Source: Anthocerotibacter panamensis C109 (GTDB lineage Bacteria; Cyanobacteriota; Cyanobacteriia; Gloeobacterales; Anthocerotibacteraceae). Taken from it: a stretch of DNA of 64,000 bases. Position numbers and translations under genes: made by a program. Under the pieces are notes generated by a model. That model was not told the DNA's origin and ran no database searches. It saw only the letters and a program-made list of their open reading frames with translations. Numbering within the stretch: the stretch's first letter is position 1; each line of letters begins with the position of its first letter. Below, piece by piece: positions 1 through 64,000 of this stretch. The stretch spans positions 2,855,501 to 2,919,500 of the forward strand of contig NZ_CP062698.1 of assembly GCF_018389385.1 (NCBI RefSeq). Direction: 5' to 3'.

Positions 1-90
1 ACCTGGATCGAGTACAAGCTCAGCAAAGAGGTTATTCCGATTCAGATGCGCCCCCACCCCTACGAGTTCGAGCTTTACTACGACGTGTAG
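1..90 (+). CDS. glnA: Glutamine synthetase, C-terminal end (partial)
   Basis: Only the last 29 codons and the TAG stop are inside the window. The translated end, with MRPHPYEFELYYDV at the terminus, closely matches the C-terminus of type I glutamine synthetase (the E. coli protein ends in a similar PHPxEFELYY motif). The enzyme makes glutamine from glutamate, ammonia and ATP in the cytoplasm. The catalytic part is upstream of the window and cannot be judged. A strong hairpin terminator follows 22 bases after the stop. Confidence 0.85.
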   Translation, partial: TWIEYKLSKEVIPIQMRPHPYEFELYYDV

Positions 91-112
91 AAGACGTCTA
101 GCTATGGGCACA

Positions 113-134
113 AGCCGCCTGCGGGCGGCTTTTT
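113..134 (+). terminator. Rho-independent terminator after glnA
   Basis: A perfect 7-bp GC-rich stem (AGCCGCC with GGCGGCT), 4-base loop TGCG, followed directly by a T run. It lies just downstream of the glnA stop and separates it from the chemosensory operon. Confidence 0.85.
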
Positions 135-301
135 CATCTCAGTAGATAGCAGCAGTATATTAAAGGTTCTTCACAAACACTTTACATTCTATGTGTTATC
201 GCTTAGCTACTCTACAGGGAATACTCTATACACTGGGGGTACTATGGGCTTCCAGACCTAGTTGTTTTCAGCGAGGGGAGGTGCAGTAGTGGGGGTACAC
301 C

Positions 302-1441
302 ATGCAGGGTAAGCTACAGGACACCGATATCTTCAGCCTCTTGCAGCTTGCAGAGCTTCAAAAGCGCACTGGTCAGGTCTTTTTGGATGCTGGTGCGGGC
401 AGGCTTTGGTCTGTGTTCTTCCACAATGGTCGGTTGCTCTACGCCACCGATGACCGAGAGGGTGCGACCCGCCTAGGAGATAACCTCCGCCGTCAAGGGT
501 TGGCCCACGAGACCCAGGGGATGCCCTCTGCCAGTCAGAATCAGACCGCCCCGGAATATGCCTTGCTCACCTCCTTGGCCCAACAACATCGACTCACCAG
601 CCCTCAGGTCCAACAGATCCTCCGCACTATGGTCGAGGAAGTCCTCTTTGACCTGTTGGGATTTAGCCAGGGTTCCTTTTATTTGGAGTCCGCCGCGCCC
701 TTGAGCCCCCAGTGGGTCGAGATGGAGATCACCCCCTTGGTGCGCCTCGTGGCAGCTCGTCGGGATGAGTGGGAGAAGTTGGCCCCGCGTATCACCTCAC
801 CTTTAGAGAAGCCCCACATTCAATCCAAAGAAAACCTCCGCCAGAGCCTGCCTGCCGCCGCTTACGAAAAGCTTGTGGAATGGATCAACGGAGAAAACAA
901 TCTCCAACGGCTAGCCCGCCTATTGGGTCGCGATGTCCTGACTGTAGCCCGCGCTATCGATCCCTATGTCAAAAATGGCACGATAACTATAGAGCCTGTA
1001 CCCCAACTCATCACGCGCCGCACCCGTATCAGCCCCGTCAAGACCCGTAAAGTAGTCTGTATCGACGACAGCATTTCCATCCAAAAAAGCGTGGAGTTCT
1101 TCTTGCAGGGGAGGGGTTATGAGGTGCAGACTATCGGCAATCCCACCGAGGCTTTGACCGATATTTTCAAAAGCAAACCGGACTTGATCCTGCTTGACAT
1201 CGCCATGCCCCGCCTTGATGGTTACGAGCTTTGCGCCATGATCCGCAAATCCAGTGCCTTCGGAATCACCCCCATCATCATGCTCACGGGTAAAGATGGC
1301 TACATTGACCGGGTCCGCGCCCGGATTGCCGGGGCTACTGAATACCTGACCAAACCCTTTGGGGAGCAGGAGTTGTTGGGGATTGTAGACAAATATTTCG
1401 GCCCAGATTCGACGCCATCCTTGCACGAGGTGCGCAACTAA
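302..1441 (+). CDS. PatA/PixG-type response regulator (DUF4388 + receiver)
   Basis: 379 aa. The N-terminal third (about 1-110) looks like the DUF4388/PATAN domain of cyanobacterial PatA, PixG and PilG-type regulators. The C-terminal part (about 250-375) is a CheY-like receiver with the acidic pocket IDDS, phosphoacceptor Asp299 in LLDIAMP and a Lys in the TKPFG motif. It is the first gene of a five-gene taxis operon, the usual place for this protein in cyanobacterial pix, pil and hmp clusters. There it acts as an output regulator for type IV pilus motility. The ATG at 302 is preceded by a G-rich stretch. Whether this cluster serves phototaxis, motility or another task cannot be read from the sequence. 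Confidence 0.85.
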   Translation: MQGKLQDTDIFSLLQLAELQKRTGQVFLDAGAGRLWSVFFHNGRLLYATDDREGATRLGDNLRRQGLAHETQGMPSASQNQTAPEYALLTSLAQQHRLTSPQVQQILRTMVEEVLFDLLGFSQGSFYLESAAPLSPQWVEMEITPLVRLVAARRDEWEKLAPRITSPLEKPHIQSKENLRQSLPAAAYEKLVEWINGENNLQRLARLLGRDVLTVARAIDPYVKNGTITIEPVPQLITRRTRISPVKTRKVVCIDDSISIQKSVEFFLQGRGYEVQTIGNPTEALTDIFKSKPDLILLDIAMPRLDGYELCAMIRKSSAFGITPIIMLTGKDGYIDRVRARIAGATEYLTKPFGEQELLGIVDKYFGPDSTPSLHEVRN

Positions 1442-1459
1442 TGCCTGAGGAGCTAAATC

Positions 1460-1825
1460 ATGAGTAAAGTCTTAGTAGTAGAAGATAACTTGAGCCAGCG
1501 TGAGATGATCTCCTCGTTGTTGCGCGAGAGTGGTATCGAAGTCATGGCAGCCCAAGATGGCGTAGAAGCGCTCGATCAGATTCAGCGCCTGCGCCCTGAC
1601 TTGGTGATCCTCGATATCATCATGCCCCGTATGAATGGCTACGAGGTCTGCCGCCGCATCAAATCCAACCCTGCAACCCAAAAGGTTCCGGTGATCATGT
1701 GCACCTCCAAAGCCGAGGAATTTGACCGCTATTGGGGAATCAAGCAGGGGGCTGACGCCTATATCTCCAAGCCATTTGTGCCCCAGGAATTCGTCGGTAT
1801 GGTCCGCCAACTATTAAAAACCTGA
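1460..1825 (+). CDS. CheY-like response regulator (PixH/PilH type)
   Basis: 121 aa, a single receiver domain: acidic residues in VVEDN, phosphoacceptor Asp52 in ILDIIMP, a Thr in MCTSKA and the conserved Lys in SKPF. There is no output domain, as in PixH, PilH or HmpB. It would receive phosphate from the CheA encoded four genes on. An SD-like GAGG lies upstream (TGAGGAGC), and the gap to the preceding regulator is 18 bases, consistent with one operon. Confidence 0.9.
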   Translation: MSKVLVVEDNLSQREMISSLLRESGIEVMAAQDGVEALDQIQRLRPDLVILDIIMPRMNGYEVCRRIKSNPATQKVPVIMCTSKAEEFDRYWGIKQGADAYISKPFVPQEFVGMVRQLLKT

Positions 1826-1834
1826 AGGTGACCC

Positions 1835-2338
1835 ATGGATCTGCTCCAGCCAACCCCCCAGGACGCAGTAGCCCCCGCTCCGCAGGGCGACCTCTACCTC
1901 AAATTTGAGTTAGGTTCCGGGCAGCAACTGGCCTTCCCGGCTACCGGCGTCCTTGAAGTGGTAGAACTTCCCACAGAAAACATCACTGCTATGCCCAACA
2001 TGCACCCCTTGCTTATGGGCACCTACAATCTGCGTGGGGAGATCCTCTGGTTGGTGGATTTGGCGCTCTTGTTTCAGAACACCTACCTCACCGTGGCTAA
2101 CGGTCAGTATCCGGTCATCGTTGTTCAGGATGAAGATGCTCCGGTAGGTCTAGCCGTTGCCCGTATCTGCGGGATGAGCTGGCTGGATGGCGAACGAATT
2201 CAGCCTGTCGGTCAAGCTCCCCCCGCCAACTTGCGTCCTTTCGTGCGGGGGAGTTTTCCGCAGACAGACGACGACTTGGCGTCGGTCTTGCTCCTCGATC
2301 CTGACACCCTGGTGCGCTCCCGCCCCTGGACCCAATAA
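1835..2338 (+). CDS. CheW-like adaptor
   Basis: 167 aa. A CheW fold is suggested by an early beta-rich segment (YLKFELGSGQQLAFP), the EVVELP stretch, the NLRGEILWLVDL signature and a later hydrophobic VGLAVARI segment. CheW proteins couple receptor signalling tips to CheA. An SD (AAGGTG) precedes the ATG, which is 9 bases after the CheY-like gene. It is the third gene of the operon and corresponds to PixI, PilI or HmpC. Confidence 0.88.
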   Translation: MDLLQPTPQDAVAPAPQGDLYLKFELGSGQQLAFPATGVLEVVELPTENITAMPNMHPLLMGTYNLRGEILWLVDLALLFQNTYLTVANGQYPVIVVQDEDAPVGLAVARICGMSWLDGERIQPVGQAPPANLRPFVRGSFPQTDDDLASVLLLDPDTLVRSRPWTQ

Positions 2339-2360
2339 CCTTCGCACAATGAGGTAGACC

Positions 2361-4121
2361 ATGGTTTCAGCAACAGACTATCAAAGAGCGGTCGAAGCCT
2401 TTGCCCAGGAGCAGTATGAGGAAGCCGCCCAACTCTTCATCCGCCTAGTCCAAGGCCGCCCCGACGACCCCAATCTCCGCTTGTGGCTTGCCTCTGCCCA
2501 ACAACAGATCGGTCAAGTCGAAGAGGCCCGCAGCCAGTACCAGCAGGTCCTAGAACTCACCACGGACCCAGAGGTGCTTCAGACTGCCCAAAAAGCCCTC
2601 CAGCGGCTGGATTTGGAGAACTACGACTTGCCTCCAGAGCCTGAAGTGCCCCTGGATCTAGGCAACAACACCTTTACTTTTGAACCGCTGACCACGCCTG
2701 CGAGTGTTGGGATAGCGAAACCTGTCGAGGAATTTACGCCGTCCAATGGCCCCTTCATGGCGATGGACAGCTTCAGTATGACCGCAGGCCCCGACCTCAG
2801 TGGCAGCGGCGTCGAGGAGGCCGCGCTCAATCTCGAAGAACTCACCCAGACTATTGAGGAGATCAAGCGTAAGTTCGTTGCATTGGTCATCCCCCTGCTC
2901 CTCCTAGAGGTTGTGGGCGGAGTCCTCGGGCACTTCCTGGGGTCGGATCTGAGTTTTTACCTGCTACTCCAGTTGGGGAGTGCTGTCCTTGCCTTTATCC
3001 TGCTCTTGATCTTGCGTAACCAACTCATCCAACCGGCCCAAAAACTGGTCGATCAAGTGCGGGCCTTCCTCAACAATCGTGACCAGGAGACTGTCAAACA
3101 GCGTCAGGAAAAAGAAGACCTCCAGCGTCAGGTCATCAAGCTACTAGATGAAGTCGAAGGCGCGGCCCGCGGGGATCTCACCGTCCAAGCCGAGGTCACC
3201 GCCGATATCATGGGAGCGGTCGCTGACTCCTTCAACCTGACCATCCAAAACCTGCGTCAGCTCGTCCAGAAGGTCAAGGACTCGGCCTCCACCGTCAACT
3301 TCGCCGCACTCAGCAACGAAGCCTTTGCTCGTACCCTCTCCGAAGACGCCCTGCGTCAGGCGCGCGAAGTATCCGCCAGTGGTGAAGCCGTCCAGCAGAT
3401 GACCACCTCGATCCTCCAGGTAGCCACGAACGCCAGAAAAGCGGAGACTGTCGCGCGTCAGGCATCCCAGACCGCTACTCGGGGCGGGGAGGCTGTCGAA
3501 CGGACCCTCTCGGGCATCTTGAGTATCCGCGAAACCGTTTCTGAGACCGGTAAAAAAGTCAAACGACTGGCGGAATCAACCCAGGAAATCTCCAAAATCG
3601 TCGCCCTCATCAACCAACTCTCCTCGCGTACCAACCTCCTGGCCCTTAACTCCAGTATTGAGGCCGTCCGAGCTGGGGAGGCTGGTCGGGGCTTTGCCAT
3701 TGTCGCCGACGAAGTCCGCCAGCTCGCTGACCGAGCTGCCAAGGCCACCCGCGAAATCGAACAGATCGTCTTGAACATTCAATCAGAGACCAGCGCGGTT
3801 ATGGCCGCCATGGAAGAGGGGACCCAGCAGGTCGTGCAGGGAACCTCCCTGGCCGAGGAAGCCAAGCAGTCGCTGGAGGAAATCATCCAAGTCTCCCGGC
3901 AGATTGATGGTCTGGTCGCCGAGATCGCTGATTCGACGGTTAAGCAGGAGGAGACGGCTAAGGGCGTCTCGCAGGTCATGCGCTCCGTCGAGGGTGCAGC
4001 CCAGCGTACTTCTCGAGAATCCCGGCAGGTGTCGGACTCGCTCAAGGAACTGGTCGCTGTCGCCACCGACCTCCAGGAAGCTACCGACCGCTTCCAAGTC
4101 CTGGGTGCGGATGCACCCTAG
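2361..4121 (+). CDS. Methyl-accepting chemotaxis protein with N-terminal TPR
   Basis: 586 aa. Residues about 1-90 form TPR-like helices ([20 protein letters not shown] pattern), followed by an acidic, Pro-rich linker. Two hydrophobic segments at about 172-218 are joined by only a few residues, so there is no real periplasmic sensor domain. HAMP-like sequence and a long methyl-accepting signalling domain follow, including the conserved hairpin tip around [24 protein letters not shown]. No GAF (bilin-binding) domain is visible, unlike PixJ, so a photoreceptor role is not supported. It probably pairs with the CheW and CheA of the same operon. Input may come through the cytoplasmic TPR. Confidence 0.9.
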
Positions 4122-4164
4122 TTCACGGTCTTTGCCACCTGAGGGAGTGTAAGGAGTAGAACCT

Positions 4165-7100
4165 ATGAATCCAGAAGTCCAGCAGCGCGTCCTCGGTTAT
4201 TTTCTTGAAGAAGCTCAGGACCATATCGCCACCATGGAACGGGGCTTAATGGAACTGGCCGGAGGCGACCCAGAGGTCCTCCAGGAACTCTTTCGGGCGG
4301 CCCATTCCCTCAAAGGAGGTGCGGCACTGCTCGGGCTCTCGACGATTCGGCACCTCGCCCATGAACTGGAGGACCACTTCCGCGTCATCCAGGAAGAGAA
4401 AAAAATGGTCGATCAAAACCTGGAGGGCCTGCTGTTGCGGGTACTCGATATCCTCCAAGGGCTAGTCCAGGATCTTCAGTCCGGTAGGGCACTCACCCCA
4501 GAGCGGGAAACCCAAGCTGAAGAGCAGGCCCAACCGTTGATGCAGGCTCTGGCCGCACACTTAAGTGGAGAGGCTCTCCCCTTGGCGGTAGGAGCCCCCA
4601 CCGAAGACCAAGCCCAGATGCGGATTCAAGCGTACTTCATCGAAGAGTGCAACGACCACCTCTTTACCCTAGAGCGGGGACTGATGGCATGGCGGGAGCG
4701 CTCTGAAGACCCGGAACTCTTCAACGAACTTTTTCGAGCGGCGCACTCGATCAAAGGCGGAGCCGCAATGCTCGGTCTGCAAGCTATCCGCCGGGTCGCC
4801 CATGAACTCGAAGATTGTTTCCGCCTTGTCCAAGAGCAAGACCGGGTCGTGGAGGAGCGTCTAGAGGGGCTCCTCCTCAGAGTGCTCGATATCTTGCGTG
4901 ACCTTGTGGGCCATCTCTCGACGCAAGGAGCCATCACGCCCGAGCAGGCCGAACAAGCCCAAGTCCGGTTCCAGCCGGTGCTCCAAGAGTTAACTAGCTA
5001 CTTGGGCGGGGACTTCGACGCACCTACACTCCAGGATCTGTTGCCGGAGGAATCCGCCCTGCCTGCTGCGGTCTCACGCTTTACCCCCGATCAAGAACGG
5101 ATTGTCGGCTATTTCCTTGAAGAAGCCCTCGAACATCTGGCGACCCTAGAGCAGGGTCTCCCCCAGTTAACTGAGCTGAGTGACGATCTGGAGTTTTTAC
5201 CGGAACTCTACCGGGCGGCGCACTCGATTAAGGGCGGGGCAGCCATGCTGGGTCTGGAGGGGATTCGCCAAGTAGCCTACCATCTTGAACACCAACTCAG
5301 GACTGTCAACGAACGGGATGAGCCGCTGAGTCCCTCTTTGCAAGAACTTTTTAGCGCGGTATGCGACCGCCTTGCCCTCTTTGTGTCCGAATTGGGTCAA
5401 GGTATGCTGACAGTCCCCCGCGAGACCGAATTGCTCGAGCAGACAGGGCCCCTGCTCGACCACCTCACCCAGGCGATGGAAGCCCCTGATTTGGTCGCTG
5501 TACCTGCTCTGGCGGATCTCGTGGAAGCTGTGATCCCTACAGTCCCCCCAGCCGAACCCGAACCTGCCCCAGTCGCTGATCCTGAGCCCGTAGCCGAGCC
5601 CGAACAGTTGCTGAGTGAAGCAGAGACCTGCACGGTAGTCAAGCTCCTGGCGCCGAGCCTGGAAGAGCTAGCCAACTACTTCGCACACGCTTCCTTTGAC
5701 GAAGTCCGCGAACCACTCCTGACCCTGACGCGAGAATTTTGTGAATTGGGCGAAGTCCATGGTATGCGCGAGTGGATCACGTTAAACCAGACCCTGGCGA
5801 TGGCCCTCATCTACCATGGCGATGATAGCTGGCAAGAGTTAGGCACCCAGGCGATGGGTGAACTGCGAGAAGCCTTTGATTACATCCGTCAGGGTCAGAT
5901 CACTCGGGTGCGCGTCTCCGAAGGGCTCCAGCGTCTGGCTAATCCCGCCCGCCCGCTGGAAATTCCCGCCCTGGAAGACCTGGTCACGGTTACTGCGCCC
6001 GCGCCCACGCCTGCTGTCGAGCTAGATATTCTCGGCACCCTCTTTGGAACCGAGTGGCCTCCTGCGCCTGCCCCGAGCCCGGTCATAGAGTCTGTGGTTC
6101 CCACCCAAGCCAAGCTTGCTCCTGAGCGCCGCCCCAAAACTGCCAGCATAGTCCGCCGCCTGATGCGCGTCGAGGTGCGCCACCTCGATGGCTTGAGCAA
6201 TCTGGTCGGGGAACTCGTCATCAACCGCAACTCCCTGGAGAGCCAGCAGAACCGCCTGCGCCTGCTTCTTGAGACGCTCCAACAGCGCGTAGGCCAACTC
6301 AACCGCATCAGCCAAGAACTTGAAGAGTATTATGATCGCTCGATTCAAGGAGTACGCGGAGAACGGTTCCGGGTGCCCGTCAATATCGGGGCTGTAGCCT
6401 TGACCCCGCCGGTGCTGGCGCGCGAAAGCTTTGACGCCTTGGAGATGGACCGCTACACCCCCTTGCACTCGATCTCTCAAGAGGTCATGGAGCTGATCGT
6501 CCGCATCAAGGAAGTGGGCTCCGATATCGAGTTTGTCACCGACCAAGCGGAAGAAGCGACCCGGCAGTTCCGGCAGTTGTCAGCTCAGTTACAGGAGGGC
6601 CTCAACCAGATGCGGATGTTGCCCCTCAGCGAGATTGTAGACCGTCTGCCCCGAGCGGTGCGCGACCTCTCAGTGAGTCTGGGCAAACAGGTAGACCTGG
6701 AGATCGTAGGCCGGGAGACCCTGGTTGACAAAGCAATCCTCGAAGAACTCTACGACCCGCTCACCCACCTCACCACCAATGCCCTGATGCACGGTATTGA
6801 GGACCCAGACCGTCGCACCCGCCTCGGCAAGCAGGCCAAGGGCCGGATCGAGGTCAAAGCCTACCACCAGGGCAACCAAACCGTTATCTCGGTCAGTGAC
6901 GACGGCCAGGGGCTTGCCGCCCAGCAGATCCGCGCCAAGGCCGTAGCCAAGGGCCTCCTGAGCCCCCAGGAAGCGCAGACCCTCGCCGATAGCGAAGTCT
7001 ATCCCCTGGTCTTCCTCCCCGGTTTTACGACCGCCGAGCGCATCACAGAAGTAGCGGGCCGGGGCGTCGGTCTCGACGTGGTCCAGAACCATATCAATCG

Positions 7101-8049
7101 CTTACGCGGCACGGTGCAGCTCGATTCCAAGCCGGGACAAGGGACGACCTTCACCATTCGGCTGCCCCTGACGCTCAGTATTTCGCGGGCAATCATCTGT
7201 CGCAATGGCCGCGCTCCGATTGCCTTTCCTTTAGATGGCATCGAAGATTTGATCGAAGTACCGATAGAGCGTATCCGCCGGGAGGGCCAGCAGCAGACTA
7301 TTGTTTGGCGCGAGCGCACGCTTTCTTTTATCGACCTCAATGACCTCCTTATCTACAACCGCGCCAGCACCGCAGAGAAACCTGAGTTGGGCAAAGAAGT
7401 GGCGACAGTCATCCTGCGCAATGGCGACACCTACGTTGCGCTAGGCGTGGATGCCTTTGTGGAAGAGCAGGAGGTCGTCATCAAGCAGATCAAAGGCCCG
7501 GTCCCCAAACCCACAGGCGTCGCCGGGGTGACCATTCTGGGCAACGGTCAAGTCTTGCCCATCGCCGATATCGGGGAGTTGATCGGGATGGTTGCCGGTC
7601 AGGTTCCGTTCCAAGCCCGCGTCCCCAATCTGCCCCTCCCCGACACCAAGGCTGCCAGCCAGACCACAGTCCTGATCGTGGATGACTCGATCACGGTCCG
7701 CGAGCTGCTTTCGATGACTTTTGTCAAAGCAGGCTACCGGGTCGAACAGGCCCGCGACGGTCAGGAAGCGCTGGAAAAACTAAAAAGTGGCCTCACTTGC
7801 GATCTGGTTTTCTGCGATGTGGAGATGCCCCGCATGGACGGCTTTGAATTCCTCGCTCAAATCCAAAAAGATGGTCGCCTGAAGTCGTTGCCGGTCGCCA
7901 TGCTCACCTCGCGCAGCGCCGAAAAGCACCGCCAGACCGCCTACCAACTCGGAGCCAAGGGCTACTTCACCAAGCCCTACCTCGAAGATGACCTACTCAG
8001 AGGCGCAGAGCAACTGCTCAAGACCAGCCGCGCTGGTTTGGGGGTCTGA
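4165..8049 (+). CDS. CheA-type hybrid histidine kinase with three Hpt domains and a receiver
   Basis: 1294 aa. There are three Hpt domains with intact phosphorylatable histidines at His47, His194 and His353, each in an AAHS(L/I)KGG motif. A helical segment at about 490-600 resembles a fourth Hpt but lacks the motif. A Pro/Glu-rich linker, the dimerisation region (LVGELVINRNS) and an HATPase core (TTNALMHGIEDP, VSDDGQGL, GRGVGLDVV) follow. Then come a CheW-like regulatory domain and a C-terminal receiver with Asp1218 in FCDVEMP. This is the architecture of PixL, PilL and HmpE kinases. It is the kinase of the operon, starting 43 bases after the MCP. The stop overlaps the next gene by one base (TGATG). 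Confidence 0.93.
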   Translation: MNPEVQQRVLGYFLEEAQDHIATMERGLMELAGGDPEVLQELFRAAHSLKGGAALLGLSTIRHLAHELEDHFRVIQEEKKMVDQNLEGLLLRVLDILQGLVQDLQSGRALTPERETQAEEQAQPLMQALAAHLSGEALPLAVGAPTEDQAQMRIQAYFIEECNDHLFTLERGLMAWRERSEDPELFNELFRAAHSIKGGAAMLGLQAIRRVAHELEDCFRLVQEQDRVVEERLEGLLLRVLDILRDLVGHLSTQGAITPEQAEQAQVRFQPVLQELTSYLGGDFDAPTLQDLLPEESALPAAVSRFTPDQERIVGYFLEEALEHLATLEQGLPQLTELSDDLEFLPELYRAAHSIKGGAAMLGLEGIRQVAYHLEHQLRTVNERDEPLSPSLQELFSAVCDRLALFVSELGQGMLTVPRETELLEQTGPLLDHLTQAMEAPDLVAVPALADLVEAVIPTVPPAEPEPAPVADPEPVAEPEQLLSEAETCTVVKLLAPSLEELANYFAHASFDEVREPLLTLTREFCELGEVHGMREWITLNQTLAMALIYHGDDSWQELGTQAMGELREAFDYIRQGQITRVRVSEGLQRLANPARPLEIPALEDLVTVTAPAPTPAVELDILGTLFGTEWPPAPAPSPVIESVVPTQAKLAPERRPKTASIVRRLMRVEVRHLDGLSNLVGELVINRNSLESQQNRLRLLLETLQQRVGQLNRISQELEEYYDRSIQGVRGERFRVPVNIGAVALTPPVLARESFDALEMDRYTPLHSISQEVMELIVRIKEVGSDIEFVTDQAEEATRQFRQLSAQLQEGLNQMRMLPLSEIVDRLPRAVRDLSVSLGKQVDLEIVGRETLVDKAILEELYDPLTHLTTNALMHGIEDPDRRTRLGKQAKGRIEVKAYHQGNQTVISVSDDGQGLAAQQIRAKAVAKGLLSPQEAQTLADSEVYPLVFLPGFTTAERITEVAGRGVGLDVVQNHINRLRGTVQLDSKPGQGTTFTIRLPLTLSISRAIICRNGRAPIAFPLDGIEDLIEVPIERIRREGQQQTIVWRERTLSFIDLNDLLIYNRASTAEKPELGKEVATVILRNGDTYVALGVDAFVEEQEVVIKQIKGPVPKPTGVAGVTILGNGQVLPIADIGELIGMVAGQVPFQARVPNLPLPDTKAASQTTVLIVDDSITVRELLSMTFVKAGYRVEQARDGQEALEKLKSGLTCDLVFCDVEMPRMDGFEFLAQIQKDGRLKSLPVAMLTSRSAEKHRQTAYQLGAKGYFTKPYLEDDLLRGAEQLLKTSRAGLGV

Positions 8050-8318
8050 TGGCACGCTACGTCCTGTTTGGTTCTTATAGTGCCGATGTCGTGGAGCGGC
8101 GTGCGCCTCACCGCGAAGCCCATCTCACCCGCCTGCGCCAACTTCAAGCGCAGGGCAAAGTCATCACCATCGGCCCCACCAAGGATCTAACCAAAGTCTT
8201 CGGGGTCTACGAAGCTGCCGATGAAGCTGCTGCGCGCACCCTCGTCGAAGAAGACCCCTACTGGCAAGCCGGGGTCTGGACGGAGTATACGCTTATGGAA
8301 TGGATTCAGGCTTTTTGA
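8049..8318 (+). CDS. YciI-like (YCII domain) small protein
   Basis: 89 aa, with the YCII ferredoxin-like fold pattern: an early YVLFGSY strand, a His in RAPHREAHLTRLRQL, and a C-terminal DPYWQAGVWTEYTLMEW segment typical of the family. Function is generally unknown; some relatives have weak enzymatic roles. The ATG overlaps the cheA stop by one base (TGATG), so translation is probably coupled. That need not mean a role in signalling. It converges on the phasin-like gene. Confidence 0.85.
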   Translation: MARYVLFGSYSADVVERRAPHREAHLTRLRQLQAQGKVITIGPTKDLTKVFGVYEAADEAAARTLVEEDPYWQAGVWTEYTLMEWIQAF

Positions 8319-8334
8319 GCCAACCATCGTTGCG

Positions 8335-8658
8335 CTAGCGGCGGTCTTGGAGTTGGCGCACCTGAAATTCCAGTTGTTCGAGGCGGGCCTTGAGGACTTC
8401 AAATTCTGACTGGGTCGGGACTTCTAGTTCTTTGAGGGCAATGCGGACCTGCTTGCGGAACTGATCCTCCAGGTTCCCTTGCTCTTCGCGGATACGGATG
8501 AAGATATCGTCCAAAAATTGTTTGGCATCCTCGGGGTTGAGACGGCCCTGTACTACCAGTTCGTCCAGGTTTTTACGCAACTGATCGACCACCGCAGAAG
8601 TAGCGCTGACCGCCGAGAGGAGGAGTTGTTTGAGAATTGCGTTGCTGTCCATGTTCAC
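8335..8658 (-). CDS. Phasin-like coiled-coil protein
   Basis: 107 aa, almost entirely helical with heptad-like spacing and a C-terminal coiled coil (FEVLKARLEQLEFQVRQLQ). The pattern resembles the short phasin-related or granule-associated proteins seen throughout cyanobacteria, but PHA synthase genes are not nearby, so the role is open. It is convergent with the YciI-like gene, 16 bases apart. Confidence 0.6.
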   Translation of the reverse strand: MNMDSNAILKQLLLSAVSATSAVVDQLRKNLDELVVQGRLNPEDAKQFLDDIFIRIREEQGNLEDQFRKQVRIALKELEVPTQSEFEVLKARLEQLEFQVRQLQDRR

Positions 8659-8758
8659 CCCGTTTTCTCTAGCTTACAAAATCGTGGGCCTGTAGCTGAA
8701 TTTTCCTCCAGCTAGCCTCCGGCCTTTGTCTAGCCCCAGAGTGAACTATGATTTGGAT

Positions 8759-11404
8759 CTATTCGTGCTTATGGTTTTGCTGGATCAGCTTCGCCACCAA
8801 GCCGGTCCATCCGGTCTGATGGCTAGCCCCAATCCCCGCGCCATTATCGCCATGGAAATATTCATAAAAAAGGATGAGGTCTTGCCAATGCGGGTCCGTC
8901 TGGAATTTCGTGGAGCCTCCATAGACAGGCCGCCTGCGGTTGCCATCGCGGGTGAAGATTTGCGTCAGCCGTTGGGACAAGAGCGCGCCCACTTCCCAGA
9001 GGTGCAACCAGTTCCCAGAGCCCGTGGGACACTCGACTTTAAAGTCATCGCCCCAGTAGTGATGAAATCTTTGTAGCGATTCGATGATGAGATAGTTGAT
9101 CGGGAACCAGACCGGGCCGCGCCAATTGGAGTTACCCCCAAAGAGGCCACTGCTCGACTCAGCCGGCTCGTAATCGACCCGGTGCTCCTGTCCGTTGACC
9201 TTAAAAATATAGGGATGCTCGTGGTGATAGCGGGAAATAGCCCGGATGCCGTATTCAGCCAAAAACTCTTTTTCATCGAGCAGTTTCGCTAGGATGCGTT
9301 GGAGTTTTTCTTTGTAGCAGATGGCGAGCAGGCGGCGCGCACCCATGCCCTGTGTCTCCAAACAGGCGACATTTTTCGTCAGTTTGGGGCGGTTGCGGAT
9401 AAACCATTCCAGCCGCGCTTTAAATCCAGGGAGTTTATCCAGAATATCAGGCTCTAAAGTTGCCACAGCAAAGAGGGGAATGAGCCCCACTATCGAACGG
9501 ACTTTCAAGCGCAATTGCGGTCCGTGGGGCAGATGCAGGACGTCATAATAAAAACCGTCTTCTTCATCCCACAATTGGGTAGCACTCCCCCCTACTTTAT
9601 TCATCGCGTCAGCAATATAGAGGAAATGCTCGAAAAACTTCGTGGCGATATCCTCGTAGACCGGGTTCTCGCGGGCTAATTCCAGGGCAATGGTCAGCAT
9701 ATTCAGGCAATACATGCCCATCCAGCTTGTGCCGTCCGCCTGCTCAATATAGCCTCCGGTGGGCAAGGCATTACTGCGGTCAAAGACCCCGATATTATCA
9801 AGGCCCAAAAAGCCTCCTTCAAAGACGTTCTTGCCCTCGCGGTCCTTACGGTTGACCCACCAAGTAAAGTTGAGCAAGAGCTTCTGAAAGACCCGCTCCA
9901 GGAAGGCACGGTCCCCGTGACCGGAGTTTTTCTGGTCAATCTTATAGACGCGCCAGGTGGCCCAGGCATGTACCGGTGGATTAACGTCTCCAAACGCCCA
10001 TTCGTAGGCGGGGAGCTGACCATTGGGGTGCATGTACCATTCGCGGGTGATGATGTCCAACTGCTGCTTGGCAAATTCCGGGTCTACCATCGCTAAGGGA
10101 ATGGTATGAAAAGCCAAATCCCAAGCTGCAAACCAGGGATATTCCCAGGTATCGGGCATGGAGAGCACTTCTTCGCAGGCTAAGTGGCTCCATTGGCGGT
10201 TGCGGCCCTGTTGCCGCCCATGGGGAGGTTCCGGCCCATTAAGGTCCCCATTTAGCCAGGGCTCCACTTCGTAGTGGTAGTACTGTTTGCTCCAGAGCAT
10301 CCCTGCTAGAGCCTGACGCAGGATATTACCTTGGTCGGCACTCAGGTGGGCGGGGACATGGTGCTGATAAAATTCATCGGCTTCCTGCCTGCGGGCCTTA
10401 AACAGCTCCTGAAAGGCTAACCCGAAGGGATCAGGCAGTTCGATCTGCTCCGTAAAGCGCAACTGAGCGGTCCGGGTCTCCCCTGCTCCCACGTCAAGCA
10501 GATAATATGCACTGGCCTTGGTGCCGGTCTGCTTGGGATTGACGGCATGTTCCTTGCCATGGATGACGTACTCATGAAAGCCATCTTTGACAAAGGGCGA
10601 AGCGTTGGTGCTGCCAAACAGACGGGTCGCGTTGGTTTCATTCTCCGTAAAGAGCAGTTCTCCCGCCCGGTTACAGAACAGCCAGCGCTGACCCAGTGTG
10701 GGATGGATGCTCTCGATTACAGGTCGGGCGTTGCGCCAGAGTCCTTTTAGAAAGGGTTTCTTATCGGTGTTGCCCCAGGACCAAGTGTTGCGGAACCAAA
10801 GCGTGGGCAGCAGATGAATAGGTTTAGCCTCCGGTCCCCGGTTGGTTACGCTAATTTGAATCAAAATATCTTCCGGTCCGCCCTTGGCATATTCCACCAC
10901 CACATCGAAGTAGCGGTCTTCGTCAAATACCCCGGTATCGAGCAGTTCAAACTCCGGGTCACGCCGGGAGCGCTTGCGATTCTCATCCACTAATTTCGTA
11001 TAGGGAAAGGCCGCTTGAGGATATTTGTAGAGATATTTCATATAAGAATGGGTCGGGGTGCTGTCCAGATAAAAGTAATATTCTTTGACATCCTCCCCGT
11101 GATTGCCCTCCGAGCCCGTCAGACCAAAGAGGCGTTCCTTGAGAATCGGGTCAGTTCCATTCCATAGCGCCAGCGCAAAACAGAGCTGCTGCTTATCATC
11201 AGAGATCCCAGCAATCCCATCTTCGCCCCAGCGGTAGGCGCGGGCGCGGGCGTGGTCGTGCGGAAAATAGTCCCAGGCGGCTCCAGTGGCGCTATAGTCT
11301 TCGCGGACGGTACCCCACTGCCGTTCACTTAAATAGGGCCCCCATTTTTTCCATGGAAGCTGTTGCGTGCGGGCTGCTTCCAGACGCTGTTGTTCTTGGT
11401 CCAT
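8759..11404 (-). CDS. GH63/MGH1-like glycoside hydrolase (putative glucosidase)
   Basis: 881 aa, the usual length for this cyanobacterial and bacterial family. The N-terminal part is a beta-rich domain; the C-terminal half carries the (alpha/alpha)6-barrel motifs of GH63-like enzymes ([48 protein letters not shown]). No signal peptide is visible, so it is probably cytoplasmic. Relatives act on alpha-glucosides or on glucosyl- and mannosylglycerate. The substrate here is not readable; compatible-solute or glycogen-derived sugars are guesses. The start is supported by a strong SD (GGGGAGGAG) just upstream of the ATG. Confidence 0.8.
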
Positions 11405-11548
11405 AGCTCCTCCCCACTAACTGCGCTGGGTCTTCTATAAGATATACGCAGGTGCAATATTGCTTGGATGAAAGTTGCTCAGCGCGCTACGGACGCCTTG
11501 GAAGAATTTTATGCTCCCTAACTTGCGCATGAGGGTCTGTTCAGCGGG

Positions 11549-12427
11549 TCATAAGAAGCGATCCATCACCAACCCCGCCGCAAGCAGTATCCCTCCCAAA
11601 AAATGCACCTGGATCACCATGGGCATCGCCATTCCCACTTTCTGGGGTTGGTCATGGAACTGATTGACCCAGGAAAATAACGGACGCGATAGCACAACCG
11701 TACCCAAAACCAGGAGCGTAGGCCAGGGCAGCACCCCGGTCACCACAAAGAGGACCACCCATCCATAGAGCGCCACGAACAGCCAAATCATCCGGCGAGC
11801 AGCCAATTTCGTCCCCCACCGGACAATGGGCGAGCGCTTGCCCGCCTCACGGTCATCGGCGATTTGCGCGAAGTGATGCGTGTAGAGAATCAGGCTGGTC
11901 AACGTCCCCACGATTAGCGAAGCCGCCAAGGCGCTCCCGAGCCACTGCTGCGTCTGAGCATAGGCGCTCACGGTCACGGCGATGGGACCAAAGCAGAGGA
12001 AGGAGATGATTTCGCCCACTCCCCGGTAGGACAGCCGCAAGGGTGGACCCTGGTAGGCATAGCCCAAAAGACATCCGACTGTGCTAGCCGCCACGATGGC
12101 CCAATCCTGCTGTAGCCACGCGAGTAGACCAAAGGCGAACGCCCCCAACCCCAAGCAAAGATTCCCGAGCCAGAAGATACGTTGGGGCTGACCGGTCAGG
12201 TTGACCAAGGACCAGGGTTTATTCTTGTCCACACCCGTCTCGGCATCGAAGACATCATTGGTCAGGTTGATCCAGGCTTGAATCAGGATGAGCCCGACCA
12301 AGGCGAGGACAAAAAAGAGCGGATGGAAGGTTCCTGTTTGCTGGAACGCAGCGGCGGTACCCACCAAAACCGGGACCGCGGCGGCGGAATAGATGGCGGG
12401 ATTGAGGGCTGCTTGCCAAGGGTTCAT
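11549..12427 (-). CDS. menA: 1,4-dihydroxy-2-naphthoate prenyl/phytyltransferase (MenA, UbiA family)
   Basis: 292 aa, a multi-pass membrane protein with the two Asp-rich motifs of UbiA prenyltransferases: NDVFDAETGVD near residue 57 and DDREAGKRS around residue 192. In cyanobacteria MenA attaches a prenyl or phytyl chain to the naphthoquinone ring, the step before methylation to the photosystem I quinone. The start codon overlaps the stop of the upstream methyltransferase (ATGA), so the two are translationally coupled in the same pathway. This coupling strengthens the MenA call over other UbiA family members. Confidence 0.88.
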   Translation of the reverse strand: MNPWQAALNPAIYSAAAVPVLVGTAAAFQQTGTFHPLFFVLALVGLILIQAWINLTNDVFDAETGVDKNKPWSLVNLTGQPQRIFWLGNLCLGLGAFAFGLLAWLQQDWAIVAASTVGCLLGYAYQGPPLRLSYRGVGEIISFLCFGPIAVTVSAYAQTQQWLGSALAASLIVGTLTSLILYTHHFAQIADDREAGKRSPIVRWGTKLAARRMIWLFVALYGWVVLFVVTGVLPWPTLLVLGTVVLSRPLFSWVNQFHDQPQKVGMAMPMVIQVHFLGGILLAAGLVMDRFL

Positions 12428-13161
12428 GACGTCAAGATCAGAAAGTGGATACCGCCTTGCTCCAGAGTACGGTGGCTGACCCCGGTAAATCCTGCCCCCT
12501 GCGCCAAATGAGCCAGTGCTTGGGGTGCTGGGAACCGCTCCAGACTAGGGGCGAGGTAGGCGTATTGGTCCTGGAGGCCAAAGAGAGCCCCGAGACGGGG
12601 GATGACTTGCTTGAGGTACCAGTGCTGGAATCCGTGGTCGGCGCGGATGCACAGATCGAGGATGACGGCTTTCGCTCCGGGCTTGAGGATGCGGTGGACT
12701 TCCTGGAAACAGCGGGGGATATCCACCACGTTGCGCAACCCGAAGGCCATAGTCACCCCGTCCATCGTCTTGTCTTCAAAAGGTAGGGCCAGGACATCAG
12801 CTTGGAACCAGCGGATGGGCGGGCTATTGCGCGGATGACGGCGGGCTTGCTCGAGCATAGCACCGGAGAAGTCTACGCCCCAGATTTCTTGGGCCAAGGG
12901 CAGGTGGCGCGCCCATAGGCGGGTCAGGTCTCCGGTCCCGCAGCAGAGATCCACCACACAGCGCGCGTCAGGCTGACCGGCTATCGCCCAGTCTACGCAC
13001 ATCTTTTTCCAGGCGAGGTGGCGGCCCCAACTCATCACGAAGTTGATGTGATCGTAGTGGTTCGCAATGCTGTCGAAGAGGCTGCGAACCTCAGCGGGAG
13101 TGGGCCGCAGTTCGCTCGGAGCCATGGTCATTGACCGTTTTAAGAGTCCATGGGCTAGCAT
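12424..13161 (-). CDS. menG: Demethylphylloquinone/demethylmenaquinone methyltransferase (UbiE/MenG)
   Basis: 245 aa with class I SAM methyltransferase motif I (VVDLCCGTGDLT) and the UbiE signatures FDSIANHYDHINFVMS near the start and FGLRNVVD later. It methylates the prenylated naphthoquinone, the last step to phylloquinone or menaquinone. It is followed by menA with a 4-base ATGA overlap. Several ATGs lie close together (codons 1, 11 and 13) and none has a clear SD, so the true start may be 13131 or 13125. Confidence 0.88.
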   Translation of the reverse strand: MLAHGLLKRSMTMAPSELRPTPAEVRSLFDSIANHYDHINFVMSWGRHLAWKKMCVDWAIAGQPDARCVVDLCCGTGDLTRLWARHLPLAQEIWGVDFSGAMLEQARRHPRNSPPIRWFQADVLALPFEDKTMDGVTMAFGLRNVVDIPRCFQEVHRILKPGAKAVILDLCIRADHGFQHWYLKQVIPRLGALFGLQDQYAYLAPSLERFPAPQALAHLAQGAGFTGVSHRTLEQGGIHFLILTS

Positions 13162-13203
13162 AACCTAGCTTCTAGACGGGGGCAATGGGTGGGGTTTGGC
13201 CCC

Positions 13204-14901
13204 TTAAAATTGGATGGTGAGCGCCAGTAACCACGCGCCTAAGGGATAAAAAATCCCTTCCACATCCACAGTTGAGCGGGCAGGGGCCGAGGCTAAACAG
13301 TGGGCTACTGCTGGTTGGAGCGTCACAAGCGGTACGATGCCTAGTCCCGGCATCTCCAGGAAATAGCTTTCGGGTCCGGTTACGGTCAGAACACCCCGGA
13401 ATTTTTGGGCTAGAGGAAGGGTTGTGTGGTTGGCGGTGACGATGCCTGCGAAGCCATGGTATTCGCGCTCGCCGCGCAGGATAGCTTGCTGGTAGGCGCG
13501 GTAGCGTGCGTCGTGGGGAGCTAAATCATAAAAAGGAACTACACCTGCGGGGGCTTGGGGGTCTTGTAAAAGTGCTTCTTGGATGTGGGCGGTGGGGACT
13601 TGCTGGGGAGAGCAGGCCAGTTCCACGCTCAAGGCTGCTGCCATGCCCGCCGCCTGTCCCAAGTTGAGGACCAGGGGTTGCAGACGGGTTGCGCCATTGG
13701 CGATATGGGAGACAGAGATATTTTTTTCGGTGACCAGCAAGCCGTCCACAGCTTTGGGGAGCAGGGCTCCATAGGGGATGGTAAAAGGGGTCCCGGTCCA
13801 GCGCCCGCCCCAACGAAGCGCTTTTCCCTGGACGGGCCAAGCGTCGCCGGGGTAGTGGTGGTCATTGGCGTAGTTGCCGAAGGCAATCGTCTGCGGGTCC
13901 AGCCGCGCCGCTACCGATCCTGGCAAGGGCAGGATGTCGCGCTCGGTCACGGTCTGTCTACCGACCACCCGGCGGCTCTCCCGGTAGTAGGGCACTAGGG
14001 CGAGTCCTTCCGGGAAAATATCGGTTGCAGGGGTGAGTTCCGGCCCAAAGACCGCTTGCAGATCGGCTAAAAACTGGCGGGTGTGGTCGCGGGCTTCTTG
14101 ATGGACTTGGTCGCGGGCGGTCTGCTGCGCGATGAGGCGGTCTAGGTCGTGGGCATAGTCATTGCCTGCTATCGGCCAGTTAAGCATGTATAGGTCTCCC
14201 GGCAGGGCTCCGTAGGTGAGCATCCGCTCTGGGGTGTGGTGTTTAAAAGTTTCTGAGAATAGCGGAGGGACTGTGGATTTGCCTAGGGACGCTTTGGGAT
14301 AGCGGGTAAGGGCGACCCAGGTGAGCGCTTGCACAGGATAGCGCCGGTGAAAGTCCGTGCATATGACCGGGGCGCTAGGTTCCTGAAAATCTGCCTGAGT
14401 CTCCCAGCCCCACCGCCAAGGGACTGCTCCTAGGGCCAGGACATCGCCCAGCTCCGTCGCCTCAATGACTACTTGCGCCTCGATATGATAATCGCTGAAG
14501 ACCGCACCGTGAATCCGTTCTCCAGTGCGTAGCACCGCCTCCAAGCGTTGACCGGGTAGCCACGCCAGGGTGGGCGCAAGTGCCTGGACCCAATCGCTAA
14601 AAATCGCCGCTCCCACCCGTGGGTCAAAAGTGAAAAAGCTCACCCAGCCATGATTCAACCCGCCGGACTGCCTTTGGTATAGCGCTTGCAAAAATGCCCG
14701 CCAAAGCCCCGTCTGAAAAGTCACTAGTTCGTTGCCATCTAGAGCACAGACTCCCGCCTGGGTGAGCATTCCTCCCAGACCGTAGCCCTCATCGACCAAT
14801 AGGGTCCGCACGCCGCGCCGTGCACATTGGAGCGCAGCAGCGACTCCGGCGGTCCCCGCACCGACCACCAAAACGTCGGTTGTCACCAGTTCTTTGGGCA
14901 C
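13204..14901 (-). CDS. FAD-dependent oxidoreductase
   Basis: 565 aa. The N-terminus is a Rossmann dinucleotide-binding motif (VLVVGAGTAGVAAALQCARRG). A GGMLTQAGV stretch and an EATELGDVLAL segment follow, typical of the FAD_oxidored family of bacterial flavoproteins. No covalent-FAD motif or partner domain is obvious and the substrate is unknown. It sits between menG and transketolase on the same strand without tight coupling, so no pathway can be assigned from context. Confidence 0.75.
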   Translation of the reverse strand: MPKELVTTDVLVVGAGTAGVAAALQCARRGVRTLLVDEGYGLGGMLTQAGVCALDGNELVTFQTGLWRAFLQALYQRQSGGLNHGWVSFFTFDPRVGAAIFSDWVQALAPTLAWLPGQRLEAVLRTGERIHGAVFSDYHIEAQVVIEATELGDVLALGAVPWRWGWETQADFQEPSAPVICTDFHRRYPVQALTWVALTRYPKASLGKSTVPPLFSETFKHHTPERMLTYGALPGDLYMLNWPIAGNDYAHDLDRLIAQQTARDQVHQEARDHTRQFLADLQAVFGPELTPATDIFPEGLALVPYYRESRRVVGRQTVTERDILPLPGSVAARLDPQTIAFGNYANDHHYPGDAWPVQGKALRWGGRWTGTPFTIPYGALLPKAVDGLLVTEKNISVSHIANGATRLQPLVLNLGQAAGMAAALSVELACSPQQVPTAHIQEALLQDPQAPAGVVPFYDLAPHDARYRAYQQAILRGEREYHGFAGIVTANHTTLPLAQKFRGVLTVTGPESYFLEMPGLGIVPLVTLQPAVAHCLASAPARSTVDVEGIFYPLGAWLLALTIQF

Positions 14902-14990
14902 ACTCGCGCGGGTAAACTACGCTGTCCAGTGTAGGGTGTTCTGTGCCCTGCGCTATCTTTCGCCCACGCACGACCTACCGTCGGTGGTCC

Positions 14991-16865
14991 TCAGCGCGCG
15001 CCGGCAGGTTGTCGCAAGAGGGAGCGGACAGCATCCACGATGGCGTCTGCGTCGATACCGGCTGCGTGGAGGAGTTCGGCTGGAGTGCCGGAACCGGGCA
15101 GGGCGCGGACGGCTAGCTTGATGAGGTGGAGTGCGGGGCCGGTGTAGTGTGGGGCTGTGAAGGCATCGAGGACGGCTGCTCCTAGTCCGCCTTCAGGCCA
15201 ATGATCTTCGACGACGACCAGATGCCCTTGAGTGGCGCGGGCTGCTTGGTGGAGGGCTGCGACATCGACGGGTTTGACAGAGTAGAGGTCGAGGACACGC
15301 ACCGGGATACCTTCATTTTTGAGGCGGTCACTGGCTTTAAGGGCTTCGTGCAGGGTGATGCCCGCCGCGATGACCGTCACCTGGTCCCGGCTAGAGCTAC
15401 GGATGACCCGGCTACCACCGATAGCAAAGTCCTCGTCGGGCTCGTAGAGGACAGGGGTGCTCTCGCGGGTGGTGCGCAGATAGACGACCCCCGCACAGTC
15501 GTTCATGTGGGCTACCAGTTTGGCGGTCTGATTGGCATCGCTCGGATAGAGTACGGTGCTCCCTCCCACAGCGCGCAAGGCCGCCAAGTCCTCCAGTGCC
15601 ATCTGCGAAGGCCCATCCTGCCCAATCGAAACCCCGGCATGGGAGCCGACGAGTTTGATATCGGCTCTGGAGATAGCCGCCATGCGCACAAAATCGTAAG
15701 CTCGGGTGAGAAAGGCAGCAAAGGTCGAAGCGTAGGGTTTGTAGTGACGGACTTGCAGACCGACAGCAGCAGCGACCATCTGTTGCTCAGCGATATACAT
15801 CTCAAAGAAGCGCTCGGGATAGGTGTGGGCGAATGCCTCGGCATAGGTGGAGTTACTCACTTCAGCATCGAGGGCCACCACATCGGGTCGGGCGGCTCCC
15901 AACGCCTTCAGAGCATCGCCATAGGCCCGACGGGTCGCCACTTCTGTCCCCGGTCGGTAGGTGGGGAGTCGGAGCGGTTGAGGCTCACCCAGCACACTCG
16001 GTTGGGCTTCCAGGTCAGGTTTGGGCACTTGGACTTGAAGGGAGCGCTCCCCCCCTAGTTCTGCAAGAGCCGAGCGGGCATCCTCGGGTTTGAGCGCGCG
16101 CCCGTGCCAGCCTCCCAAGTCTTCAAGCGCCGCTACGCCCTTGCCCTTCACCGTCCGGGCGAAGATGACTGTGGGGCGGTCCTGAGTCGCTACAGCTTCC
16201 CCATAGGCTTGATCGATAGCGGCTAGATCATGACCGTCGATCTCCAGCGCCCGCCAGCCAAAAGCCTCAGCCCGCAGAGCATAGGCGTGGGTATTCCAGC
16301 CCAGTTCGGTCTCGCCACGCTGCCCGAGCCGGTTCACATCGACAATGGCCGTCAGGTTGGTGAGGTCGTAATAAGCGGCGTGGTCAAAGGCTTCCCAGAC
16401 TGAGCCCTCAGTGGTCTCGCTGTCGCCCAAGAGGACCCAGACCCGGTAGGGCAGGCGGTCCAGATATTTCCCGGCCAGCGCCACGCCCACGCCGATGGGC
16501 AACCCCTGTCCCAAAGAGCCCGTCGCCACCTCCACCCACGGCATCACCGGCACCGGATGGCCTTCCAGGGGACTCCCCAGTTGGCGCAAAGACATCAATT
16601 CCTGGTCGGAGATCGCCCCAGCAGCTTTGAACATCGCGTACAAAAGCGGGGCTGCGTGCCCTTTGGAGAGGATGAAGTGGTCATTGGTGGGACGGTGCGG
16701 ATGTTGAACATCGTAATGCAGGTATTGAGCCAGTAACACCGCCATCAAGTCAGCGGCGGACATCGAGGAAGTGGGATGACCCGACCCAGCGGCTGTAGTC
16801 GCCCGGATACTGTCCACCCGAAACTGTTGGGCCAATTCGTGCCATTGCTGTAAGTTCCTGACCAT
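14991..16865 (-). CDS. tkt: Transketolase, short animal-type
   Basis: 624 aa. ThDP-binding features are clear: GSGHPTSSMSAADLMAVL, FILSKGHAAP, the GDSETTEGSVWEA...N metal/ThDP motif and the catalytic Glu in MYIAEQQMV. Transketolase moves two-carbon units in the Calvin cycle and pentose phosphate pathway. Length and motifs match the shorter animal/actinobacterial-type enzyme rather than the roughly 670-aa plant/E. coli-type common in cyanobacteria. It may therefore be an additional or replacement enzyme. The ATG has an SD (GGAGC) 8 bases upstream. Confidence 0.85.
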   Translation of the reverse strand: MVRNLQQWHELAQQFRVDSIRATTAAGSGHPTSSMSAADLMAVLLAQYLHYDVQHPHRPTNDHFILSKGHAAPLLYAMFKAAGAISDQELMSLRQLGSPLEGHPVPVMPWVEVATGSLGQGLPIGVGVALAGKYLDRLPYRVWVLLGDSETTEGSVWEAFDHAAYYDLTNLTAIVDVNRLGQRGETELGWNTHAYALRAEAFGWRALEIDGHDLAAIDQAYGEAVATQDRPTVIFARTVKGKGVAALEDLGGWHGRALKPEDARSALAELGGERSLQVQVPKPDLEAQPSVLGEPQPLRLPTYRPGTEVATRRAYGDALKALGAARPDVVALDAEVSNSTYAEAFAHTYPERFFEMYIAEQQMVAAAVGLQVRHYKPYASTFAAFLTRAYDFVRMAAISRADIKLVGSHAGVSIGQDGPSQMALEDLAALRAVGGSTVLYPSDANQTAKLVAHMNDCAGVVYLRTTRESTPVLYEPDEDFAIGGSRVIRSSSRDQVTVIAAGITLHEALKASDRLKNEGIPVRVLDLYSVKPVDVAALHQAARATQGHLVVVEDHWPEGGLGAAVLDAFTAPHYTGPALHLIKLAVRALPGSGTPAELLHAAGIDADAIVDAVRSLLRQPAGAR

Positions 16866-16973
16866 AGCGTTGCTCCAGATAGCGTCTTGGCCCCAGACCG
16901 GGTCCGACGCTTAGCCGTATTGTGAGCGCTCGGCCTGACCACGGGTTGTACCTACAGTAGGATTCCAGCGGGA

Positions 16974-17573
16974 TTAGCGGGCCAAGAAGTATCCCAAATG
17001 CTCCTCCCCCCGACGTTCAGCAACAGAATGGGGAGTCAGTTCTAAAGTCAAGACCTCAAACTTAGGAATAAACAACGCGCGCACTTCTTCCGGCGTTGTG
17101 CCGTAGGGCGGCCCTCCCGAGCGGTTATGGGTAAAAAAGAGCCCCATCAACTTCCCCCCAGGTTTGAGCAGCGTGTGCACCAAATGGACGTAGTCCGGGC
17201 GGCGTAGCGGGTCGATAGCACAGAAGCAGGTGTGCTCCAAGACATAATCAAAAGCCCCTGCAAATTCCTGAGGCAGATCAAAGATATTGCGCTCAAAGAA
17301 GTGGGCGCTACTCCCGGATCGTTTTGCTAAAGCCGTGGCAGCCTCGACAGCAGCCGGGGCGAAATCAAACCCGAGGACCGTAAAGCCTCTTTGGGCAAAA
17401 AGCAGGGCATCATAGCCCCGCCCGCACCCCAAAACCGCTAGGTGCCCCGCAGGGGGAGCTTGGGCTCCCTCCAATAGCAGGCGAAAAGGGGGCGCAGCCT
17501 CACCCAAATCCCAACGGGTCGTGCCTGAGCGGTAGCGCTCTTCCCAATAAGCGGCGGTCTCAACCGGGGGCAT
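16974..17573 (-). CDS. TPMT-like SAM-dependent methyltransferase
   Basis: About 199 aa from the preferred start. It begins with YWEERYRSGTTRWDLGEAAPPF, typical of thiopurine methyltransferase-like proteins, then has a SAM motif (VLGCGRGYDALLFAQRG), EHTCFCAIDP and an LLKPGGKLMGLFF segment. Related bacterial proteins detoxify thiols, selenium or tellurium compounds; the substrate is unknown. The ATG at 17573 has GAGGA seven bases upstream and lies 28 bases after the MFS stop. A longer ORF start at 17633 would overlap the transporter and is not preferred. Confidence 0.78.
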   Translation of the reverse strand: MPPVETAAYWEERYRSGTTRWDLGEAAPPFRLLLEGAQAPPAGHLAVLGCGRGYDALLFAQRGFTVLGFDFAPAAVEAATALAKRSGSSAHFFERNIFDLPQEFAGAFDYVLEHTCFCAIDPLRRPDYVHLVHTLLKPGGKLMGLFFTHNRSGGPPYGTTPEEVRALFIPKFEVLTLELTPHSVAERRGEEHLGYFLAR

Positions 17574-17601
17574 AGGGGTGTCCTCAGATCGTATGTTCAG
17601 G

Positions 17602-18903
17602 TCAATCCGCCAGCAGTCGGCCCTTCGTCTCAATCACCCAAGGCGTAAAGAGCAAGCCTACCAAAGGGACAAAGCCCGTCCAGAACAGGGCAGTGATCGC
17701 TGCTTGTAGGGAGTTGGCCCCCTGTGTAGCGATGTATCCGACGAGAAATGGCCCGCCCGCTGCGATGACGCGCCCCGCGTTATAGCAAAAACCGGAGCCT
17801 GTGGCCCTGAGGCGTGTCGGGAAGAGTTCGGGCAGGTAGTAGGTGAAGCTGCCGAAGATCCCAAAGACCGTAAGCCCGATCGGGAAATACATATAGAGCC
17901 GGGTGATAGGTTCTAGGTCCAGACCAAAAGTAGCCAGAACAGCAACGCCCGAGAGGGCAAAGTAGACCTGAAACATCAACCTGCGCCCCAGATACTTCGC
18001 TGCCGGGATCGCAAGGAGTGTCCCCAAAAGCCCTCCCCAATTAAAACAGTTCGTGGCGAGAGCCTTCCATTCCTCGACCCGACCCAAAGTGGCAATCCGT
18101 TCTAGACCTTGCGTCTGCGCTGAAACCTGAGCTAGCCCCGTCGCCACCACAGGGATAAAAGCATTACAGCTCCACCAAGCCAAGAGCGCCGTCACCGCCA
18201 TCAACAGACCACTGCGCGTCAGCGCTAGGTTCTCACGGTTAAAGAGTTCCCGAATCTGGGGTGGGAGCGCGGAACTTGCTGTTGTTTGCCAGCGCTCGGG
18301 CTCTTTTACAAATAAGCGCACCAAAAAAGCCACCCCCGCTGGAAGTAGCCCAAACAAAAAGACATAGCGCCAGGAAGTCTCGGGGCTCGCCTTGAAAAAC
18401 ACCCCAGCCACCTGAAAATTGATGAACGTAGCCAGGAACAGCCCCAGCGGTGAAGCCGTATAGAGGATAGCTCCCGCCTCGACCCTACGCTTCTCAGGGA
18501 CCACTTCGGCGACCATCGAAGCCCCTGCCGCCCACTCACCACCAATCCCCAGACTCGCCAGCACCCGGCACAGCACCAAGACCCAGATATTGGGCGCAAA
18601 AGCACAACTAGCTGTACCCAGAGCATAGAGGCTCATGGTCAACAACAACGTCTTCGTGCGCCCAATGCGGTCAGCCACCTTGCCAAAAAGAATACCGCCC
18701 ACAGCCCAACCCACCAGCAGGATGGAGGTCAAAAGACCAGTCCAAAAGAGCGTTGCAGACTTGGCCTGCGGCGAGCCGATGGTCAAGCCCAAGAGCGTGG
18801 GCACACAGTTGGGGGCAACATAGTTAAAAAGTAAGGCATCGAAGATATCAAATCCCCATCCCAGCCATGCGGCCAAGAGAACCGTCCACTGGTACCCATT
18901 CAT
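17602..18903 (-). CDS. MFS transporter
   Basis: About 433 aa from the preferred start, with some 12 hydrophobic segments. The loop 2-3 signature GKVADRIGRTK and the RVLASLGIGGEWAAG segment put it in the major facilitator family, near the sugar/organic acid symporter branch. The protein logically begins with MNGYQWTVLLAAWLGWGFDIF at 18903. The longer ORF start at 18987 adds a hydrophilic extension that does not fit the family. It sits 28 bases ahead of the TPMT-like gene and may be co-transcribed. Substrate unknown. Confidence 0.8.
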   Translation of the reverse strand: MNGYQWTVLLAAWLGWGFDIFDALLFNYVAPNCVPTLLGLTIGSPQAKSATLFWTGLLTSILLVGWAVGGILFGKVADRIGRTKTLLLTMSLYALGTASCAFAPNIWVLVLCRVLASLGIGGEWAAGASMVAEVVPEKRRVEAGAILYTASPLGLFLATFINFQVAGVFFKASPETSWRYVFLFGLLPAGVAFLVRLFVKEPERWQTTASSALPPQIRELFNRENLALTRSGLLMAVTALLAWWSCNAFIPVVATGLAQVSAQTQGLERIATLGRVEEWKALATNCFNWGGLLGTLLAIPAAKYLGRRLMFQVYFALSGVAVLATFGLDLEPITRLYMYFPIGLTVFGIFGSFTYYLPELFPTRLRATGSGFCYNAGRVIAAGGPFLVGYIATQGANSLQAAITALFWTGFVPLVGLLFTPWVIETKGRLLAD

Positions 18904-19087
18904 ATCAAGCAGTGTGCCGTGGCTCTGTTTTGTTTTCACTGTCCTCACACTCAAAAGTTGAGACCAACGGACCCCGCAAAGAGGCACCAGAATTGCCCTT
19001 ATACTACCGCACTACCCCAAGGCTCTCCCCAACTCATTCAGGGATAATCCTGGGGTATAGTTACCATAGATCAATGGTTTTGAGGCA

Positions 19088-19864
19088 ATGGGTTTCGTAA
19101 AAGCAGGGTTCTACACAATTCGTACTCCTGAGAATATCGAGTTGACCTTCCGACTGGCAGGTTTAGGGGAGCGGGTTCTGGCTCAAATGGTCGATGCCTT
19201 CCTCAACTTCTCGCTCAATCTAGCGCTGTGGCTAATTTTTGGGCTGCTCTCTTTAGCCATAACGCGCAGCGCTCAGGTCAATGTTTCTGGATTGGGCGAC
19301 TGGGTGTTTGCCCTGGGGATTCTGTCTACCACTTGTATTAACTTGGGCTATTACCTTTACTTTGAGACCCGCTGGCAAGGACAGACCCCTGGTAAACGCT
19401 GGTCTCAATTGCGGGTACTCCGCGATGATGGCCGTCCCCTAGACGTTCAGGCAGCCCTGGTGCGCAATCTGGTACGGTTGGTGGACCAGACACTCTTTCT
19501 GGGGTTGTTCGTCATGCTCCTAAATGCTCGGGAGAAGCGGTTGGGAGATATGGCTGCCGGGACTATTGTCATCAAGGAATCTACCACAGCAACCCTGACC
19601 ATTCCTGCTGTCGCCGCTCCGGTCACGGTGCCCAACCCCCTGCTCAATATCAGCCGCATCAAGCCGCAGGACTTCACCTATTTAGCTGAATTTCTAAGCC
19701 GCAAGGGGATGGAACCAAAGGCCCGTAAGCAAGTCGCAGAGCGTCTGGCAACTCGCTATCTGACCCTCCTCGGAGAACCCGTACTCCCCCCTAGCCTCAC
19801 TGCTGAACAATTTCTGGCCCTAGTCTACAACGCCTACACCCACCCTTCAGAGGACAACCGCTAG
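19088..19864 (+). CDS. RDD family membrane protein
   Basis: 258 aa. The conserved opening RTPENIELTFRLAGLGERVLAQMVD contains the Arg-Asp pattern of RDD proteins. Hydrophobic segments and a GQTPGKRWSQLRVLRDDGRP loop follow, then a soluble C-terminal region of about 90 aa. Members are small membrane proteins of uncertain function; some are linked to ion transport. It is divergent from the MFS gene. Confidence 0.85.
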   Translation: MGFVKAGFYTIRTPENIELTFRLAGLGERVLAQMVDAFLNFSLNLALWLIFGLLSLAITRSAQVNVSGLGDWVFALGILSTTCINLGYYLYFETRWQGQTPGKRWSQLRVLRDDGRPLDVQAALVRNLVRLVDQTLFLGLFVMLLNAREKRLGDMAAGTIVIKESTTATLTIPAVAAPVTVPNPLLNISRIKPQDFTYLAEFLSRKGMEPKARKQVAERLATRYLTLLGEPVLPPSLTAEQFLALVYNAYTHPSEDNR

Positions 19865-19935
19865 CACGAGCGCGCGCCCAGTCCTCCCGTGGCTCAAAGG
19901 AGAACCGTAGTCTTCCTTGTTATAGATTTTGGGTC

Positions 19936-19964
19936 TTGACAGCAGTTCCACAGCCTTTTAGCAT
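19936..19964 (+). promoter_or_regulatory. Sigma70-type promoter for tRNA-Thr
   Basis: A consensus -35 TTGACA at 19936-19941 is followed 17 bases later by TAGCAT at 19959-19964, placed about a dozen bases before the tRNA. Spacing and position fit a vegetative promoter for the tRNA gene. Confidence 0.65.
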
Positions 19965-19975
19965 AAAGGACTGTC

Positions 19976-20047
<72 letters not shown>

Positions 20048-20181
20048 ATTTTTGAAACCCTTTCTATAAAAACCCCTGCCACTCTCAAAAGTAAGCGCCT
20101 AAAAAGTCACATCCGCAAACACCTGAATCTGTTTGAAAGTCTGCGAGCTGCGATGGAGCGTATTTTGCGATTAGCGTCCTC

Positions 20182-21033
20182 ATGGTAGTGGTGATTGCTA
20201 TATCTATCTATGCGTCGCGTCAGCCAAAATCCTCCTCCGACCACATCTCTCAACCGCCCAAGACTTCTACGGTTAAGCCGCCTGTAGTTCAGACGCAGCC
20301 CGTGGAAGATGAGCAACCCATGCCCGTCTACCGCTCAATAATCGATGATTTGCTCACCAATCATCCTTTGAAGCAAGTACCCGGTGAGCCCGCGTCCGGT
20401 GAGCGTAGACTATCTCCCATCCAGATTCCACCTGTCAGGGCGGAAATCCAACGGCAGAAGCAGACCGAGGAAGCCACACAGCAAACACCCTGTCCCGTCT
20501 GTGCAGCAAGAGAACAGTCTGTACAAGAGGAGCCTCGGACTACAGCTATCCGGGAGTTACTGACGAATCTCACGGTACAGCGGCAGGTGGCAGCACAGCC
20601 GGGAGGAGGACCGGACCCGGAGTGTGAGCGGCTCTTAGGCGAAATTTTGAGTTTCTTGTTTGGTGAGGTAGCGCATCAGATGGAGGGAGAAACCTTCCAG
20701 GGAGTAGACCTGAAGCGGGGGGTCATTGAGCGCCACAAGGACTTGCTGGAGGACAAACATGACCTCTACACCAAACACCTGGAACTTGACCAAGCCCATC
20801 CGCAATACGGCTCGTGGGAAGGGCATGTGAAGCAGTACAACAGCGACCGAAGGGGACTTGCGAATCGCTTGAACGAGTGGCGTAAAAATGAATGTGGGGA
20901 CTTCATTGGTCAAGGTTTGCCCGAGCAAGTGCGTAATGTTATCAGGACAGCGACAGATTGGGTAGACCAAGACCCGCCCGAGCAACCGCCCCAATTCATG
21001 CACAGGTGGAGCCTCAGGATAACGACTCCTTGA
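20182..21033 (+). CDS. Hypothetical protein with hydrophobic N-terminus and Cys/Trp-rich tail
   Basis: 283 aa; not recognised as a named family. The start gives a short hydrophobic stretch (MVVVIAISIYA), then a Pro/Thr-rich low-complexity region, a CPVC pair near residue 110 and a helical C-terminal part. The latter runs from LLGEILSFLFGEVAHQ to a HxxxYxxxRxxLxxRLxxWxxxxCGD pattern. From memory this tail resembles short conserved modules at the ends of some polymorphic-toxin-like proteins, but this is unverified. The N-terminal hydrophobic segment is shorter than a normal membrane helix, and an upstream frame would supply basic residues before it, so the annotated start may hide a frameshift. 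It follows the tRNA directly. Confidence 0.55.
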   Translation: MVVVIAISIYASRQPKSSSDHISQPPKTSTVKPPVVQTQPVEDEQPMPVYRSIIDDLLTNHPLKQVPGEPASGERRLSPIQIPPVRAEIQRQKQTEEATQQTPCPVCAAREQSVQEEPRTTAIRELLTNLTVQRQVAAQPGGGPDPECERLLGEILSFLFGEVAHQMEGETFQGVDLKRGVIERHKDLLEDKHDLYTKHLELDQAHPQYGSWEGHVKQYNSDRRGLANRLNEWRKNECGDFIGQGLPEQVRNVIRTATDWVDQDPPEQPPQFMHRWSLRITTP

Positions 21034-21103
21034 GTAATCCACGGTACAGTAGAAACGCGCAATCTCACGCCACGTTCCCCGCTGCTCCCACCAACCCCGC
21101 CCC

Positions 21104-21880
21104 ATGAACATCGTCAGTTGGAACGTCAATTCGATCAGCGCCCGTCTGCACATCCTGACTCCCTGGCTGGAGCAACGTCAGCCGGATGTACTGTGCGTGC
21201 AAGAGACCAAGACCCCTGATGATAAATTTCCCCGCGCGGTCTTTGAGGATTTGGGCTACGAGCTGGCTATCGCCGGACAGAAGAGCTACAACGGTGTCGC
21301 CATGCTCTCGAAGCGGGGGCTCGACCATGTGCACATCGGCTTGCCCCATGACCAGACGAGCGGTCAACAGCGCTTGATTGGGGCTACGGTGCAAGGAATT
21401 CAGATCCTCAACACCTATATCCCCAACGGCTCGGCGGTGGGTTCTGAGAAATTTAGCTATAAGCTCCAGTGGTTGGCGAGCCTGGAAGCGTTGCTCACGA
21501 AGTACTTTGACCCTGAACGTCCGGTACTCCTGTGCGGCGACTTTAATATTTGCCCTGGAGACCTCGATGTTTTTGATGTGAAAGCCATGCAGGGCGAGGT
21601 CGGTTTTCACCCTGACGAGCGTACTGCCCTGGAGCGGATCCGGGCTTGGGGATTGGTGGATACGTTCCGTCTGTGCCACCCCACAGAACAGCAATTTAGT
21701 TGGTGGGACTACCGCCAGAATTCCCTAAGACGCAATCGGGGACTGCGGATCGACCATATCTGGGTCACCAAAATCCTGGCGCAGCGCTGCACCCGTGCTT
21801 GGATTGACAAGGAACCGCGCCTGTTGGAGAAGCCTTCGGACCATGCCCCGGTAGGAGCCGAGTTCCAGGCGTTGGGCTGA
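21104..21880 (+). CDS. xth: Exodeoxyribonuclease III (AP endonuclease family)
   Basis: 258 aa, normal for ExoIII. Family motifs in order: SWNVNSISAR, QETKTPDDKFP, GYNGVAML-like (KSYNGVAMLSKRG), the catalytic GDFNICP, WWDYR, RIDHIWVT and the C-terminal SDHAPV. The enzyme cuts DNA at abasic sites and degrades 3' ends during base excision repair. All catalytic residues appear intact. Confidence 0.93.
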   Translation: MNIVSWNVNSISARLHILTPWLEQRQPDVLCVQETKTPDDKFPRAVFEDLGYELAIAGQKSYNGVAMLSKRGLDHVHIGLPHDQTSGQQRLIGATVQGIQILNTYIPNGSAVGSEKFSYKLQWLASLEALLTKYFDPERPVLLCGDFNICPGDLDVFDVKAMQGEVGFHPDERTALERIRAWGLVDTFRLCHPTEQQFSWWDYRQNSLRRNRGLRIDHIWVTKILAQRCTRAWIDKEPRLLEKPSDHAPVGAEFQALG

Positions 21881-21956
21881 GGATAAAGATGTTTTGGTCC
21901 TGGAGAGAAGTGGCAGAATTGAAAATAAGCCAACGGTTGTGACTTTAGTGACTTCG

Positions 21957-23300
21957 ATGAAAAAATTGCTTGCCCTGGGACTTGCCCTACTGCTAGTCGG
22001 TTGTAGCAGTGAGAAAAAAAACAAGTACTCTCTATCCGGTCTCCCCAACAAAGGCCAGTTCCGAGACGGTGAACTAGCCCTACGCAACGCATTGCCACCC
22101 ACCGGGCTACTGTCTTGGGAAATCGAACAGGGGCTGGACTACGTCGCAGAGCAAGTGGAAGAACGGCAGTGGGTCGAGGGCAAGGAAGCTATCACCTACG
22201 CGCTGGAGGTCATTGGTCGCAATAGCGATGGCGTGGTCGCCCAAGCTCCCTCCAGCAGTCGAGCTGCAACCCGTAAGGCGCTCCAGGACCTACGCACGAG
22301 CCTCCGTGGGGCGGAAGATGCGGTCTATAAGCAAGACCAGGGCGATGGTTCGTTGGCGGTGGGCAAGATGTACTGGTTCTACGACCGGGTGCTCCTCAAT
22401 CTGTTGGCAGAGCACAAGCCCAACGTTCCTGTGGCATGGCGGGATCGTCCTTTGCTCGATGGCGGCTGGGCTATCGCCGAATTTGACACGACCCAAGGCA
22501 AGTTCACAGTAATCCTGGACGGCTTCAACGCTCCCGTATCTGCTGGGAATGTGGCGGACTTGATCCAGCGCGGCTTTTATGACGGTCTACCCATTATCCG
22601 CGCCCAGAAAAACTTCCTCTTCCAGACCGGCGACCCCAAGGGCGACGGTCAGGGCGGATTTGTCGAAGCCTCCACAGGTAAGATCCGCTACGTACCGCTG
22701 GAATTGCGTCCGGCTCGCGCCTCAAGGGTCCCCGCAGTCGTGCCCGAAGTTCGTCGGCAGGTGAAGTTTTCGATTGAGCGCTACAAGCTCGATCCGCTGA
22801 AGCTGCGCGAGGAACTGAAAAAAATCTATGAAAAGTACGTGGCTGCGGACGTCGAGGCGCCCTTAGTCTACAACCAGGAGTTTACTCAGGAAGAAAAACC
22901 GGCGCTGCCCTTCACGCCTCCAGGGACGCTGGCGTTAGCCCGTCTTGCGAATAAACCGGAATCAGGCTCTTCGCAGTTCTTCCTCTCCTTTGCCGACCCA
23001 GAACTCAATCCCCCCGGCTCCAACGTCGAAGACGGCAAGTACAGTGTCTTTGGCTATTTGACAGCAGGGGTCAAGAAAGCCCGGAAGTTGCAGGAGGGGG
23101 ATGTCATCAAAAAAGCCCGTCTGCTTACCTGTACCGAGACGGTGTTCAACAATGTTTCCTTGGTGGACTACACGGCGACGACGCTCTATGTGGATAAGAT
23201 CGCCAAGGGGAAATTGGAGATGTCCTGCCTGCCTATCGCGCCACCCCGATTGGTCAACGTCGCCCCAAGGAAGGCTGCCAAAGTCGCCTCAGCCCCCTAG
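21957..23300 (+). CDS. Cyclophilin-type peptidyl-prolyl isomerase lipoprotein (TLP40/CYP38-like)
   Basis: About 447 aa from the preferred ATG at 21957, which gives a lipoprotein signal (KKLLALGLALLLVGC, lipobox LLVGC). The first half is a helical, PsbQ-like bundle. The second half is a cyclophilin-like barrel (FTVILDGFNAPVSAGNVADLIQRGFYDG, SSQFFLSFADPEL, YSVFGYLTAG). This is the layout of thylakoid lumen TLP40/CYP38, which helps photosystem II assembly. The ORF can open upstream at 21894, but that would bury the signal peptide. Confidence 0.85.
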   Translation: MKKLLALGLALLLVGCSSEKKNKYSLSGLPNKGQFRDGELALRNALPPTGLLSWEIEQGLDYVAEQVEERQWVEGKEAITYALEVIGRNSDGVVAQAPSSSRAATRKALQDLRTSLRGAEDAVYKQDQGDGSLAVGKMYWFYDRVLLNLLAEHKPNVPVAWRDRPLLDGGWAIAEFDTTQGKFTVILDGFNAPVSAGNVADLIQRGFYDGLPIIRAQKNFLFQTGDPKGDGQGGFVEASTGKIRYVPLELRPARASRVPAVVPEVRRQVKFSIERYKLDPLKLREELKKIYEKYVAADVEAPLVYNQEFTQEEKPALPFTPPGTLALARLANKPESGSSQFFLSFADPELNPPGSNVEDGKYSVFGYLTAGVKKARKLQEGDVIKKARLLTCTETVFNNVSLVDYTATTLYVDKIAKGKLEMSCLPIAPPRLVNVAPRKAAKVASAP

Positions 23301-23368
23301 TCCGGGAGCCGCAAAACAATAACCCAAAGATGTTGGCCCGGTTCCAAAGGGTGATATGGTACTGAATT

Positions 23369-23578
23369 ATGTCAGGCGTCTTGGATCGATTGGTGCGACA
23401 GGCAGCCCGCAACCTCAAAATCCGGGGTCTGCGGGTAGAACGGGATCACTCGGACCCCGAATCCTTTTTTGTCATTGGCCCTCAAGGTTTCCCGCTCGAT
23501 AGTCCCTCAGGTTCATGGCGCTTCAGCAAGCTGGAAATCATTCAACTGAGCGAAAACCTGAACAACAAGACTCCCTAG
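23369..23578 (+). CDS. Conserved small hypothetical protein
   Basis: 69 aa, basic N-terminal half ([18 protein letters not shown]) and a small beta-like C-terminal half ([15 protein letters not shown]). Composition and codon use look coding. It resembles small uncharacterised cyanobacterial proteins, though no family is named with confidence. It lies between the cyclophilin and psbI. Confidence 0.6.
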
Positions 23579-23694
23579 ACCGGCCTGCGCTATGCAATCT
23601 CGGACCGTGTGTGCCTGATCGCCAGGTAATCTTGCTCTTGCCTGACCTGTCCAGATGTAATAGGGTAGGGTATACGCAGTTGGAGTACGCATCC

Positions 23695-23808
23695 ATGGAA
23701 CTTCTCAAGTGGGCGGTCACCGCCGTTGTCGCCTTGTTTGTCGCCCTGTTTGTCTTTGGCTTCCTTTCTAGTGATCCTTCGCGTAACCCCAAGAATCCGC
23801 TGAACTAA
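23695..23808 (+). CDS. psbI: Photosystem II reaction centre protein PsbI
   Basis: 37 aa: one transmembrane helix followed by [12 protein letters not shown], the hallmark C-terminal motif of PsbI. PsbI is an intrinsic low-mass PSII subunit next to D1 and CP43. The sequence starts MELLKWAV and ends NPKNPLN, differing from the RKDLE-type ending common in other cyanobacteria. It is about the normal 38-residue length. Confidence 0.9.
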
Positions 23809-23854
23809 AAGACGCTATAGTCCCAATCCCTTCTTTGGGAGCACTAATCTAATC

Positions 23855-25819
23855 ATGCCTGTGCCCCTTCCGCCATCCAATCCGCCCGCTGAAATCCGTC
23901 CTATAGCGGCCAGTGAACTCAAGGCGGATCGCCAAGATGCTGCTGGTTTGAAAGGAGAGACCGCAGACCTCCAGCAGCGAGACCAATGGATTCCGGTCGG
24001 CGGCGAAGTACTCGGGGATCAGGTCCGCCTTCAAGCGGATACGCAGCAATATTCTCTGGACCAGGACAGTTTTGTGGCCCGCGGTAATGTCCGTATGGAC
24101 TTCCGGGATTCGTATCTGACGGCTGACGAACTGCGCGTGGATCTAAAAAAGCGCATTGCGGTTGCTGCCGGGAATATCCGTCTGGTGCGTGGGGTACAGG
24201 AGGTGACCGGGGAGCGCTTGGAATATAATTTTGTCCTGGAAGAGGGCTCCCTTTATCAAGCCCGAGGGGTCCTCAACACCAAGACCTTTAACCGTACCCC
24301 GGTTATCCAGCCTCTGCCCAACGACCCTGTTTCTGCGCTCGACGACCCGCAAGTCCGACCCACCGCAACCCAAAAAGGGGGCATTCTCCGCTTCCGGGCA
24401 GAACGCATTACCTTTAGTCCTAAGGGTTGGGAAGGCGAGGGGGTCCGCGTGACCAATGATCCTTTCGATCCACCGGAGTTGGAGTTGAGTGCTCAACGGG
24501 CGGTTGTCGCCCGCAAGCCCGATGGCAGTGAACGCTTGGATACAGGGCCGGGTTTTCTCATTTTTGATCAGTTCAACTACCTCCCGTTACCTTCCTTTGG
24601 GACCCGCTTGGGCACGGGGGAGGACGTTTTACCGCTGACCGTGGGCTACGATGCTCAGGACAAGAGTGGTTTTTTCTATCAGCAAAATCTTAATTTTTTA
24701 CAGGGCGACGGCAGTACCATTCAAGTTCAGCCGCGCTTTTTTCTACAACGGTCGTTGAGTTTGGCTGACCGGGGCAACAACGAGGGCTTTTCTGCCGGGG
24801 GATTTGCTCAACGAGCCTTACCCGAGGACCGGAGCACGTTTGGGGAGAATTTTGGCCTGGGGTTGCAGTACAAATCCGCTCCCAATCCCCGCCAACAGAC
24901 GAACTTGTTCGCAGAGATCAACGGCCTGAATTTCGACGACTTGGGCAAGCGCATCCGCATCCGTGCCGAACAGCGCTACACTCTGGAGAATAACGCGACC
25001 CTGGGCTTCACCTACGCCTACCGCGAACGCACCTTCAACGGTATCTTCGGAAACCAACCGGTCAGCCAGCGCTTTGAGGTGGCCCTCAACTCAGCCCAGA
25101 TTGACTTGGACAATAATACCCGTCTGAGCTACACCCTTGGGCTGGGCCTGATCCAGGCTCCTTCAGACCGCAGTACCTTATCTCTGTCCATCGGTCCCTC
25201 TAGCTCTCCCGAGGCCGTCTTGGGCCGTCTGCAAGTGGGGGTGGCTGTAGACCGTCGTATCCCGCTTTATGAAGCCCAACAGACTCCGGCGACCCGAGAG
25301 TTTTTGCGCTACTCTGCCCGCCCGGTCACACCTAATGTCTCTCTCTTGCTCGGTGCGACCGGAGTGGCTTCAGCCTACACTTCTGGGGATGTGCAAAACA
25401 GTCTAGAGGGCTCGATAGGCATCAGGGGTACGCTGGGTCAGTTTGCCAAGGACACCCTGGACTTCACGCAGTTTGGGCTTTCCTACTCCAATTCCTTCCT
25501 CGGTGGGGCATCCCCTTTCATCTTTGATCGTCTCGCTACGCCCCAACGCATCTCCGCCAACATCCTGCAACAGGTTTGGGGACCGATTCGTGCCGGGTTG
25601 GAGACCACCTGGGATGTGGGCACAGGCCGGGAGATTGACCGTTGGTACGTATTGCGCTATGACCGGCGCACCTATGGTATCGGTATCAGCTACAGTCCGG
25701 TCCAACGAGCAGGAATCTTTGAGTTTCGCATTGATGACTTCAATTGGGGAACCGACCCCGAAGGCCGCCCCACCGGTCCTGCCCCGGTCAGCAACGGCCT
25801 ACTGCGCCGCCGCCGCTAG
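23855..25819 (+). CDS. LptD/OstA-like outer membrane protein (DUF3769)
   Basis: 654 aa. Residues about 50-150 form an OstA/LptA-like repeat (LQADTQQYSLDQDSFVARGNVRM...YLTADELRVDL). The rest is beta-rich with alternating aromatic residues, as in the cyanobacterial DUF3769 barrel family, thought to be the LptD counterpart in lipopolysaccharide export to the outer membrane. No signal peptide is visible at this ATG and no other start codon lies in frame just upstream. Either the N-terminus is incomplete or export uses an unusual signal. The C-terminus ends in a run of Arg rather than the usual aromatic residue. Confidence 0.8.
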   Translation: MPVPLPPSNPPAEIRPIAASELKADRQDAAGLKGETADLQQRDQWIPVGGEVLGDQVRLQADTQQYSLDQDSFVARGNVRMDFRDSYLTADELRVDLKKRIAVAAGNIRLVRGVQEVTGERLEYNFVLEEGSLYQARGVLNTKTFNRTPVIQPLPNDPVSALDDPQVRPTATQKGGILRFRAERITFSPKGWEGEGVRVTNDPFDPPELELSAQRAVVARKPDGSERLDTGPGFLIFDQFNYLPLPSFGTRLGTGEDVLPLTVGYDAQDKSGFFYQQNLNFLQGDGSTIQVQPRFFLQRSLSLADRGNNEGFSAGGFAQRALPEDRSTFGENFGLGLQYKSAPNPRQQTNLFAEINGLNFDDLGKRIRIRAEQRYTLENNATLGFTYAYRERTFNGIFGNQPVSQRFEVALNSAQIDLDNNTRLSYTLGLGLIQAPSDRSTLSLSIGPSSSPEAVLGRLQVGVAVDRRIPLYEAQQTPATREFLRYSARPVTPNVSLLLGATGVASAYTSGDVQNSLEGSIGIRGTLGQFAKDTLDFTQFGLSYSNSFLGGASPFIFDRLATPQRISANILQQVWGPIRAGLETTWDVGTGREIDRWYVLRYDRRTYGIGISYSPVQRAGIFEFRIDDFNWGTDPEGRPTGPAPVSNGLLRRRR

Positions 25820-25833
25820 GTCTGCTGAGGTCT

Positions 25834-26124
25834 TTAAAAGCCGTGGTCCTTGAGCATGGTCAAGATCCCCTGTGGACTGACAATCAGCTCCTGAAACAGT
25901 GCTATGAGGGCAATCCACACCATAGGGCTCATGTCCACGCCCCCAAAAAGGGGAATAACTTTGCGGGTGGGCCTGAGGACGATTTCCGTAGGCCACGCAA
26001 TGATGCTATAGGGGAACCGGTTGAGGTCAACCTGCGGGAACCAAGTAAGGACCAAGCGGAACAAAAAGAGGGTAATCAGTAGCGGTGTGAGCACTACCAG
26101 TAATAGCCAAAGTCCAGTAACCAT
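25834..26124 (-). CDS. YggT family membrane protein
   Basis: 96 aa with two hydrophobic segments separated by the family motif RLVLTWFPQVDLNRFPYSIIAWPTEIVLRPTRKVIP. In cyanobacteria and plastids YggT relatives (YlmG, CCB3) help cytochrome b6f haem attachment or division/nucleoid organisation. Which applies here is not known. It is convergent with the DUF3769 gene. Confidence 0.88.
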   Translation of the reverse strand: MVTGLWLLLVVLTPLLITLFLFRLVLTWFPQVDLNRFPYSIIAWPTEIVLRPTRKVIPLFGGVDMSPMVWIALIALFQELIVSPQGILTMLKDHGF

Positions 26125-26217
26125 GGGTGAGGTCTTCGATGCTCTCTCCAGTGTACAAGGGCTGACGGGTCACCTATAGTAGAACCTGTAATCTGGAATT
26201 TTTGAAACACTGGCGGT

Positions 26218-27234
26218 ATGACCTCACCAATAGGCCAGAACACTCCCCCCAAGCAACCGCCGTCTCTTTCCCGGCTCACCCACTGCCTTAACTGCCAGCA
26301 AGCTTTGACGGACGAGTTTTGTGCGCACTGCGGACAGGCGGCGAAGGACTACCGACGCTCCTTCGGAGCGCTGATAGTGGAATTCGTCGAGGAATACTTC
26401 ACGCTGGATACGAAACTGCTGCGCAGCCTCATCCCGCTACTATTCCGACCGGGCTATCTGACCAAAGCCTACAACCAGGGTCAGCGGGTGCGTTATATCT
26501 CCCCATTGCGGACTTATCTGGTCGTGAGCGTCATCTACTTTTTTATCTTGGCCTGGAGTACTTCCAATCTCTTGGATATAGATCTTAAACAGATGGATCA
26601 GCAAGCGCAGCCAGGAGCGGGCCAAGTCAAGGCTAAACCCGCCGCTGTGCAGTCTGAGCAAGGCAATAAAATTAATATAAACGTGATTTTTGATAAATTT
26701 ACAATTGATGTTTTTAAGCTACCTAGCTCTTTAGAAGTCTACGAAAATCAACAGCGCAATGCAAAAATAAAGGATAAAGATGGGCCTACTAAAAACTTTA
26801 TCGTCAAAAAAATAATACTTATTAAGCAGATGGGTTTTGAGGGTTTTCTGAAAAAGCTAGCTTCTGACTTCACGGGTAACCTCCCTCAAGCTATGTTTTT
26901 ACTCCTACCCCTGTTTGCGCTCCTGCTCAAGCTACTCTACCGGCGTGCTAAGCATCTCTATGTCGAGCATTTAACTTTTTCGCTGCATTTCCATTCTTTT
27001 GTTTTTATTCTGCTATCTTTATCGACTTTGATCAACAATCAAATGGTAAGCTTATTGGTGACTGTAGCTATTGGTTTTTATTTGCTATTCGCACTGAAAA
27101 CGGTTTATGAGGAGTCTTTCTTGAAGACTTCTATCAAGCTCTTTGTGATCTCAATTGGCTATCTAATGATATTAAGCTTTGCACTTATAACTTCGCTGTT
27201 CGCCACAGTTGCCCTGACGGTCTATACGCTGTAA
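26218..27234 (+). CDS. DUF3667-like membrane protein with zinc ribbon
   Basis: 338 aa. The N-terminal CLNCQQ...CAHCGQ pair forms a treble-clef or zinc ribbon. Then comes FGALIVEFVEEYFTLDTKLLRSLIPLLFRPG, the hallmark of DUF3667 proteins. Several membrane helices follow, with a Lys-rich loop between the first and the remaining ones. Function unknown. The second half is visibly richer in A and T than its neighbours, and the family is better known outside cyanobacteria, so transfer is possible. Confidence 0.75.
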   Translation: MTSPIGQNTPPKQPPSLSRLTHCLNCQQALTDEFCAHCGQAAKDYRRSFGALIVEFVEEYFTLDTKLLRSLIPLLFRPGYLTKAYNQGQRVRYISPLRTYLVVSVIYFFILAWSTSNLLDIDLKQMDQQAQPGAGQVKAKPAAVQSEQGNKININVIFDKFTIDVFKLPSSLEVYENQQRNAKIKDKDGPTKNFIVKKIILIKQMGFEGFLKKLASDFTGNLPQAMFLLLPLFALLLKLLYRRAKHLYVEHLTFSLHFHSFVFILLSLSTLINNQMVSLLVTVAIGFYLLFALKTVYEESFLKTSIKLFVISIGYLMILSFALITSLFATVALTVYTL

Positions 27235-27364
27235 CTTCTGACGGGCAGGGTGATTTTAACTTCTGAGGGGTTCAGGGAGCTATAAGTCCCGCGCTTGTCG
27301 ATTCCCCGCGATGGGGATGAGGCAAGCATTTACCATTAGTTATCTGTCGTGGTAAGCTGTAGGT

Positions 27365-27921
27365 ATGCTGACTATGAACTACACCTGCCGTATCTATCCA
27401 GATGCCACGCAGCAGACTGAACTGCTCGCATGGCTTGAGACGTGCAGAGGCGTCTACAACTATGCATTGCGCGAACTCAAAGACTGGATTGCCTCGCGTA
27501 AGTGCAGGGTGGATAGGTGCTCGTTGCAGAAAGTGCGAAGGACTCAATAGTGATTACGATTGAATCGGACATATCGGTTCCTGATGCTCCGGTTCATGGT
27601 CGCGCCATTGGGATTGACCTGGGCTTGGAGCGATTCTTGAGTGCTGCGGATGGCAGTTTCCAGCAACGCCCTAAGTTTTTCAAGTCGATGCACCTGAAAA
27701 CGGCGCACAAGCTCTGCGACCAAGCGCAGACCATCTTTGCGCAAGACCTCAACGTCAGGGGATTGACGCGGGGGATGCTGCGCAAGGACTTTGTGGATGC
27801 TGCGTTTGAACAATTTCTGTCTTTGACGCAAGGGGTGTGCTGGCAACGTGGAGTGTACTTTGCTGCGGAATACAGTCCATGTCCTGGAATGTTTTTGAAG
27901 GTGCGAAACCGATACCCATAA
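27365..27921 (+). pseudogene. Degraded TnpB-type transposon nuclease (IS200/IS605 group)
   Basis: Two reading frames together show a shrunken TnpB. The first, from 27365, gives the normal N-terminus (MLTMNYTCRIYPDATQQTE...CRGVYNYALRE). The second carries IESDISVPDAPVHGRAIGIDLGLERFLS with the RuvC-I Asp, and FAQDLNVRGLTRGML. About 110 codons between them are missing, the RuvC-II Glu is replaced by Gln, and the C-terminal zinc finger and RuvC-III region are absent. A small hairpin (CCCCGCGATGGGG, near 27302-27314) may be part of the old left end. It is a second, older relative of the tnpB remnant at 45015-46117. Confidence 0.85.
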
Positions 27922-27992
27922 GGCTTCTGGTCTTCTACTGAAGTGACCTGCAATCATGTATCTCAGCCCTACAACCCCTAGCGAGTTCTGTC

Positions 27993-28526
27993 ATGTCCCG
28001 TCCCTGTCCCGAATGCGGTAGCAGCAATCCTCCCGGCGCTCAGTACTGTGGGGAGTGTGGCTCGGCTTTGCCCCTAGCCCCCTCGGTTCCTACCCCGCTT
28101 CCAGTAGCACCTAGGCTCCCTACAGCAGATGTGCTGCCGCCCGCTGTTGCACCGACAGTGCGTACAGTAGCAACACGCCTCCAACGGACCCAAGCTAGGT
28201 TAGTTCATACGGGCTCGGGCGAGCGCATGGACCTGCCCTCCATGCAACCCCTGATCTTCATGGGCAAGCCCAACCTTGAAATTCCGCCGGATCTCGATAT
28301 CTCCCACTTTCCGGGGGCGGATATCGTCTCGCGCATCCATGCTGCGATTCGGATGGAGGCTGAGGGAGTGTATTTCCTGGAAGATGCAGGCAGCAGCAAC
28401 GGCACCTTCCTCAATGGCGAGCAAATCAAACCGGGTACCCGCTTTCGTTGTCGGCTCAAACCGGGCGACCTCATCACGCTCGGCAAGGGCAACCAAATGG
28501 GCTTTCAGTTTGAAGTGGAAGCTTAA
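27993..28526 (+). CDS. Zinc-ribbon and FHA domain protein
   Basis: 177 aa. An N-terminal zinc ribbon (CPECGSSNPPGAQYCGECGSAL) is joined by a Pro-rich linker to a C-terminal FHA domain (about 85-175) with the typical ISHFPGADIVSRIHA and DAGSSNGTFLNGEQI motifs. FHA domains bind phosphothreonine. The PP2C-type phosphatase gene starts 3 bases after the stop, so the pair probably forms a Ser/Thr phosphorylation module. No kinase is in the window. Confidence 0.88.
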   Translation: MSRPCPECGSSNPPGAQYCGECGSALPLAPSVPTPLPVAPRLPTADVLPPAVAPTVRTVATRLQRTQARLVHTGSGERMDLPSMQPLIFMGKPNLEIPPDLDISHFPGADIVSRIHAAIRMEAEGVYFLEDAGSSNGTFLNGEQIKPGTRFRCRLKPGDLITLGKGNQMGFQFEVEA

Positions 28527-28528
28527 CT

Positions 28529-29911
28529 GTGTACTACTTGGTGACCGGTAATCCGCAACCTCTACCTGTGGGCCGCTATCAGCCTATAGGTCCTGCTGTG
28601 GTTCACGATACCCGGCCTGACCTGCCTCTAGAGCCTGCCCCCGAGACGCTCCCTGTCCTTTGCCGTCCCTACCAGCGCTTGAATGCTTTTCGCTGGGCAG
28701 TGCCTGAGGTCCATGCCTGCCTGGGTCCGCCCGGTCAACCTTGGGTCCTGCTGGGAAGCGCTCCTCTGGATGAGTGCGGTCAACCCTGGCCTACCTTGCT
28801 GGAATCCTGGGCCAATGCCAGTGTGCTGATGCAGGTGGGCTGGCTGATGCAGGTGGCCCGACTCTGGGACCCCTGTGTGCAAGAAGGAGTCGCTCAATCC
28901 CTACTGGACCCGCAAAACCTGGGTGTCCAAGGCTGGCATCTCAAGCTCTTTTACCTACGCCCTACACCCGAAGCCCCTATCCTTTGTCAGTTAGGACACA
29001 GTTGGCAGAAGCTCCTACACCCAGATTCCCCGCTATCTAAAGTAGTCGAACAGATGGTAGAGGGCAGTCTCCTCCAAGCTCAGGCGCTCATCTCGGTACT
29101 TGAAGCACTGGTAGTGGCGACGGGGCGGGTCACAGCCATTGTGGGCACCACGCATCCAGGCAACCGCGCCAACAACGAGGACACCTATCTCTATGATCCC
29201 CAAGGCCGCTATGGAATCGTCTGTGACGGTATGGGCGGCCATGAGGGGGGTGAGGTGGCGAGTGCCCTGGCGCTCACCAGTCTCAAGGAGCATCTGGCCT
29301 ATCTCTGTAGCACGCTGCTGACCCCGCTCCAGATGCGTCAGGGTCTGGCTGAGGCCATCTACCGGACCAATCAACAACTGGTTAACCGCAATCGCAGTGA
29401 ACGGCGTAGCCGCTACCAGCAGATGGGGACTACGGTCGTCGCCTATTGCCTGACGGGTGCGCTTTTACACATCACCCATGTCGGAGACAGTCGCATTTAT
29501 CTCATCGACCGCACCCACTGCCAGCAATTGACCGTGGATGACGATATCGCCAATCTAGAGGTCAGCCTCGCCCATACCACGACCTTCGAGAGCCTGAGCT
29601 TGAGCAACAGCGGGGCACTCACGCAGGCTTTGGGCGTGACGACCAATCAGTCGCTCCTACCGACGGTTCAGACGTTTGTGCTTGCGGAAGACTGTTTGCT
29701 TTTGCTCTGTAGCGATGGTCTGTGTGATGGTGCTTTGGTGGAGCGCTCTTGGCGCACGATGTTACGCCCCCTCTTGGAAGGAGCACTGACCACCCAGGGT
29801 ATTTTGGACCTCGCCCTACGCGAATTGGGCCACGACAACATCACGTTTATCCTGAGCCGCTACACGCCTTGCCTAACCATGCCTGATAGAGGGTCCGTTG
29901 CTGGGCTGTGA
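28529..29911 (+). CDS. PP2C-type protein serine/threonine phosphatase
   Basis: 460 aa from a GTG start. The first half has no recognised domain. The second half is a PP2C catalytic domain: NRANNEDTYLYD, GIVCDGMGGHEGGEVAS, MGTTVVAY, THVGDSRIYLI, LLLCSDGLCDG and GHDNITFIL carry the metal-binding aspartates. It dephosphorylates Ser/Thr phosphoproteins. It is tightly linked to the upstream FHA protein. Its last 65 bases overlap the convergent M61 peptidase gene. Confidence 0.9.
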   Translation: MYYLVTGNPQPLPVGRYQPIGPAVVHDTRPDLPLEPAPETLPVLCRPYQRLNAFRWAVPEVHACLGPPGQPWVLLGSAPLDECGQPWPTLLESWANASVLMQVGWLMQVARLWDPCVQEGVAQSLLDPQNLGVQGWHLKLFYLRPTPEAPILCQLGHSWQKLLHPDSPLSKVVEQMVEGSLLQAQALISVLEALVVATGRVTAIVGTTHPGNRANNEDTYLYDPQGRYGIVCDGMGGHEGGEVASALALTSLKEHLAYLCSTLLTPLQMRQGLAEAIYRTNQQLVNRNRSERRSRYQQMGTTVVAYCLTGALLHITHVGDSRIYLIDRTHCQQLTVDDDIANLEVSLAHTTTFESLSLSNSGALTQALGVTTNQSLLPTVQTFVLAEDCLLLLCSDGLCDGALVERSWRTMLRPLLEGALTTQGILDLALRELGHDNITFILSRYTPCLTMPDRGSVAGL

Positions 29912-31547
29912 GCTTGGGCAGGGGCGTCAGCGTATAGCGGCTGGGCTGAGGGTCGCCGAGGAGTAGCTCGAAGGAGCGCAATTCGTCGCGCCGGAAGCAG
30001 GTTAATACGACACGGGTTCCGGGGGCGTAGCACTTGAGTAGGTCACTCCAGTTTTTGGTGGTCACGCGCAGCCCATTGAGCGCGATGAGTTCGTCGCCTG
30101 GGCAGAGCCCCGCTTGTTGGGCGGCAGAGCCGGTCTCCACGGCTTTGAGGACCGGTTTGTCTTCGCCGAGCCGGAGTCCTGTATAAGGAAATCCTTCTAC
30201 TTCGCTGGTGAGGTGTAGACCGAAAGGCTCCAGGAATTCGTTGTAGGGGAGGGGTTGGGTGCCCTGGATAAAGTATTTGTAGAAGCCCGTGAGGTCACCA
30301 GCCACCCCTTCGATCACCGCCCACAGTTCCACCTCGCTATACGCTGCGCCCCGACTTTGATAGCGCCGCCATAGTTCCTGGAAGACCGTGTCGAGCGAAC
30401 CTTGCCCCCGAGCGCGTAGGAAGAGGTCCAATAGCAGCATTACCACTTGGCCTTTCAGATAGTAGGAGATGCTGGAGTTGAGAGAATTTTCGTCGGGACG
30501 GTAGAGCTTGATCCAGGCATCAAAGCTGGATTGGGTCAGCGATTGTACATCCTTGCCGGGGGTGGTCTCCAGGCGGGTGATAGCCTCTGAGAGCAATTGG
30601 AGATAGCGTCGGTCATCGTAGAACCCCGCGCGCATACAGATAAATTCGTCGTAATACGCAGTCCCCCCTTCGCAGAACCACAGGACCGAGACATAGTTCT
30701 CCTGGCTATAGTCAAAGGAGTCCAGGGTATCAGGGCGCAGGCGTTTGATATTCCAGGTATGAAAAAATTCATGAGCGACCAATTGCAAAAACCGCTCGTA
30801 CTTGCTCTGGGGCTGGAAGTTTAGCCGTGGATAGAGCAGCGATGTGCTGTTGGCGTGCTCCAACCCGCCGTAGTTGTCAGCAGCATGGACGATAAACAAA
30901 TACTCAGGGTAGGGGAGTCCCCCAAAAATGCTTGCGGTCGTCTCAATGATGCGTGTGATATCCCTGAGCATTGACGGGATATCGTAGTTCCCTTGCCCCC
31001 AAATCGCCAGCCGGTGGGTTTTATCGAGAACTTCAAACCTATGAACGCTGTGCGTCCCCATCTCTACCGGCGAATCCACCAGTTGGTCGTAGTCCACAGC
31101 CCGAAAATGGTTGCCAGCCTGCTGCGTAAGGGCGGTGGTGATTTGCCAGTCAGGGTGGGGCAGGAGGATTTCCAGATCATGGGGCACAGCCCGCCAGGGG
31201 GCACACAACAAGAACAGACATGCTCCATTGAAGTAGCCGTGGGTGTTGTCCAGGTGGCTGGTGCGGACGGTCAACTCGAGCGCATAGACGCGGTAGCTGA
31301 CGGTGACCTCGGCGGTATCGGCAGGAACCTGGATGCGCCAGGTATTTTTGTTGCGCTTGGTCCAAGGCAGGAGGCACGTGAAGTCCTGCACATGGCGGCT
31401 GTATTCGCGGACCATGTACGAACCGGGCGTCCACACCGGCAGCATCAGGTCTACCCATGGTCCTGGGGGTGGCACAAAGCGCATGGTAATCGTGTAGAGA
31501 TGCGCCAGGGGATCGGCACTGACTGTGTACGTGACTTTAGACTCCAT
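29847..31547 (-). CDS. M61 family metallopeptidase with PDZ domain
   Basis: 566 aa. A beta-rich N-terminal domain is followed by the zinc motif HEFFHTWNIKRLRP (HExxH) and a downstream WFCEGGTAYYDE segment giving the third ligand. A C-terminal PDZ domain (AVETGSAAQQAGLCPGDELIALNGL) follows. This is the glycyl aminopeptidase family. No signal peptide is seen. A G-rich SD precedes the ATG. The 3' end overlaps the PP2C gene on the other strand. Confidence 0.9.
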   Translation of the reverse strand: MESKVTYTVSADPLAHLYTITMRFVPPPGPWVDLMLPVWTPGSYMVREYSRHVQDFTCLLPWTKRNKNTWRIQVPADTAEVTVSYRVYALELTVRTSHLDNTHGYFNGACLFLLCAPWRAVPHDLEILLPHPDWQITTALTQQAGNHFRAVDYDQLVDSPVEMGTHSVHRFEVLDKTHRLAIWGQGNYDIPSMLRDITRIIETTASIFGGLPYPEYLFIVHAADNYGGLEHANSTSLLYPRLNFQPQSKYERFLQLVAHEFFHTWNIKRLRPDTLDSFDYSQENYVSVLWFCEGGTAYYDEFICMRAGFYDDRRYLQLLSEAITRLETTPGKDVQSLTQSSFDAWIKLYRPDENSLNSSISYYLKGQVVMLLLDLFLRARGQGSLDTVFQELWRRYQSRGAAYSEVELWAVIEGVAGDLTGFYKYFIQGTQPLPYNEFLEPFGLHLTSEVEGFPYTGLRLGEDKPVLKAVETGSAAQQAGLCPGDELIALNGLRVTTKNWSDLLKCYAPGTRVVLTCFRRDELRSFELLLGDPQPSRYTLTPLPKLTAQQRTLYQAWLGKACSGSG

Positions 31548-31605
31548 GGCTCCCCCGTAACAGCACTTCTTTCGTTAGAATAGCTATTTATTGTCCATTC
31601 AGGAC

Positions 31606-32097
31606 ATGAAACGCAGAACTTGCCTCGGCTTTATCTTGCTCCCCCCCGCCCTCACTGCCCAGACCACACGGCCTTTGGCGGATTTTCTGCCTATGCTGCA
31701 AAAAGACCTCCTCGCCTATACCAACCGCGCTTATCGCCGCGCCAATTTAGCCAGTCGCGCTGTTTTTTTAGGGGTACCCCGTTTGGTGGGGGAGGATATA
31801 GTCCAGGTACGGATGCTAGAGCGTTGGCCCTCCTCTGTGGAACCCCCCGCCCTAAACATGCTCATGGTAGACCACAGCCTCCAGTTTGCTCGAGACCGAA
31901 ATCGTTGGTTTTTGGTGGGTGTTTCTCTGGGAGTCGCGGTCATCCCGCCGGAGGCTAAAGCCTTCGGTCCGACCTCCCAACAGCTCCTAAACCCTCAAGC
32001 CCCGCTCTCCCATCAAACCGTGGGGACTCCGGTGGTGGACGCCAGCGATAGCCCGTTCGCCCAGGCAGTACGCACCCTCTTGCAAGACTGGCAGTAG
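31606..32097 (+). CDS. Exported hypothetical protein
   Basis: 163 aa from the ATG at 31606. The first residues (MKRRTCLGFILLPPALTAQ) form a short signal peptide. The mature part contains a mixed alpha/beta region without recognised motifs (ALNMLMVDHSLQFARD, FLVGVSLGVAVIPPE). An upstream TTG at 31591 is possible but less likely. No family assigned. Confidence 0.6.
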   Translation: MKRRTCLGFILLPPALTAQTTRPLADFLPMLQKDLLAYTNRAYRRANLASRAVFLGVPRLVGEDIVQVRMLERWPSSVEPPALNMLMVDHSLQFARDRNRWFLVGVSLGVAVIPPEAKAFGPTSQQLLNPQAPLSHQTVGTPVVDASDSPFAQAVRTLLQDWQ

Positions 32098-32117
32098 CGC
32101 TGTGACATTTTGCGCCC

Positions 32118-33938
32118 TCAACTCTTGAAAGGAGTCTGCTCCTGCCACTGTTTGACAATCGACTGCCCGATGCGGATGATGCCCTGCCGGAACAGTCCGT
32201 CCGCTTCTTCTTCAAAGAGGGGACCGCCGCCGGTATTATCTTCGGCATTCGCCTGCCAGAACGTAGCTTTGTCCCCGATGCGTGCCTTTTTGAGGTCGAT
32301 CACGAGCGCTAGCCCCGAAGTACGTAGCTGGTTGGGTGTGAAGTTGGGGATCTCTAAAGGAAAGAAGGGCACCAACAAGCGGAGCGCTCCATTGAGCAGA
32401 GGATTGCCACGACTGTCATACCCCCGGTTGGATTGGACCTGTGTGAAGACCAGATAGCGCAGCTTCAGCGTCCGTCCGACAATTTTGAGCCGTTCGAGAT
32501 CGGTAGTGTAGCGGCTATCCCGGTCGAGGATGTTGATATTTTTTACCAGGGGCAGAAACTGTTTGAATTCAGGGGCTGGACCTAGGGGGCCATTGAGGAG
32601 GGTGAGCGAGCGGTCCTTGAGTTGGGTGGCGGCTTGCTCCATCAATTGACGGGCAAGGAGGTCCGAATAGAGCGAGCCGTCTGGGAGAAATCCGGCTCCA
32701 TTGGCATTGCCTAGCTCAAGTTGGGGCGGTAGTTGAATGTCAGACAGGGTGCGCACATAACCCGCGCGAGCCTGGACCGGAATCTTCAATTCGGGATAAC
32801 CAGGGACTTTAAATGTGACATCATGACGTCCTGCTGGGAGTTGGGGGACCAGGAAAGACCCGTCCGGCAGAATGGGGACTGTCCGCCCCTGGACCTGGAG
32901 GGTACCACTACCAACCGGGCGTCCGGCCAAGTCTCTGACCACACCGCTCAGCGCCCCGCTTTGATTTTTAGGAGATGAGGTGGCGACTAATGGGGGTGGC
33001 GGGAGGTTGGCTTCTCGTTCCCAAAGCAGATTCTGGGCTCCCGCCTGCATGACGACGTAGGACCCATCACCCAGTACCGCTATGCCTGTAGGTTGTCGCC
33101 CGAGCGAGCGGGTCGCGATAATCCGTCCCTGGTCAAGGTCAACAATTTGGAGCCGGTCGTTATCTCGGGAAGTGACATAGGCCAGCCGCTGGTCTGGAGA
33201 GAGCGCAAACCGGGTGGGTTTGAAATCAAGGCCGATGGTCTGGTATTGCCCTGCGAGCGTCAGGGGCACAATCGAAAGGTCTTCGCTGCCGGAGTTGAGC
33301 AGGATAGCCCGGTTATGGCTGTTGTCCATGGCGATGTCTTCGGTCACCGCACCACTGCGCAGTCGGGCAATCAGTTCACCGGTGCTCCCATCTACGAGCA
33401 CGAGACCCAAGGGACCGCCATTGAGACTGACCAGGATCTGCCCGGTGGCCTCGTCTATGGCACAGGCCAGAGCAGGCTGGGGCATCTCCAAAAACCGAGT
33501 TTGGCGCGTCTTGAGGTCAAGGATCGAGATGCGGTTGCTGGCCGGATGGGTCGCGACCAATACGCCGCGCTGCGAGCTAAGCGCTAGATCATAGACGCCC
33601 CCCTTCAAGTCGATATCCGCCACGATTTTTTGTTGTTGTAGGTCCACTACGGCTAGAGTGTCGTGACTGGCACCCCCGACATAAGCGAGCCCCGTCTTGG
33701 GGTCATAGACGGTCACCAGAGGCTCAAATCCAAGGGGAATACGCCCGATGACCGCGCCCGTGGTGAGGTTCAAAAGAAATAGGGACTGTTCTTCAATCAC
33801 GCCCACCAGCGCCAAAGAGCGGTCTTCGACCACCGCGATCCGGTCGGCACCCCCGCCCACAGCGATTTTGCTCTCTCGGGCGGCCAGGGGTAGTTGGGCG
33901 GTCATCCACAGACAAGCCACACACAGGAATCTTTTCAT
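32118..33938 (-). CDS. Exported YVTN/beta-propeller protein
   Basis: 606 aa. A signal peptide (KRFLCVACLWMTAQLPLAA) precedes repeated propeller blades (AYVGGASHDTLAVVDLQQQKIVADIDL, RLAYVTSRDNDRLQIVDLDQG) up to about residue 310. A carboxypeptidase-regulatory-like beta domain (LSGVVRDLAGRPVGSGTLQV) follows, then a C-terminal region of unknown type. Such proteins work in the periplasm or on the surface as binding scaffolds. Its 3' end is 20 bases from the convergent exported gene. Confidence 0.78.
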   Translation of the reverse strand: MKRFLCVACLWMTAQLPLAARESKIAVGGGADRIAVVEDRSLALVGVIEEQSLFLLNLTTGAVIGRIPLGFEPLVTVYDPKTGLAYVGGASHDTLAVVDLQQQKIVADIDLKGGVYDLALSSQRGVLVATHPASNRISILDLKTRQTRFLEMPQPALACAIDEATGQILVSLNGGPLGLVLVDGSTGELIARLRSGAVTEDIAMDNSHNRAILLNSGSEDLSIVPLTLAGQYQTIGLDFKPTRFALSPDQRLAYVTSRDNDRLQIVDLDQGRIIATRSLGRQPTGIAVLGDGSYVVMQAGAQNLLWEREANLPPPPLVATSSPKNQSGALSGVVRDLAGRPVGSGTLQVQGRTVPILPDGSFLVPQLPAGRHDVTFKVPGYPELKIPVQARAGYVRTLSDIQLPPQLELGNANGAGFLPDGSLYSDLLARQLMEQAATQLKDRSLTLLNGPLGPAPEFKQFLPLVKNINILDRDSRYTTDLERLKIVGRTLKLRYLVFTQVQSNRGYDSRGNPLLNGALRLLVPFFPLEIPNFTPNQLRTSGLALVIDLKKARIGDKATFWQANAEDNTGGGPLFEEEADGLFRQGIIRIGQSIVKQWQEQTPFKS

Positions 33939-33969
33939 GGGGATATCTTAACAAAGCCCGTGGGACAAC

Positions 33970-34170
33970 TCAGTGCCGCAGCAACAGCAGACTGATACCT
34001 AAGAGCGCCAGAACGAAGGAAAGGCCCGCAAAAAGCATCAGGCTATAGGCGATAAACACATCCAGAGTGCTACAAGCGATGCCGTCGTGGTGCTCCCGAG
34101 TCTCTCGGTAGCGCTCGTTTTCCCACTTAAATTCTTTGGCTTCCATCCCTGACTTTTCCTCAAACCCCAT
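33970..34170 (-). CDS. Small membrane protein, hypothetical
   Basis: 66 aa. A charged N-terminal half (KEFKWENERYRETREHHDG) is followed by one long hydrophobic stretch (FIAYSLMLFAGLSFVLALLGISLLLL). The start may instead be the internal ATG at 34146, which has a nearby AGGG. No family is known. It lies between the beta-propeller gene and the prolyl oligopeptidase. Confidence 0.5.
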   Translation of the reverse strand: MGFEEKSGMEAKEFKWENERYRETREHHDGIACSTLDVFIAYSLMLFAGLSFVLALLGISLLLLRH

Positions 34171-34306
34171 CTGTGCCTTTAGGAGAAAAGAACCCGCACC
34201 AGCAGCACCTTTTTCTCATTCCTTCAAATGTATAGGCAACCGTGCGTTTCGCTACATTGCTTAAAAATACTTAGTAAAAAATTGATTCTGATGGAGGTGC
34301 TTTGGA

Positions 34307-34335
34307 CTGAGCGTGGCCGGGGACGCCACGCTCAG
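34307..34335 (-). terminator. Stem-loop after the prolyl oligopeptidase gene
   Basis: A perfect 11-bp inverted repeat (CTGAGCGTGGC/GCCACGCTCAG) with a 7-base loop, 11 bases beyond the stop of the S9A gene. There is no clear T run, so it could be a transcript-end stabiliser rather than an intrinsic terminator. Confidence 0.5.
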
Positions 34336-34345
34336 TAGGCGATCC

Positions 34346-36463
34346 CTAGGGTTGTGTGGTGACTTTAATGGACAAGACGCGGGTCAAGAATGCCCAACGA
34401 TCAGCCACCTCTTCGAGGACTTTGGTCGTGGGTTTGCCCGCCCCGTGACCGGCTTTGGTCTCGATACGGATGAGAGTCGGGGCATCCCCGGCTTGCGCTG
34501 CCTGGAGCGTGGCTGCAAACTTGAAGCTGTGGGCGGGTACCACCCGGTCATCGTGGTCAGCAGTGGTGATGAGGGTGGCCGGATAGCTGGTTCCGGGCTT
34601 GAGGCGGTGTAGGGGCGAGTAGGCGTAGAGCGCTTTAAATTGCTCCGGGTCTTCGGAGGAGCCGTAGTCAGAGACCCAAGCCCAACCGATGGTGAACTTC
34701 TGAAAACGCAGCATGTCCATCACCCCCACCGCCGGGAGCGCTGCTCCAAATAAGTCCGGTCTCTGGGTCATAGCTGCTCCCACCAAGAGCCCCCCATTAC
34801 TCCCCCCGCCGATAGCGAGTTTGGGAGTGGAGGTGTACTTCTGGGCAATGAGGTATTCAGCAGCGCCGATGAAGTCATCGAAGACATTTTGCTTTTGGAG
34901 CTTGGTCCCCGCCTGATGCCAGCCTTCGCCGTACTCCCCGCCTCCCCGGAGGTTGGGCACCGCGTATATGCCTCCCATTTCCATCCAAACCAGATTGCTG
35001 GGGGAGAAACTGGGCGTGAGCGAAAGGTTGAACCCGCCATAGCCATAGAGGTAGGTCGGGTTGGTGCTGTTGCGCTGGAGTCCTTTTTTGTAGGAGATAA
35101 ACATGGGGATACGGGTGCCGTCTTTGCTGGTATAAAAGACCTGCTCCGTGGTGAAGTCATCCGGGTTGAAGGCGACTTTGGGCTGGAAGAGGGCGGTGCT
35201 TTTCCCCGTGGCGACTTCGTAGCGATAGATGGTCGCCGGACTGGTAAAACTGGTGAAGGCGTAGAAGGTTTCTTTGTCTGTCCGCTTGCCGCCCAAACCG
35301 GCCACCGTACCTAACCCTGGCAGCGTCATTTCACGGGTAAACCCGCCTTTCAAGTCAAAGACTTTTACCTGGGCGCGGGCGTCTTTGAGGTAGGTGCACA
35401 GAATATAGTTGTCCACCAGATGCGCACTGTCTAAGGTTTCTTGAGCTTCGGGGATAACCATCTTGAGGGTTTTGGGCTGGGTGGTGTCGATGGCGATGAC
35501 CTGTCCGCGGGGGGCACCCCGGTCCGTGGTGAAGTAGAAAACACTCCCTACGTTGTCCACGAAGGCGTAGGCAGCATCGGCTTTGTCAAGGAGTTCCACA
35601 ACGGGGCTAGCAGGCGTTTGTAGGTCTTTGTAGAAAACGCGGTTTTTGGGGTTGGTGCCCTCGGTGACGTTGAGGATGAGATAGCGCCCGTCATCTGTGA
35701 CCCGCCCGCTAAAACCCCACTCTTTTTGATCCTTGCGTTCGTAAATCAGCACATCCTCAGCTTGTGGGGTGCCGATGCGATGGTAGTAAAGTTTCTGGAA
35801 ATAGTTGGTTTCCTGGAAGGCAGCCTTGGGTTCGTCGTAACGACTATAAAAAATTCCCTTGCCGTCTTTGCTCCAAGAAGCTCCCGAGAATTTGATCCAT
35901 TTCAGCCGGTCGGGGAGGTCTTGGCCGGTCTCAATGTCGCGGATTTTCCACTCTTGCCAGTCGGAACCGGCAGTAGAGAGTCCATAGGCCATCAGGGTCC
36001 CAGAGGAGTTGATGGCGTAGCCAGAGAGCGCTACCGTCCCGTCCGGGGAGAGTTGGTTGGGGTCGAGGAGCACCCGGGGTTGCTCCTCAAGGTTGGAGGT
36101 GGTGTAGAGTACGCTCTGGTTCTGGAGTCCAAGGTTGCGACTCAGGAAATAGCGCCCGCCTTCCTGGAAGGGCACGCTATATTTTTCGTAGTTCCAAAGT
36201 CGGGTGAGGCGATCTTTGATGGGAGCGCGGGTCGCGATGGCGTCGAGATAGGCGTCTGTGACTTGATTCTGGGCGCTCACCCAGGCTTTGGTCTGGGCGG
36301 AGTCGGCCTCCTCCAGCCAACGATAGGGGTCTGCCACCCGAATGCCATGATAGCTATCCACTTGGTCTACTTTGGGCGTCGGAGGATACCGCAGGGGGGT
36401 GGCCTGTACTGCTAGCGTTCCCCAAGCGAGGGCTCCCCAAAAAAAGCTACCTGCACGAACCAT
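34346..36463 (-). CDS. Prolyl oligopeptidase (S9A), exported
   Basis: 705 aa, normal for the family. A signal peptide is likely (VRAGSFFWGALAWGTLAVQA). The N-terminal propeller begins with the family motif VDSYHGIRVADPYRWLEE. The C-terminal alpha/beta hydrolase carries the nucleophile Ser in GGGSNGGLL, the acid in TTADHDDRVVP and the His in KAGHGAGKP. It cleaves short peptides after proline, here probably in the periplasm. All three catalytic residues are present. Confidence 0.92.
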   Translation of the reverse strand: MVRAGSFFWGALAWGTLAVQATPLRYPPTPKVDQVDSYHGIRVADPYRWLEEADSAQTKAWVSAQNQVTDAYLDAIATRAPIKDRLTRLWNYEKYSVPFQEGGRYFLSRNLGLQNQSVLYTTSNLEEQPRVLLDPNQLSPDGTVALSGYAINSSGTLMAYGLSTAGSDWQEWKIRDIETGQDLPDRLKWIKFSGASWSKDGKGIFYSRYDEPKAAFQETNYFQKLYYHRIGTPQAEDVLIYERKDQKEWGFSGRVTDDGRYLILNVTEGTNPKNRVFYKDLQTPASPVVELLDKADAAYAFVDNVGSVFYFTTDRGAPRGQVIAIDTTQPKTLKMVIPEAQETLDSAHLVDNYILCTYLKDARAQVKVFDLKGGFTREMTLPGLGTVAGLGGKRTDKETFYAFTSFTSPATIYRYEVATGKSTALFQPKVAFNPDDFTTEQVFYTSKDGTRIPMFISYKKGLQRNSTNPTYLYGYGGFNLSLTPSFSPSNLVWMEMGGIYAVPNLRGGGEYGEGWHQAGTKLQKQNVFDDFIGAAEYLIAQKYTSTPKLAIGGGSNGGLLVGAAMTQRPDLFGAALPAVGVMDMLRFQKFTIGWAWVSDYGSSEDPEQFKALYAYSPLHRLKPGTSYPATLITTADHDDRVVPAHSFKFAATLQAAQAGDAPTLIRIETKAGHGAGKPTTKVLEEVADRWAFLTRVLSIKVTTQP

Positions 36464-36534
36464 AACTCGAACTCCTATTGCTTCTGGTCTATCATTCCCA
36501 GGGAATCAGCCTCTTGTCCAGGGCTTTGGGTAAA

Positions 36535-37209
36535 TTACCGCTTCTGAGGAAACGTTTCTAAGGAAGGCGTCTCATTCACTACATCGCCTAAGGCCTGTTG
36601 TAGGTCGGCGGTCAGGCGGCGGAGGCCCTCTTTGGGCGGTAAATCTAGATATTCCTTGACCAGCAGAGGCTTTTGGACCACAATATCCGCTCGGGAGCGA
36701 AAGCCCAGAACCCGGTCTGCATAGACAAACCGCACCGGAACCACCGGCAAATGGAGATCAGGCAGCTCGCGCTGACAGTTGAGGGCCAGCCATGCCACAC
36801 CCGGCTTGAGGGGATGGACTTCATTCGGCGCATAGTAGTAAAGATTGCCTTCCGGGAAGACCACCAGCACTTCTTGGCTCGAGAGTAGCTCCAGGCAATG
36901 GCGGATCATGTCGGCACTAGGGCGCTGGGTATTGACCGGAAAAGCTCCCAAGCGGCGCATCAACCAACCCTGTAGCCCCACAAATTCATCCTTGGAGGCC
37001 ATAAAGCGCAACAGCCGCTTGTGTGCCAGCACGTACAGCATGAAGGGGTCCCAGCGGGAGCGGTGTACAGGAGCCAGTAATACCGGCCCAGTGGCAGGCA
37101 AAAATTCCTCCCCCACGAGGTGCACCTCAAAGTAGAGGGACATGAACAAGCTATGAATAGGCTTGAGTAGTTTGGTTAACCAGGGAGAGAGATAAGATTT
37201 TTCCACCAT
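36535..37209 (-). CDS. 1-acylglycerol-3-phosphate acyltransferase (PlsC-like)
   Basis: 224 aa from the preferred ATG at 37209, which has AGAGGA about 8 bases upstream. The ORF can extend to 37233. Acyltransferase motifs: HRSRWDPF (HX4D), PVNTQRPS and FPEGN. It probably transfers acyl chains to lysophosphatidate in membrane lipid synthesis. No fused domain. Confidence 0.88.
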   Translation of the reverse strand: MVEKSYLSPWLTKLLKPIHSLFMSLYFEVHLVGEEFLPATGPVLLAPVHRSRWDPFMLYVLAHKRLLRFMASKDEFVGLQGWLMRRLGAFPVNTQRPSADMIRHCLELLSSQEVLVVFPEGNLYYYAPNEVHPLKPGVAWLALNCQRELPDLHLPVVPVRFVYADRVLGFRSRADIVVQKPLLVKEYLDLPPKEGLRRLTADLQQALGDVVNETPSLETFPQKR

Positions 37210-37366
37210 GGTCGGATTCCTCTTTTTAGTCATCAGCTTAAGCTACCGCACTTCGCCCCAAGCGTTGGAGCGCAGGAGGCCAGTTTCACAAGCGACCGGG
37301 CTTACTGGGGATAAACCTGGGATAACATTGGGTTAACGCAGGTTGCACCACCATGTAGGGTCCGCT

Positions 37367-38107
37367 ATGGAATGGCAGGAGGTCTCCGGCAACTGGGTAC
37401 TCACTCCCGCTCGCCCCAAAGGCATTGTGCATTTTCTGGGGGGCGCTTTTGTGGCGGTAGCTCCCCACATAACCTATCAGCGGCTACTAGCCCCACTTGC
37501 GGCGATAGGACTCGCGATCATCGCCACCCCTTACCTCAATACCTTTGACCACGGTGCGGTTGCCCAGGATGTATTAGAACGTTTTGAGCAGGCGGTGCTG
37601 CGCCTCAAAATGATACATTTACCCGTCTATGGTCTAGGCCACAGTATGGGGGTAAAACTACATTTGCTGTTGGGGAGCCTTTTGGGGGTCGAGTACCATG
37701 GCAATCTGTTCTTGTCCTATAACAATTTTTCCGCCCGTCGCTCCGTTCCTTTGGTGGACCAATTCAATACGTTCTTGCCCCTCGAATTTACGCCCACCCC
37801 CGCCCAGAGCAACCTCCTGGTCCAAAATCGCTATCTGACCGAGCATAATCTGCTGATCCGGTTCACTGATGATACGCTCGACGAAACGCTCATGTTGGCA
37901 GCTATTCTCCAGCGCCGTTGCCTGCAAACGACCATCCGGGCTCTAGAGGGCAATCATCTGACACCCCTGGGACCAGAGCAGAGTTGGCCCTTGTTAGAGA
38001 GCTTAAATCCTTGGCAGGTCGGCGCGTTGCCCCTCGCCAGTCGCATGCAGCAGGACCTGCTCATCCAGGAGATCTGTTCCTGGCTGGAAGAGCATACCTA
38101 CCCCTAA
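37367..38107 (+). CDS. DUF1350 family protein (alpha/beta hydrolase-like)
   Basis: 246 aa from the ATG at 37367 (MEWQEVSGNWVLTP). Characteristic GIVHFLGGAFVAVAPHITYQ opening and GHSMGVKLHLLLGSL, an elbow like that of alpha/beta hydrolases, place it in the DUF1350 family of cyanobacteria and chloroplasts. Function unknown; an esterase fold is plausible. The upstream TTG start at 37343 is less likely. Confidence 0.83.
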   Translation: MEWQEVSGNWVLTPARPKGIVHFLGGAFVAVAPHITYQRLLAPLAAIGLAIIATPYLNTFDHGAVAQDVLERFEQAVLRLKMIHLPVYGLGHSMGVKLHLLLGSLLGVEYHGNLFLSYNNFSARRSVPLVDQFNTFLPLEFTPTPAQSNLLVQNRYLTEHNLLIRFTDDTLDETLMLAAILQRRCLQTTIRALEGNHLTPLGPEQSWPLLESLNPWQVGALPLASRMQQDLLIQEICSWLEEHTYP

Positions 38108-38589
38108 AAAACCGTCCGCCCCCACCGGGCAGTGGAGGCGGTCTGGTCGGGCGATGAGCCCCTAAGTCTAACTGCCAGAAGAATCTACGCGAAAAGCAAT
38201 CCTGGCATACAGCTGACTAGAGGTCCAACATTGCCCCAGCTACTACTACCTTCGGCCATGTGCACCACCTCCTCTTTCCTAAACGGTTTTTGCTGTACTG
38301 GTAACTTGCCCAGTATATCGATACTCCCTGCTCCTTGCCAAGTACGCATCCAAAATTCCTGAATTCCTGAAGGATGCCCTAGACGTGCTGTTGGCACCAG
38401 AACTTTGTGAAACAAACTTGGGAGAAACTGTCGACTGTGAAAATACGGATTGATATTTTACTAGTAGATGGTTTCATGCGAAGAGACAAATGCACCTACG
38501 AAAACTAATTTATTGGTCCATTAGTTTAATCTCGATGCTATTACCACCGAAGTTATGCTTGCTACATTAAGCAATAATATCTGCTTCTG
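38108..38589. other. Gene-poor stretch before the decayed haloperoxidase copy
   Basis: About 480 bases with no normal-sized gene. It starts with a GC-rich imperfect hairpin just after the DUF1350 stop (CCGCC with GGCGG, around 38115-38145). It contains a 24-codon minus-strand ORF with a consensus SD, listed separately. The part near 38545-38580 resembles a short stretch around 40985-41003, upstream of the intact haloperoxidase, and so is probably the old promoter region of the decayed copy. Confidence 0.6.
38185..38259 (-). CDS. Possible 24-aa peptide with a consensus Shine-Dalgarno
   Basis: ATG at 38259 is preceded by AGGAGGTGG (38265-38273), with AGGAGG 8 bases from the start: the best SD noticed among small ORFs here. 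The peptide is Ser/Gly-rich, with one Trp and one Cys, and ends in a hydrophobic tail (MPGLLFA). The frame stays open upstream to 38415, so a longer 76-aa product is possible, but the SD favours the short form. No family is recognised; it could also be chance. Confidence 0.35.
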   Translation of the reverse strand: MAEGSSSWGNVGPLVSCMPGLLFA

Positions 38590-39949
38590 ATTGCTCAGAA
38601 GTTGCCCCGAGGCGTGGGAACAGCTGCCGCATGTTCCTGGCTGGCACCGTGACTGCCGCTACCGCAGCTGTCGGTGCGATTTCTGCTGTCAACGCGCAGT
38701 TGATCGGCCCGACTTCGGTAAAGCAGCGCCTCAAAGATGCTACGGATGTGCGGGAAAATGTTGCCAAGTTCCAGTAAGATGCTCCTCTACTTCCTCACCC
38801 GAGCAACAACGACGAGGCCTTGTTTGCTAATAGGATCGGCAGCTACTCCAAGGGCTTACCCCACAACAACTTGGGGGAAGTAGACCTCAACGCCTACAAC
38901 TCCTTGATCAACGCAGTCTCCTCGGGAAACCCAGCGGATTACGAGAGGATCATCTTGGGTGCCCCGGCTGGTTATCTCGCAGTTCCTGCTACAGCCTATT
39001 CCCTACGGTGCTCAGCAAGCGCTCCCCCAGGCCATCAACGCGCCGACGATTGGGCTGGACTATATGACGCAGTACGCCGAGTGGCTGTCGATTGAGCGTA
39101 GCTTTGCCCCTGCTCAACCCCAGACCTTTGAGCCGGAGCTGAAGTTCCTCTACAGCGGTCGGGCCTTGGCCCAATGGGTGCACATCGACTGGCCCTACAA
39201 CTCTCCTTTGAACGCTTGCTTGATCCTGTTGGGCTACGGGTCGGGTGCTTTTGATGCAGGCAACCCCTACACCGCAACCAACTCCCTGACTCAGCAAGGC
39301 TTCAACACCTTCGGCGGTCCCCACCCGCTCAACTTGGTCTCGAAGGCAGCAGACTTGGCCCTGAAAGCAGCTTGGTTCCAGAAGTGGCAAGTACACCGCC
39401 GCATCCGTCCCGAGATGTTCGGTGGACGCGTCCACAATGTGTTGACGGGTGCAGCCAACTACCCGATCAATTCAGCTCTGCTCAATTCCCCAGTACTGCC
39501 GTTGATTTTCGAGTACAACCGTCAGCAGAACCTCGCCCGGTTTGGTCAGAACGTGGGAACCTATCTGCAAAGCCAGGTCTATCCCGAAGGCTCTCCCACC
39601 CATCCGTCTTACCCCTCCGGCCACGCCACATTTGCAGCAGCAGGGGCTACGGTGCTCAAAGCCTTCTTCAATGAGAGCTTTGTCATCCCCAACCCTGTCC
39701 AACCGTCCCCCGATGGCAGGAGCCTCGTTCCTTACGTAGGCCCCCCCTCACGGTCGGTGGCGAGCTGAACAAACTGGCAGCCAACGTCGTAACATTGGTG
39801 GCGTCCACTGGCTCACCGATGCCCTCGACGGCAACCAGCTTGGTGAAGACACCGCCATCACCCTCCTGCAAGACCTGCGCGGTATCTACAACGAGACCTT
39901 CAACGGCTTCTCGCTCACCCGGTTCAATGGTCAGACGATTACCATCTAA
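38590..39949 (+). pseudogene. Decayed vanadium-dependent haloperoxidase copy
   Basis: Clearly a copy of the intact gene at 41347-43083. Read across frames it shows EVAP-RGN, FLAGTVTAATAAVGAIS, the GSYSKGLPHNNLGEVDLNAYNS block, KWQVHRRIRPEMFGG, PSYPSGHATFAAAG and the C-terminal LTRFNGQTITI. Damage compared with the intact copy: the start region and leader are absent; the Tat twin Arg reads CR; a TAA stop follows the VAKFQ stretch; some 290 bases are deleted in the first half, which shifts the frame; two small deletions near 39745-39795 remove the segment around ARGRDIG. The product cannot be made as one protein. Confidence 0.92.
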
Positions 39950-39962
39950 GCTAAATCCCTGA

Positions 39963-39998
39963 CCCTGCCTCGCCCGATCGTAGTTGGGCGGGGTAGGG
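39963..39998 (+). terminator. Stem-loop after the decayed haloperoxidase
   Basis: A 13-bp GC-rich stem with two wobble pairs (CCCTGCCTCGCCC with GGGCGGGGTAGGG), at the same place as the stem-loop after the intact copy. There is no T run. It may be an intercistronic structure inherited from the duplicated unit. Confidence 0.5.
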
Positions 39999-40019
39999 AA
40001 CCGTCCAACCAGCAAGGCG

Positions 40020-40527
40020 GTTAAAAATCCTTGACCGTGCAGAACGGGCCAGCATCGCGGCTCAGAAGCAATACGCTCTACCAATTGGGCCTTGCCTACG
40101 AGCAAGACGACCAACAGGGTAAAGCTATTGACACACCTATGAATCTGCTCTGCCCCTCCAGAAGGAATTCTCTGACCGCAAAACCCAAGCCGATATCTAC
40201 ACCAGGCTTGGCAGCATCTACGAAAATAAGAGTCAATACCCCAAGGCATTAGCAGCCTTCCAGCAAGCCCTCACCCTCCAGCGTGAAGCCTACAGCCAGT
40301 ACGGTCAGCAGCAAATGTTCATCAAAGTGGGTGCGGTCTACAACAAGCTAGGGCAGCCCGCTCAAGCCCTAGACGCCTACGAAAAGGCCCTGAGTATCGC
40401 TCGCAGTATTGAGGGTGCCATGGGGGAGAAGGCTATTCTCATGAGTTTGGCGAAGACTTACGAAAAACTAGGGCAGAAGGCCAAGGCCCAAACGTACTAC
40501 AAGCAAGCAGCAACCCTAGAGACATAG
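40020..40527 (+). pseudogene. Decayed TPR protein copy (3' part only)
   Basis: Matches the second half of the intact TPR gene at 43999-44964: NTLYQLGLAYEQ, ALAAFQQALTLQREAYSQYGQQQMF, QALDAYEKALSIAR and KTYEKLGQKAKA can be read, with a frameshift near 40136. The signal peptide, first repeats and the whole HEAT gene that should precede it are missing. It confirms that the decayed unit was once haloperoxidase-(HEAT)-TPR. Confidence 0.85.
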
Positions 40528-40571
40528 CAAACCTAACTGGTTTGTGAAACGCCCCCCCACCCTACTCTAAT

Positions 40572-40618
40572 GGGCACAAGCACCCTAGCGGGCACAAGCA
40601 CCCTAGCGGGCACAAGCA
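40572..40618. repeat. 18-base tandem repeat, 2.6 copies
   Basis: The unit GGGCACAAGCACCCTAGC occurs at 40572-40589 and 40590-40607 and continues with 11 bases of a third copy. It lies between the decayed TPR remnant and the leader of the intact copy, possibly near an old recombination junction. Confidence 0.85.
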
Positions 40619-41241
40619 AGAATGGGGTGGGGCTGGAGGTTGGGGGCTTTTACGGCTCAAGGAGGCTTGCTATATAGGGTAAATTCAGTGGCGATTCCTC
40701 CAACTATCCGTGTGCTGCATGGGGCTTTTGTTAAAGCAACAATCGTTCAACCTAGAGACGCTAATCATGTCCCAAACAGGTCCTACCCTACGGTTTACCC
40801 AGGATTTCACCACCCGCTTCGTCACAACACCTAGCCCAGTCTATTAGGGTACACACTTTGGGAGCAGAATATCTCCTGCTTGATAAAGTTATCTTAAAGA
40901 TAAAAGTACTGGTACAAACCAATAATCTTCCAAACTAACGGTACAGCCAGAAACCAGTCCGAGTTAAGGTGATGGCCGTTACATCAAGCAGCAATATCTG
41001 TTACATCGAGGTGTGACACTTATCTTTTTTATTGAAAAATATTAGGGCTATGTTAAGGCAACATAAAGCAATTTTTGACCCATCCTTAACGCTTGATGAA
41101 TTCTTCATTAACTTGTGACTGAGCTACCTTGACTTTTAGTTTACCTACGGTATTATACCTACGTACCCATCCCTGTCGGGCTGTTGAACCGTAGAATCAC
41201 CTAGACCAAATACGTCAGGACCAAGTGTTCTGCGCCTGTAA

Positions 41242-41273
41242 CCAGACAAAACTCAGTCCTTGGTTTTGTTTGG
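41242..41273 (+). promoter_or_regulatory. Hairpin in the haloperoxidase leader
   Basis: CCAGACAAAAC pairs with GTTTTGTTTGG over 11 positions (one G-T wobble) around a 10-base loop, 73 bases before the GTG start. It is absent from the decayed copy, which lost this region. A role in translation control or mRNA stability is only a possibility. Confidence 0.45.
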
Positions 41274-41346
41274 CAGTCATTTGGGATTTAACGGTTTAGC
41301 CGCCACTTTTAATGCCCCTTTATACTTTTTTGCGCGGAGAAAACCT

Positions 41347-43083
41347 GTGACTGAAAACTTGATGCCTGAGTCCAATGCTACTCAGGAAGCAGATCTCATT
41401 GAAACCACTAGTGAGCCGGAAGTTGCCCCCAAGCGCGGCAACAGCCGCCGTATGTTCCTGGCTGGAACCGTGACGGCAGCTACCGCCGCTGTCGGTGCGA
41501 TCACTGCGGCTAACGCGCAGTTGATCGGTCCGACCAGTGTGAAACAGCGGCTTAAAGACGCCCAACAGCTACGCACCACGACTGCCAGAGTTGAGAGTGG
41601 AGCACCGCTCGTCCCGCATCCAGCTAATAATGATGAAGCCCTGTACTTCAACAAGATCGGCAGCTACTCTAAGGGCTTGCCCCACAACAACTTGGGCGAA
41701 GTAGACCTCAACGCTTACAACTCCTTGATCAATGCCGTTTCTTCCGGCGATCCGGTGGCCTACAACAACATCATCCTAGGTACTAACCCGCCCCAAGTGC
41801 GCCTGACCGATCCGCAGAACGCGTTGGCCTTTACCCTGGAAGGACAAGACTCCCACAACTACACCATGCCTGCCGCTTATGCCTTCTCTAGCGAGGAAGA
41901 AGCTGGTGAGATGGTTGAGCTGTACTGGATGGCGCTCTTGCGGGATGTTCCCTTCTCCGAGTATCCCACCAACCCCTTGGCAATCCAGGCTGCTGCTGAC
42001 CTGAACCGTTTTCAGGACTACATCGGAGTCACCCCAGCGACCCTCTTCCGCTCCCCTGTTGCTGGGAATGCGGTTGGTCCCTACGTCTCGCAGTTCCTGC
42101 TACAGCCTATTCCCTACGGTGCTCAGCAGGCCGTCCCTCAGGCCATCAACGCGCCGACGATTGGGCTGGACTATATGACGCAGTACGCCGAGTGGCTGTC
42201 GATTGAGCGTGGCTTTGCCCCTGCTCAACCCCAGACCTTTGAGCCGCAACTGAAGTTCCTCTATAGTGGTCGGACCCTCGCCCAGTGGGTGCACATCGAC
42301 TGGCCCTACAACTCTACCTTGAACGCTTGCTTGATCCTGTTGGGCTACGGGTCGGGTGCTTTTGATGCAGGCAACCCCTATACCCTGGCTAACTCCCGGA
42401 CCCAGCAAGGCTTCAACACCTTCGGCGGTCCCCACCCGCTCAACTTGGTCTCGAAGGCAGCAGACTTGGCCCTGAAAGCAGCTTGGTTCCAGAAGTGGCA
42501 AGTACACCGCCGCATCCGTCCCGAGATGTTCGGTGGACGCGTCCACAACCAGTTGGTTGGCGCGGCTAACTACCCGATCAATTCAGCTCTGCTCAATTCT
42601 CCGGTACTGCCCCTGATTTTCGAGCATAACCGCCAGCAGAACCTCGCCCGGTTTGGTCAGAACGTCGGAACTTATCTGCAACCTCAGGTCTTTCCCGAAG
42701 GTTCTCCCACCCATCCGTCCTATCCCTCCGGTCACGCTACATTTGCAGCAGCAGGGGCTACGGTACTCAAAGCCTTCTTCAATGAGAGCTTTGTCATCCC
42801 CCGCCCGGTCAAGCCTACTCCCGATGGTCTGGGTCTCGAACCTTACATCGTCGGGGTGGATGGTCCTGCCCTGACCATAGGCGGCGAGTTGAATAAATTG
42901 GCAGCCAACGTCGCGCGTGGGCGTGATATTGGTGGCGTCCACTGGCGCACCGATGCCCTCAACGGCAACCAACTCGGCGAAGACACCGCCATCACCCTCC
43001 TGCAAGACCTGCGCGGCATCTACAACGAGACCTTCGCAGGCTTCTCGCTCACCCGGTTCAACGGCCAGACGATCACTATCTAA
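41347..43083 (+). CDS. Vanadium-dependent haloperoxidase-like protein, Tat-exported
   Basis: 578 aa from the GTG at 41347, supported by GGAG seven bases upstream; the ORF is open to 41260. An N-terminal Tat signal (NSRRMFLAGTVTAATAAVGA...NAQ) follows about 30 polar residues. The C-terminal half has the three vanadate/phosphate-binding motifs of the PAP2/haloperoxidase superfamily: KWQVHRRIRPE, PSYPSGHATFAAAG and ARGRDIGGVHW. Such enzymes oxidise halides with hydrogen peroxide or act as acid phosphatases; the sequence alone does not decide. Exported HEAT and TPR genes follow on the same strand, and a decayed copy lies upstream. Confidence 0.88.
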   Translation: MTENLMPESNATQEADLIETTSEPEVAPKRGNSRRMFLAGTVTAATAAVGAITAANAQLIGPTSVKQRLKDAQQLRTTTARVESGAPLVPHPANNDEALYFNKIGSYSKGLPHNNLGEVDLNAYNSLINAVSSGDPVAYNNIILGTNPPQVRLTDPQNALAFTLEGQDSHNYTMPAAYAFSSEEEAGEMVELYWMALLRDVPFSEYPTNPLAIQAAADLNRFQDYIGVTPATLFRSPVAGNAVGPYVSQFLLQPIPYGAQQAVPQAINAPTIGLDYMTQYAEWLSIERGFAPAQPQTFEPQLKFLYSGRTLAQWVHIDWPYNSTLNACLILLGYGSGAFDAGNPYTLANSRTQQGFNTFGGPHPLNLVSKAADLALKAAWFQKWQVHRRIRPEMFGGRVHNQLVGAANYPINSALLNSPVLPLIFEHNRQQNLARFGQNVGTYLQPQVFPEGSPTHPSYPSGHATFAAAGATVLKAFFNESFVIPRPVKPTPDGLGLEPYIVGVDGPALTIGGELNKLAANVARGRDIGGVHWRTDALNGNQLGEDTAITLLQDLRGIYNETFAGFSLTRFNGQTITI

Positions 43084-43100
43084 GGTCGCTTGAACCCCAG

Positions 43101-43150
43101 ACCCTGCTCTTCCTGTATTATCAGGTTGGGCAGGGTTCCTCTAAATTTTT
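43101..43150 (+). terminator. Stem-loop between haloperoxidase and HEAT genes
   Basis: Outer stem ACCCTGC/GCAGGGT (43101-43107 with 43130-43136) and inner CCTG/CAGG. A T run follows nine bases later, just before the HEAT start codon. It could act as a partial terminator or attenuator that lowers expression of the following genes. Confidence 0.5.
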
Positions 43151-43163
43151 GGTGGACTTCAAT

Positions 43164-43922
43164 ATGGGCATCTACTTCCGCAAGCTCAGTTGCGTGCTCT
43201 TGATCACGGCCATGATGAGTCTGAGCTTTCAGGCGTTAGCTCAGGCTCCCGCTAGCCTTTCTGTTCCTAAAACAAACGGCTCGGGGGTCCAGCAGCGCCT
43301 GGATGCTATTCGTTATCTAGACAGTACCCGTTCTACTGATGCCGTGCGGGCACTGACGAAGTTCCTCCAAGATCCAGCGCCTGAGGTTCGCGGAGCTGCT
43401 ATCTTGGCCCTGGGTCGGATGGGTCCCGCCGCCCAAACTATTGTCCCTGAACTTACTAAGGCCCTGGAAGACAAAGATGCTGGGGTGCGTGGCAAAAGTG
43501 CTTCGGCTTTGGGGAGCATCCATACTGGCGCGGAAACTGCCGTCCCAGCCCTGACTCTGGCGCTTAAAGATCCTGATTTGGGCGTGCGCAACACCGCCGC
43601 CGGAGCCCTCGGACGCTTTGGAGCGAAAGCAGCATCAGCGGTTCCTGCGCTGGCAGAATTAATTCACAAAGAGCCAGAGCAATATGTACGTGAGGGTGTG
43701 GCCGATGCCTTGGGTAACCTGGGTGTGGCAGCTGTACCTGCCTTAATCGATGCGCTGGTAGACAAAAGACCAGGAGTCCGCACGCGTGCGGCGTTGGCCC
43801 TTGGTGCTATCGGGCCTGCGGCAAAAGAAGCGATACCTGCCTTGATGAAGGCAGAGCAGATGGATCCGGTGGCTACCATGCGAGGGTTTGCTTCTGTTGC
43901 CCTCAAGCAGATCAAGGGTTAA
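43164..43922 (+). CDS. Exported HEAT-repeat protein
   Basis: 252 aa from the ATG at 43164, with GGTGGA upstream. A signal peptide (CVLLITAMMSLSFQALAQA) is followed by about six HEAT/PBS-lyase-like repeats of roughly 31-38 residues with the pattern DPxxxVRxxAAxALGxxG. HEAT solenoids bind other proteins. As part of the haloperoxidase-HEAT-TPR set it is probably a periplasmic or extracellular scaffold. Phycobilin lyase activity is unlikely, given the export signal. Confidence 0.85.
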   Translation: MGIYFRKLSCVLLITAMMSLSFQALAQAPASLSVPKTNGSGVQQRLDAIRYLDSTRSTDAVRALTKFLQDPAPEVRGAAILALGRMGPAAQTIVPELTKALEDKDAGVRGKSASALGSIHTGAETAVPALTLALKDPDLGVRNTAAGALGRFGAKAASAVPALAELIHKEPEQYVREGVADALGNLGVAAVPALIDALVDKRPGVRTRAALALGAIGPAAKEAIPALMKAEQMDPVATMRGFASVALKQIKG

Positions 43923-43998
43923 GTCTTGCCTGCGTTTCATCCCGCGCTACCGGCAGGTCTTGGGATAACCACCTGTTTTCTATCCAAGGGCAACGAAC

Positions 43999-44964
43999 AT
44001 GCAAAAATACACATACGTTCTTCTGATTGGCCTCGCCTCAGCTAGTCTGATGATGTCGCCTATTGGCCTTCCTGGCATCCCTTTCCAAAGTCGCGTTCTC
44101 GCTCAAGGCGCTTCAACAACTGCTGTTATTACTCCGACTCCTACAGACCAAGCTTTTGAGCTGAAAAGATTGGCTGATGATAAGTTTGGACAATCTCAAT
44201 TCGCTGCTTCTATAGAGCTATACAAGCAGGCGTTAGATGCCGAAAAAAAGCTAGGCAATCAATCCCGTGCCGCTCAGATCTTGCAGCAAATGGGCGCTAC
44301 CTACGTCCTGCTGAAAAATGACAATCAAGCCCTCGATGCCTATCAACAAGCTTCAGTTATCTACAAAAATCTTAAAGACCCTGAAGAAGCCGAAGCCTTG
44401 TACCATAGCGGGGAGGTTTACACAAACTTGCATCAGTACGATAAGGCTATCGCCGCCTATCAAAAATCACTAGCCTTGCAAAAAAAGCCAGAGACTCGCC
44501 TGCGGGGAAACGCGCTCTATAAGTTAGGCATTGCTTATGAGCAGACGGGCCAGCCCGACAAAGCGCTCAGTGCTTATCAACCCGCCGTCTTGATCCAGAA
44601 GAACTTTTTTGATCGCGTCGCCCTAAGCGATACGCTGATCCGAGTGGGAACTATTTACCAGAAGAAGAAACAGTATCCCAAAGCCTTAGAAGCATTTCAG
44701 CAAGCCCTCACCGTCAAGCGCGAAACCTTTAGCCAGTTCGGCCAGCAACAGATGTACAACAAAATCGCTCAGGTCTACCTCCAGCTCAATGAACCCTCAA
44801 AGGCCCTAGAGTCCTACGAACAGGCTCTAAAGATTGCGCGAGCCATTAAGGACCGCAAAGGTGAAAAAGTCATTCTCACAAGTCTAGGAACCATCTACGA
44901 AAAAGTAGGCCAGAAGACCAAAGCCTCCGAAGCTTTGAAGCAAGCAGAAGCCCTTGGGGGTTGA
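43999..44964 (+). CDS. Exported TPR protein
   Basis: 321 aa. A signal peptide (YVLLIGLASASLMMSP...VLAQG) precedes some six TPR units with alternate ALxxYxxALxI patterns (QALDAYQQASVIYKNL, AIAAYQKSLALQKK, ALEAFQQALTVKRE, ALESYEQALKIAR). It is a probable protein-binding scaffold and the third gene of the exported set. The stop TGA lies at the edge of the adjoining insertion element, whose end begins TTGACATCCTCCCG, so the last codon(s) and stop may have been supplied by the element. Length matches the decayed copy. Confidence 0.85.
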   Translation: MQKYTYVLLIGLASASLMMSPIGLPGIPFQSRVLAQGASTTAVITPTPTDQAFELKRLADDKFGQSQFAASIELYKQALDAEKKLGNQSRAAQILQQMGATYVLLKNDNQALDAYQQASVIYKNLKDPEEAEALYHSGEVYTNLHQYDKAIAAYQKSLALQKKPETRLRGNALYKLGIAYEQTGQPDKALSAYQPAVLIQKNFFDRVALSDTLIRVGTIYQKKKQYPKALEAFQQALTVKRETFSQFGQQQMYNKIAQVYLQLNEPSKALESYEQALKIARAIKDRKGEKVILTSLGTIYEKVGQKTKASEALKQAEALGG

Positions 44965-45014
44965 CATCCTCCCGACTATGCCTCCAGGCGGGCTATGGGG
45001 TTCCCTAAATTGCT

Positions 45015-46117
45015 CTAGAGCGTTTCTGCTTCACAGGGAGTACCCTCAGCAGACTTCTTGACCGAGTGCCCCCCGGCTGCAATTAAACCTCTCATCTTTA
45101 TGACTTGAGCGGCGGCGACATCCCTATCTGCGGTATACCCACATTCAGGACAGTGATGTACCCGTTCACTCAGCTCTTTCTTGCCTGTGTTAACCCCACA
45201 CTCAGGGCATAGCTGACTGGTGTAGTTAGCGTCAACTTTGGCAAAGAAGACCCCACGCTTGAAACTCACCCAATTCAAAATGTTGAGGAACTGACCAAAA
45301 CCAGCATCTAACGTATGCTTACACAGCATCCCTCTAGACATGGCTTTGAAGTTCAAGTCCTCAGTAAATAGCATCCCCGCCCCATTGCAGAGGTGGTGCA
45401 CTGTCTTGAAATGAAAGTCCTTGCGGGTATCGGCTATCTCTTGGTTGGGTCGCTTAACGGTTTCACCCTCTGAAGTTGCCAAGAAGCTCAACAATCCTAA
45501 GTCTATTCCTAGTGCTCTACCGTGAGGTTCCACATCAGGAACAGAAACATCCGATTGCAAAGTAAGTATGGCAAACCATCCACTCACCTTACGCCACTCG
45601 CCTTACGCACAATCCTGACTTGCTTCAAATCGAAGCCTTCAGGAATTGGACGACTCAGCCGCATATCAATAAAACCAAAGCTAGGGAGCTTTAACCTGTT
45701 TCCTTGCACAGCGTCCTGAGCTAGCTGAGGGAATAGAAAGGAACGCATCCGACCAGCTTTCTTAAACCGTGGCATCCCCCGCCCACTGTCATACATCCCT
45801 ACAAAGGCTTTCTCTAACTGAGATAGGACCTGTTACAGTACTTGAGAATGCACGAGCTTAAGATGAGGAAAAGCACTCTTAGCTGCGGTTAGTGCCTTGC
45901 ACTGGCTGGCATACGTGGGTCTGGGCACATCCGCAGCAATAATGAACTCCTTGCGGATGCTGCATCGGTCCATCGGGCAACTTCGAGAATTAAACCAATT
46001 TTTCCGTTCAGCAAGAGCATAATTCCAAACCCCACAGCATATCTCTAGCTACTGAGTCATGGTCGCCGCTTGCTCAACGGTTGGCTCAAGCTTGTACTCG
46101 AAGTTCATGATTAACAT
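45015..46117 (-). pseudogene. tnpB, disrupted (RNA-guided nuclease ancestor of Cas12)
   Basis: The full length can be traced from MLIMNFEYKLEP at 46117 to the C-terminus at 45015. Two in-frame stops (TAG after about 20 codons and TAA after about 90) and a frameshift near 45587 break it. Intact parts: RuvC-I GIDLGL, RuvC-II FTEDLN with Glu, zinc finger CPECG...CPECG, and RuvC-III ADRDVAAAQ. The C-terminal piece of about 190 aa is open and well preserved, so decay is recent compared with the remnant at 27365. Confidence 0.88.
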
Positions 46118-46176
46118 GACTCTACTATAATTCATCCTAGAAAACTACTAATCACTTTCTAAAATAAACTTAAAAG

Positions 46177-46193
46177 CCGCCCTAGAAGGGCGG
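46177..46193 (-). terminator. Hairpin: fibrillin terminator or element left end
   Basis: CCGCCC/GGGCGG stem with a 5-base loop; on the minus strand it is followed by CTTTTAAG. It lies 31 bases after the fibrillin stop, so it may end that transcript. It may also be the transposon end hairpin; the two readings are not exclusive. Confidence 0.55.
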
Positions 46194-46223
46194 GGCTTGA
46201 GACCCAATTCTTCGGTAAACCAG

Positions 46224-46844
46224 CTAAGCGGACTCTTCATGAATTCGCTTGAGGATAAATAAGTTTCCCTCATTACCCACGGCGATCCGAAGCGTCTCAT
46301 CGACATAGCGGATCTCAAGCCAGCCCTGCTGCCCTTGGAGCGCAAAGCTGAGGGCAGGGGCTTGCCCACCCAAGAACTGTTCTACCCACGTGCTGATCCG
46401 CTCACCTGTCAGTAGGCTGGGTGTGGTGATGAACACACGCTCGAAGAAGACCTCAATCCGCTGATTACCCACAGGCTCAAAACGAGCCTGACCCGCCACC
46501 AATCCCTTGAGCGGACCCACACTAACCAGTTCAGCCAAATTGAGGACCCGCTGTTCTTGTCCCCGGATTGCCTGAAAGAGCCGCCTGATGCTGAATCCCG
46601 GAATTTGCTCCAGAGAAGAAAAGCTGTTGCGGTTGGTGTAGAGGAGTTGCCAGAGACCCGTCAACATCTCTGCTTGCTCGGTCTGAGTGTAGGTGGGGGC
46701 CACCGCTGCCAGGTCTTCACTAAGTTGCGTGAGCTGGCGTTGGGCCTCAATCCCTGTAAGCTGGCCCTCCTGATAGGCGAGCAGTCCTTCTAGAAGGGCC
46801 AATTTTTTGCTCAGGCGTTCGACATGCTCCGGGCTGATCCCCAT
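46224..46844 (-). CDS. PAP/fibrillin family protein
   Basis: 206 aa. The family pattern is clear: a helical start, then GLWQLLYTNR, FQAIRGQEQRVLNLAE, a central beta-rich lipocalin-like part and the C-terminal LEIRYVDETLRIAVGNEGNLFILKR. Plastid-lipid-associated proteins bind lipids or quinones at thylakoids and plastoglobules. No signal peptide is seen. Confidence 0.9.
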   Translation of the reverse strand: MGISPEHVERLSKKLALLEGLLAYQEGQLTGIEAQRQLTQLSEDLAAVAPTYTQTEQAEMLTGLWQLLYTNRNSFSSLEQIPGFSIRRLFQAIRGQEQRVLNLAELVSVGPLKGLVAGQARFEPVGNQRIEVFFERVFITTPSLLTGERISTWVEQFLGGQAPALSFALQGQQGWLEIRYVDETLRIAVGNEGNLFILKRIHEESA

Positions 46845-46924
46845 GGGTCAAAACCCCCTCGAATTGCTTGTAGGACTCATAAATAAACATTATACTAAGT
46901 ACAAATGACTAGCAGGCATTTCCC

Positions 46925-47233
46925 ATGGAACAACAGGGCATCGACGGGCCTCCCCCAGTCCCTGAGGACCAGCAGATCCATTGCGCTTTTGCCAACGACA
47001 CCCCCAACCTTCAGATTATCCGCATCGAAAATATAGAAGGCTGGTACTTCGAGCGGGTAGTCTTTCCGGGACAGACCCTTGGCTTTCGGGCAACCGTGGA
47101 AGCTGTCGTACAAATATATACCTGTGACCATGCAGGATGCCTACTAGACGACCACGTCCGTTGCCTAGATCTGTGCGTCGAGGGACCTTTCGAAGGCTGT
47201 ACGATCCGTACCCTGACCAATCAAATATCCTAG
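46925..47233 (+). CDS. DUF1830 domain protein
   Basis: 102 aa. The segment IHCAFANDTPNLQIIRIENIEGWYFERVVFPGQ matches the small cyanobacterial DUF1830 family. Four cysteines are in the C-terminal half (YTCDHAGCLLDDHVRCLDLCVEG), which is unusual and may form a metal site or disulfides. Function unknown. Confidence 0.75.
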   Translation: MEQQGIDGPPPVPEDQQIHCAFANDTPNLQIIRIENIEGWYFERVVFPGQTLGFRATVEAVVQIYTCDHAGCLLDDHVRCLDLCVEGPFEGCTIRTLTNQIS

Positions 47234-47243
47234 GCTATTGGCT

Positions 47244-47450
47244 CTAGCGCTGATACAAGAAAGTGACCAGTTGCCGCGCGAGCATTTGCTGGGTCTGTTG
47301 GCTCCAGTCCACCAAGGCGGTGCCGGTATTCCAAGCCCAAAGTGTAAGCAGGACGACCATTCCCACTGCGGTAAGATCCAGCAGAAAGGTGCCAACGCTG
47401 CGGATAATCTGTGGTTGGATCTGGAAGGATGTTCTCAGAATGCTGAACAT
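47244..47450 (-). CDS. Small single-helix membrane protein
   Basis: 68 aa from the ATG at 47450, with GGAG eight bases upstream. One transmembrane helix (FLLDLTAVGMVVLLTLWAW) lies between amphipathic ends. No family is recognised. Convergent with the DUF1830 gene, 10 bases apart. Confidence 0.5.
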   Translation of the reverse strand: MFSILRTSFQIQPQIIRSVGTFLLDLTAVGMVVLLTLWAWNTGTALVDWSQQTQQMLARQLVTFLYQR

Positions 47451-47652
47451 GCGGGCCACTCCGGGCGGTTATGTAGCTAGTGTCTCGGTATGCACGGGGT
47501 TGTCGGGGTCGGCTTGTGACACTTTGTCAAGCGTGCCCGCCTTATAGGATGGACAAATAGGAAAAACATTTCACCTGCCCCTAGACTCATTTCGTGTAGA
47601 TAGATACACTATTTGCTACACACCTGCAAGCAAGTCCATCCTGTGAGGAGAA

Positions 47653-49449
47653 ATGGTACAAACCACTGGAGCCTACGCCGTTGTAGACAGCATGTGCCGC
47701 CAGGGCGTGCGCCACATTTTTGGCTACCCAGGAGGGGCGATCCTGCCGATTTATGATGAGATTTATCGGGCTGAGGCTGAGGGCAAAATTGAACATTTTT
47801 TGACCCGCCATGAGCAGGGAGCTGCCCACGCCGCCGATGGCTATGCCCGAGCGACAGGCCGGGTTGGGGTCTGCGTTGCTACCTCCGGGCCGGGAGCCAC
47901 CAATCTAGTGACTGGGATTGCCACCGCCCACATGGATTCAGTGCCGATGGTCGCTCTGACCGGCCAGGTCCCGCGCCCGATGCTGGGCTCTGATGCCTTT
48001 CAGGAAGCCGATATTTTTGGAATTACGCTACCCATCGTCAAGCATTCCTACGCGGTTGAGGCCCCTCAGGACATCAGCCGTGTTTTCGCTGAAGCGTTTT
48101 ACATCGCAGGTAGTGGTCGCCCAGGTCCGGTGCTCATCGATATCCCCAAGGATATAGGCCAAGCGCAGTTTGACTATGAGCCCGTTCAACAAGTCCGTAT
48201 CCCCGGATACCGCCCGACTTTGAAGGGTAACCCCCGTCAAATTGCCGCTGCCGCCAAACTCATCCTCGAAGCGGAAAAGCCCCTTTTATATGTAGGGGGA
48301 GGGGCGATTGCCAGCTCAGCCCATCGCGAGCTTTTGGCGCTAGCCGAGCGATGCATGATTCCTGTGACCACTACCTTGATGGGTAAGGGGGCCTTTCCAG
48401 AGACGCATCCCCTCTCCGTCGGGATGCTCGGGATGCATGGGACGGCCTACGCCAACTTCACGGTGACCGAGTGTGACCTGCTAATCGCGGTGGGTGCCCG
48501 TTTTGACGACCGCGTGACGAGCAAATTGGAGACTTTCGCCGCCCGCGCTAAGGTGATTCACATCGACATTGACCCAGCGGAAGTTGGCAAGAATAAAGGG
48601 CCGGAAGTGCCGATTGTAGGCGATGTGCGGCAGGTCTTGATGGACCTATTAAAGAAACTGGAGGATTTCAAGCCGCGCTCTGAACGTTGGTTAGAGCGCA
48701 TCCGACGCTGGCGGGAGGACTATCCGCTGGACACCCCCCACAACGGAGTCCAGATCTTCCCCCAAGAGGTCATTATCGAATTGCGGGATCAAGCACCCCA
48801 TGCCTACTACACGACAGATGTAGGCCAGCATCAGATGTGGGCTGCGCAGTACCTGACCAATGGGCCGCGCCAGTGGATTTCCTCCGGCGGATTGGGGACC
48901 ATGGGCTATGGCTATCCTGCTGCCCTTGGGGTCCAGGTAGGGTTGCCGGGAGAAGATGTCGTCTGTATTGCTGGGGACGCCAGTTTTCAGATGAACCTCC
49001 AGGAATTGGGCACAGCGGTCCAGTACAATCTGCTGGTCAAGTGCGCCATCATCAACAACGGCTGGCAAGGAATGGTCCGACAGTGGCAGGAGACTTTTTA
49101 TGAAGAGCGCTACTCCCACTCGCGGATGGATAAGGGGACCCCAGACTTTGTGAAGCTAGCGGAAGCCTACGGCGTCAAAGGAATGTTGGTGGACCACCCC
49201 GATCAGCTCAAGCCTGCCGTTCAGGAGATGCTTGCCGCTCAGGAGCCGGTGGTCTGCGACTTCCGGGTGGTCAAGGACGCCAACTGCTACCCCATGGTCG
49301 CTCCAGGAGCAAGCAATGCTGAGATGCTGGGCCTACCCCGGCCTATTCCCCTTGACCTGAATCGGATTCAACTCATCTACTGCCCCAGTTGTGGGGCGAA
49401 GAATCCTTCGACGAATCATTTTTGTCCTGAATGCGGAGGCAAGTTGTGA
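47653..49449 (+). CDS. ilvB: Acetolactate synthase large subunit with C-terminal zinc ribbon
   Basis: 598 aa. ThDP enzyme motifs: [14 protein letters not shown] with the catalytic Glu in [36 protein letters not shown], and [15 protein letters not shown]...[12 protein letters not shown] for ThDP-Mg. It condenses pyruvate (or pyruvate and 2-ketobutyrate) in branched-chain amino acid synthesis. The last 25 residues form a zinc ribbon ([20 protein letters not shown]) not needed for catalysis. SD GAGGAG precedes the ATG. The TGA overlaps the GTG of leuD. No small subunit (ilvN) gene lies nearby. Confidence 0.93.
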
Positions 49450-49991
49450 GCCACAAAATTACCGGTCCTGTCTTTGTGGTGGGAGACAATATTGACACCG
49501 ACCAGATCATTCCCGCTGAATACCTGACCCTGGTCCCCTCCAAACCGGACGAGTATGCCAAGCTTGGTTCTTATGCGCTCATCGGGCTCTCTGGGCCCTA
49601 TCCCCCCTTCGTCGAGCCGGGAGCCACTACCAGTCATTATCCCATCATCGTAGCTGGGAATAATTTTGGCTGCGGCAGCTCCCGCGAACATGCACCGATT
49701 GCTCTGGGGGCAGCGGGAGTTGAGGCGGTGGTAGCTCCTTCCTACGCCCGGATCTTCTTCCGCAACTGCACTTCTACAGGCGAACTCTATCCCTGGCAGT
49801 CCGAAGAGGATCTAACCGCAGGCTGCATGACTGGAGATGCGTGTACCCTTGACTTCGAGCAAAACTGCCTCACCAACCACCGCACGGGTCGAACCTATCC
49901 CCTGAAGCCCTTGGGGGATGTCGGTCCGGTCATTGATGCCGGGGGGCTATTTGCCTATGCTCGTCAAACTGGGATGATCGCCAGTCAGTGA
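49446..49991 (+). CDS. leuD: 3-isopropylmalate dehydratase small subunit
   Basis: 181 aa from the GTG at 49446, preceded by GGAGG with six-base spacing. The start overlaps the ilvB stop (GTGA). Motifs: [16 protein letters not shown] and [20 protein letters not shown], the swivelling domain of LeuD. With LeuC it converts 2- to 3-isopropylmalate in leucine synthesis. The large subunit is not in the window. An ORF start at 49431 would overlap ilvB further and has no SD. Confidence 0.92.
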
Positions 49992-50005
49992 AGTGCTGGA
50001 GTACT

Positions 50006-50037
50006 AACCAAGCCCGCCATATAGGGAGGGCTTGGTT
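50006..50037. terminator. Stem-loop between leuD and the atp cluster
   Basis: A perfect 10-bp stem AACCAAGCCC/GGGCTTGGTT with a 12-base loop, between two convergent transcripts. It probably serves as a bidirectional terminator, although T runs are short. Confidence 0.6.
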
Positions 50038-50056
50038 AAATAAGATATTCAAGCGT

Positions 50057-50611
50057 CTAACTGGCTGAAAGCTGTAGGGCGAGGCGACGCAACTGACCGC
50101 GCAGGCTTACATCGATCACCTGATCTCCGAAGCGTACAACCAGACCCCCCAACAAGTCAGGGTCCACCCGTTTGACCAATTCGACCCGACTTGCTTTGGT
50201 GAGCACAACCAGACGAGCCTTGAGGTGCTCTTCTTGCTCGGGGGTGAGTGGGACGGCTGAAGCGACTTCCGCCAGGGCTGTTTTCGCTAGCTCTCGGAGT
50301 AGTTTCTGGAAAGTCTGACAGATGACTTCCAGATACATCGCCCGCCGTCGGTCCACTAGCAACATCAGGAAATTAAGTGTGTAGGGGTGGACATTCTGGT
50401 TAAAGGCCCGCGTCAGGAGGTCTTTCTTATTTTGGGCATCGATCACTGGGCTAGCCAGGAACTTTGCCAGCAAGGGCTCCTCGCGCAAAACGGCTTCTAT
50501 CAGCGTGAAGTCAGCCCCAAAGCGGTCTAAGAGATTGTTCTGATTGCCCAAATCCCGGAGGGCTTCGGCGTAGCGTTGGGCGACACGCTGCCCAAGTTTG
50601 CTGTCGCGCAT
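50057..50611 (-). CDS. atpH: ATP synthase subunit delta
   Basis: 184 aa. OSCP/delta pattern: VAQRYAEALRDLG start, FLASPVIDAQNKKDLL and NFLMLLVDRRRAMYLEVICQTF, and the C-terminal RVDPDLLGGLVVRFGDQVIDVSLRGQLRRL. It links F1 to the peripheral stalk. It is the last gene of this cluster; alpha and gamma, which normally follow in cyanobacteria, are absent here. Starts 3 bases after subunit b. (E. coli naming; often atpD in cyanobacteria.). Confidence 0.93.
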   Translation of the reverse strand: MRDSKLGQRVAQRYAEALRDLGNQNNLLDRFGADFTLIEAVLREEPLLAKFLASPVIDAQNKKDLLTRAFNQNVHPYTLNFLMLLVDRRRAMYLEVICQTFQKLLRELAKTALAEVASAVPLTPEQEEHLKARLVVLTKASRVELVKRVDPDLLGGLVVRFGDQVIDVSLRGQLRRLALQLSAS

Positions 50612-50614
50612 GGT

Positions 50615-51160
50615 TTAACCTCCTCGATCCAGGAGCATGAGCCCCTCATCGATCAAATTGCGATGGATGTCATCATTCAACAAACTAGGTAGCTCGGACT
50701 CAACTTTCTGGAACGTACGCTCCAGGGCGATAATCCGTAGTTGGGAAACAACCCGCTCGCGTCCGGCTTCCATCTCTTTTTGGGATTCCTGACGCATCCG
50801 GGCAATCTCCCCGTCGATCTGAGCTAGGATTTCTTCGCGGACACGCTTGGCGTTTTCCAAAGCCCGCGCTTTGATATTGGCAGCTTCGGTCTGGGCTTGG
50901 GCCAAGTTTTGCTTCTGGCGGATCAACTCCTGCTCTGCTGCCTTGGCGCGGGTTTCAACCTCGTCTATTTCTTCCTTGATGTTTTGGCGGCGTTCCCCGA
51001 GGAGTTTGGACAGGAAGCCCTTGCCTACATAGAAGAGCAGACCCGCGACAATCAGAAAATTGACGAGGTTATTCTCCTTGATGAAGTCGAGGGGACCACC
51101 CCCGCCCTCTGCTGTCTCCGCCGCGACGAAGAACCATTCCCCAATCCATGCGCTCACCAT
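50615..51160 (-). CDS. atpF: ATP synthase subunit b
   Basis: 181 aa. One N-terminal membrane helix (NLVNFLIVAGLLFYVGKGFL) is followed by a long charged coiled coil (KAAEQELIRQKQNLAQAQTEAANIKARA). It forms the peripheral stalk together with b'. Starts 11 bases after b'. Confidence 0.92.
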   Translation of the reverse strand: MVSAWIGEWFFVAAETAEGGGGPLDFIKENNLVNFLIVAGLLFYVGKGFLSKLLGERRQNIKEEIDEVETRAKAAEQELIRQKQNLAQAQTEAANIKARALENAKRVREEILAQIDGEIARMRQESQKEMEAGRERVVSQLRIIALERTFQKVESELPSLLNDDIHRNLIDEGLMLLDRGG

Positions 51161-51171
51161 AGCCCGTGCAC

Positions 51172-51708
51172 CTACCTGGGACGACCAGCGGTCGTCAACA
51201 ACTTGCTTGTGATCTGTTTGCTGAGCAGGTCTATTTCGCTTTGCAGACCCGCCAGGGCTTCTTCGCGGGAACGTAGTACCTCAGCTTGAGCCAGTTCGAG
51301 GCGGGCTTTAGCCTCGGCTTGAACTTCGGCCAAGCGCTGGTTGCGGATACTCGTGGCCTCAGCCTCAGCTTGAGCCACAATCTCCTGAGCCTCGCGCCGG
51401 GTGTCCACCAACTCTGCCTCGTACTGCTCCGCCATGCGCCGCGCATCTTCAAGGCGTTGTTGGGCCTCCTTGCGCTTACTGAGGATATGGTTTTCCCGGT
51501 CCTCAAGCACCTTTTGGATAGGCTTGTAGAAGACAAAGTTGAGGATGACAGCCAACACTAGGAAGTTGACCGCTTGAAAGAGTAAGGTGCCATTGATGCA
51601 CAAAAGCCCCGCGGGGCAGTAGAAATTACTTCCGCCGGAGAGTTCATTCCCTACAGCTTCGGCAGTCTCTGCCCCAAGGAGTAAAAGACCCATCACATCG
51701 AAGGTCAT
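51172..51708 (-). CDS. atpF': ATP synthase subunit b'
   Basis: 178 aa, longer than the roughly 140-160 aa typical of b'. The membrane helix (LLFQAVNFLVLAVILNFVFYKPIQKVLEDRE) and following coiled coil are standard. The N-terminus carries extra residues with a Cys pair at 31 and 37 (CPAGLLC) just before the helix, on the side expected to face the lumen or periplasm. The presence of b and b' together is typical of photosynthetic bacteria. Confidence 0.9.
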   Translation of the reverse strand: MTFDVMGLLLLGAETAEAVGNELSGGSNFYCPAGLLCINGTLLFQAVNFLVLAVILNFVFYKPIQKVLEDRENHILSKRKEAQQRLEDARRMAEQYEAELVDTRREAQEIVAQAEAEATSIRNQRLAEVQAEAKARLELAQAEVLRSREEALAGLQSEIDLLSKQITSKLLTTAGRPR

Positions 51709-51728
51709 AGACCTGATTCTCCTGTCAG

Positions 51729-51989
<261 letters not shown>

Positions 51990-52035
51990 CTAAGTGTTCA
52001 TAAAAGCGGGGAGCGGGTCATTGAGCCTTCATAAT

Positions 52036-52794
52036 TTAATCATGATGGGGCTCAATTGCGTGATGACCTTCTTCGATGGCCTCACCCACATAGGCGGCAG
52101 TGAGCGTCGCGAAGATCAAAGCTTGAATGGCGCTAGTAAAGAGGAAAAGCACCATGAGTGGGATGGGAACAAAGAAGGGGACCAGTAAAATCAGGACACC
52201 CAGGACCAGTTCCTCAGCCAAGATATTCCCAAAAAGTCGGAATGTGAGCGAGAGGACCCGCGCAAACACCTCGATGATCTTGATAGGTAAGAAAAGCGGG
52301 TTGGGCATGATAAAAACTTTAAAAAAGTTGAGGCCCGCTGTCCTAAACCCAGCATAGAAAAAGGAGAGGATTGCAATCAGGGCCAGCCCCAACGTAGTGT
52401 TGACATCGTTCGAAGGAGTAGCAAATTCCCCTTCTGGAAAATGAACAAATGCCCGCAGAGGAATTTGTCCCAACCAGTTAGCAGAAAAAACAAACAGGAA
52501 GATGGTGGCAATCAAGGGAGTGTAGGACTTGTATGCCTTGACTCCAATCTGCTCGCGGGCAATATTGGACATAAAGCCCAGGCCATACTCCAGAAAACCT
52601 TGTAACCCATCCGGGACCCGCGAGAGCTTCCGTGTCCCCATCCAGGCCAGGATGATGAGAACCGACATAGCTACCCAGGTTGCCAAGATAGTTTCACCAT
52701 GGACATTGAAACCGGCGAGGTTCCAGTCCCAGTGTTTACCCACCTCCAGAGAAGCGAAGAGCGTCAGGTTCGATACGGGTTGAAGCAGCGCCAT
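52036..52794 (-). CDS. atpB: ATP synthase subunit a
   Basis: 252 aa, multi-pass. Conserved LSLTFRLFGNILAEELVLGVL with the essential Arg, PLRAFVHFPEGEFATPSNDVNTTLGLAL, and the C-terminal IQALIFATLTAAYVGEA. It forms the proton half-channels. Starts 18 bases after the atp1 stop and ends 55 bases before subunit c. (Often named atpI in cyanobacteria.). Confidence 0.94.
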   Translation of the reverse strand: MALLQPVSNLTLFASLEVGKHWDWNLAGFNVHGETILATWVAMSVLIILAWMGTRKLSRVPDGLQGFLEYGLGFMSNIAREQIGVKAYKSYTPLIATIFLFVFSANWLGQIPLRAFVHFPEGEFATPSNDVNTTLGLALIAILSFFYAGFRTAGLNFFKVFIMPNPLFLPIKIIEVFARVLSLTFRLFGNILAEELVLGVLILLVPFFVPIPLMVLFLFTSAIQALIFATLTAAYVGEAIEEGHHAIEPHHD

Positions 52795-52812
52795 CTTTAC
52801 TACCCAGAACAG

Positions 52813-53262
52813 TTAGTGCACAGCATCCCGGTACATAGTTCGGAGCGCATCGAACAGAATCGCTACCTTGAAGGTGAGAAAGCCCAAGAAGGTAGGCACC
52901 ACTTCGAGGAGATTGAGCTTGATCGACACAGCAAAGACCAGTACCACAATCAAAAAACGCAGCCTTCCGCTACGAGAAGGCGGGCCGCCGAGGTTGGCTA
53001 CGGCTTTGCCCAAAAGGTGAAAGTACAATACCCCAGTCAACGCCCCAAGTAGGTAGCTGGCTCCTGTACCCAGGGAATAGAACAGACAGGTCGCTGGAAA
53101 AATAACCAATACGAACCCAGCCATGAGCAATTTGAGTCGCCGCTGCAACCCGTAGTATTCGTCCATGGGTGAGCGGATCGCATCTAGTTCAGCCTCGCCC
53201 TGCAGCCCCTTAACCAAAGCCTGGACTCCCCTAAATCTGCGCCCTTTGATTGCCTTCACCAT
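52813..53262 (-). CDS. atp1: Atp1/AtpI-like ATP synthase-associated protein
   Basis: 149 aa from the preferred ATG at 53262 (MVKAIKGRRFRG); the ORF opens at 53361 with an unlikely Cys-rich extension. There are four hydrophobic segments in pairs, with YYGLQRRLKLLMAG before the first. It sits at the head of the F0 cluster, where cyanobacterial atp1 is found; it may help assemble the c-ring. No clear SD helps choose the start. Confidence 0.75.
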   Translation of the reverse strand: MVKAIKGRRFRGVQALVKGLQGEAELDAIRSPMDEYYGLQRRLKLLMAGFVLVIFPATCLFYSLGTGASYLLGALTGVLYFHLLGKAVANLGGPPSRSGRLRFLIVVLVFAVSIKLNLLEVVPTFLGFLTFKVAILFDALRTMYRDAVH

Positions 53263-53435
53263 ATCACAGGTGTTGCAACAATATGTAATGAATTCAGGCC
53301 ACCTTCCTCTTGCACAATTCTCTGAATTTGATCTAGTCTGCATGACCTCTAGTCTGGTCAACTTGCCCGCCCACTTCCGGCGCTAAGATAAGGACTGAGC
53401 GTTTTGACTTGGCTTTGTTTCTTTCACACCGTGCC

Positions 53436-54497
53436 ATGCAACACCCCACCGACGACCTACGAATCAAATGGACCAGGGTTCTCCTTCCCCCGGCTTTTCT
53501 CCAGGAAGAATTCCCCCTCAGTGTCATCGCCTCGAACACGGTCTTTGAGACGCGAGAGCAGATCCGCCGTATCCTCACCGGACAGGATGACCGACTGCTG
53601 GTGGTCGTTGGCCCCTGTTCTATCCATGACCCGAAAGCCGCCCGTGAATATGCCGTGCGCCTCAGGTCCCTAATGGCACAGCTAGGTCATGCGCTCTGTC
53701 TGGTGATGCGGGTCTATTTCGAGAAACCCCGGACTACTGTGGGCTGGAAAGGACTCATCAACGACCCTTTCTTAAATGGCACTTCTAAGATCAATGAAGG
53801 TCTGCGCCTCGCCCGCCACCTGCTTTTGGATCTAGCTGAACTGGGGGTTCCCGCTGGAACCGAATTTCTGGACTTGGTCACGCCTCAATATCTGGCGGAT
53901 CTGGTCAGTTGGGGTGCAATTGGAGCGCGGACTACCGAGAGTCAGGCCCACCGCGAACTCGCCTCAGGGCTTTCCTGTCCCGTGGGCTTCAAAAATGGCA
54001 CTTCCGGGAATCTACAGATCGCCATTGATGCGCTCAAGGCTGCCGCGCATTCCCATACTTTTCTCTCGGTCACCAAGCAAGGGCAGTCCGCCATCTTCGC
54101 CACTACCGGCAACCCGGACTGTCACCTCATCTTGCGCGGAGGTCGGGGTACTGTGAACTATACCCCGGAGGGTGTAGCTCAGGCGGTAGCGCAGCTCGAA
54201 GCAGCGGACCTCAAGCCTCGGGTGATGGTGGACTGTAGCCATGCCAACAGCAATAAAGACCACACCCGCCAATCCGTTGTTTTCCAAAGTGTCCTGGAGC
54301 AGGTGTCCGGCCAAGAGCATCATATCCTGGGGCTGATGCTGGAGAGCCATTTGGTAGCTGGACGACAGGATGTGATTCCCGGACAGCTTTTGAGCTATGG
54401 ACAGAGCATCACCGATGCCTGTATCGGCTGGGAAGAGACAGCTATCTTGCTGAAGGAACTGGCTCAGGCGGTCGAGATGCGTCGTCAGCGGCAGTAA
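53436..54497 (+). CDS. aroG: 3-deoxy-7-phosphoheptulonate synthase (class I, AroF/G/H type)
   Basis: 353 aa from the ATG at 53436. Motifs: VVVGPCSIHDPKAA, MRVYFEKPRTTVGWKGLINDP, GTEFLDLVTPQYLADLVSWGAIGARTTESQ, GFKNGTSGN, LRGG and MVDCSHANSNKD are those of E. coli-type DAHP synthase. It condenses phosphoenolpyruvate and erythrose-4-phosphate, the first step to aromatic amino acids, quinones and folate. Divergent from the atp cluster. Confidence 0.94.
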   Translation: MQHPTDDLRIKWTRVLLPPAFLQEEFPLSVIASNTVFETREQIRRILTGQDDRLLVVVGPCSIHDPKAAREYAVRLRSLMAQLGHALCLVMRVYFEKPRTTVGWKGLINDPFLNGTSKINEGLRLARHLLLDLAELGVPAGTEFLDLVTPQYLADLVSWGAIGARTTESQAHRELASGLSCPVGFKNGTSGNLQIAIDALKAAAHSHTFLSVTKQGQSAIFATTGNPDCHLILRGGRGTVNYTPEGVAQAVAQLEAADLKPRVMVDCSHANSNKDHTRQSVVFQSVLEQVSGQEHHILGLMLESHLVAGRQDVIPGQLLSYGQSITDACIGWEETAILLKELAQAVEMRRQRQ

Positions 54498-54526
54498 CCG
54501 GTCCTCCAACAGTTAGACTTTTAGCT

Positions 54527-55168
54527 ATGAATAAGCGCTTGCTGGTCTTTGGTGGGCTGTGGCTCGCCTTTGTAGGTTATGCCTTTTTTTTGGCCCCGCC
54601 CGAGCAGCCTGGGACCGGAGATTTGATAGCACAACTACTCCAGGGCAATGCCAAAGGGGTCAACCTCCTCGTCGCCAACCTCTTCTCGATCATGGGTATC
54701 ATGCCCCTCCTCTATGGGTGCTTTTTGATCCCCATGGACCACGGACGGCGCTTCCCCGCTGGGTTGGTGGTTGGGTTGATGGAAGGGGTGGGAGCCTTTG
54801 CCCTGTTTCCTTACCTCGCATTGCGCTCCTTTAAAACAGTCGCCCCGACCTCCCTACCTTGGTGGGTGAAGCTGTTTGACTCCCGCTGGTTGGCTTTTGC
54901 CCTGGGTATGGCCTTGTCTGTGTTACTCTTCCCGGCAGTGCTGGTCGGGGACTGGTCGGGATTTGTGCAACAGTGGCAGCGTGAACGCTTCATCCATGTC
55001 ATGACGCTCGACTTCTTAGTCCTGAATGCGCTGCTGCCGGCGATGGTTTTCTATGACCGCAAACGGCGCGGGCTCAAGGAATCTTCGTTGTTTTGGGTGG
55101 CGGTTCTAGTTCCGCTTTTTGGGCCACTTTTACACCTTTTATTACGCCCTGCCCTAAAACTCTCATGA
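54527..55168 (+). CDS. Conserved multi-pass membrane protein
   Basis: 213 aa with about six hydrophobic segments. The phrase IMGIMPLLYGCFLIPMDHGRRFPAG and the segment LRSFKTVAPTSLPWWVKLFDSRWLAFALG look conserved in character, similar to unnamed cyanobacterial/plastid membrane proteins. It starts 29 bases after aroG and may be co-transcribed. Function unknown. Confidence 0.7.
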   Translation: MNKRLLVFGGLWLAFVGYAFFLAPPEQPGTGDLIAQLLQGNAKGVNLLVANLFSIMGIMPLLYGCFLIPMDHGRRFPAGLVVGLMEGVGAFALFPYLALRSFKTVAPTSLPWWVKLFDSRWLAFALGMALSVLLFPAVLVGDWSGFVQQWQRERFIHVMTLDFLVLNALLPAMVFYDRKRRGLKESSLFWVAVLVPLFGPLLHLLLRPALKLS

Positions 55169-55340
55169 TTCAGGCTGCTCCTAGCTACACAAGAAACTTG
55201 AGTTAGAGCTACCGGGATAGATTATTGCGGCGCTTCGTCGTGTGATCCCCAAACTCTATCTATAATGCCCGTAGGTCCGTCAGGATTTTTAAAGCATGAA
55301 CGTCCTACTTTAGGGCGGGTCACCACGGGAGAACTACAGC

Positions 55341-55928
55341 ATGAGCACGGATAGCACAACTGGGAGCAGTATGACCACAGGTCAGGACAGCAACCTGGAG
55401 GAAAACCCTGTTGAGAGCAGGAGTGAGCTCACCCTCGTCCTCTCTCCCCCGCCCGCTGAGGTAATCCAGTCCTCGCCGGCCATCTCTATGCATGATGGTC
55501 GCCCAGTTTTTGCTGATGAGACTGAATTTTTGCCTGATAGTCCCTTACCGGAGCACCGTCCCATCAGCCGCAGCACGCTCCAGCGTGTTGAAAATAATCA
55601 GTATCCCTATGACCACCCGGTTTTCAAGGACAACTTCACCCTCTCAGAGTACAGCAGCTTGCCGGGGCATCGCCCTGTCTTTAAGGACACGGTAAAGTTT
55701 CTCCCCAATACCTCGCTCCCCAATGGTCGTCCCATTGAGGCCAGCAAGCAAACAGGGCCAGCTCAACCTGTCTCCAGCGGCGCAGAAATTGTCCGGTCTC
55801 CGTCGGGGGTCAGCGCCCGCCCGGTCTTCTTGGGTGCAGTCCCGGTCCCTGAGTCCTCCCCCTTGCCCAACAATCGTCCGATCTACTCCAATCAGCCCAC
55901 GGGCGAAGACCTGATGGATTATCTCTAA
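55341..55928 (+). CDS. Protein of repeated LPxxRPI-type motifs
   Basis: 195 aa, probably unstructured, with Ser/Pro/Gly bias. A short motif recurs about every 25 residues: DGRPVFADETEFLPDSPLPEHRPI, DHPVFKDN...LPGHRPVFKDTVKFLPNTSLPNGRPI, ARPVFLGAVPV...LPNNRPIYSN. There is no signal peptide or membrane segment. Similar repeat proteins occur in cyanobacteria without an assigned role. SD GGGAG precedes the ATG. Confidence 0.7.
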   Translation: MSTDSTTGSSMTTGQDSNLEENPVESRSELTLVLSPPPAEVIQSSPAISMHDGRPVFADETEFLPDSPLPEHRPISRSTLQRVENNQYPYDHPVFKDNFTLSEYSSLPGHRPVFKDTVKFLPNTSLPNGRPIEASKQTGPAQPVSSGAEIVRSPSGVSARPVFLGAVPVPESSPLPNNRPIYSNQPTGEDLMDYL

Positions 55929-56010
55929 CGTTTCACAGCCATCTGCTGTACTTCACCCCGTCGAAAAACGTTGTAGCGCTCCGCTGTGGTACAAGGGAGT
56001 GACGCGTGGA

Positions 56011-57936
56011 ATGAAACGTATGCGTGAACAAACCTGGTATCGGCGGGAATTTTTACAGTTTTTGGGCTACGGGGCTGCCACCATCGCCCTGAGTGAACCC
56101 GCTCAGGCCAAAACGTCTCCCTTCAAACCCATCCCCCTCAAGACTGGCGGGTTGCCCTTTCAGGAAGCAGTTTCGCGCTTGACCAGCGATGAGCTGACCT
56201 TGCCTGCCGAATTCACCTATCAGGTTGTCGTGAAATGGGGCGACCCCCTGACGCCCCAAGGCCGCACTTTTGGCTATAACAACGACTTCACCGCCTTTGT
56301 TCCACTCAGCGCAGACGAAGGGCTCCTGTGGGCCAACCATGAATATGTCAACGAAGAGACCTACCGCGTCTCTTATCCCCAGGTTTTCGGCAAACCCTTC
56401 CCCACGGACCCTCAGGCTCGCATCGCGCTCTACAAGCAGGAGTTGGGCGGCTCGGTGGTCCACCTCAAGCTGAACGGGCGCACGTGGGGCATAGTGCCCG
56501 ACTCTCCCTACAATCGCCGCCTCGACGCCCATACCGCACACCGAGCCACAGGTCCGGCTCAGACGATCTTCACCAGCCCGCCGGTAGGCACCTTTGCCAA
56601 CTGCTCCGGCGGCGCGACGCCTTGGGGGACGGTGCTCAGTTGTGAAGAGAACTTCCAGAGCTATGTCCCCGAAGTGGCTTTTTTGGTGGATGCTGAGGGT
56701 AAGTTAACGGGCAGAGTCGGGACAGGCGGCCCGTTCCAATTACCTGGGGAACACTATGGCTGGGTGGTCGAAGTAGACCCCCGCGACCCCCAATCCGCGC
56801 CGGTCAAACACACGGCTCTGGGCCGGTTTCGCCACGAAAACATCACTTTGCGCCTGGAAGAAGGCAAACCCCTGGTCGCCTATCTGGGTGACGACCGCGA
56901 GGGAGGCCATGTCTGGCGCTATGTGAGCCAGAAGTTGTACCGCAAAAAACTCTCAGCGCAGGCCAAATCCCGACTTTTCACGGAGGGGACGCTCTGGTGT
57001 GCTCGCTTTGACCCCCAAGGGAAGCCTGACCCAGAAACGGGGCTAGTTATGGCGGGTGGCGGGCGTTGGATTCCTCTCCAGCTCGACACGCCCCTCCATC
57101 CCAACACCCCCAGCCAAACGGTAGACCTGCCTGACAATTTGGTCTGGAACGAAGGTACGTACGAACGGAATAATGGTCAACCCGCTCGGGTCCTCGGTGA
57201 CCTCTACAGTAGTCTGGGTGCAGCACTCATTGATGCGACCCGAGCAGCCCATGCCCTCGGTGGGACCCCCTGTGGTCGTCCTGAAGACCTCGAAGTACAC
57301 CCGAGGACCCGTCAGGTCTTCATTGCCTTCACCAGTACTAGCAATGCTGACACCCAACTGCTCGATCCGAGCCGTCCCAATGACCCCAGCTATCTGTTTG
57401 ACCGACTCTCGCCGGAGTTACGCCAAGCGACTAAAGCCCAGCAGTTCGTCACCGGGCAGGTCTGGAAAATCGATGAGGGCGCAGATGTGACCAGCCCTGA
57501 CTTTCGTTGGGCACGATTTGTGGCCCGCCCCGACCAATTGGGCTTTGCGATGCCCGACAACCTGCTCTTTGATTCGACCGGAAATCTATGGTTGGCGACG
57601 GATGTTTCCACCGCCAACCTCAATGACCCTGATTCTCCCCTGGGTCGCTTCGGCAACAATGCTCTCTATGTCCTGCCCACAGACCGTAAAGCCACGGGAC
57701 AGGCCCATCGCTTCGCCTGTGGTCCGGTCGAGTGCGAACTCACAGGGCCTAGCTTCACGCCAGACGAGACCACGCTCTTTCTGTCGGTCCAGCATCCAGG
57801 AGAGCGCACCGGCATTCGCACAGAGGGTAAAACTCAGGACAGCCGGGGGTTACCCCTAGGTAGCAACTGGCCGAGCGTAGGGCAAGTAGGGGTCGCCCCG
57901 CGCCCCGCAGTGGTCGCCATCACCCGTCGAGCCTAG
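56011..57936 (+). CDS. PhoX-like alkaline phosphatase (DUF839), Tat-exported
   Basis: 641 aa from the ATG at 56011; a GTG at 55999 is possible. A Tat signal (WYRREFLQFLGYGAATIALSEPAQA) is followed by a beta-propeller of the DUF839/PhoX type: FVPLSADEGLLWANHEYVNEETY, NCSGGATPWGTVLSCEENF, YGWVVEVDPRD, ALGRFRHENITL, RPEDLEVHPRTRQVFIAFT. Family members are calcium/iron phosphatases in the periplasm. No Pho-box was identified. Confidence 0.88.
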   Translation: MKRMREQTWYRREFLQFLGYGAATIALSEPAQAKTSPFKPIPLKTGGLPFQEAVSRLTSDELTLPAEFTYQVVVKWGDPLTPQGRTFGYNNDFTAFVPLSADEGLLWANHEYVNEETYRVSYPQVFGKPFPTDPQARIALYKQELGGSVVHLKLNGRTWGIVPDSPYNRRLDAHTAHRATGPAQTIFTSPPVGTFANCSGGATPWGTVLSCEENFQSYVPEVAFLVDAEGKLTGRVGTGGPFQLPGEHYGWVVEVDPRDPQSAPVKHTALGRFRHENITLRLEEGKPLVAYLGDDREGGHVWRYVSQKLYRKKLSAQAKSRLFTEGTLWCARFDPQGKPDPETGLVMAGGGRWIPLQLDTPLHPNTPSQTVDLPDNLVWNEGTYERNNGQPARVLGDLYSSLGAALIDATRAAHALGGTPCGRPEDLEVHPRTRQVFIAFTSTSNADTQLLDPSRPNDPSYLFDRLSPELRQATKAQQFVTGQVWKIDEGADVTSPDFRWARFVARPDQLGFAMPDNLLFDSTGNLWLATDVSTANLNDPDSPLGRFGNNALYVLPTDRKATGQAHRFACGPVECELTGPSFTPDETTLFLSVQHPGERTGIRTEGKTQDSRGLPLGSNWPSVGQVGVAPRPAVVAITRRA

Positions 57937-58020
57937 TTTTGCCCCGCCCGGTGTGCACATTTGCCTTGGGCTAGAAAAATAGACTAGGGTAGGGAAGTTT
58001 AGTCCTAGGATTGTGCCTTT

Positions 58021-58794
58021 ATGGTGTCTGCTTTGCGTCCGCTTATCCCCACGGCAGCCTTGGCTCAAACTGCCCGCTCCGTCGCACTCTCGCTCACCCT
58101 GATGTTGGGTGCTTTGCCTGCTCTGGCTCAGACTACCTCGCCTGAGTTGGAGCAACAGGTCATCGAGATCATCAAGCGCAATCCCCAAGTCATTCTCGAT
58201 GCGGTGCGCACCTATCAACGCCGCGCTCAGTGGCAGGATGCGCTCAATAAACGGGTCACGGTGGACCTCAAAAACGCGCCGGTCCTGGGTCCGGCGGAGG
58301 CTGCGCTGACGTTGGTCGAATTCTCGGATTTCCAGTGCCCATTTTGTGTGCGGGCACGTCTGACGGTCCGGGAGTTGATGGACAAATATAAGGGTAAGAT
58401 TCGCCTTGCCTATGTCCACCTGCCTTTGCCAATCCATGACCAAGCAAAACCGGCGGCTTTAGCGGCTTGGGCGGCGGGCCGACAAGGAAAGTTCTTCGAG
58501 TATCACGACCGTCTTTTTGACCTCATGGAAAAAATCACCCCAGAGAGCTTTGAGGTTATCGCCAAGGATTTGGGCCTGGATCTAGCTAAGTTCAACCTCG
58601 ACCGCAAGGGTCCTCAAGCGCTGGCTCAGATTGAGGCGGATGAAAAACAGGCGCAGGCTTTGGGCTTGGATGGTACGCCGACATTTGTCCTCAACGGAGT
58701 GGTTTTGCGTGGGGCGCTACCCCTGTCGGACTTTGAAGAGGTCATCCAACTCTTGCAGAGCAAGCCGGCTGCGGAGGCTAAAAAATCTGAATAA
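58021..58794 (+). CDS. Exported DsbA-like thiol-disulfide protein
   Basis: 257 aa. A signal peptide (ALSLTLMLGALPALAQ) is followed by a helical stretch of about 50 residues and a DsbA-type thioredoxin fold with CPFC (VEFSDFQCPFCVRA) and cis-Pro in GTPTFVLNG. The N-terminal helical part resembles that of ScsC/BdbD-like proteins. It probably catalyses disulfide formation or isomerisation in the periplasm. No DsbB or VKOR partner is in the window. Confidence 0.87.
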   Translation: MVSALRPLIPTAALAQTARSVALSLTLMLGALPALAQTTSPELEQQVIEIIKRNPQVILDAVRTYQRRAQWQDALNKRVTVDLKNAPVLGPAEAALTLVEFSDFQCPFCVRARLTVRELMDKYKGKIRLAYVHLPLPIHDQAKPAALAAWAAGRQGKFFEYHDRLFDLMEKITPESFEVIAKDLGLDLAKFNLDRKGPQALAQIEADEKQAQALGLDGTPTFVLNGVVLRGALPLSDFEEVIQLLQSKPAAEAKKSE

Positions 58795-58826
58795 GTGGTG
58801 TGGGTGGATGTTTCCTGGAGCTTTTC

Positions 58827-58882
58827 GCGCTTGAGTAAGCAAGGGGTCGGACTCCTCCAGCCCCTTGGTTTTACTCAAGCGC
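58827..58882. terminator. Large bidirectional stem-loop
   Basis: A 12-bp outer stem (GCGCTTGAGTAA with TTACTCAAGCGC) and an inner AAGGGG/CCCCTT stem, between two convergent genes. It probably ends both transcripts. Confidence 0.7.
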
Positions 58883-58912
58883 TGAGTGAAATTTGGCGCA
58901 CAGAAGGGTCTA

Positions 58913-59773
58913 TCACTTCGCTTTAATAAACTTGAGCGTCATGCGGTCGCTCTCGCCGATGGCGAGGTAGCGGTCTTTATTTTTTTCTTTTTCGCTGAGG
59001 GTGGGTGGTAAGGTCCAGACCCCGCCAGGATAGTCCTTGGTGTCTTTGGGGTTGGCGTTGATTTCGGACTTGCCCACAAAAGTGAACCCGGCCTTTTTAA
59101 TGGCGGCAATCACCCCATCTTCAGACATATAACCCGTCTCGGCACTCGTTTTGGGATCAATACCGGGTCGGGCGCGGTGCTCTTCCACACCCAGAATACC
59201 TCCCGGTTTGAGGGCTTTGTAGGCTGCGGCATAGACCTTGTTGGCGTACCCAGCCCCGACCCAGTTGTGGATGTTGCGGAAGGTGAGCACCATGTCCACG
59301 GAGTTGTCCGGGGCCAGGGTAATCCGGTCAGGCGGGGTGATCTGGGAGATTTTTACCTTGCCAAAAACTTCAGGATTCGCCGTGATTTTCTCCTGGAAAG
59401 CTTTGGCCCCCTTGCTCTTCTTGGGGTCAAAATTGGTGACGATGAGTTGGCCTTTGGCGGCGAGGTAAGGAGCTAGGATCTCAGAATACCAGCCACCTCC
59501 CGGCCAAAGTTCCACTACGGTCATCTCGGGGCGCAGGCCAAAGAATTCAAGGGTCTGCATGGGATGGCGGTATTGGTCACGGGCGCGATTTTGCTCGGAG
59601 CGGTGGCTGCTGGAGAGCACCGTCTGAAGGGCGGTAGCGCTGGCAAGGACCGTGGGGTTCTCGGTCTCGTTGGCAAGAGCCTCAGGTGCGACCACGACCG
59701 GGAGCACAAGTGCCGTCAAAGCCAGTAAACCGGGACAGAGTATCGCCGCAACAAAATTTGGGTGAACGGTCAT
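58913..59773 (-). CDS. Apparently exported SAM-dependent methyltransferase-like protein
   Basis: 286 aa. The N-terminus looks like a cleavable signal peptide (AAILCPGLLALTALVLPVVVAPEALA). The rest has class I methyltransferase features: VVELWPGGGWYSEILAPYL (motif I), LTFRNIHNW and ALKPGGILGVEEHRA. Similar exported proteins occur in other bacteria and their role is puzzling, because SAM is not expected outside the cytoplasm. Convergent with the DsbA-like gene. Confidence 0.75.
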   Translation of the reverse strand: MTVHPNFVAAILCPGLLALTALVLPVVVAPEALANETENPTVLASATALQTVLSSSHRSEQNRARDQYRHPMQTLEFFGLRPEMTVVELWPGGGWYSEILAPYLAAKGQLIVTNFDPKKSKGAKAFQEKITANPEVFGKVKISQITPPDRITLAPDNSVDMVLTFRNIHNWVGAGYANKVYAAAYKALKPGGILGVEEHRARPGIDPKTSAETGYMSEDGVIAAIKKAGFTFVGKSEINANPKDTKDYPGGVWTLPPTLSEKEKNKDRYLAIGESDRMTLKFIKAK

Positions 59774-59923
59774 GGGAAGTTTTCTCTAAGTTACGTCCCA
59801 GCATAAAGCACTTACAAGGAATCATAAACACTTGGGAACCCAGGTGGGGGGTAGTCACGTCCTGGTACCTGTGCCTTGCAGGCTATTCCCTTAAAATGAA
59901 ACGAGGATAGCTCAGGTGAGCCC

Positions 59924-61114
59924 ATGGAGATGAGAAAGCCAACTGTGCCAACTAAACTTTTTGCGGACCCTCAGCGGGGTAGTGCCCCCCGCTTCTTTGC
60001 GGTTGTTTATCTGTGTGTGCTGCTCCTTACTTCCGGCTCTGTGACCGCTCAGACAGCCGATGTGCCCTCCGGTGGAGCCCGCCTTATCGCAGCTACGGGG
60101 GATAATTTCATCACGGGAGTGGTTGAGAAGGTCGGTCCGGCGGTGGTCCGTATCGACTCATCGCGCACTGTAGCCGCTCGTCCCAGCGTTTTTAATGACC
60201 CTTTCCTGCGCCGCTTCTTTGGTGGTGTCCCGGATGCGGCTCCACGGGAGCAACGGGGCACAGGTTCGGGCTTCATCATTAAGAAAGAGGGCTTGATCCT
60301 GACCAATGCCCACGTCGTGGACGGAGCGGACAAGGTCTCGGTCACCCTCAAAGACGGACGGACGTTTAAGGGCAAGGTCTTGGGTGTGGATCCCTTGACC
60401 GATGTGGCGGTGGTCCAGATCCCGGCTCAAAATCTGCCCACTGTTGCTCTAGGGGACTCGGAGCGCCTCAAGCCTGGAGAGTGGGCTATTGCTATCGGCA
60501 ACCCCTTGGGGCTTGACAACACCGTGACCACCGGCATCATCAGTGCTACAGGCCGCTCTAGCAGTCAGGTCGGGTCGCCCGGTGAGCGGGTAAATTTCAT
60601 TCAGACCGACGCTGCGATCAATCCAGGTAATTCAGGCGGTCCGCTGTTAAATCAAAACGGCGAGGTGATTGGCATGAACACGGCCATCATTCAGGGAGCC
60701 CAAGGACTCGGTTTCGCCATTCCTGTCAACCGGGTGCGCTATATCGCCGAGCGGCTGACCACAGAAGGTAAAGTTGAACACCCATACATCGGGGTGCGGA
60801 CGGTCACGCTCACGCCCACGCTCAAAGAAAATCTCAATAGTGACCCCAACAGCCCTTTAACGGTGTCTGAGGACAAGGGCGTCTTGGTAGCTGGAGTGCT
60901 CCCCGACTCGCCTGCAGCCAAAGGCGGGCTCAGGGCTGGGGATGTCATTCAGCAGATCAATGGCAAGCCGGTCAATGATTCAGAAGCGCTCCAAAAGATG
61001 GTGGACGAGAGTCGGGTCGGGGATAAACTCAACGTGACCCTGCGCCGCAATCAAAAAGACGTGCAGGTCGTGGTCCGCCCCGTCCCCTTACCGCCCCAAA
61101 ACGAGCCTCAGTAA
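59924..61114 (+). CDS. HtrA/DegP-type serine protease (HhoA/HhoB-like)
   Basis: 396 aa. A signal peptide (FFAVVYLCVLLLTSGSVTAQ) is followed by a trypsin-like domain with the catalytic triad His130 (TNAHVVDGA), Asp160 (DPLTDVAV) and Ser237 (PGNSGGPL). A single PDZ domain follows (GVLPDSPAAKGGLRAGDVIQQINGKPV). It degrades or refolds damaged periplasmic or lumenal proteins. All key residues are present. The start could also be the ATG at 59930. Confidence 0.93.
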   Translation: MEMRKPTVPTKLFADPQRGSAPRFFAVVYLCVLLLTSGSVTAQTADVPSGGARLIAATGDNFITGVVEKVGPAVVRIDSSRTVAARPSVFNDPFLRRFFGGVPDAAPREQRGTGSGFIIKKEGLILTNAHVVDGADKVSVTLKDGRTFKGKVLGVDPLTDVAVVQIPAQNLPTVALGDSERLKPGEWAIAIGNPLGLDNTVTTGIISATGRSSSQVGSPGERVNFIQTDAAINPGNSGGPLLNQNGEVIGMNTAIIQGAQGLGFAIPVNRVRYIAERLTTEGKVEHPYIGVRTVTLTPTLKENLNSDPNSPLTVSEDKGVLVAGVLPDSPAAKGGLRAGDVIQQINGKPVNDSEALQKMVDESRVGDKLNVTLRRNQKDVQVVVRPVPLPPQNEPQ

Positions 61115-61132
61115 ACCAAGGTCTGTTTTTTG

Positions 61133-61161
61133 GCTCTGGGCTGCCGTAGCCCAGAGCTTTT
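61133..61161 (+). terminator. Rho-independent terminator after the HtrA-type gene
   Basis: A perfect 10-bp stem GCTCTGGGCT/AGCCCAGAGC with a 5-base loop followed by TTTT, 19 bases after the stop. Confidence 0.85.
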
Positions 61162-61206
61162 GCCGTCTACACTGGTCAAGGGGCGACCCCCATAGGAGTA
61201 GTAGTC

Positions 61207-61347
61207 ATGCAGACGATTCAACCGCTTATCGATGAAGGCTTGGGCTGGGTACTCCTCTTGGTCGCCTTTGGCGTCTCGACGCTACTTACCGTACTTGGGG
61301 CTGTGACGTTCGCACTCTTGCGCAAGCAGCAGCAAAAAAGCAAATAA
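61207..61347 (+). CDS. Small single-helix membrane protein (46 aa)
   Basis: ATG at 61207 with AGGAG eight bases upstream. The product has one hydrophobic helix (WVLLLVAFGVSTLLTVLGAVTF) and a basic tail (ALLRKQQQKSK). Size and shape resemble small photosystem, cytochrome b6f or NDH subunits, but it matches none of those recalled (PsbX, PsbY, PetM, PetG, NdhP). Confidence 0.6.
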   Translation: MQTIQPLIDEGLGWVLLLVAFGVSTLLTVLGAVTFALLRKQQQKSK

Positions 61348-61421
61348 AAAGCTGTCCTCTAGACGGCCAAACAAGATTAAGGAAATACTACTAATTGACC
61401 ATTTATAGCTTAAAAGACCCT

Positions 61422-61444
61422 AAAAAAAGGGCCGGATGGCCCTT
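61422..61444 (-). terminator. Rho-independent terminator after the Wzc-like gene
   Basis: On the minus strand: AAGGGCC/GGCCCTT with a 4-base loop and a long T run, beginning 4 bases after the stop. Confidence 0.85.
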
Positions 61445-61448
61445 GAGG

Positions 61449-63848
61449 TCAGTTTTGTTCTGGAACGCTCCCACGCGATTCGGTCTCACGTCCGGCGCGG
61501 TACGTGTAGTAGTCGTAGTAGTTCTGCTTGTAGTAAGGTTCGTCGAGGGCATCCTCGGTCGTGGAGTTGATCACGAAGCCGACCAACTTTTTATCGTTGG
61601 GGGTGAAGCCATTCTTGGCATCGGCTAGGTATTGGGGCTTGAGCACCCCCCGAGAGCAGACAAAGAGGATGGCATCGGTATGGGCTGCGATGATCTGGCT
61701 ATCGGCGAAAGCCATACTGGGCGGGGTGTCAATCAGGATGATGTCGTAATCCTCTTTGAGGACGGTCATCAGCGAAGCGAATCGTTGGGAGGAAAGCAGG
61801 GCTGCTGGGTTGGGCACCACTGGCCCGGAGGTTATGATCCCGAAGTCGAGGCGACCAATATCGCGCTGGACCACTTGAATGGGGAGCACCGAGGAGCTGG
61901 TCAGGACAACAGACAACCCCTCCCGGTTGGGGATGCCCAACAGCGCGTGCAAGGAAGGTCGTCTCAGATCACAGTCGATGAGCAGAACGCGCTTGCCCAA
62001 CTCGACCAAGGCATTGGCGATGTAGAGCGAGCAGGTAGATTTACCTTCACTGGGAATGCAGGAAGTGATGAGGATGGTACGCAGTTCTTCCTCGGGCTTA
62101 GAGAACAGCAGGCGCGTCGCGATCTGGCGAAAACTCTCTTTGAAGCGGGAGTTCTCATAGGCACCCCGGTAGCGACCATAGGCGCTCTGGCGCTGGCTAC
62201 GGCCCCTTCTGCGCCAACGCTGGACGTTTTGAACCAAAGTACGGAAGAAATTGGGGCGGGGGGCTTGCTCATCTGAGGAAGGGTCTGCTCCATCTAGGGC
62301 AAAGAACCCACGGACCGATGGCGAATAGGGCACATAGCCCAGGAAGGGGATACCCAAAATACGAGCAAAGTCCTCTTTGCGCCGCAGGCGGTTGTTGGTC
62401 AGCTCCAAATAGTAAGCGAGCAAGAAGCCCAGCACTAAGCCTCCAGCCAGCCCAAAGAGTCCGCTGTTGGTCGGCTTGGGGGCGATGGGATAGCCCGGTA
62501 ACTCCGATGGCTCCAGGACACTCCAGGGGGTGACCTGCTGCACCGCAGCGAGGCGGAAGTTGTCTACTTTTTGGACGAGGTCATTGAGGCTACGCAGGCT
62601 GTTCTCGACTTGATTGGTGAGGTTGGTCTGTTCTACGACCTTGGCCGTCAAGCCATCCAGCCTTCCTCGTACCGAGCCCTTGGCCTGTTGTAGCGCCCGA
62701 ATAGAAGCTTCCGTGGAGGCAATCTGCGTCTGAACTTGGACCAGTTGGGTGGTGAGCGTATCCCGAATTGGGTTAGCCAGGGTCAATTGAGGTGACTCCA
62801 CACTCCCCTCTGCGACCGTCTCGCCTGACTCTGCGCCCAGAACCGTACTATCCACTAGGGGCTTGGCATCGCTCGTACCCTGGGGGGGCTTGGCTCTGCG
62901 AAACAGAGAATCCGAGAGGAGCATGGCAGTCTGTTTGGCAATCAAGGCTTCGATCGTAGCGATTTCCTTCCTGACCCCCTGTAAGGGTGGATAGCTCTCT
63001 TTGTAGGAAATCTGGTACTGAGCGAGCTGTCTGTATTTTTCTTGGAGGGTCGAGAGCAATTTCTGATAATAGGGGTCCTGGCTGAGTGCGGAACTGGCTA
63101 GGGCTTGGTCTTCACTCACCCCGCCCATGCGCTGATAGATCCTCTGGCGGGTTCCGAGTAGCCCCTTGAGGGCTAGATCCTGAGCCTGGAGGTCTCGGTC
63201 AATCTGCAACGTATTGGTAGACAGAGAACCCTGGAGCTGCGAGGGAGCAATCTCGCCGTTGCGGGTCAGAAAATCTTGATATTTTTGTTGGGCGACCTGG
63301 AGAGATTTGCGGGCCTGAGGGAGGGTAGCCTCCAGGTATTCGATGGCCTGACGGGCGGCAGCGCGGCGCGATTCGAGGTCATTTTGGATATAGGCTTTGC
63401 CCAGGGCATTTAAGAAAATCTGCACCCGCTCTGGGGAGGAATCACGGTAGACCACCGTCAAAATGGGGTTGATCTTATCCGTGACCGCCGTGATCGAGTA
63501 CTGGAAAGCCCTCGGGTCCTCCCCAGAGAAGAGTGGTTGCGACTCCAGGGCTTTTTGGATCACCGCCCGACTTTTGATGATCTCCTCTCCGGTCAGCGCT
63601 GGGTCAAGAGCACTGGAGATCCCGTTAGCTACGCCTCCTCGCGTGGAGTCGGCTACGGCTACGTTGACATCTTTGATAAGCCGGATCTGGGATTCGTAGA
63701 CGGGGGTCTGAGAGACTGAAAGCAGATACATCAAGGACCCGCAGAGCAGTCCTGTCAGGAGGATGATCCACCAGCGGTTTTTGAAGATGCCGAGATAAAA
63801 GCTGAGGTCCTGGCTGGCCTCTGAATTCTGTGCTTGCAACTCACTCAT
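61449..63848 (-). CDS. Wzc-like polysaccharide co-polymerase and tyrosine kinase
   Basis: 799 aa. The N-terminal Wzz domain has its first membrane helix at about 28-48 (WWIILLTGLLCGSLMYLLSV), a long periplasmic coiled coil (about 170-440) and a second helix (LFGLAGGLVLGFLLAYYLEL). The cytoplasmic BY-kinase has Walker A (SCIPSEGKST), A' (VLLIDCDLRRP) and Walker B (IILIDTPP). A Tyr-rich tail (EPYYKQNYYDYYTY) is typical of autophosphorylation. It controls exopolysaccharide chain length and export. Confidence 0.93.
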   Translation of the reverse strand: MSELQAQNSEASQDLSFYLGIFKNRWWIILLTGLLCGSLMYLLSVSQTPVYESQIRLIKDVNVAVADSTRGGVANGISSALDPALTGEEIIKSRAVIQKALESQPLFSGEDPRAFQYSITAVTDKINPILTVVYRDSSPERVQIFLNALGKAYIQNDLESRRAAARQAIEYLEATLPQARKSLQVAQQKYQDFLTRNGEIAPSQLQGSLSTNTLQIDRDLQAQDLALKGLLGTRQRIYQRMGGVSEDQALASSALSQDPYYQKLLSTLQEKYRQLAQYQISYKESYPPLQGVRKEIATIEALIAKQTAMLLSDSLFRRAKPPQGTSDAKPLVDSTVLGAESGETVAEGSVESPQLTLANPIRDTLTTQLVQVQTQIASTEASIRALQQAKGSVRGRLDGLTAKVVEQTNLTNQVENSLRSLNDLVQKVDNFRLAAVQQVTPWSVLEPSELPGYPIAPKPTNSGLFGLAGGLVLGFLLAYYLELTNNRLRRKEDFARILGIPFLGYVPYSPSVRGFFALDGADPSSDEQAPRPNFFRTLVQNVQRWRRRGRSQRQSAYGRYRGAYENSRFKESFRQIATRLLFSKPEEELRTILITSCIPSEGKSTCSLYIANALVELGKRVLLIDCDLRRPSLHALLGIPNREGLSVVLTSSSVLPIQVVQRDIGRLDFGIITSGPVVPNPAALLSSQRFASLMTVLKEDYDIILIDTPPSMAFADSQIIAAHTDAILFVCSRGVLKPQYLADAKNGFTPNDKKLVGFVINSTTEDALDEPYYKQNYYDYYTYRAGRETESRGSVPEQN

Positions 63849-63861
63849 CGGGGGTACGTTC

Positions 63862-64000
63862 CTATAACTGCCTAAAGAGTATCAAAGTAAACAAGAGGTC
63901 GCGCAAGGGCGATACGGCGGTCGTTAAGCCCCGGTAGATGGAGTCAAAAAATCCTTCGGGACGCTTGGTGACCAGTAAAACGTCTCCAGAGCGCAGGTTA
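63862..64000 (-). CDS. Wza-like polysaccharide export protein, C-terminal end (partial)
   Basis: The last 45 codons read LRSGDVLLVTKRPEGFFDS...LRDLLFTLILFRQL before a TAG. The LRSGDVLLV phrase is typical of the end of SLBB domains in outer-membrane polysaccharide export proteins. It is upstream of and co-directional with the Wzc-like gene, 13 bases apart, which supports the call. The rest is outside the window. Confidence 0.7.
   Translation of the reverse strand, partial: NLRSGDVLLVTKRPEGFFDSIYRGLTTAVSPLRDLLFTLILFRQL

Follow-up and report, generated by a model that had tools for sequence, protein, structure and literature searches.

Predicted exported vanadium-dependent haloperoxidases linked to a TPR gene in the genome of Anthocerotibacter panamensis

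In the genome of the cyanobacterium Anthocerotibacter panamensis C109, a gene for a predicted vanadium-dependent haloperoxidase (VHPO) with an export signal is linked to a gene for a TPR protein. The window analyzed here, a stretch of 64,000 nucleotides (positions 2,855,501-2,919,500 of a single 4,187,797-base contig), carries three adjacent open reading frames on the same strand, encoding the VHPO, a HEAT-repeat protein and a TPR protein and separated by gaps of 80 and 76 bp (Table 1). The overall explanation that we find best, and to which we give a little better than an even chance, is that an exported VHPO and a TPR protein became linked in this lineage, that the pair was duplicated, that the TPR protein likely serves as an accessory and that the HEAT protein is an extra.

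Table 1. Features in and around the haloperoxidase locus; positions are counted from the first nucleotide of the window.
Feature	Position	Strand	Evidence
Decayed VHPO copy	38598..39949	+	sequence comparison with intact copy
Decayed TPR copy, C-terminal half only, frame broken	40022..40527	+	genome search
Promoter-like hexamers TTGACT-16-TATTAT and leader GTACCCATCCCTGTCGGGCTGTTGAAC	41129..41250	+	common to second VHPO-TPR copy
Vanadium-dependent haloperoxidase (VHPO), 578 aa, Tat signal	41347..43083	+	phmmer, alignment, AlphaFold model, structure matches
Stable GC-rich hairpin just 3' of VHPO stop codon	43100..43137	+	folding z about -4
HEAT-repeat protein, 252 aa, Sec-like signal	43164..43922	+	domain search, genome search
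TPR protein, 321 aa, Sec-like signal	43999..44964	+	domain search, genome search

Seaweeds and some cyanobacteria make hypohalous acid from peroxide with vanadium-dependent haloperoxidases. In a phmmer search of the PDB, the product of the first gene matches only such enzymes, of the brown-algal, red-algal and cyanobacterial type; the best match is Ascophyllum nodosum 1qi9 (2.5e-79), others are Corallina 1qhb and Acaryochloris 5lpc, and no phosphatase appears among these matches. When aligned with 1qi9, the vanadate site is complete (K383, R391, S461, G462, H463, R526 and H532, seven of seven), as it is in both full-length copies of the enzyme, and the protein also has W380 and H456. With 28 relatives as input, AlphaFold gave a model (pLDDT 87.7, pTM 0.85) that superimposes on 1qi9 with TM scores of 0.81/0.84 (E 6.9e-41), and TM by query lies at 0.77-0.82 against 1qi9, 1up8, 1qhb, 5aa6 and 5lpc. 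Judged by sequence and modeled fold, the protein adds a member to an established family of enzymes, the vanadium-dependent haloperoxidases of the algal and cyanobacterial bromoperoxidase type.

A sequence-only reading of the same DNA had described the product as a haloperoxidase/PAP2 enzyme, and the haloperoxidase half of this description is borne out by the phmmer match and the fold. An exported PAP2-type acid phosphatase would have the fold core and the vanadate/phosphate site in common with it, and PAP2 is the sole Pfam match of the protein (25.4 bits, just below the Pfam cut-off). The matches to bromoperoxidases, however, reach E values of 1e-62 to 1e-79 and span nearly the whole chain, N-terminal half included, at a TM of about 0.8, whereas acid phosphatases match the model structurally at E > 0.05 only. 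On sequence and fold we reject a phosphatase, a reading to which we leave next to no probability.

The Ascophyllum enzyme shares its fold with this protein along almost the entire chain, as well as every vanadate ligand, the tryptophan three residues before the catalytic lysine and the histidine five residues before the vanadate-site serine, but it is 34% identical, and the protein described here has a bacterial Tat signal and TPR and HEAT genes as neighbors. The tryptophan, Trp380 here, is likewise found in fungal chloroperoxidase. The Corallina bromoperoxidases (1qhb, 1up8), red-algal enzymes of the same family and fold, have arginine instead of tryptophan at this position. So does AmVHPO of Acaryochloris marina (5lpc; PMC11871015), which is cyanobacterial and of the same family, with the same active-site core, but is 30% identical, has a longer chain and carries Arg425 where Trp380 stands here. 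This position influences halide choice, but a tryptophan placed there did not alone turn the Acaryochloris enzyme into a chloroperoxidase (PMC11871015), so W380 and H456 permit no firm halide prediction.

The vanadate site varies among other family members. Alanine or glycine replaces the vanadate-site serine in many bacterial and archaeal relatives (L021, L022, L023, L029, L030, L031, L033, L034, L039-L042, L044, L048, L110; labels denote loci), which keep the lysine, the arginine and both histidines. Three cyanobacterial relatives (L111, L113, L118) have lost both the serine and the histidine, with GGA or GGV for SGH, and in a relative from the Gloeobacter order (L024) the site is mostly gone; from their sequences, these four are probably no longer haloperoxidases, or are decaying.

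Export signals are apparent on all three products. The VHPO likely starts at the GTG at 41347, because the surrounding context GGAGAAAACCTGTG is common to the second copy; a GGAG ribosome site precedes the GTG and is also found at that copy. The N-terminus, SRRMFLAGTVTAATAAVGAITAANA, is a Tat signal in which an SRRMFL motif is followed by a hydrophobic stretch to ANA, as the sequence-only reading had noticed. Tat-like motifs occur in 19 of 28 aligned proteins of the family (both own copies counted), and such a signal is accordingly ordinary for it. The leaders of the HEAT protein (MGIYFRKLSCVLLITAMMSLSFQALA^QA, cleavage ALA^QA) and of the TPR protein (MQKYTYVLLIGLASASLMM...RVLA^QG, cleavage VLA^QG) have a short basic part and then a long hydrophobic part, and are Sec-like by eye. 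The earlier claim that three consecutive genes all carry export signals thus holds, with a Tat signal on the VHPO and Sec-like signals on its two neighbors. Export is probable for all three products, which would reside in the periplasm rather than outside the cell; the HEAT and TPR proteins would get there through Sec.

The copy that bears on whether the genes travel together lies elsewhere in the same genome. At position 1,266,183, 1.63 Mb away, lies a second intact copy consisting of VHPO, hairpin and TPR (ATG at L020:8055), with no HEAT gene between VHPO and TPR. Its VHPO is 80% and its TPR protein 56% identical to the window counterpart, and each intact VHPO has the TPR gene downstream on the same strand. 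The three VHPO copies of the genome, a decayed one included, form one clade in the tree (support 99/99), which implies that the VHPO-TPR pair multiplied inside this lineage. A genome search with the TPR protein ranks the three copies beside haloperoxidases highest; the locus that follows them is 24% identical. The dN/dS ratios of 0.137 for the VHPO and 0.116 for the TPR protein, whose dS is near saturation, indicate that both are under purifying selection, while the genes flanking the two intact loci differ. Beside the second VHPO, an exported peptidase-like gene is partly duplicated (L020:9552-10964 and 11175-11582), with the first 60 residues identical. VHPO and TPR are seen as a linked pair in this genome only, a lineage-specific association that, on sequence evidence, goes beyond chance; since every instance traces to a single genome with a single history of duplication, the linkage counts as one evolutionary event.

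The noncoding parts of the unit are shared as well. Even with up to three mismatches allowed, no site in the genome carries the leader motif other than those preceding the two intact copies. The hairpin follows the VHPO stop codon in all three copies, with z about -4 in each, stems that differ in sequence and pairing that is kept. It may attenuate the downstream genes, which it may thereby uncouple from the enzyme, or protect the upstream message as a 3' stabilizer. Leader and hairpin matched no Rfam family apart from one chance lncRNA hit (E 0.11).

The HEAT gene is present at the window copy only, and its best paralogue in the genome is 45% identical over part of the length. Its tie to the VHPO is weak: there is a single instance, and TPR and HEAT genes are both common in the genome, as counted by genome search only. 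A search of the 12 nearest other genomes for orthologues of the two genes gave generic repeat matches only (best 31% for the TPR protein; 37-48% over part of the length for the HEAT protein). An accessory role for the HEAT protein is unlikely. Immediately downstream of the TPR gene lies a C-terminal remnant of an IS200/IS605-type TnpB (45015-45587, minus strand).

The sequence-only reading had counted a duplication of the unit in favor of genes that travel together. The upstream copy, at 38.6-40.5 kb, proves to be a pseudogene with half a TPR gene and no HEAT sequence. Its VHPO has an in-frame TAA at 38775-38777, CR in place of the Tat RR, a central deletion of ~290 nt, and frameshifting deletions of 13 and 10 nt near the second catalytic arginine. 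A further deletion runs from the hairpin to about TPR residue 155, so the copy cannot say whether a HEAT gene once stood there. Identity between 38590-39960 and 41411-43084 is patchy, at 90-96% in the VHPO core and 60-80% in the N-terminal part, and the TPR remnant has a dS of 1.48 as against 0.27 in the enzyme core; gene conversion between the two tandem VHPO genes, in the core, probably accounts for these differences.

Outside this genome the association disappears. VHPO enzymes were found at E <= 1e-20 in 68 of 390 sampled cyanobacterial genomes (the present one included), and relatives also occur in Bacillota, Actinomycetota, Verrucomicrobiota, Acidobacteriota, Pseudomonadota, Planctomycetota and archaea. 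Their neighborhoods were scanned with consensus TPR and HEAT queries plus the window's own proteins, with the window genes and the second copy as positive controls. Downstream sequence of 1.2 kb or more was available at 56 independent outside loci, and none of these carries a TPR or HEAT gene on the same strand within 6 kb; an opposite-strand one occurred at 4 of the 56, which we take as background. Ten more outside loci, including the two fullest haloperoxidases of genome G008, were left out because their downstream sequence was too short, and five relatives on plasmids fell outside the neighborhood reading. G008, a fragmented relative genome, contains the closest outside homologue, and its three VHPO matches (L021, L022, L028) all lie at contig ends, a position that points to near-repeats having interrupted the assembly. 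A search of the literature for haloperoxidases with tetratricopeptide proteins found nothing relevant. Of the proposal that these genes travel together, VHPO and TPR inside this genome remain, whereas the HEAT gene, absent from the second copy, drops out, and homologues elsewhere have unrelated neighbors. A conserved haloperoxidase-HEAT-TPR cassette is ruled out by the second copy and the 56 outside loci.

The cyanobacterial and macroalgal enzymes are described as releasing hypohalous acid that diffuses freely, and as acting in antifouling and in the oxidative-stress response (PMC8407465). By analogy of sequence and model, the VHPO would fold in the cytoplasm and then be exported by Tat; in the periplasm, with vanadate bound, it would use H2O2 to oxidize a halide to hypohalous acid. 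This acid would halogenate or oxidize organic matter at the cell surface nonspecifically, with consumption of peroxide. Such activity, the halide used and the physiological role are inferred. In this lineage, we suppose, a gene encoding an exported TPR protein came to be linked to the enzyme gene, and duplication placed the pair, with its promoter and leader, at two loci, where selection has kept both genes. The TPR protein may then act as a periplasmic accessory in assembly, anchoring or holding of the VHPO, a role that is plausible and somewhat more probable than its absence, because two old copies have kept the TPR gene; the HEAT gene would be an extra at one locus, and the third, tandem copy would have decayed.

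The main competitor, which we hold to be a real possibility though clearly short of even, is that the neighbors are passengers, with the TPR gene duplicated through adjacency and both solenoid proteins working elsewhere in the envelope. The lack of association outside the genome, the frequency of TPR and HEAT genes within it and the strong hairpin between VHPO and the next gene all fit this view, as does the resemblance of the TPR protein to the front half, signal peptide plus TPR, of exported TPR-CHAT proteins from cyanobacteria such as Tolypothrix WP_045873627.1. Over that half, leader included, the protein from the window aligns at 33%, but it lacks a CHAT domain and adjoins a haloperoxidase. 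The TPR-CHAT proteins matching it (43999-44964; L175) sit on cyanobacterial plasmids. Against mere passengers, both TPR copies still adjoin the enzyme under purifying selection while their other surroundings differ, and one leader is common to both units. The opposite view goes beyond an accessory: the TPR protein would be a dedicated periplasmic adaptor that assembles, anchors or positions the VHPO at the photosynthetic cytoplasmic membrane, with the HEAT protein as a second, copy-specific adaptor. This we regard as improbable. Still less credit goes to the single exported complex suggested at the outset, in which the VHPO sits on HEAT and TPR scaffolds as a machine for defense or surface modification. 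Adjacency on one strand with short gaps, the three export signals and a VHPO-TPR linkage that each intact copy retains speak for it, but the second locus has no HEAT gene, the outside loci show no such neighbors, and a solved cyanobacterial enzyme of the family is a homo-dodecamer without scaffolds (PMC11871015).

Altogether, the reading of an exported VHPO with a lineage-specific TPR neighbor adds exported, Tat-signal enzymes of bromoperoxidase type in an early-branching cyanobacterium, which is mostly an ordinary finding, and disposes of a general haloperoxidase-HEAT-TPR system of three genes. Where thylakoids are lacking, a cyanobacterium has its photosynthetic membrane next to the periplasm, so that peroxide and enzyme could meet there; the periplasm of the host probably faces the membrane at which peroxide could be both made and used. 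One lead stands out, namely the TPR protein that stayed with the VHPO in two old copies, and if it were indeed a dedicated adaptor, a bacterial haloperoxidase would have a scaffold of its own.
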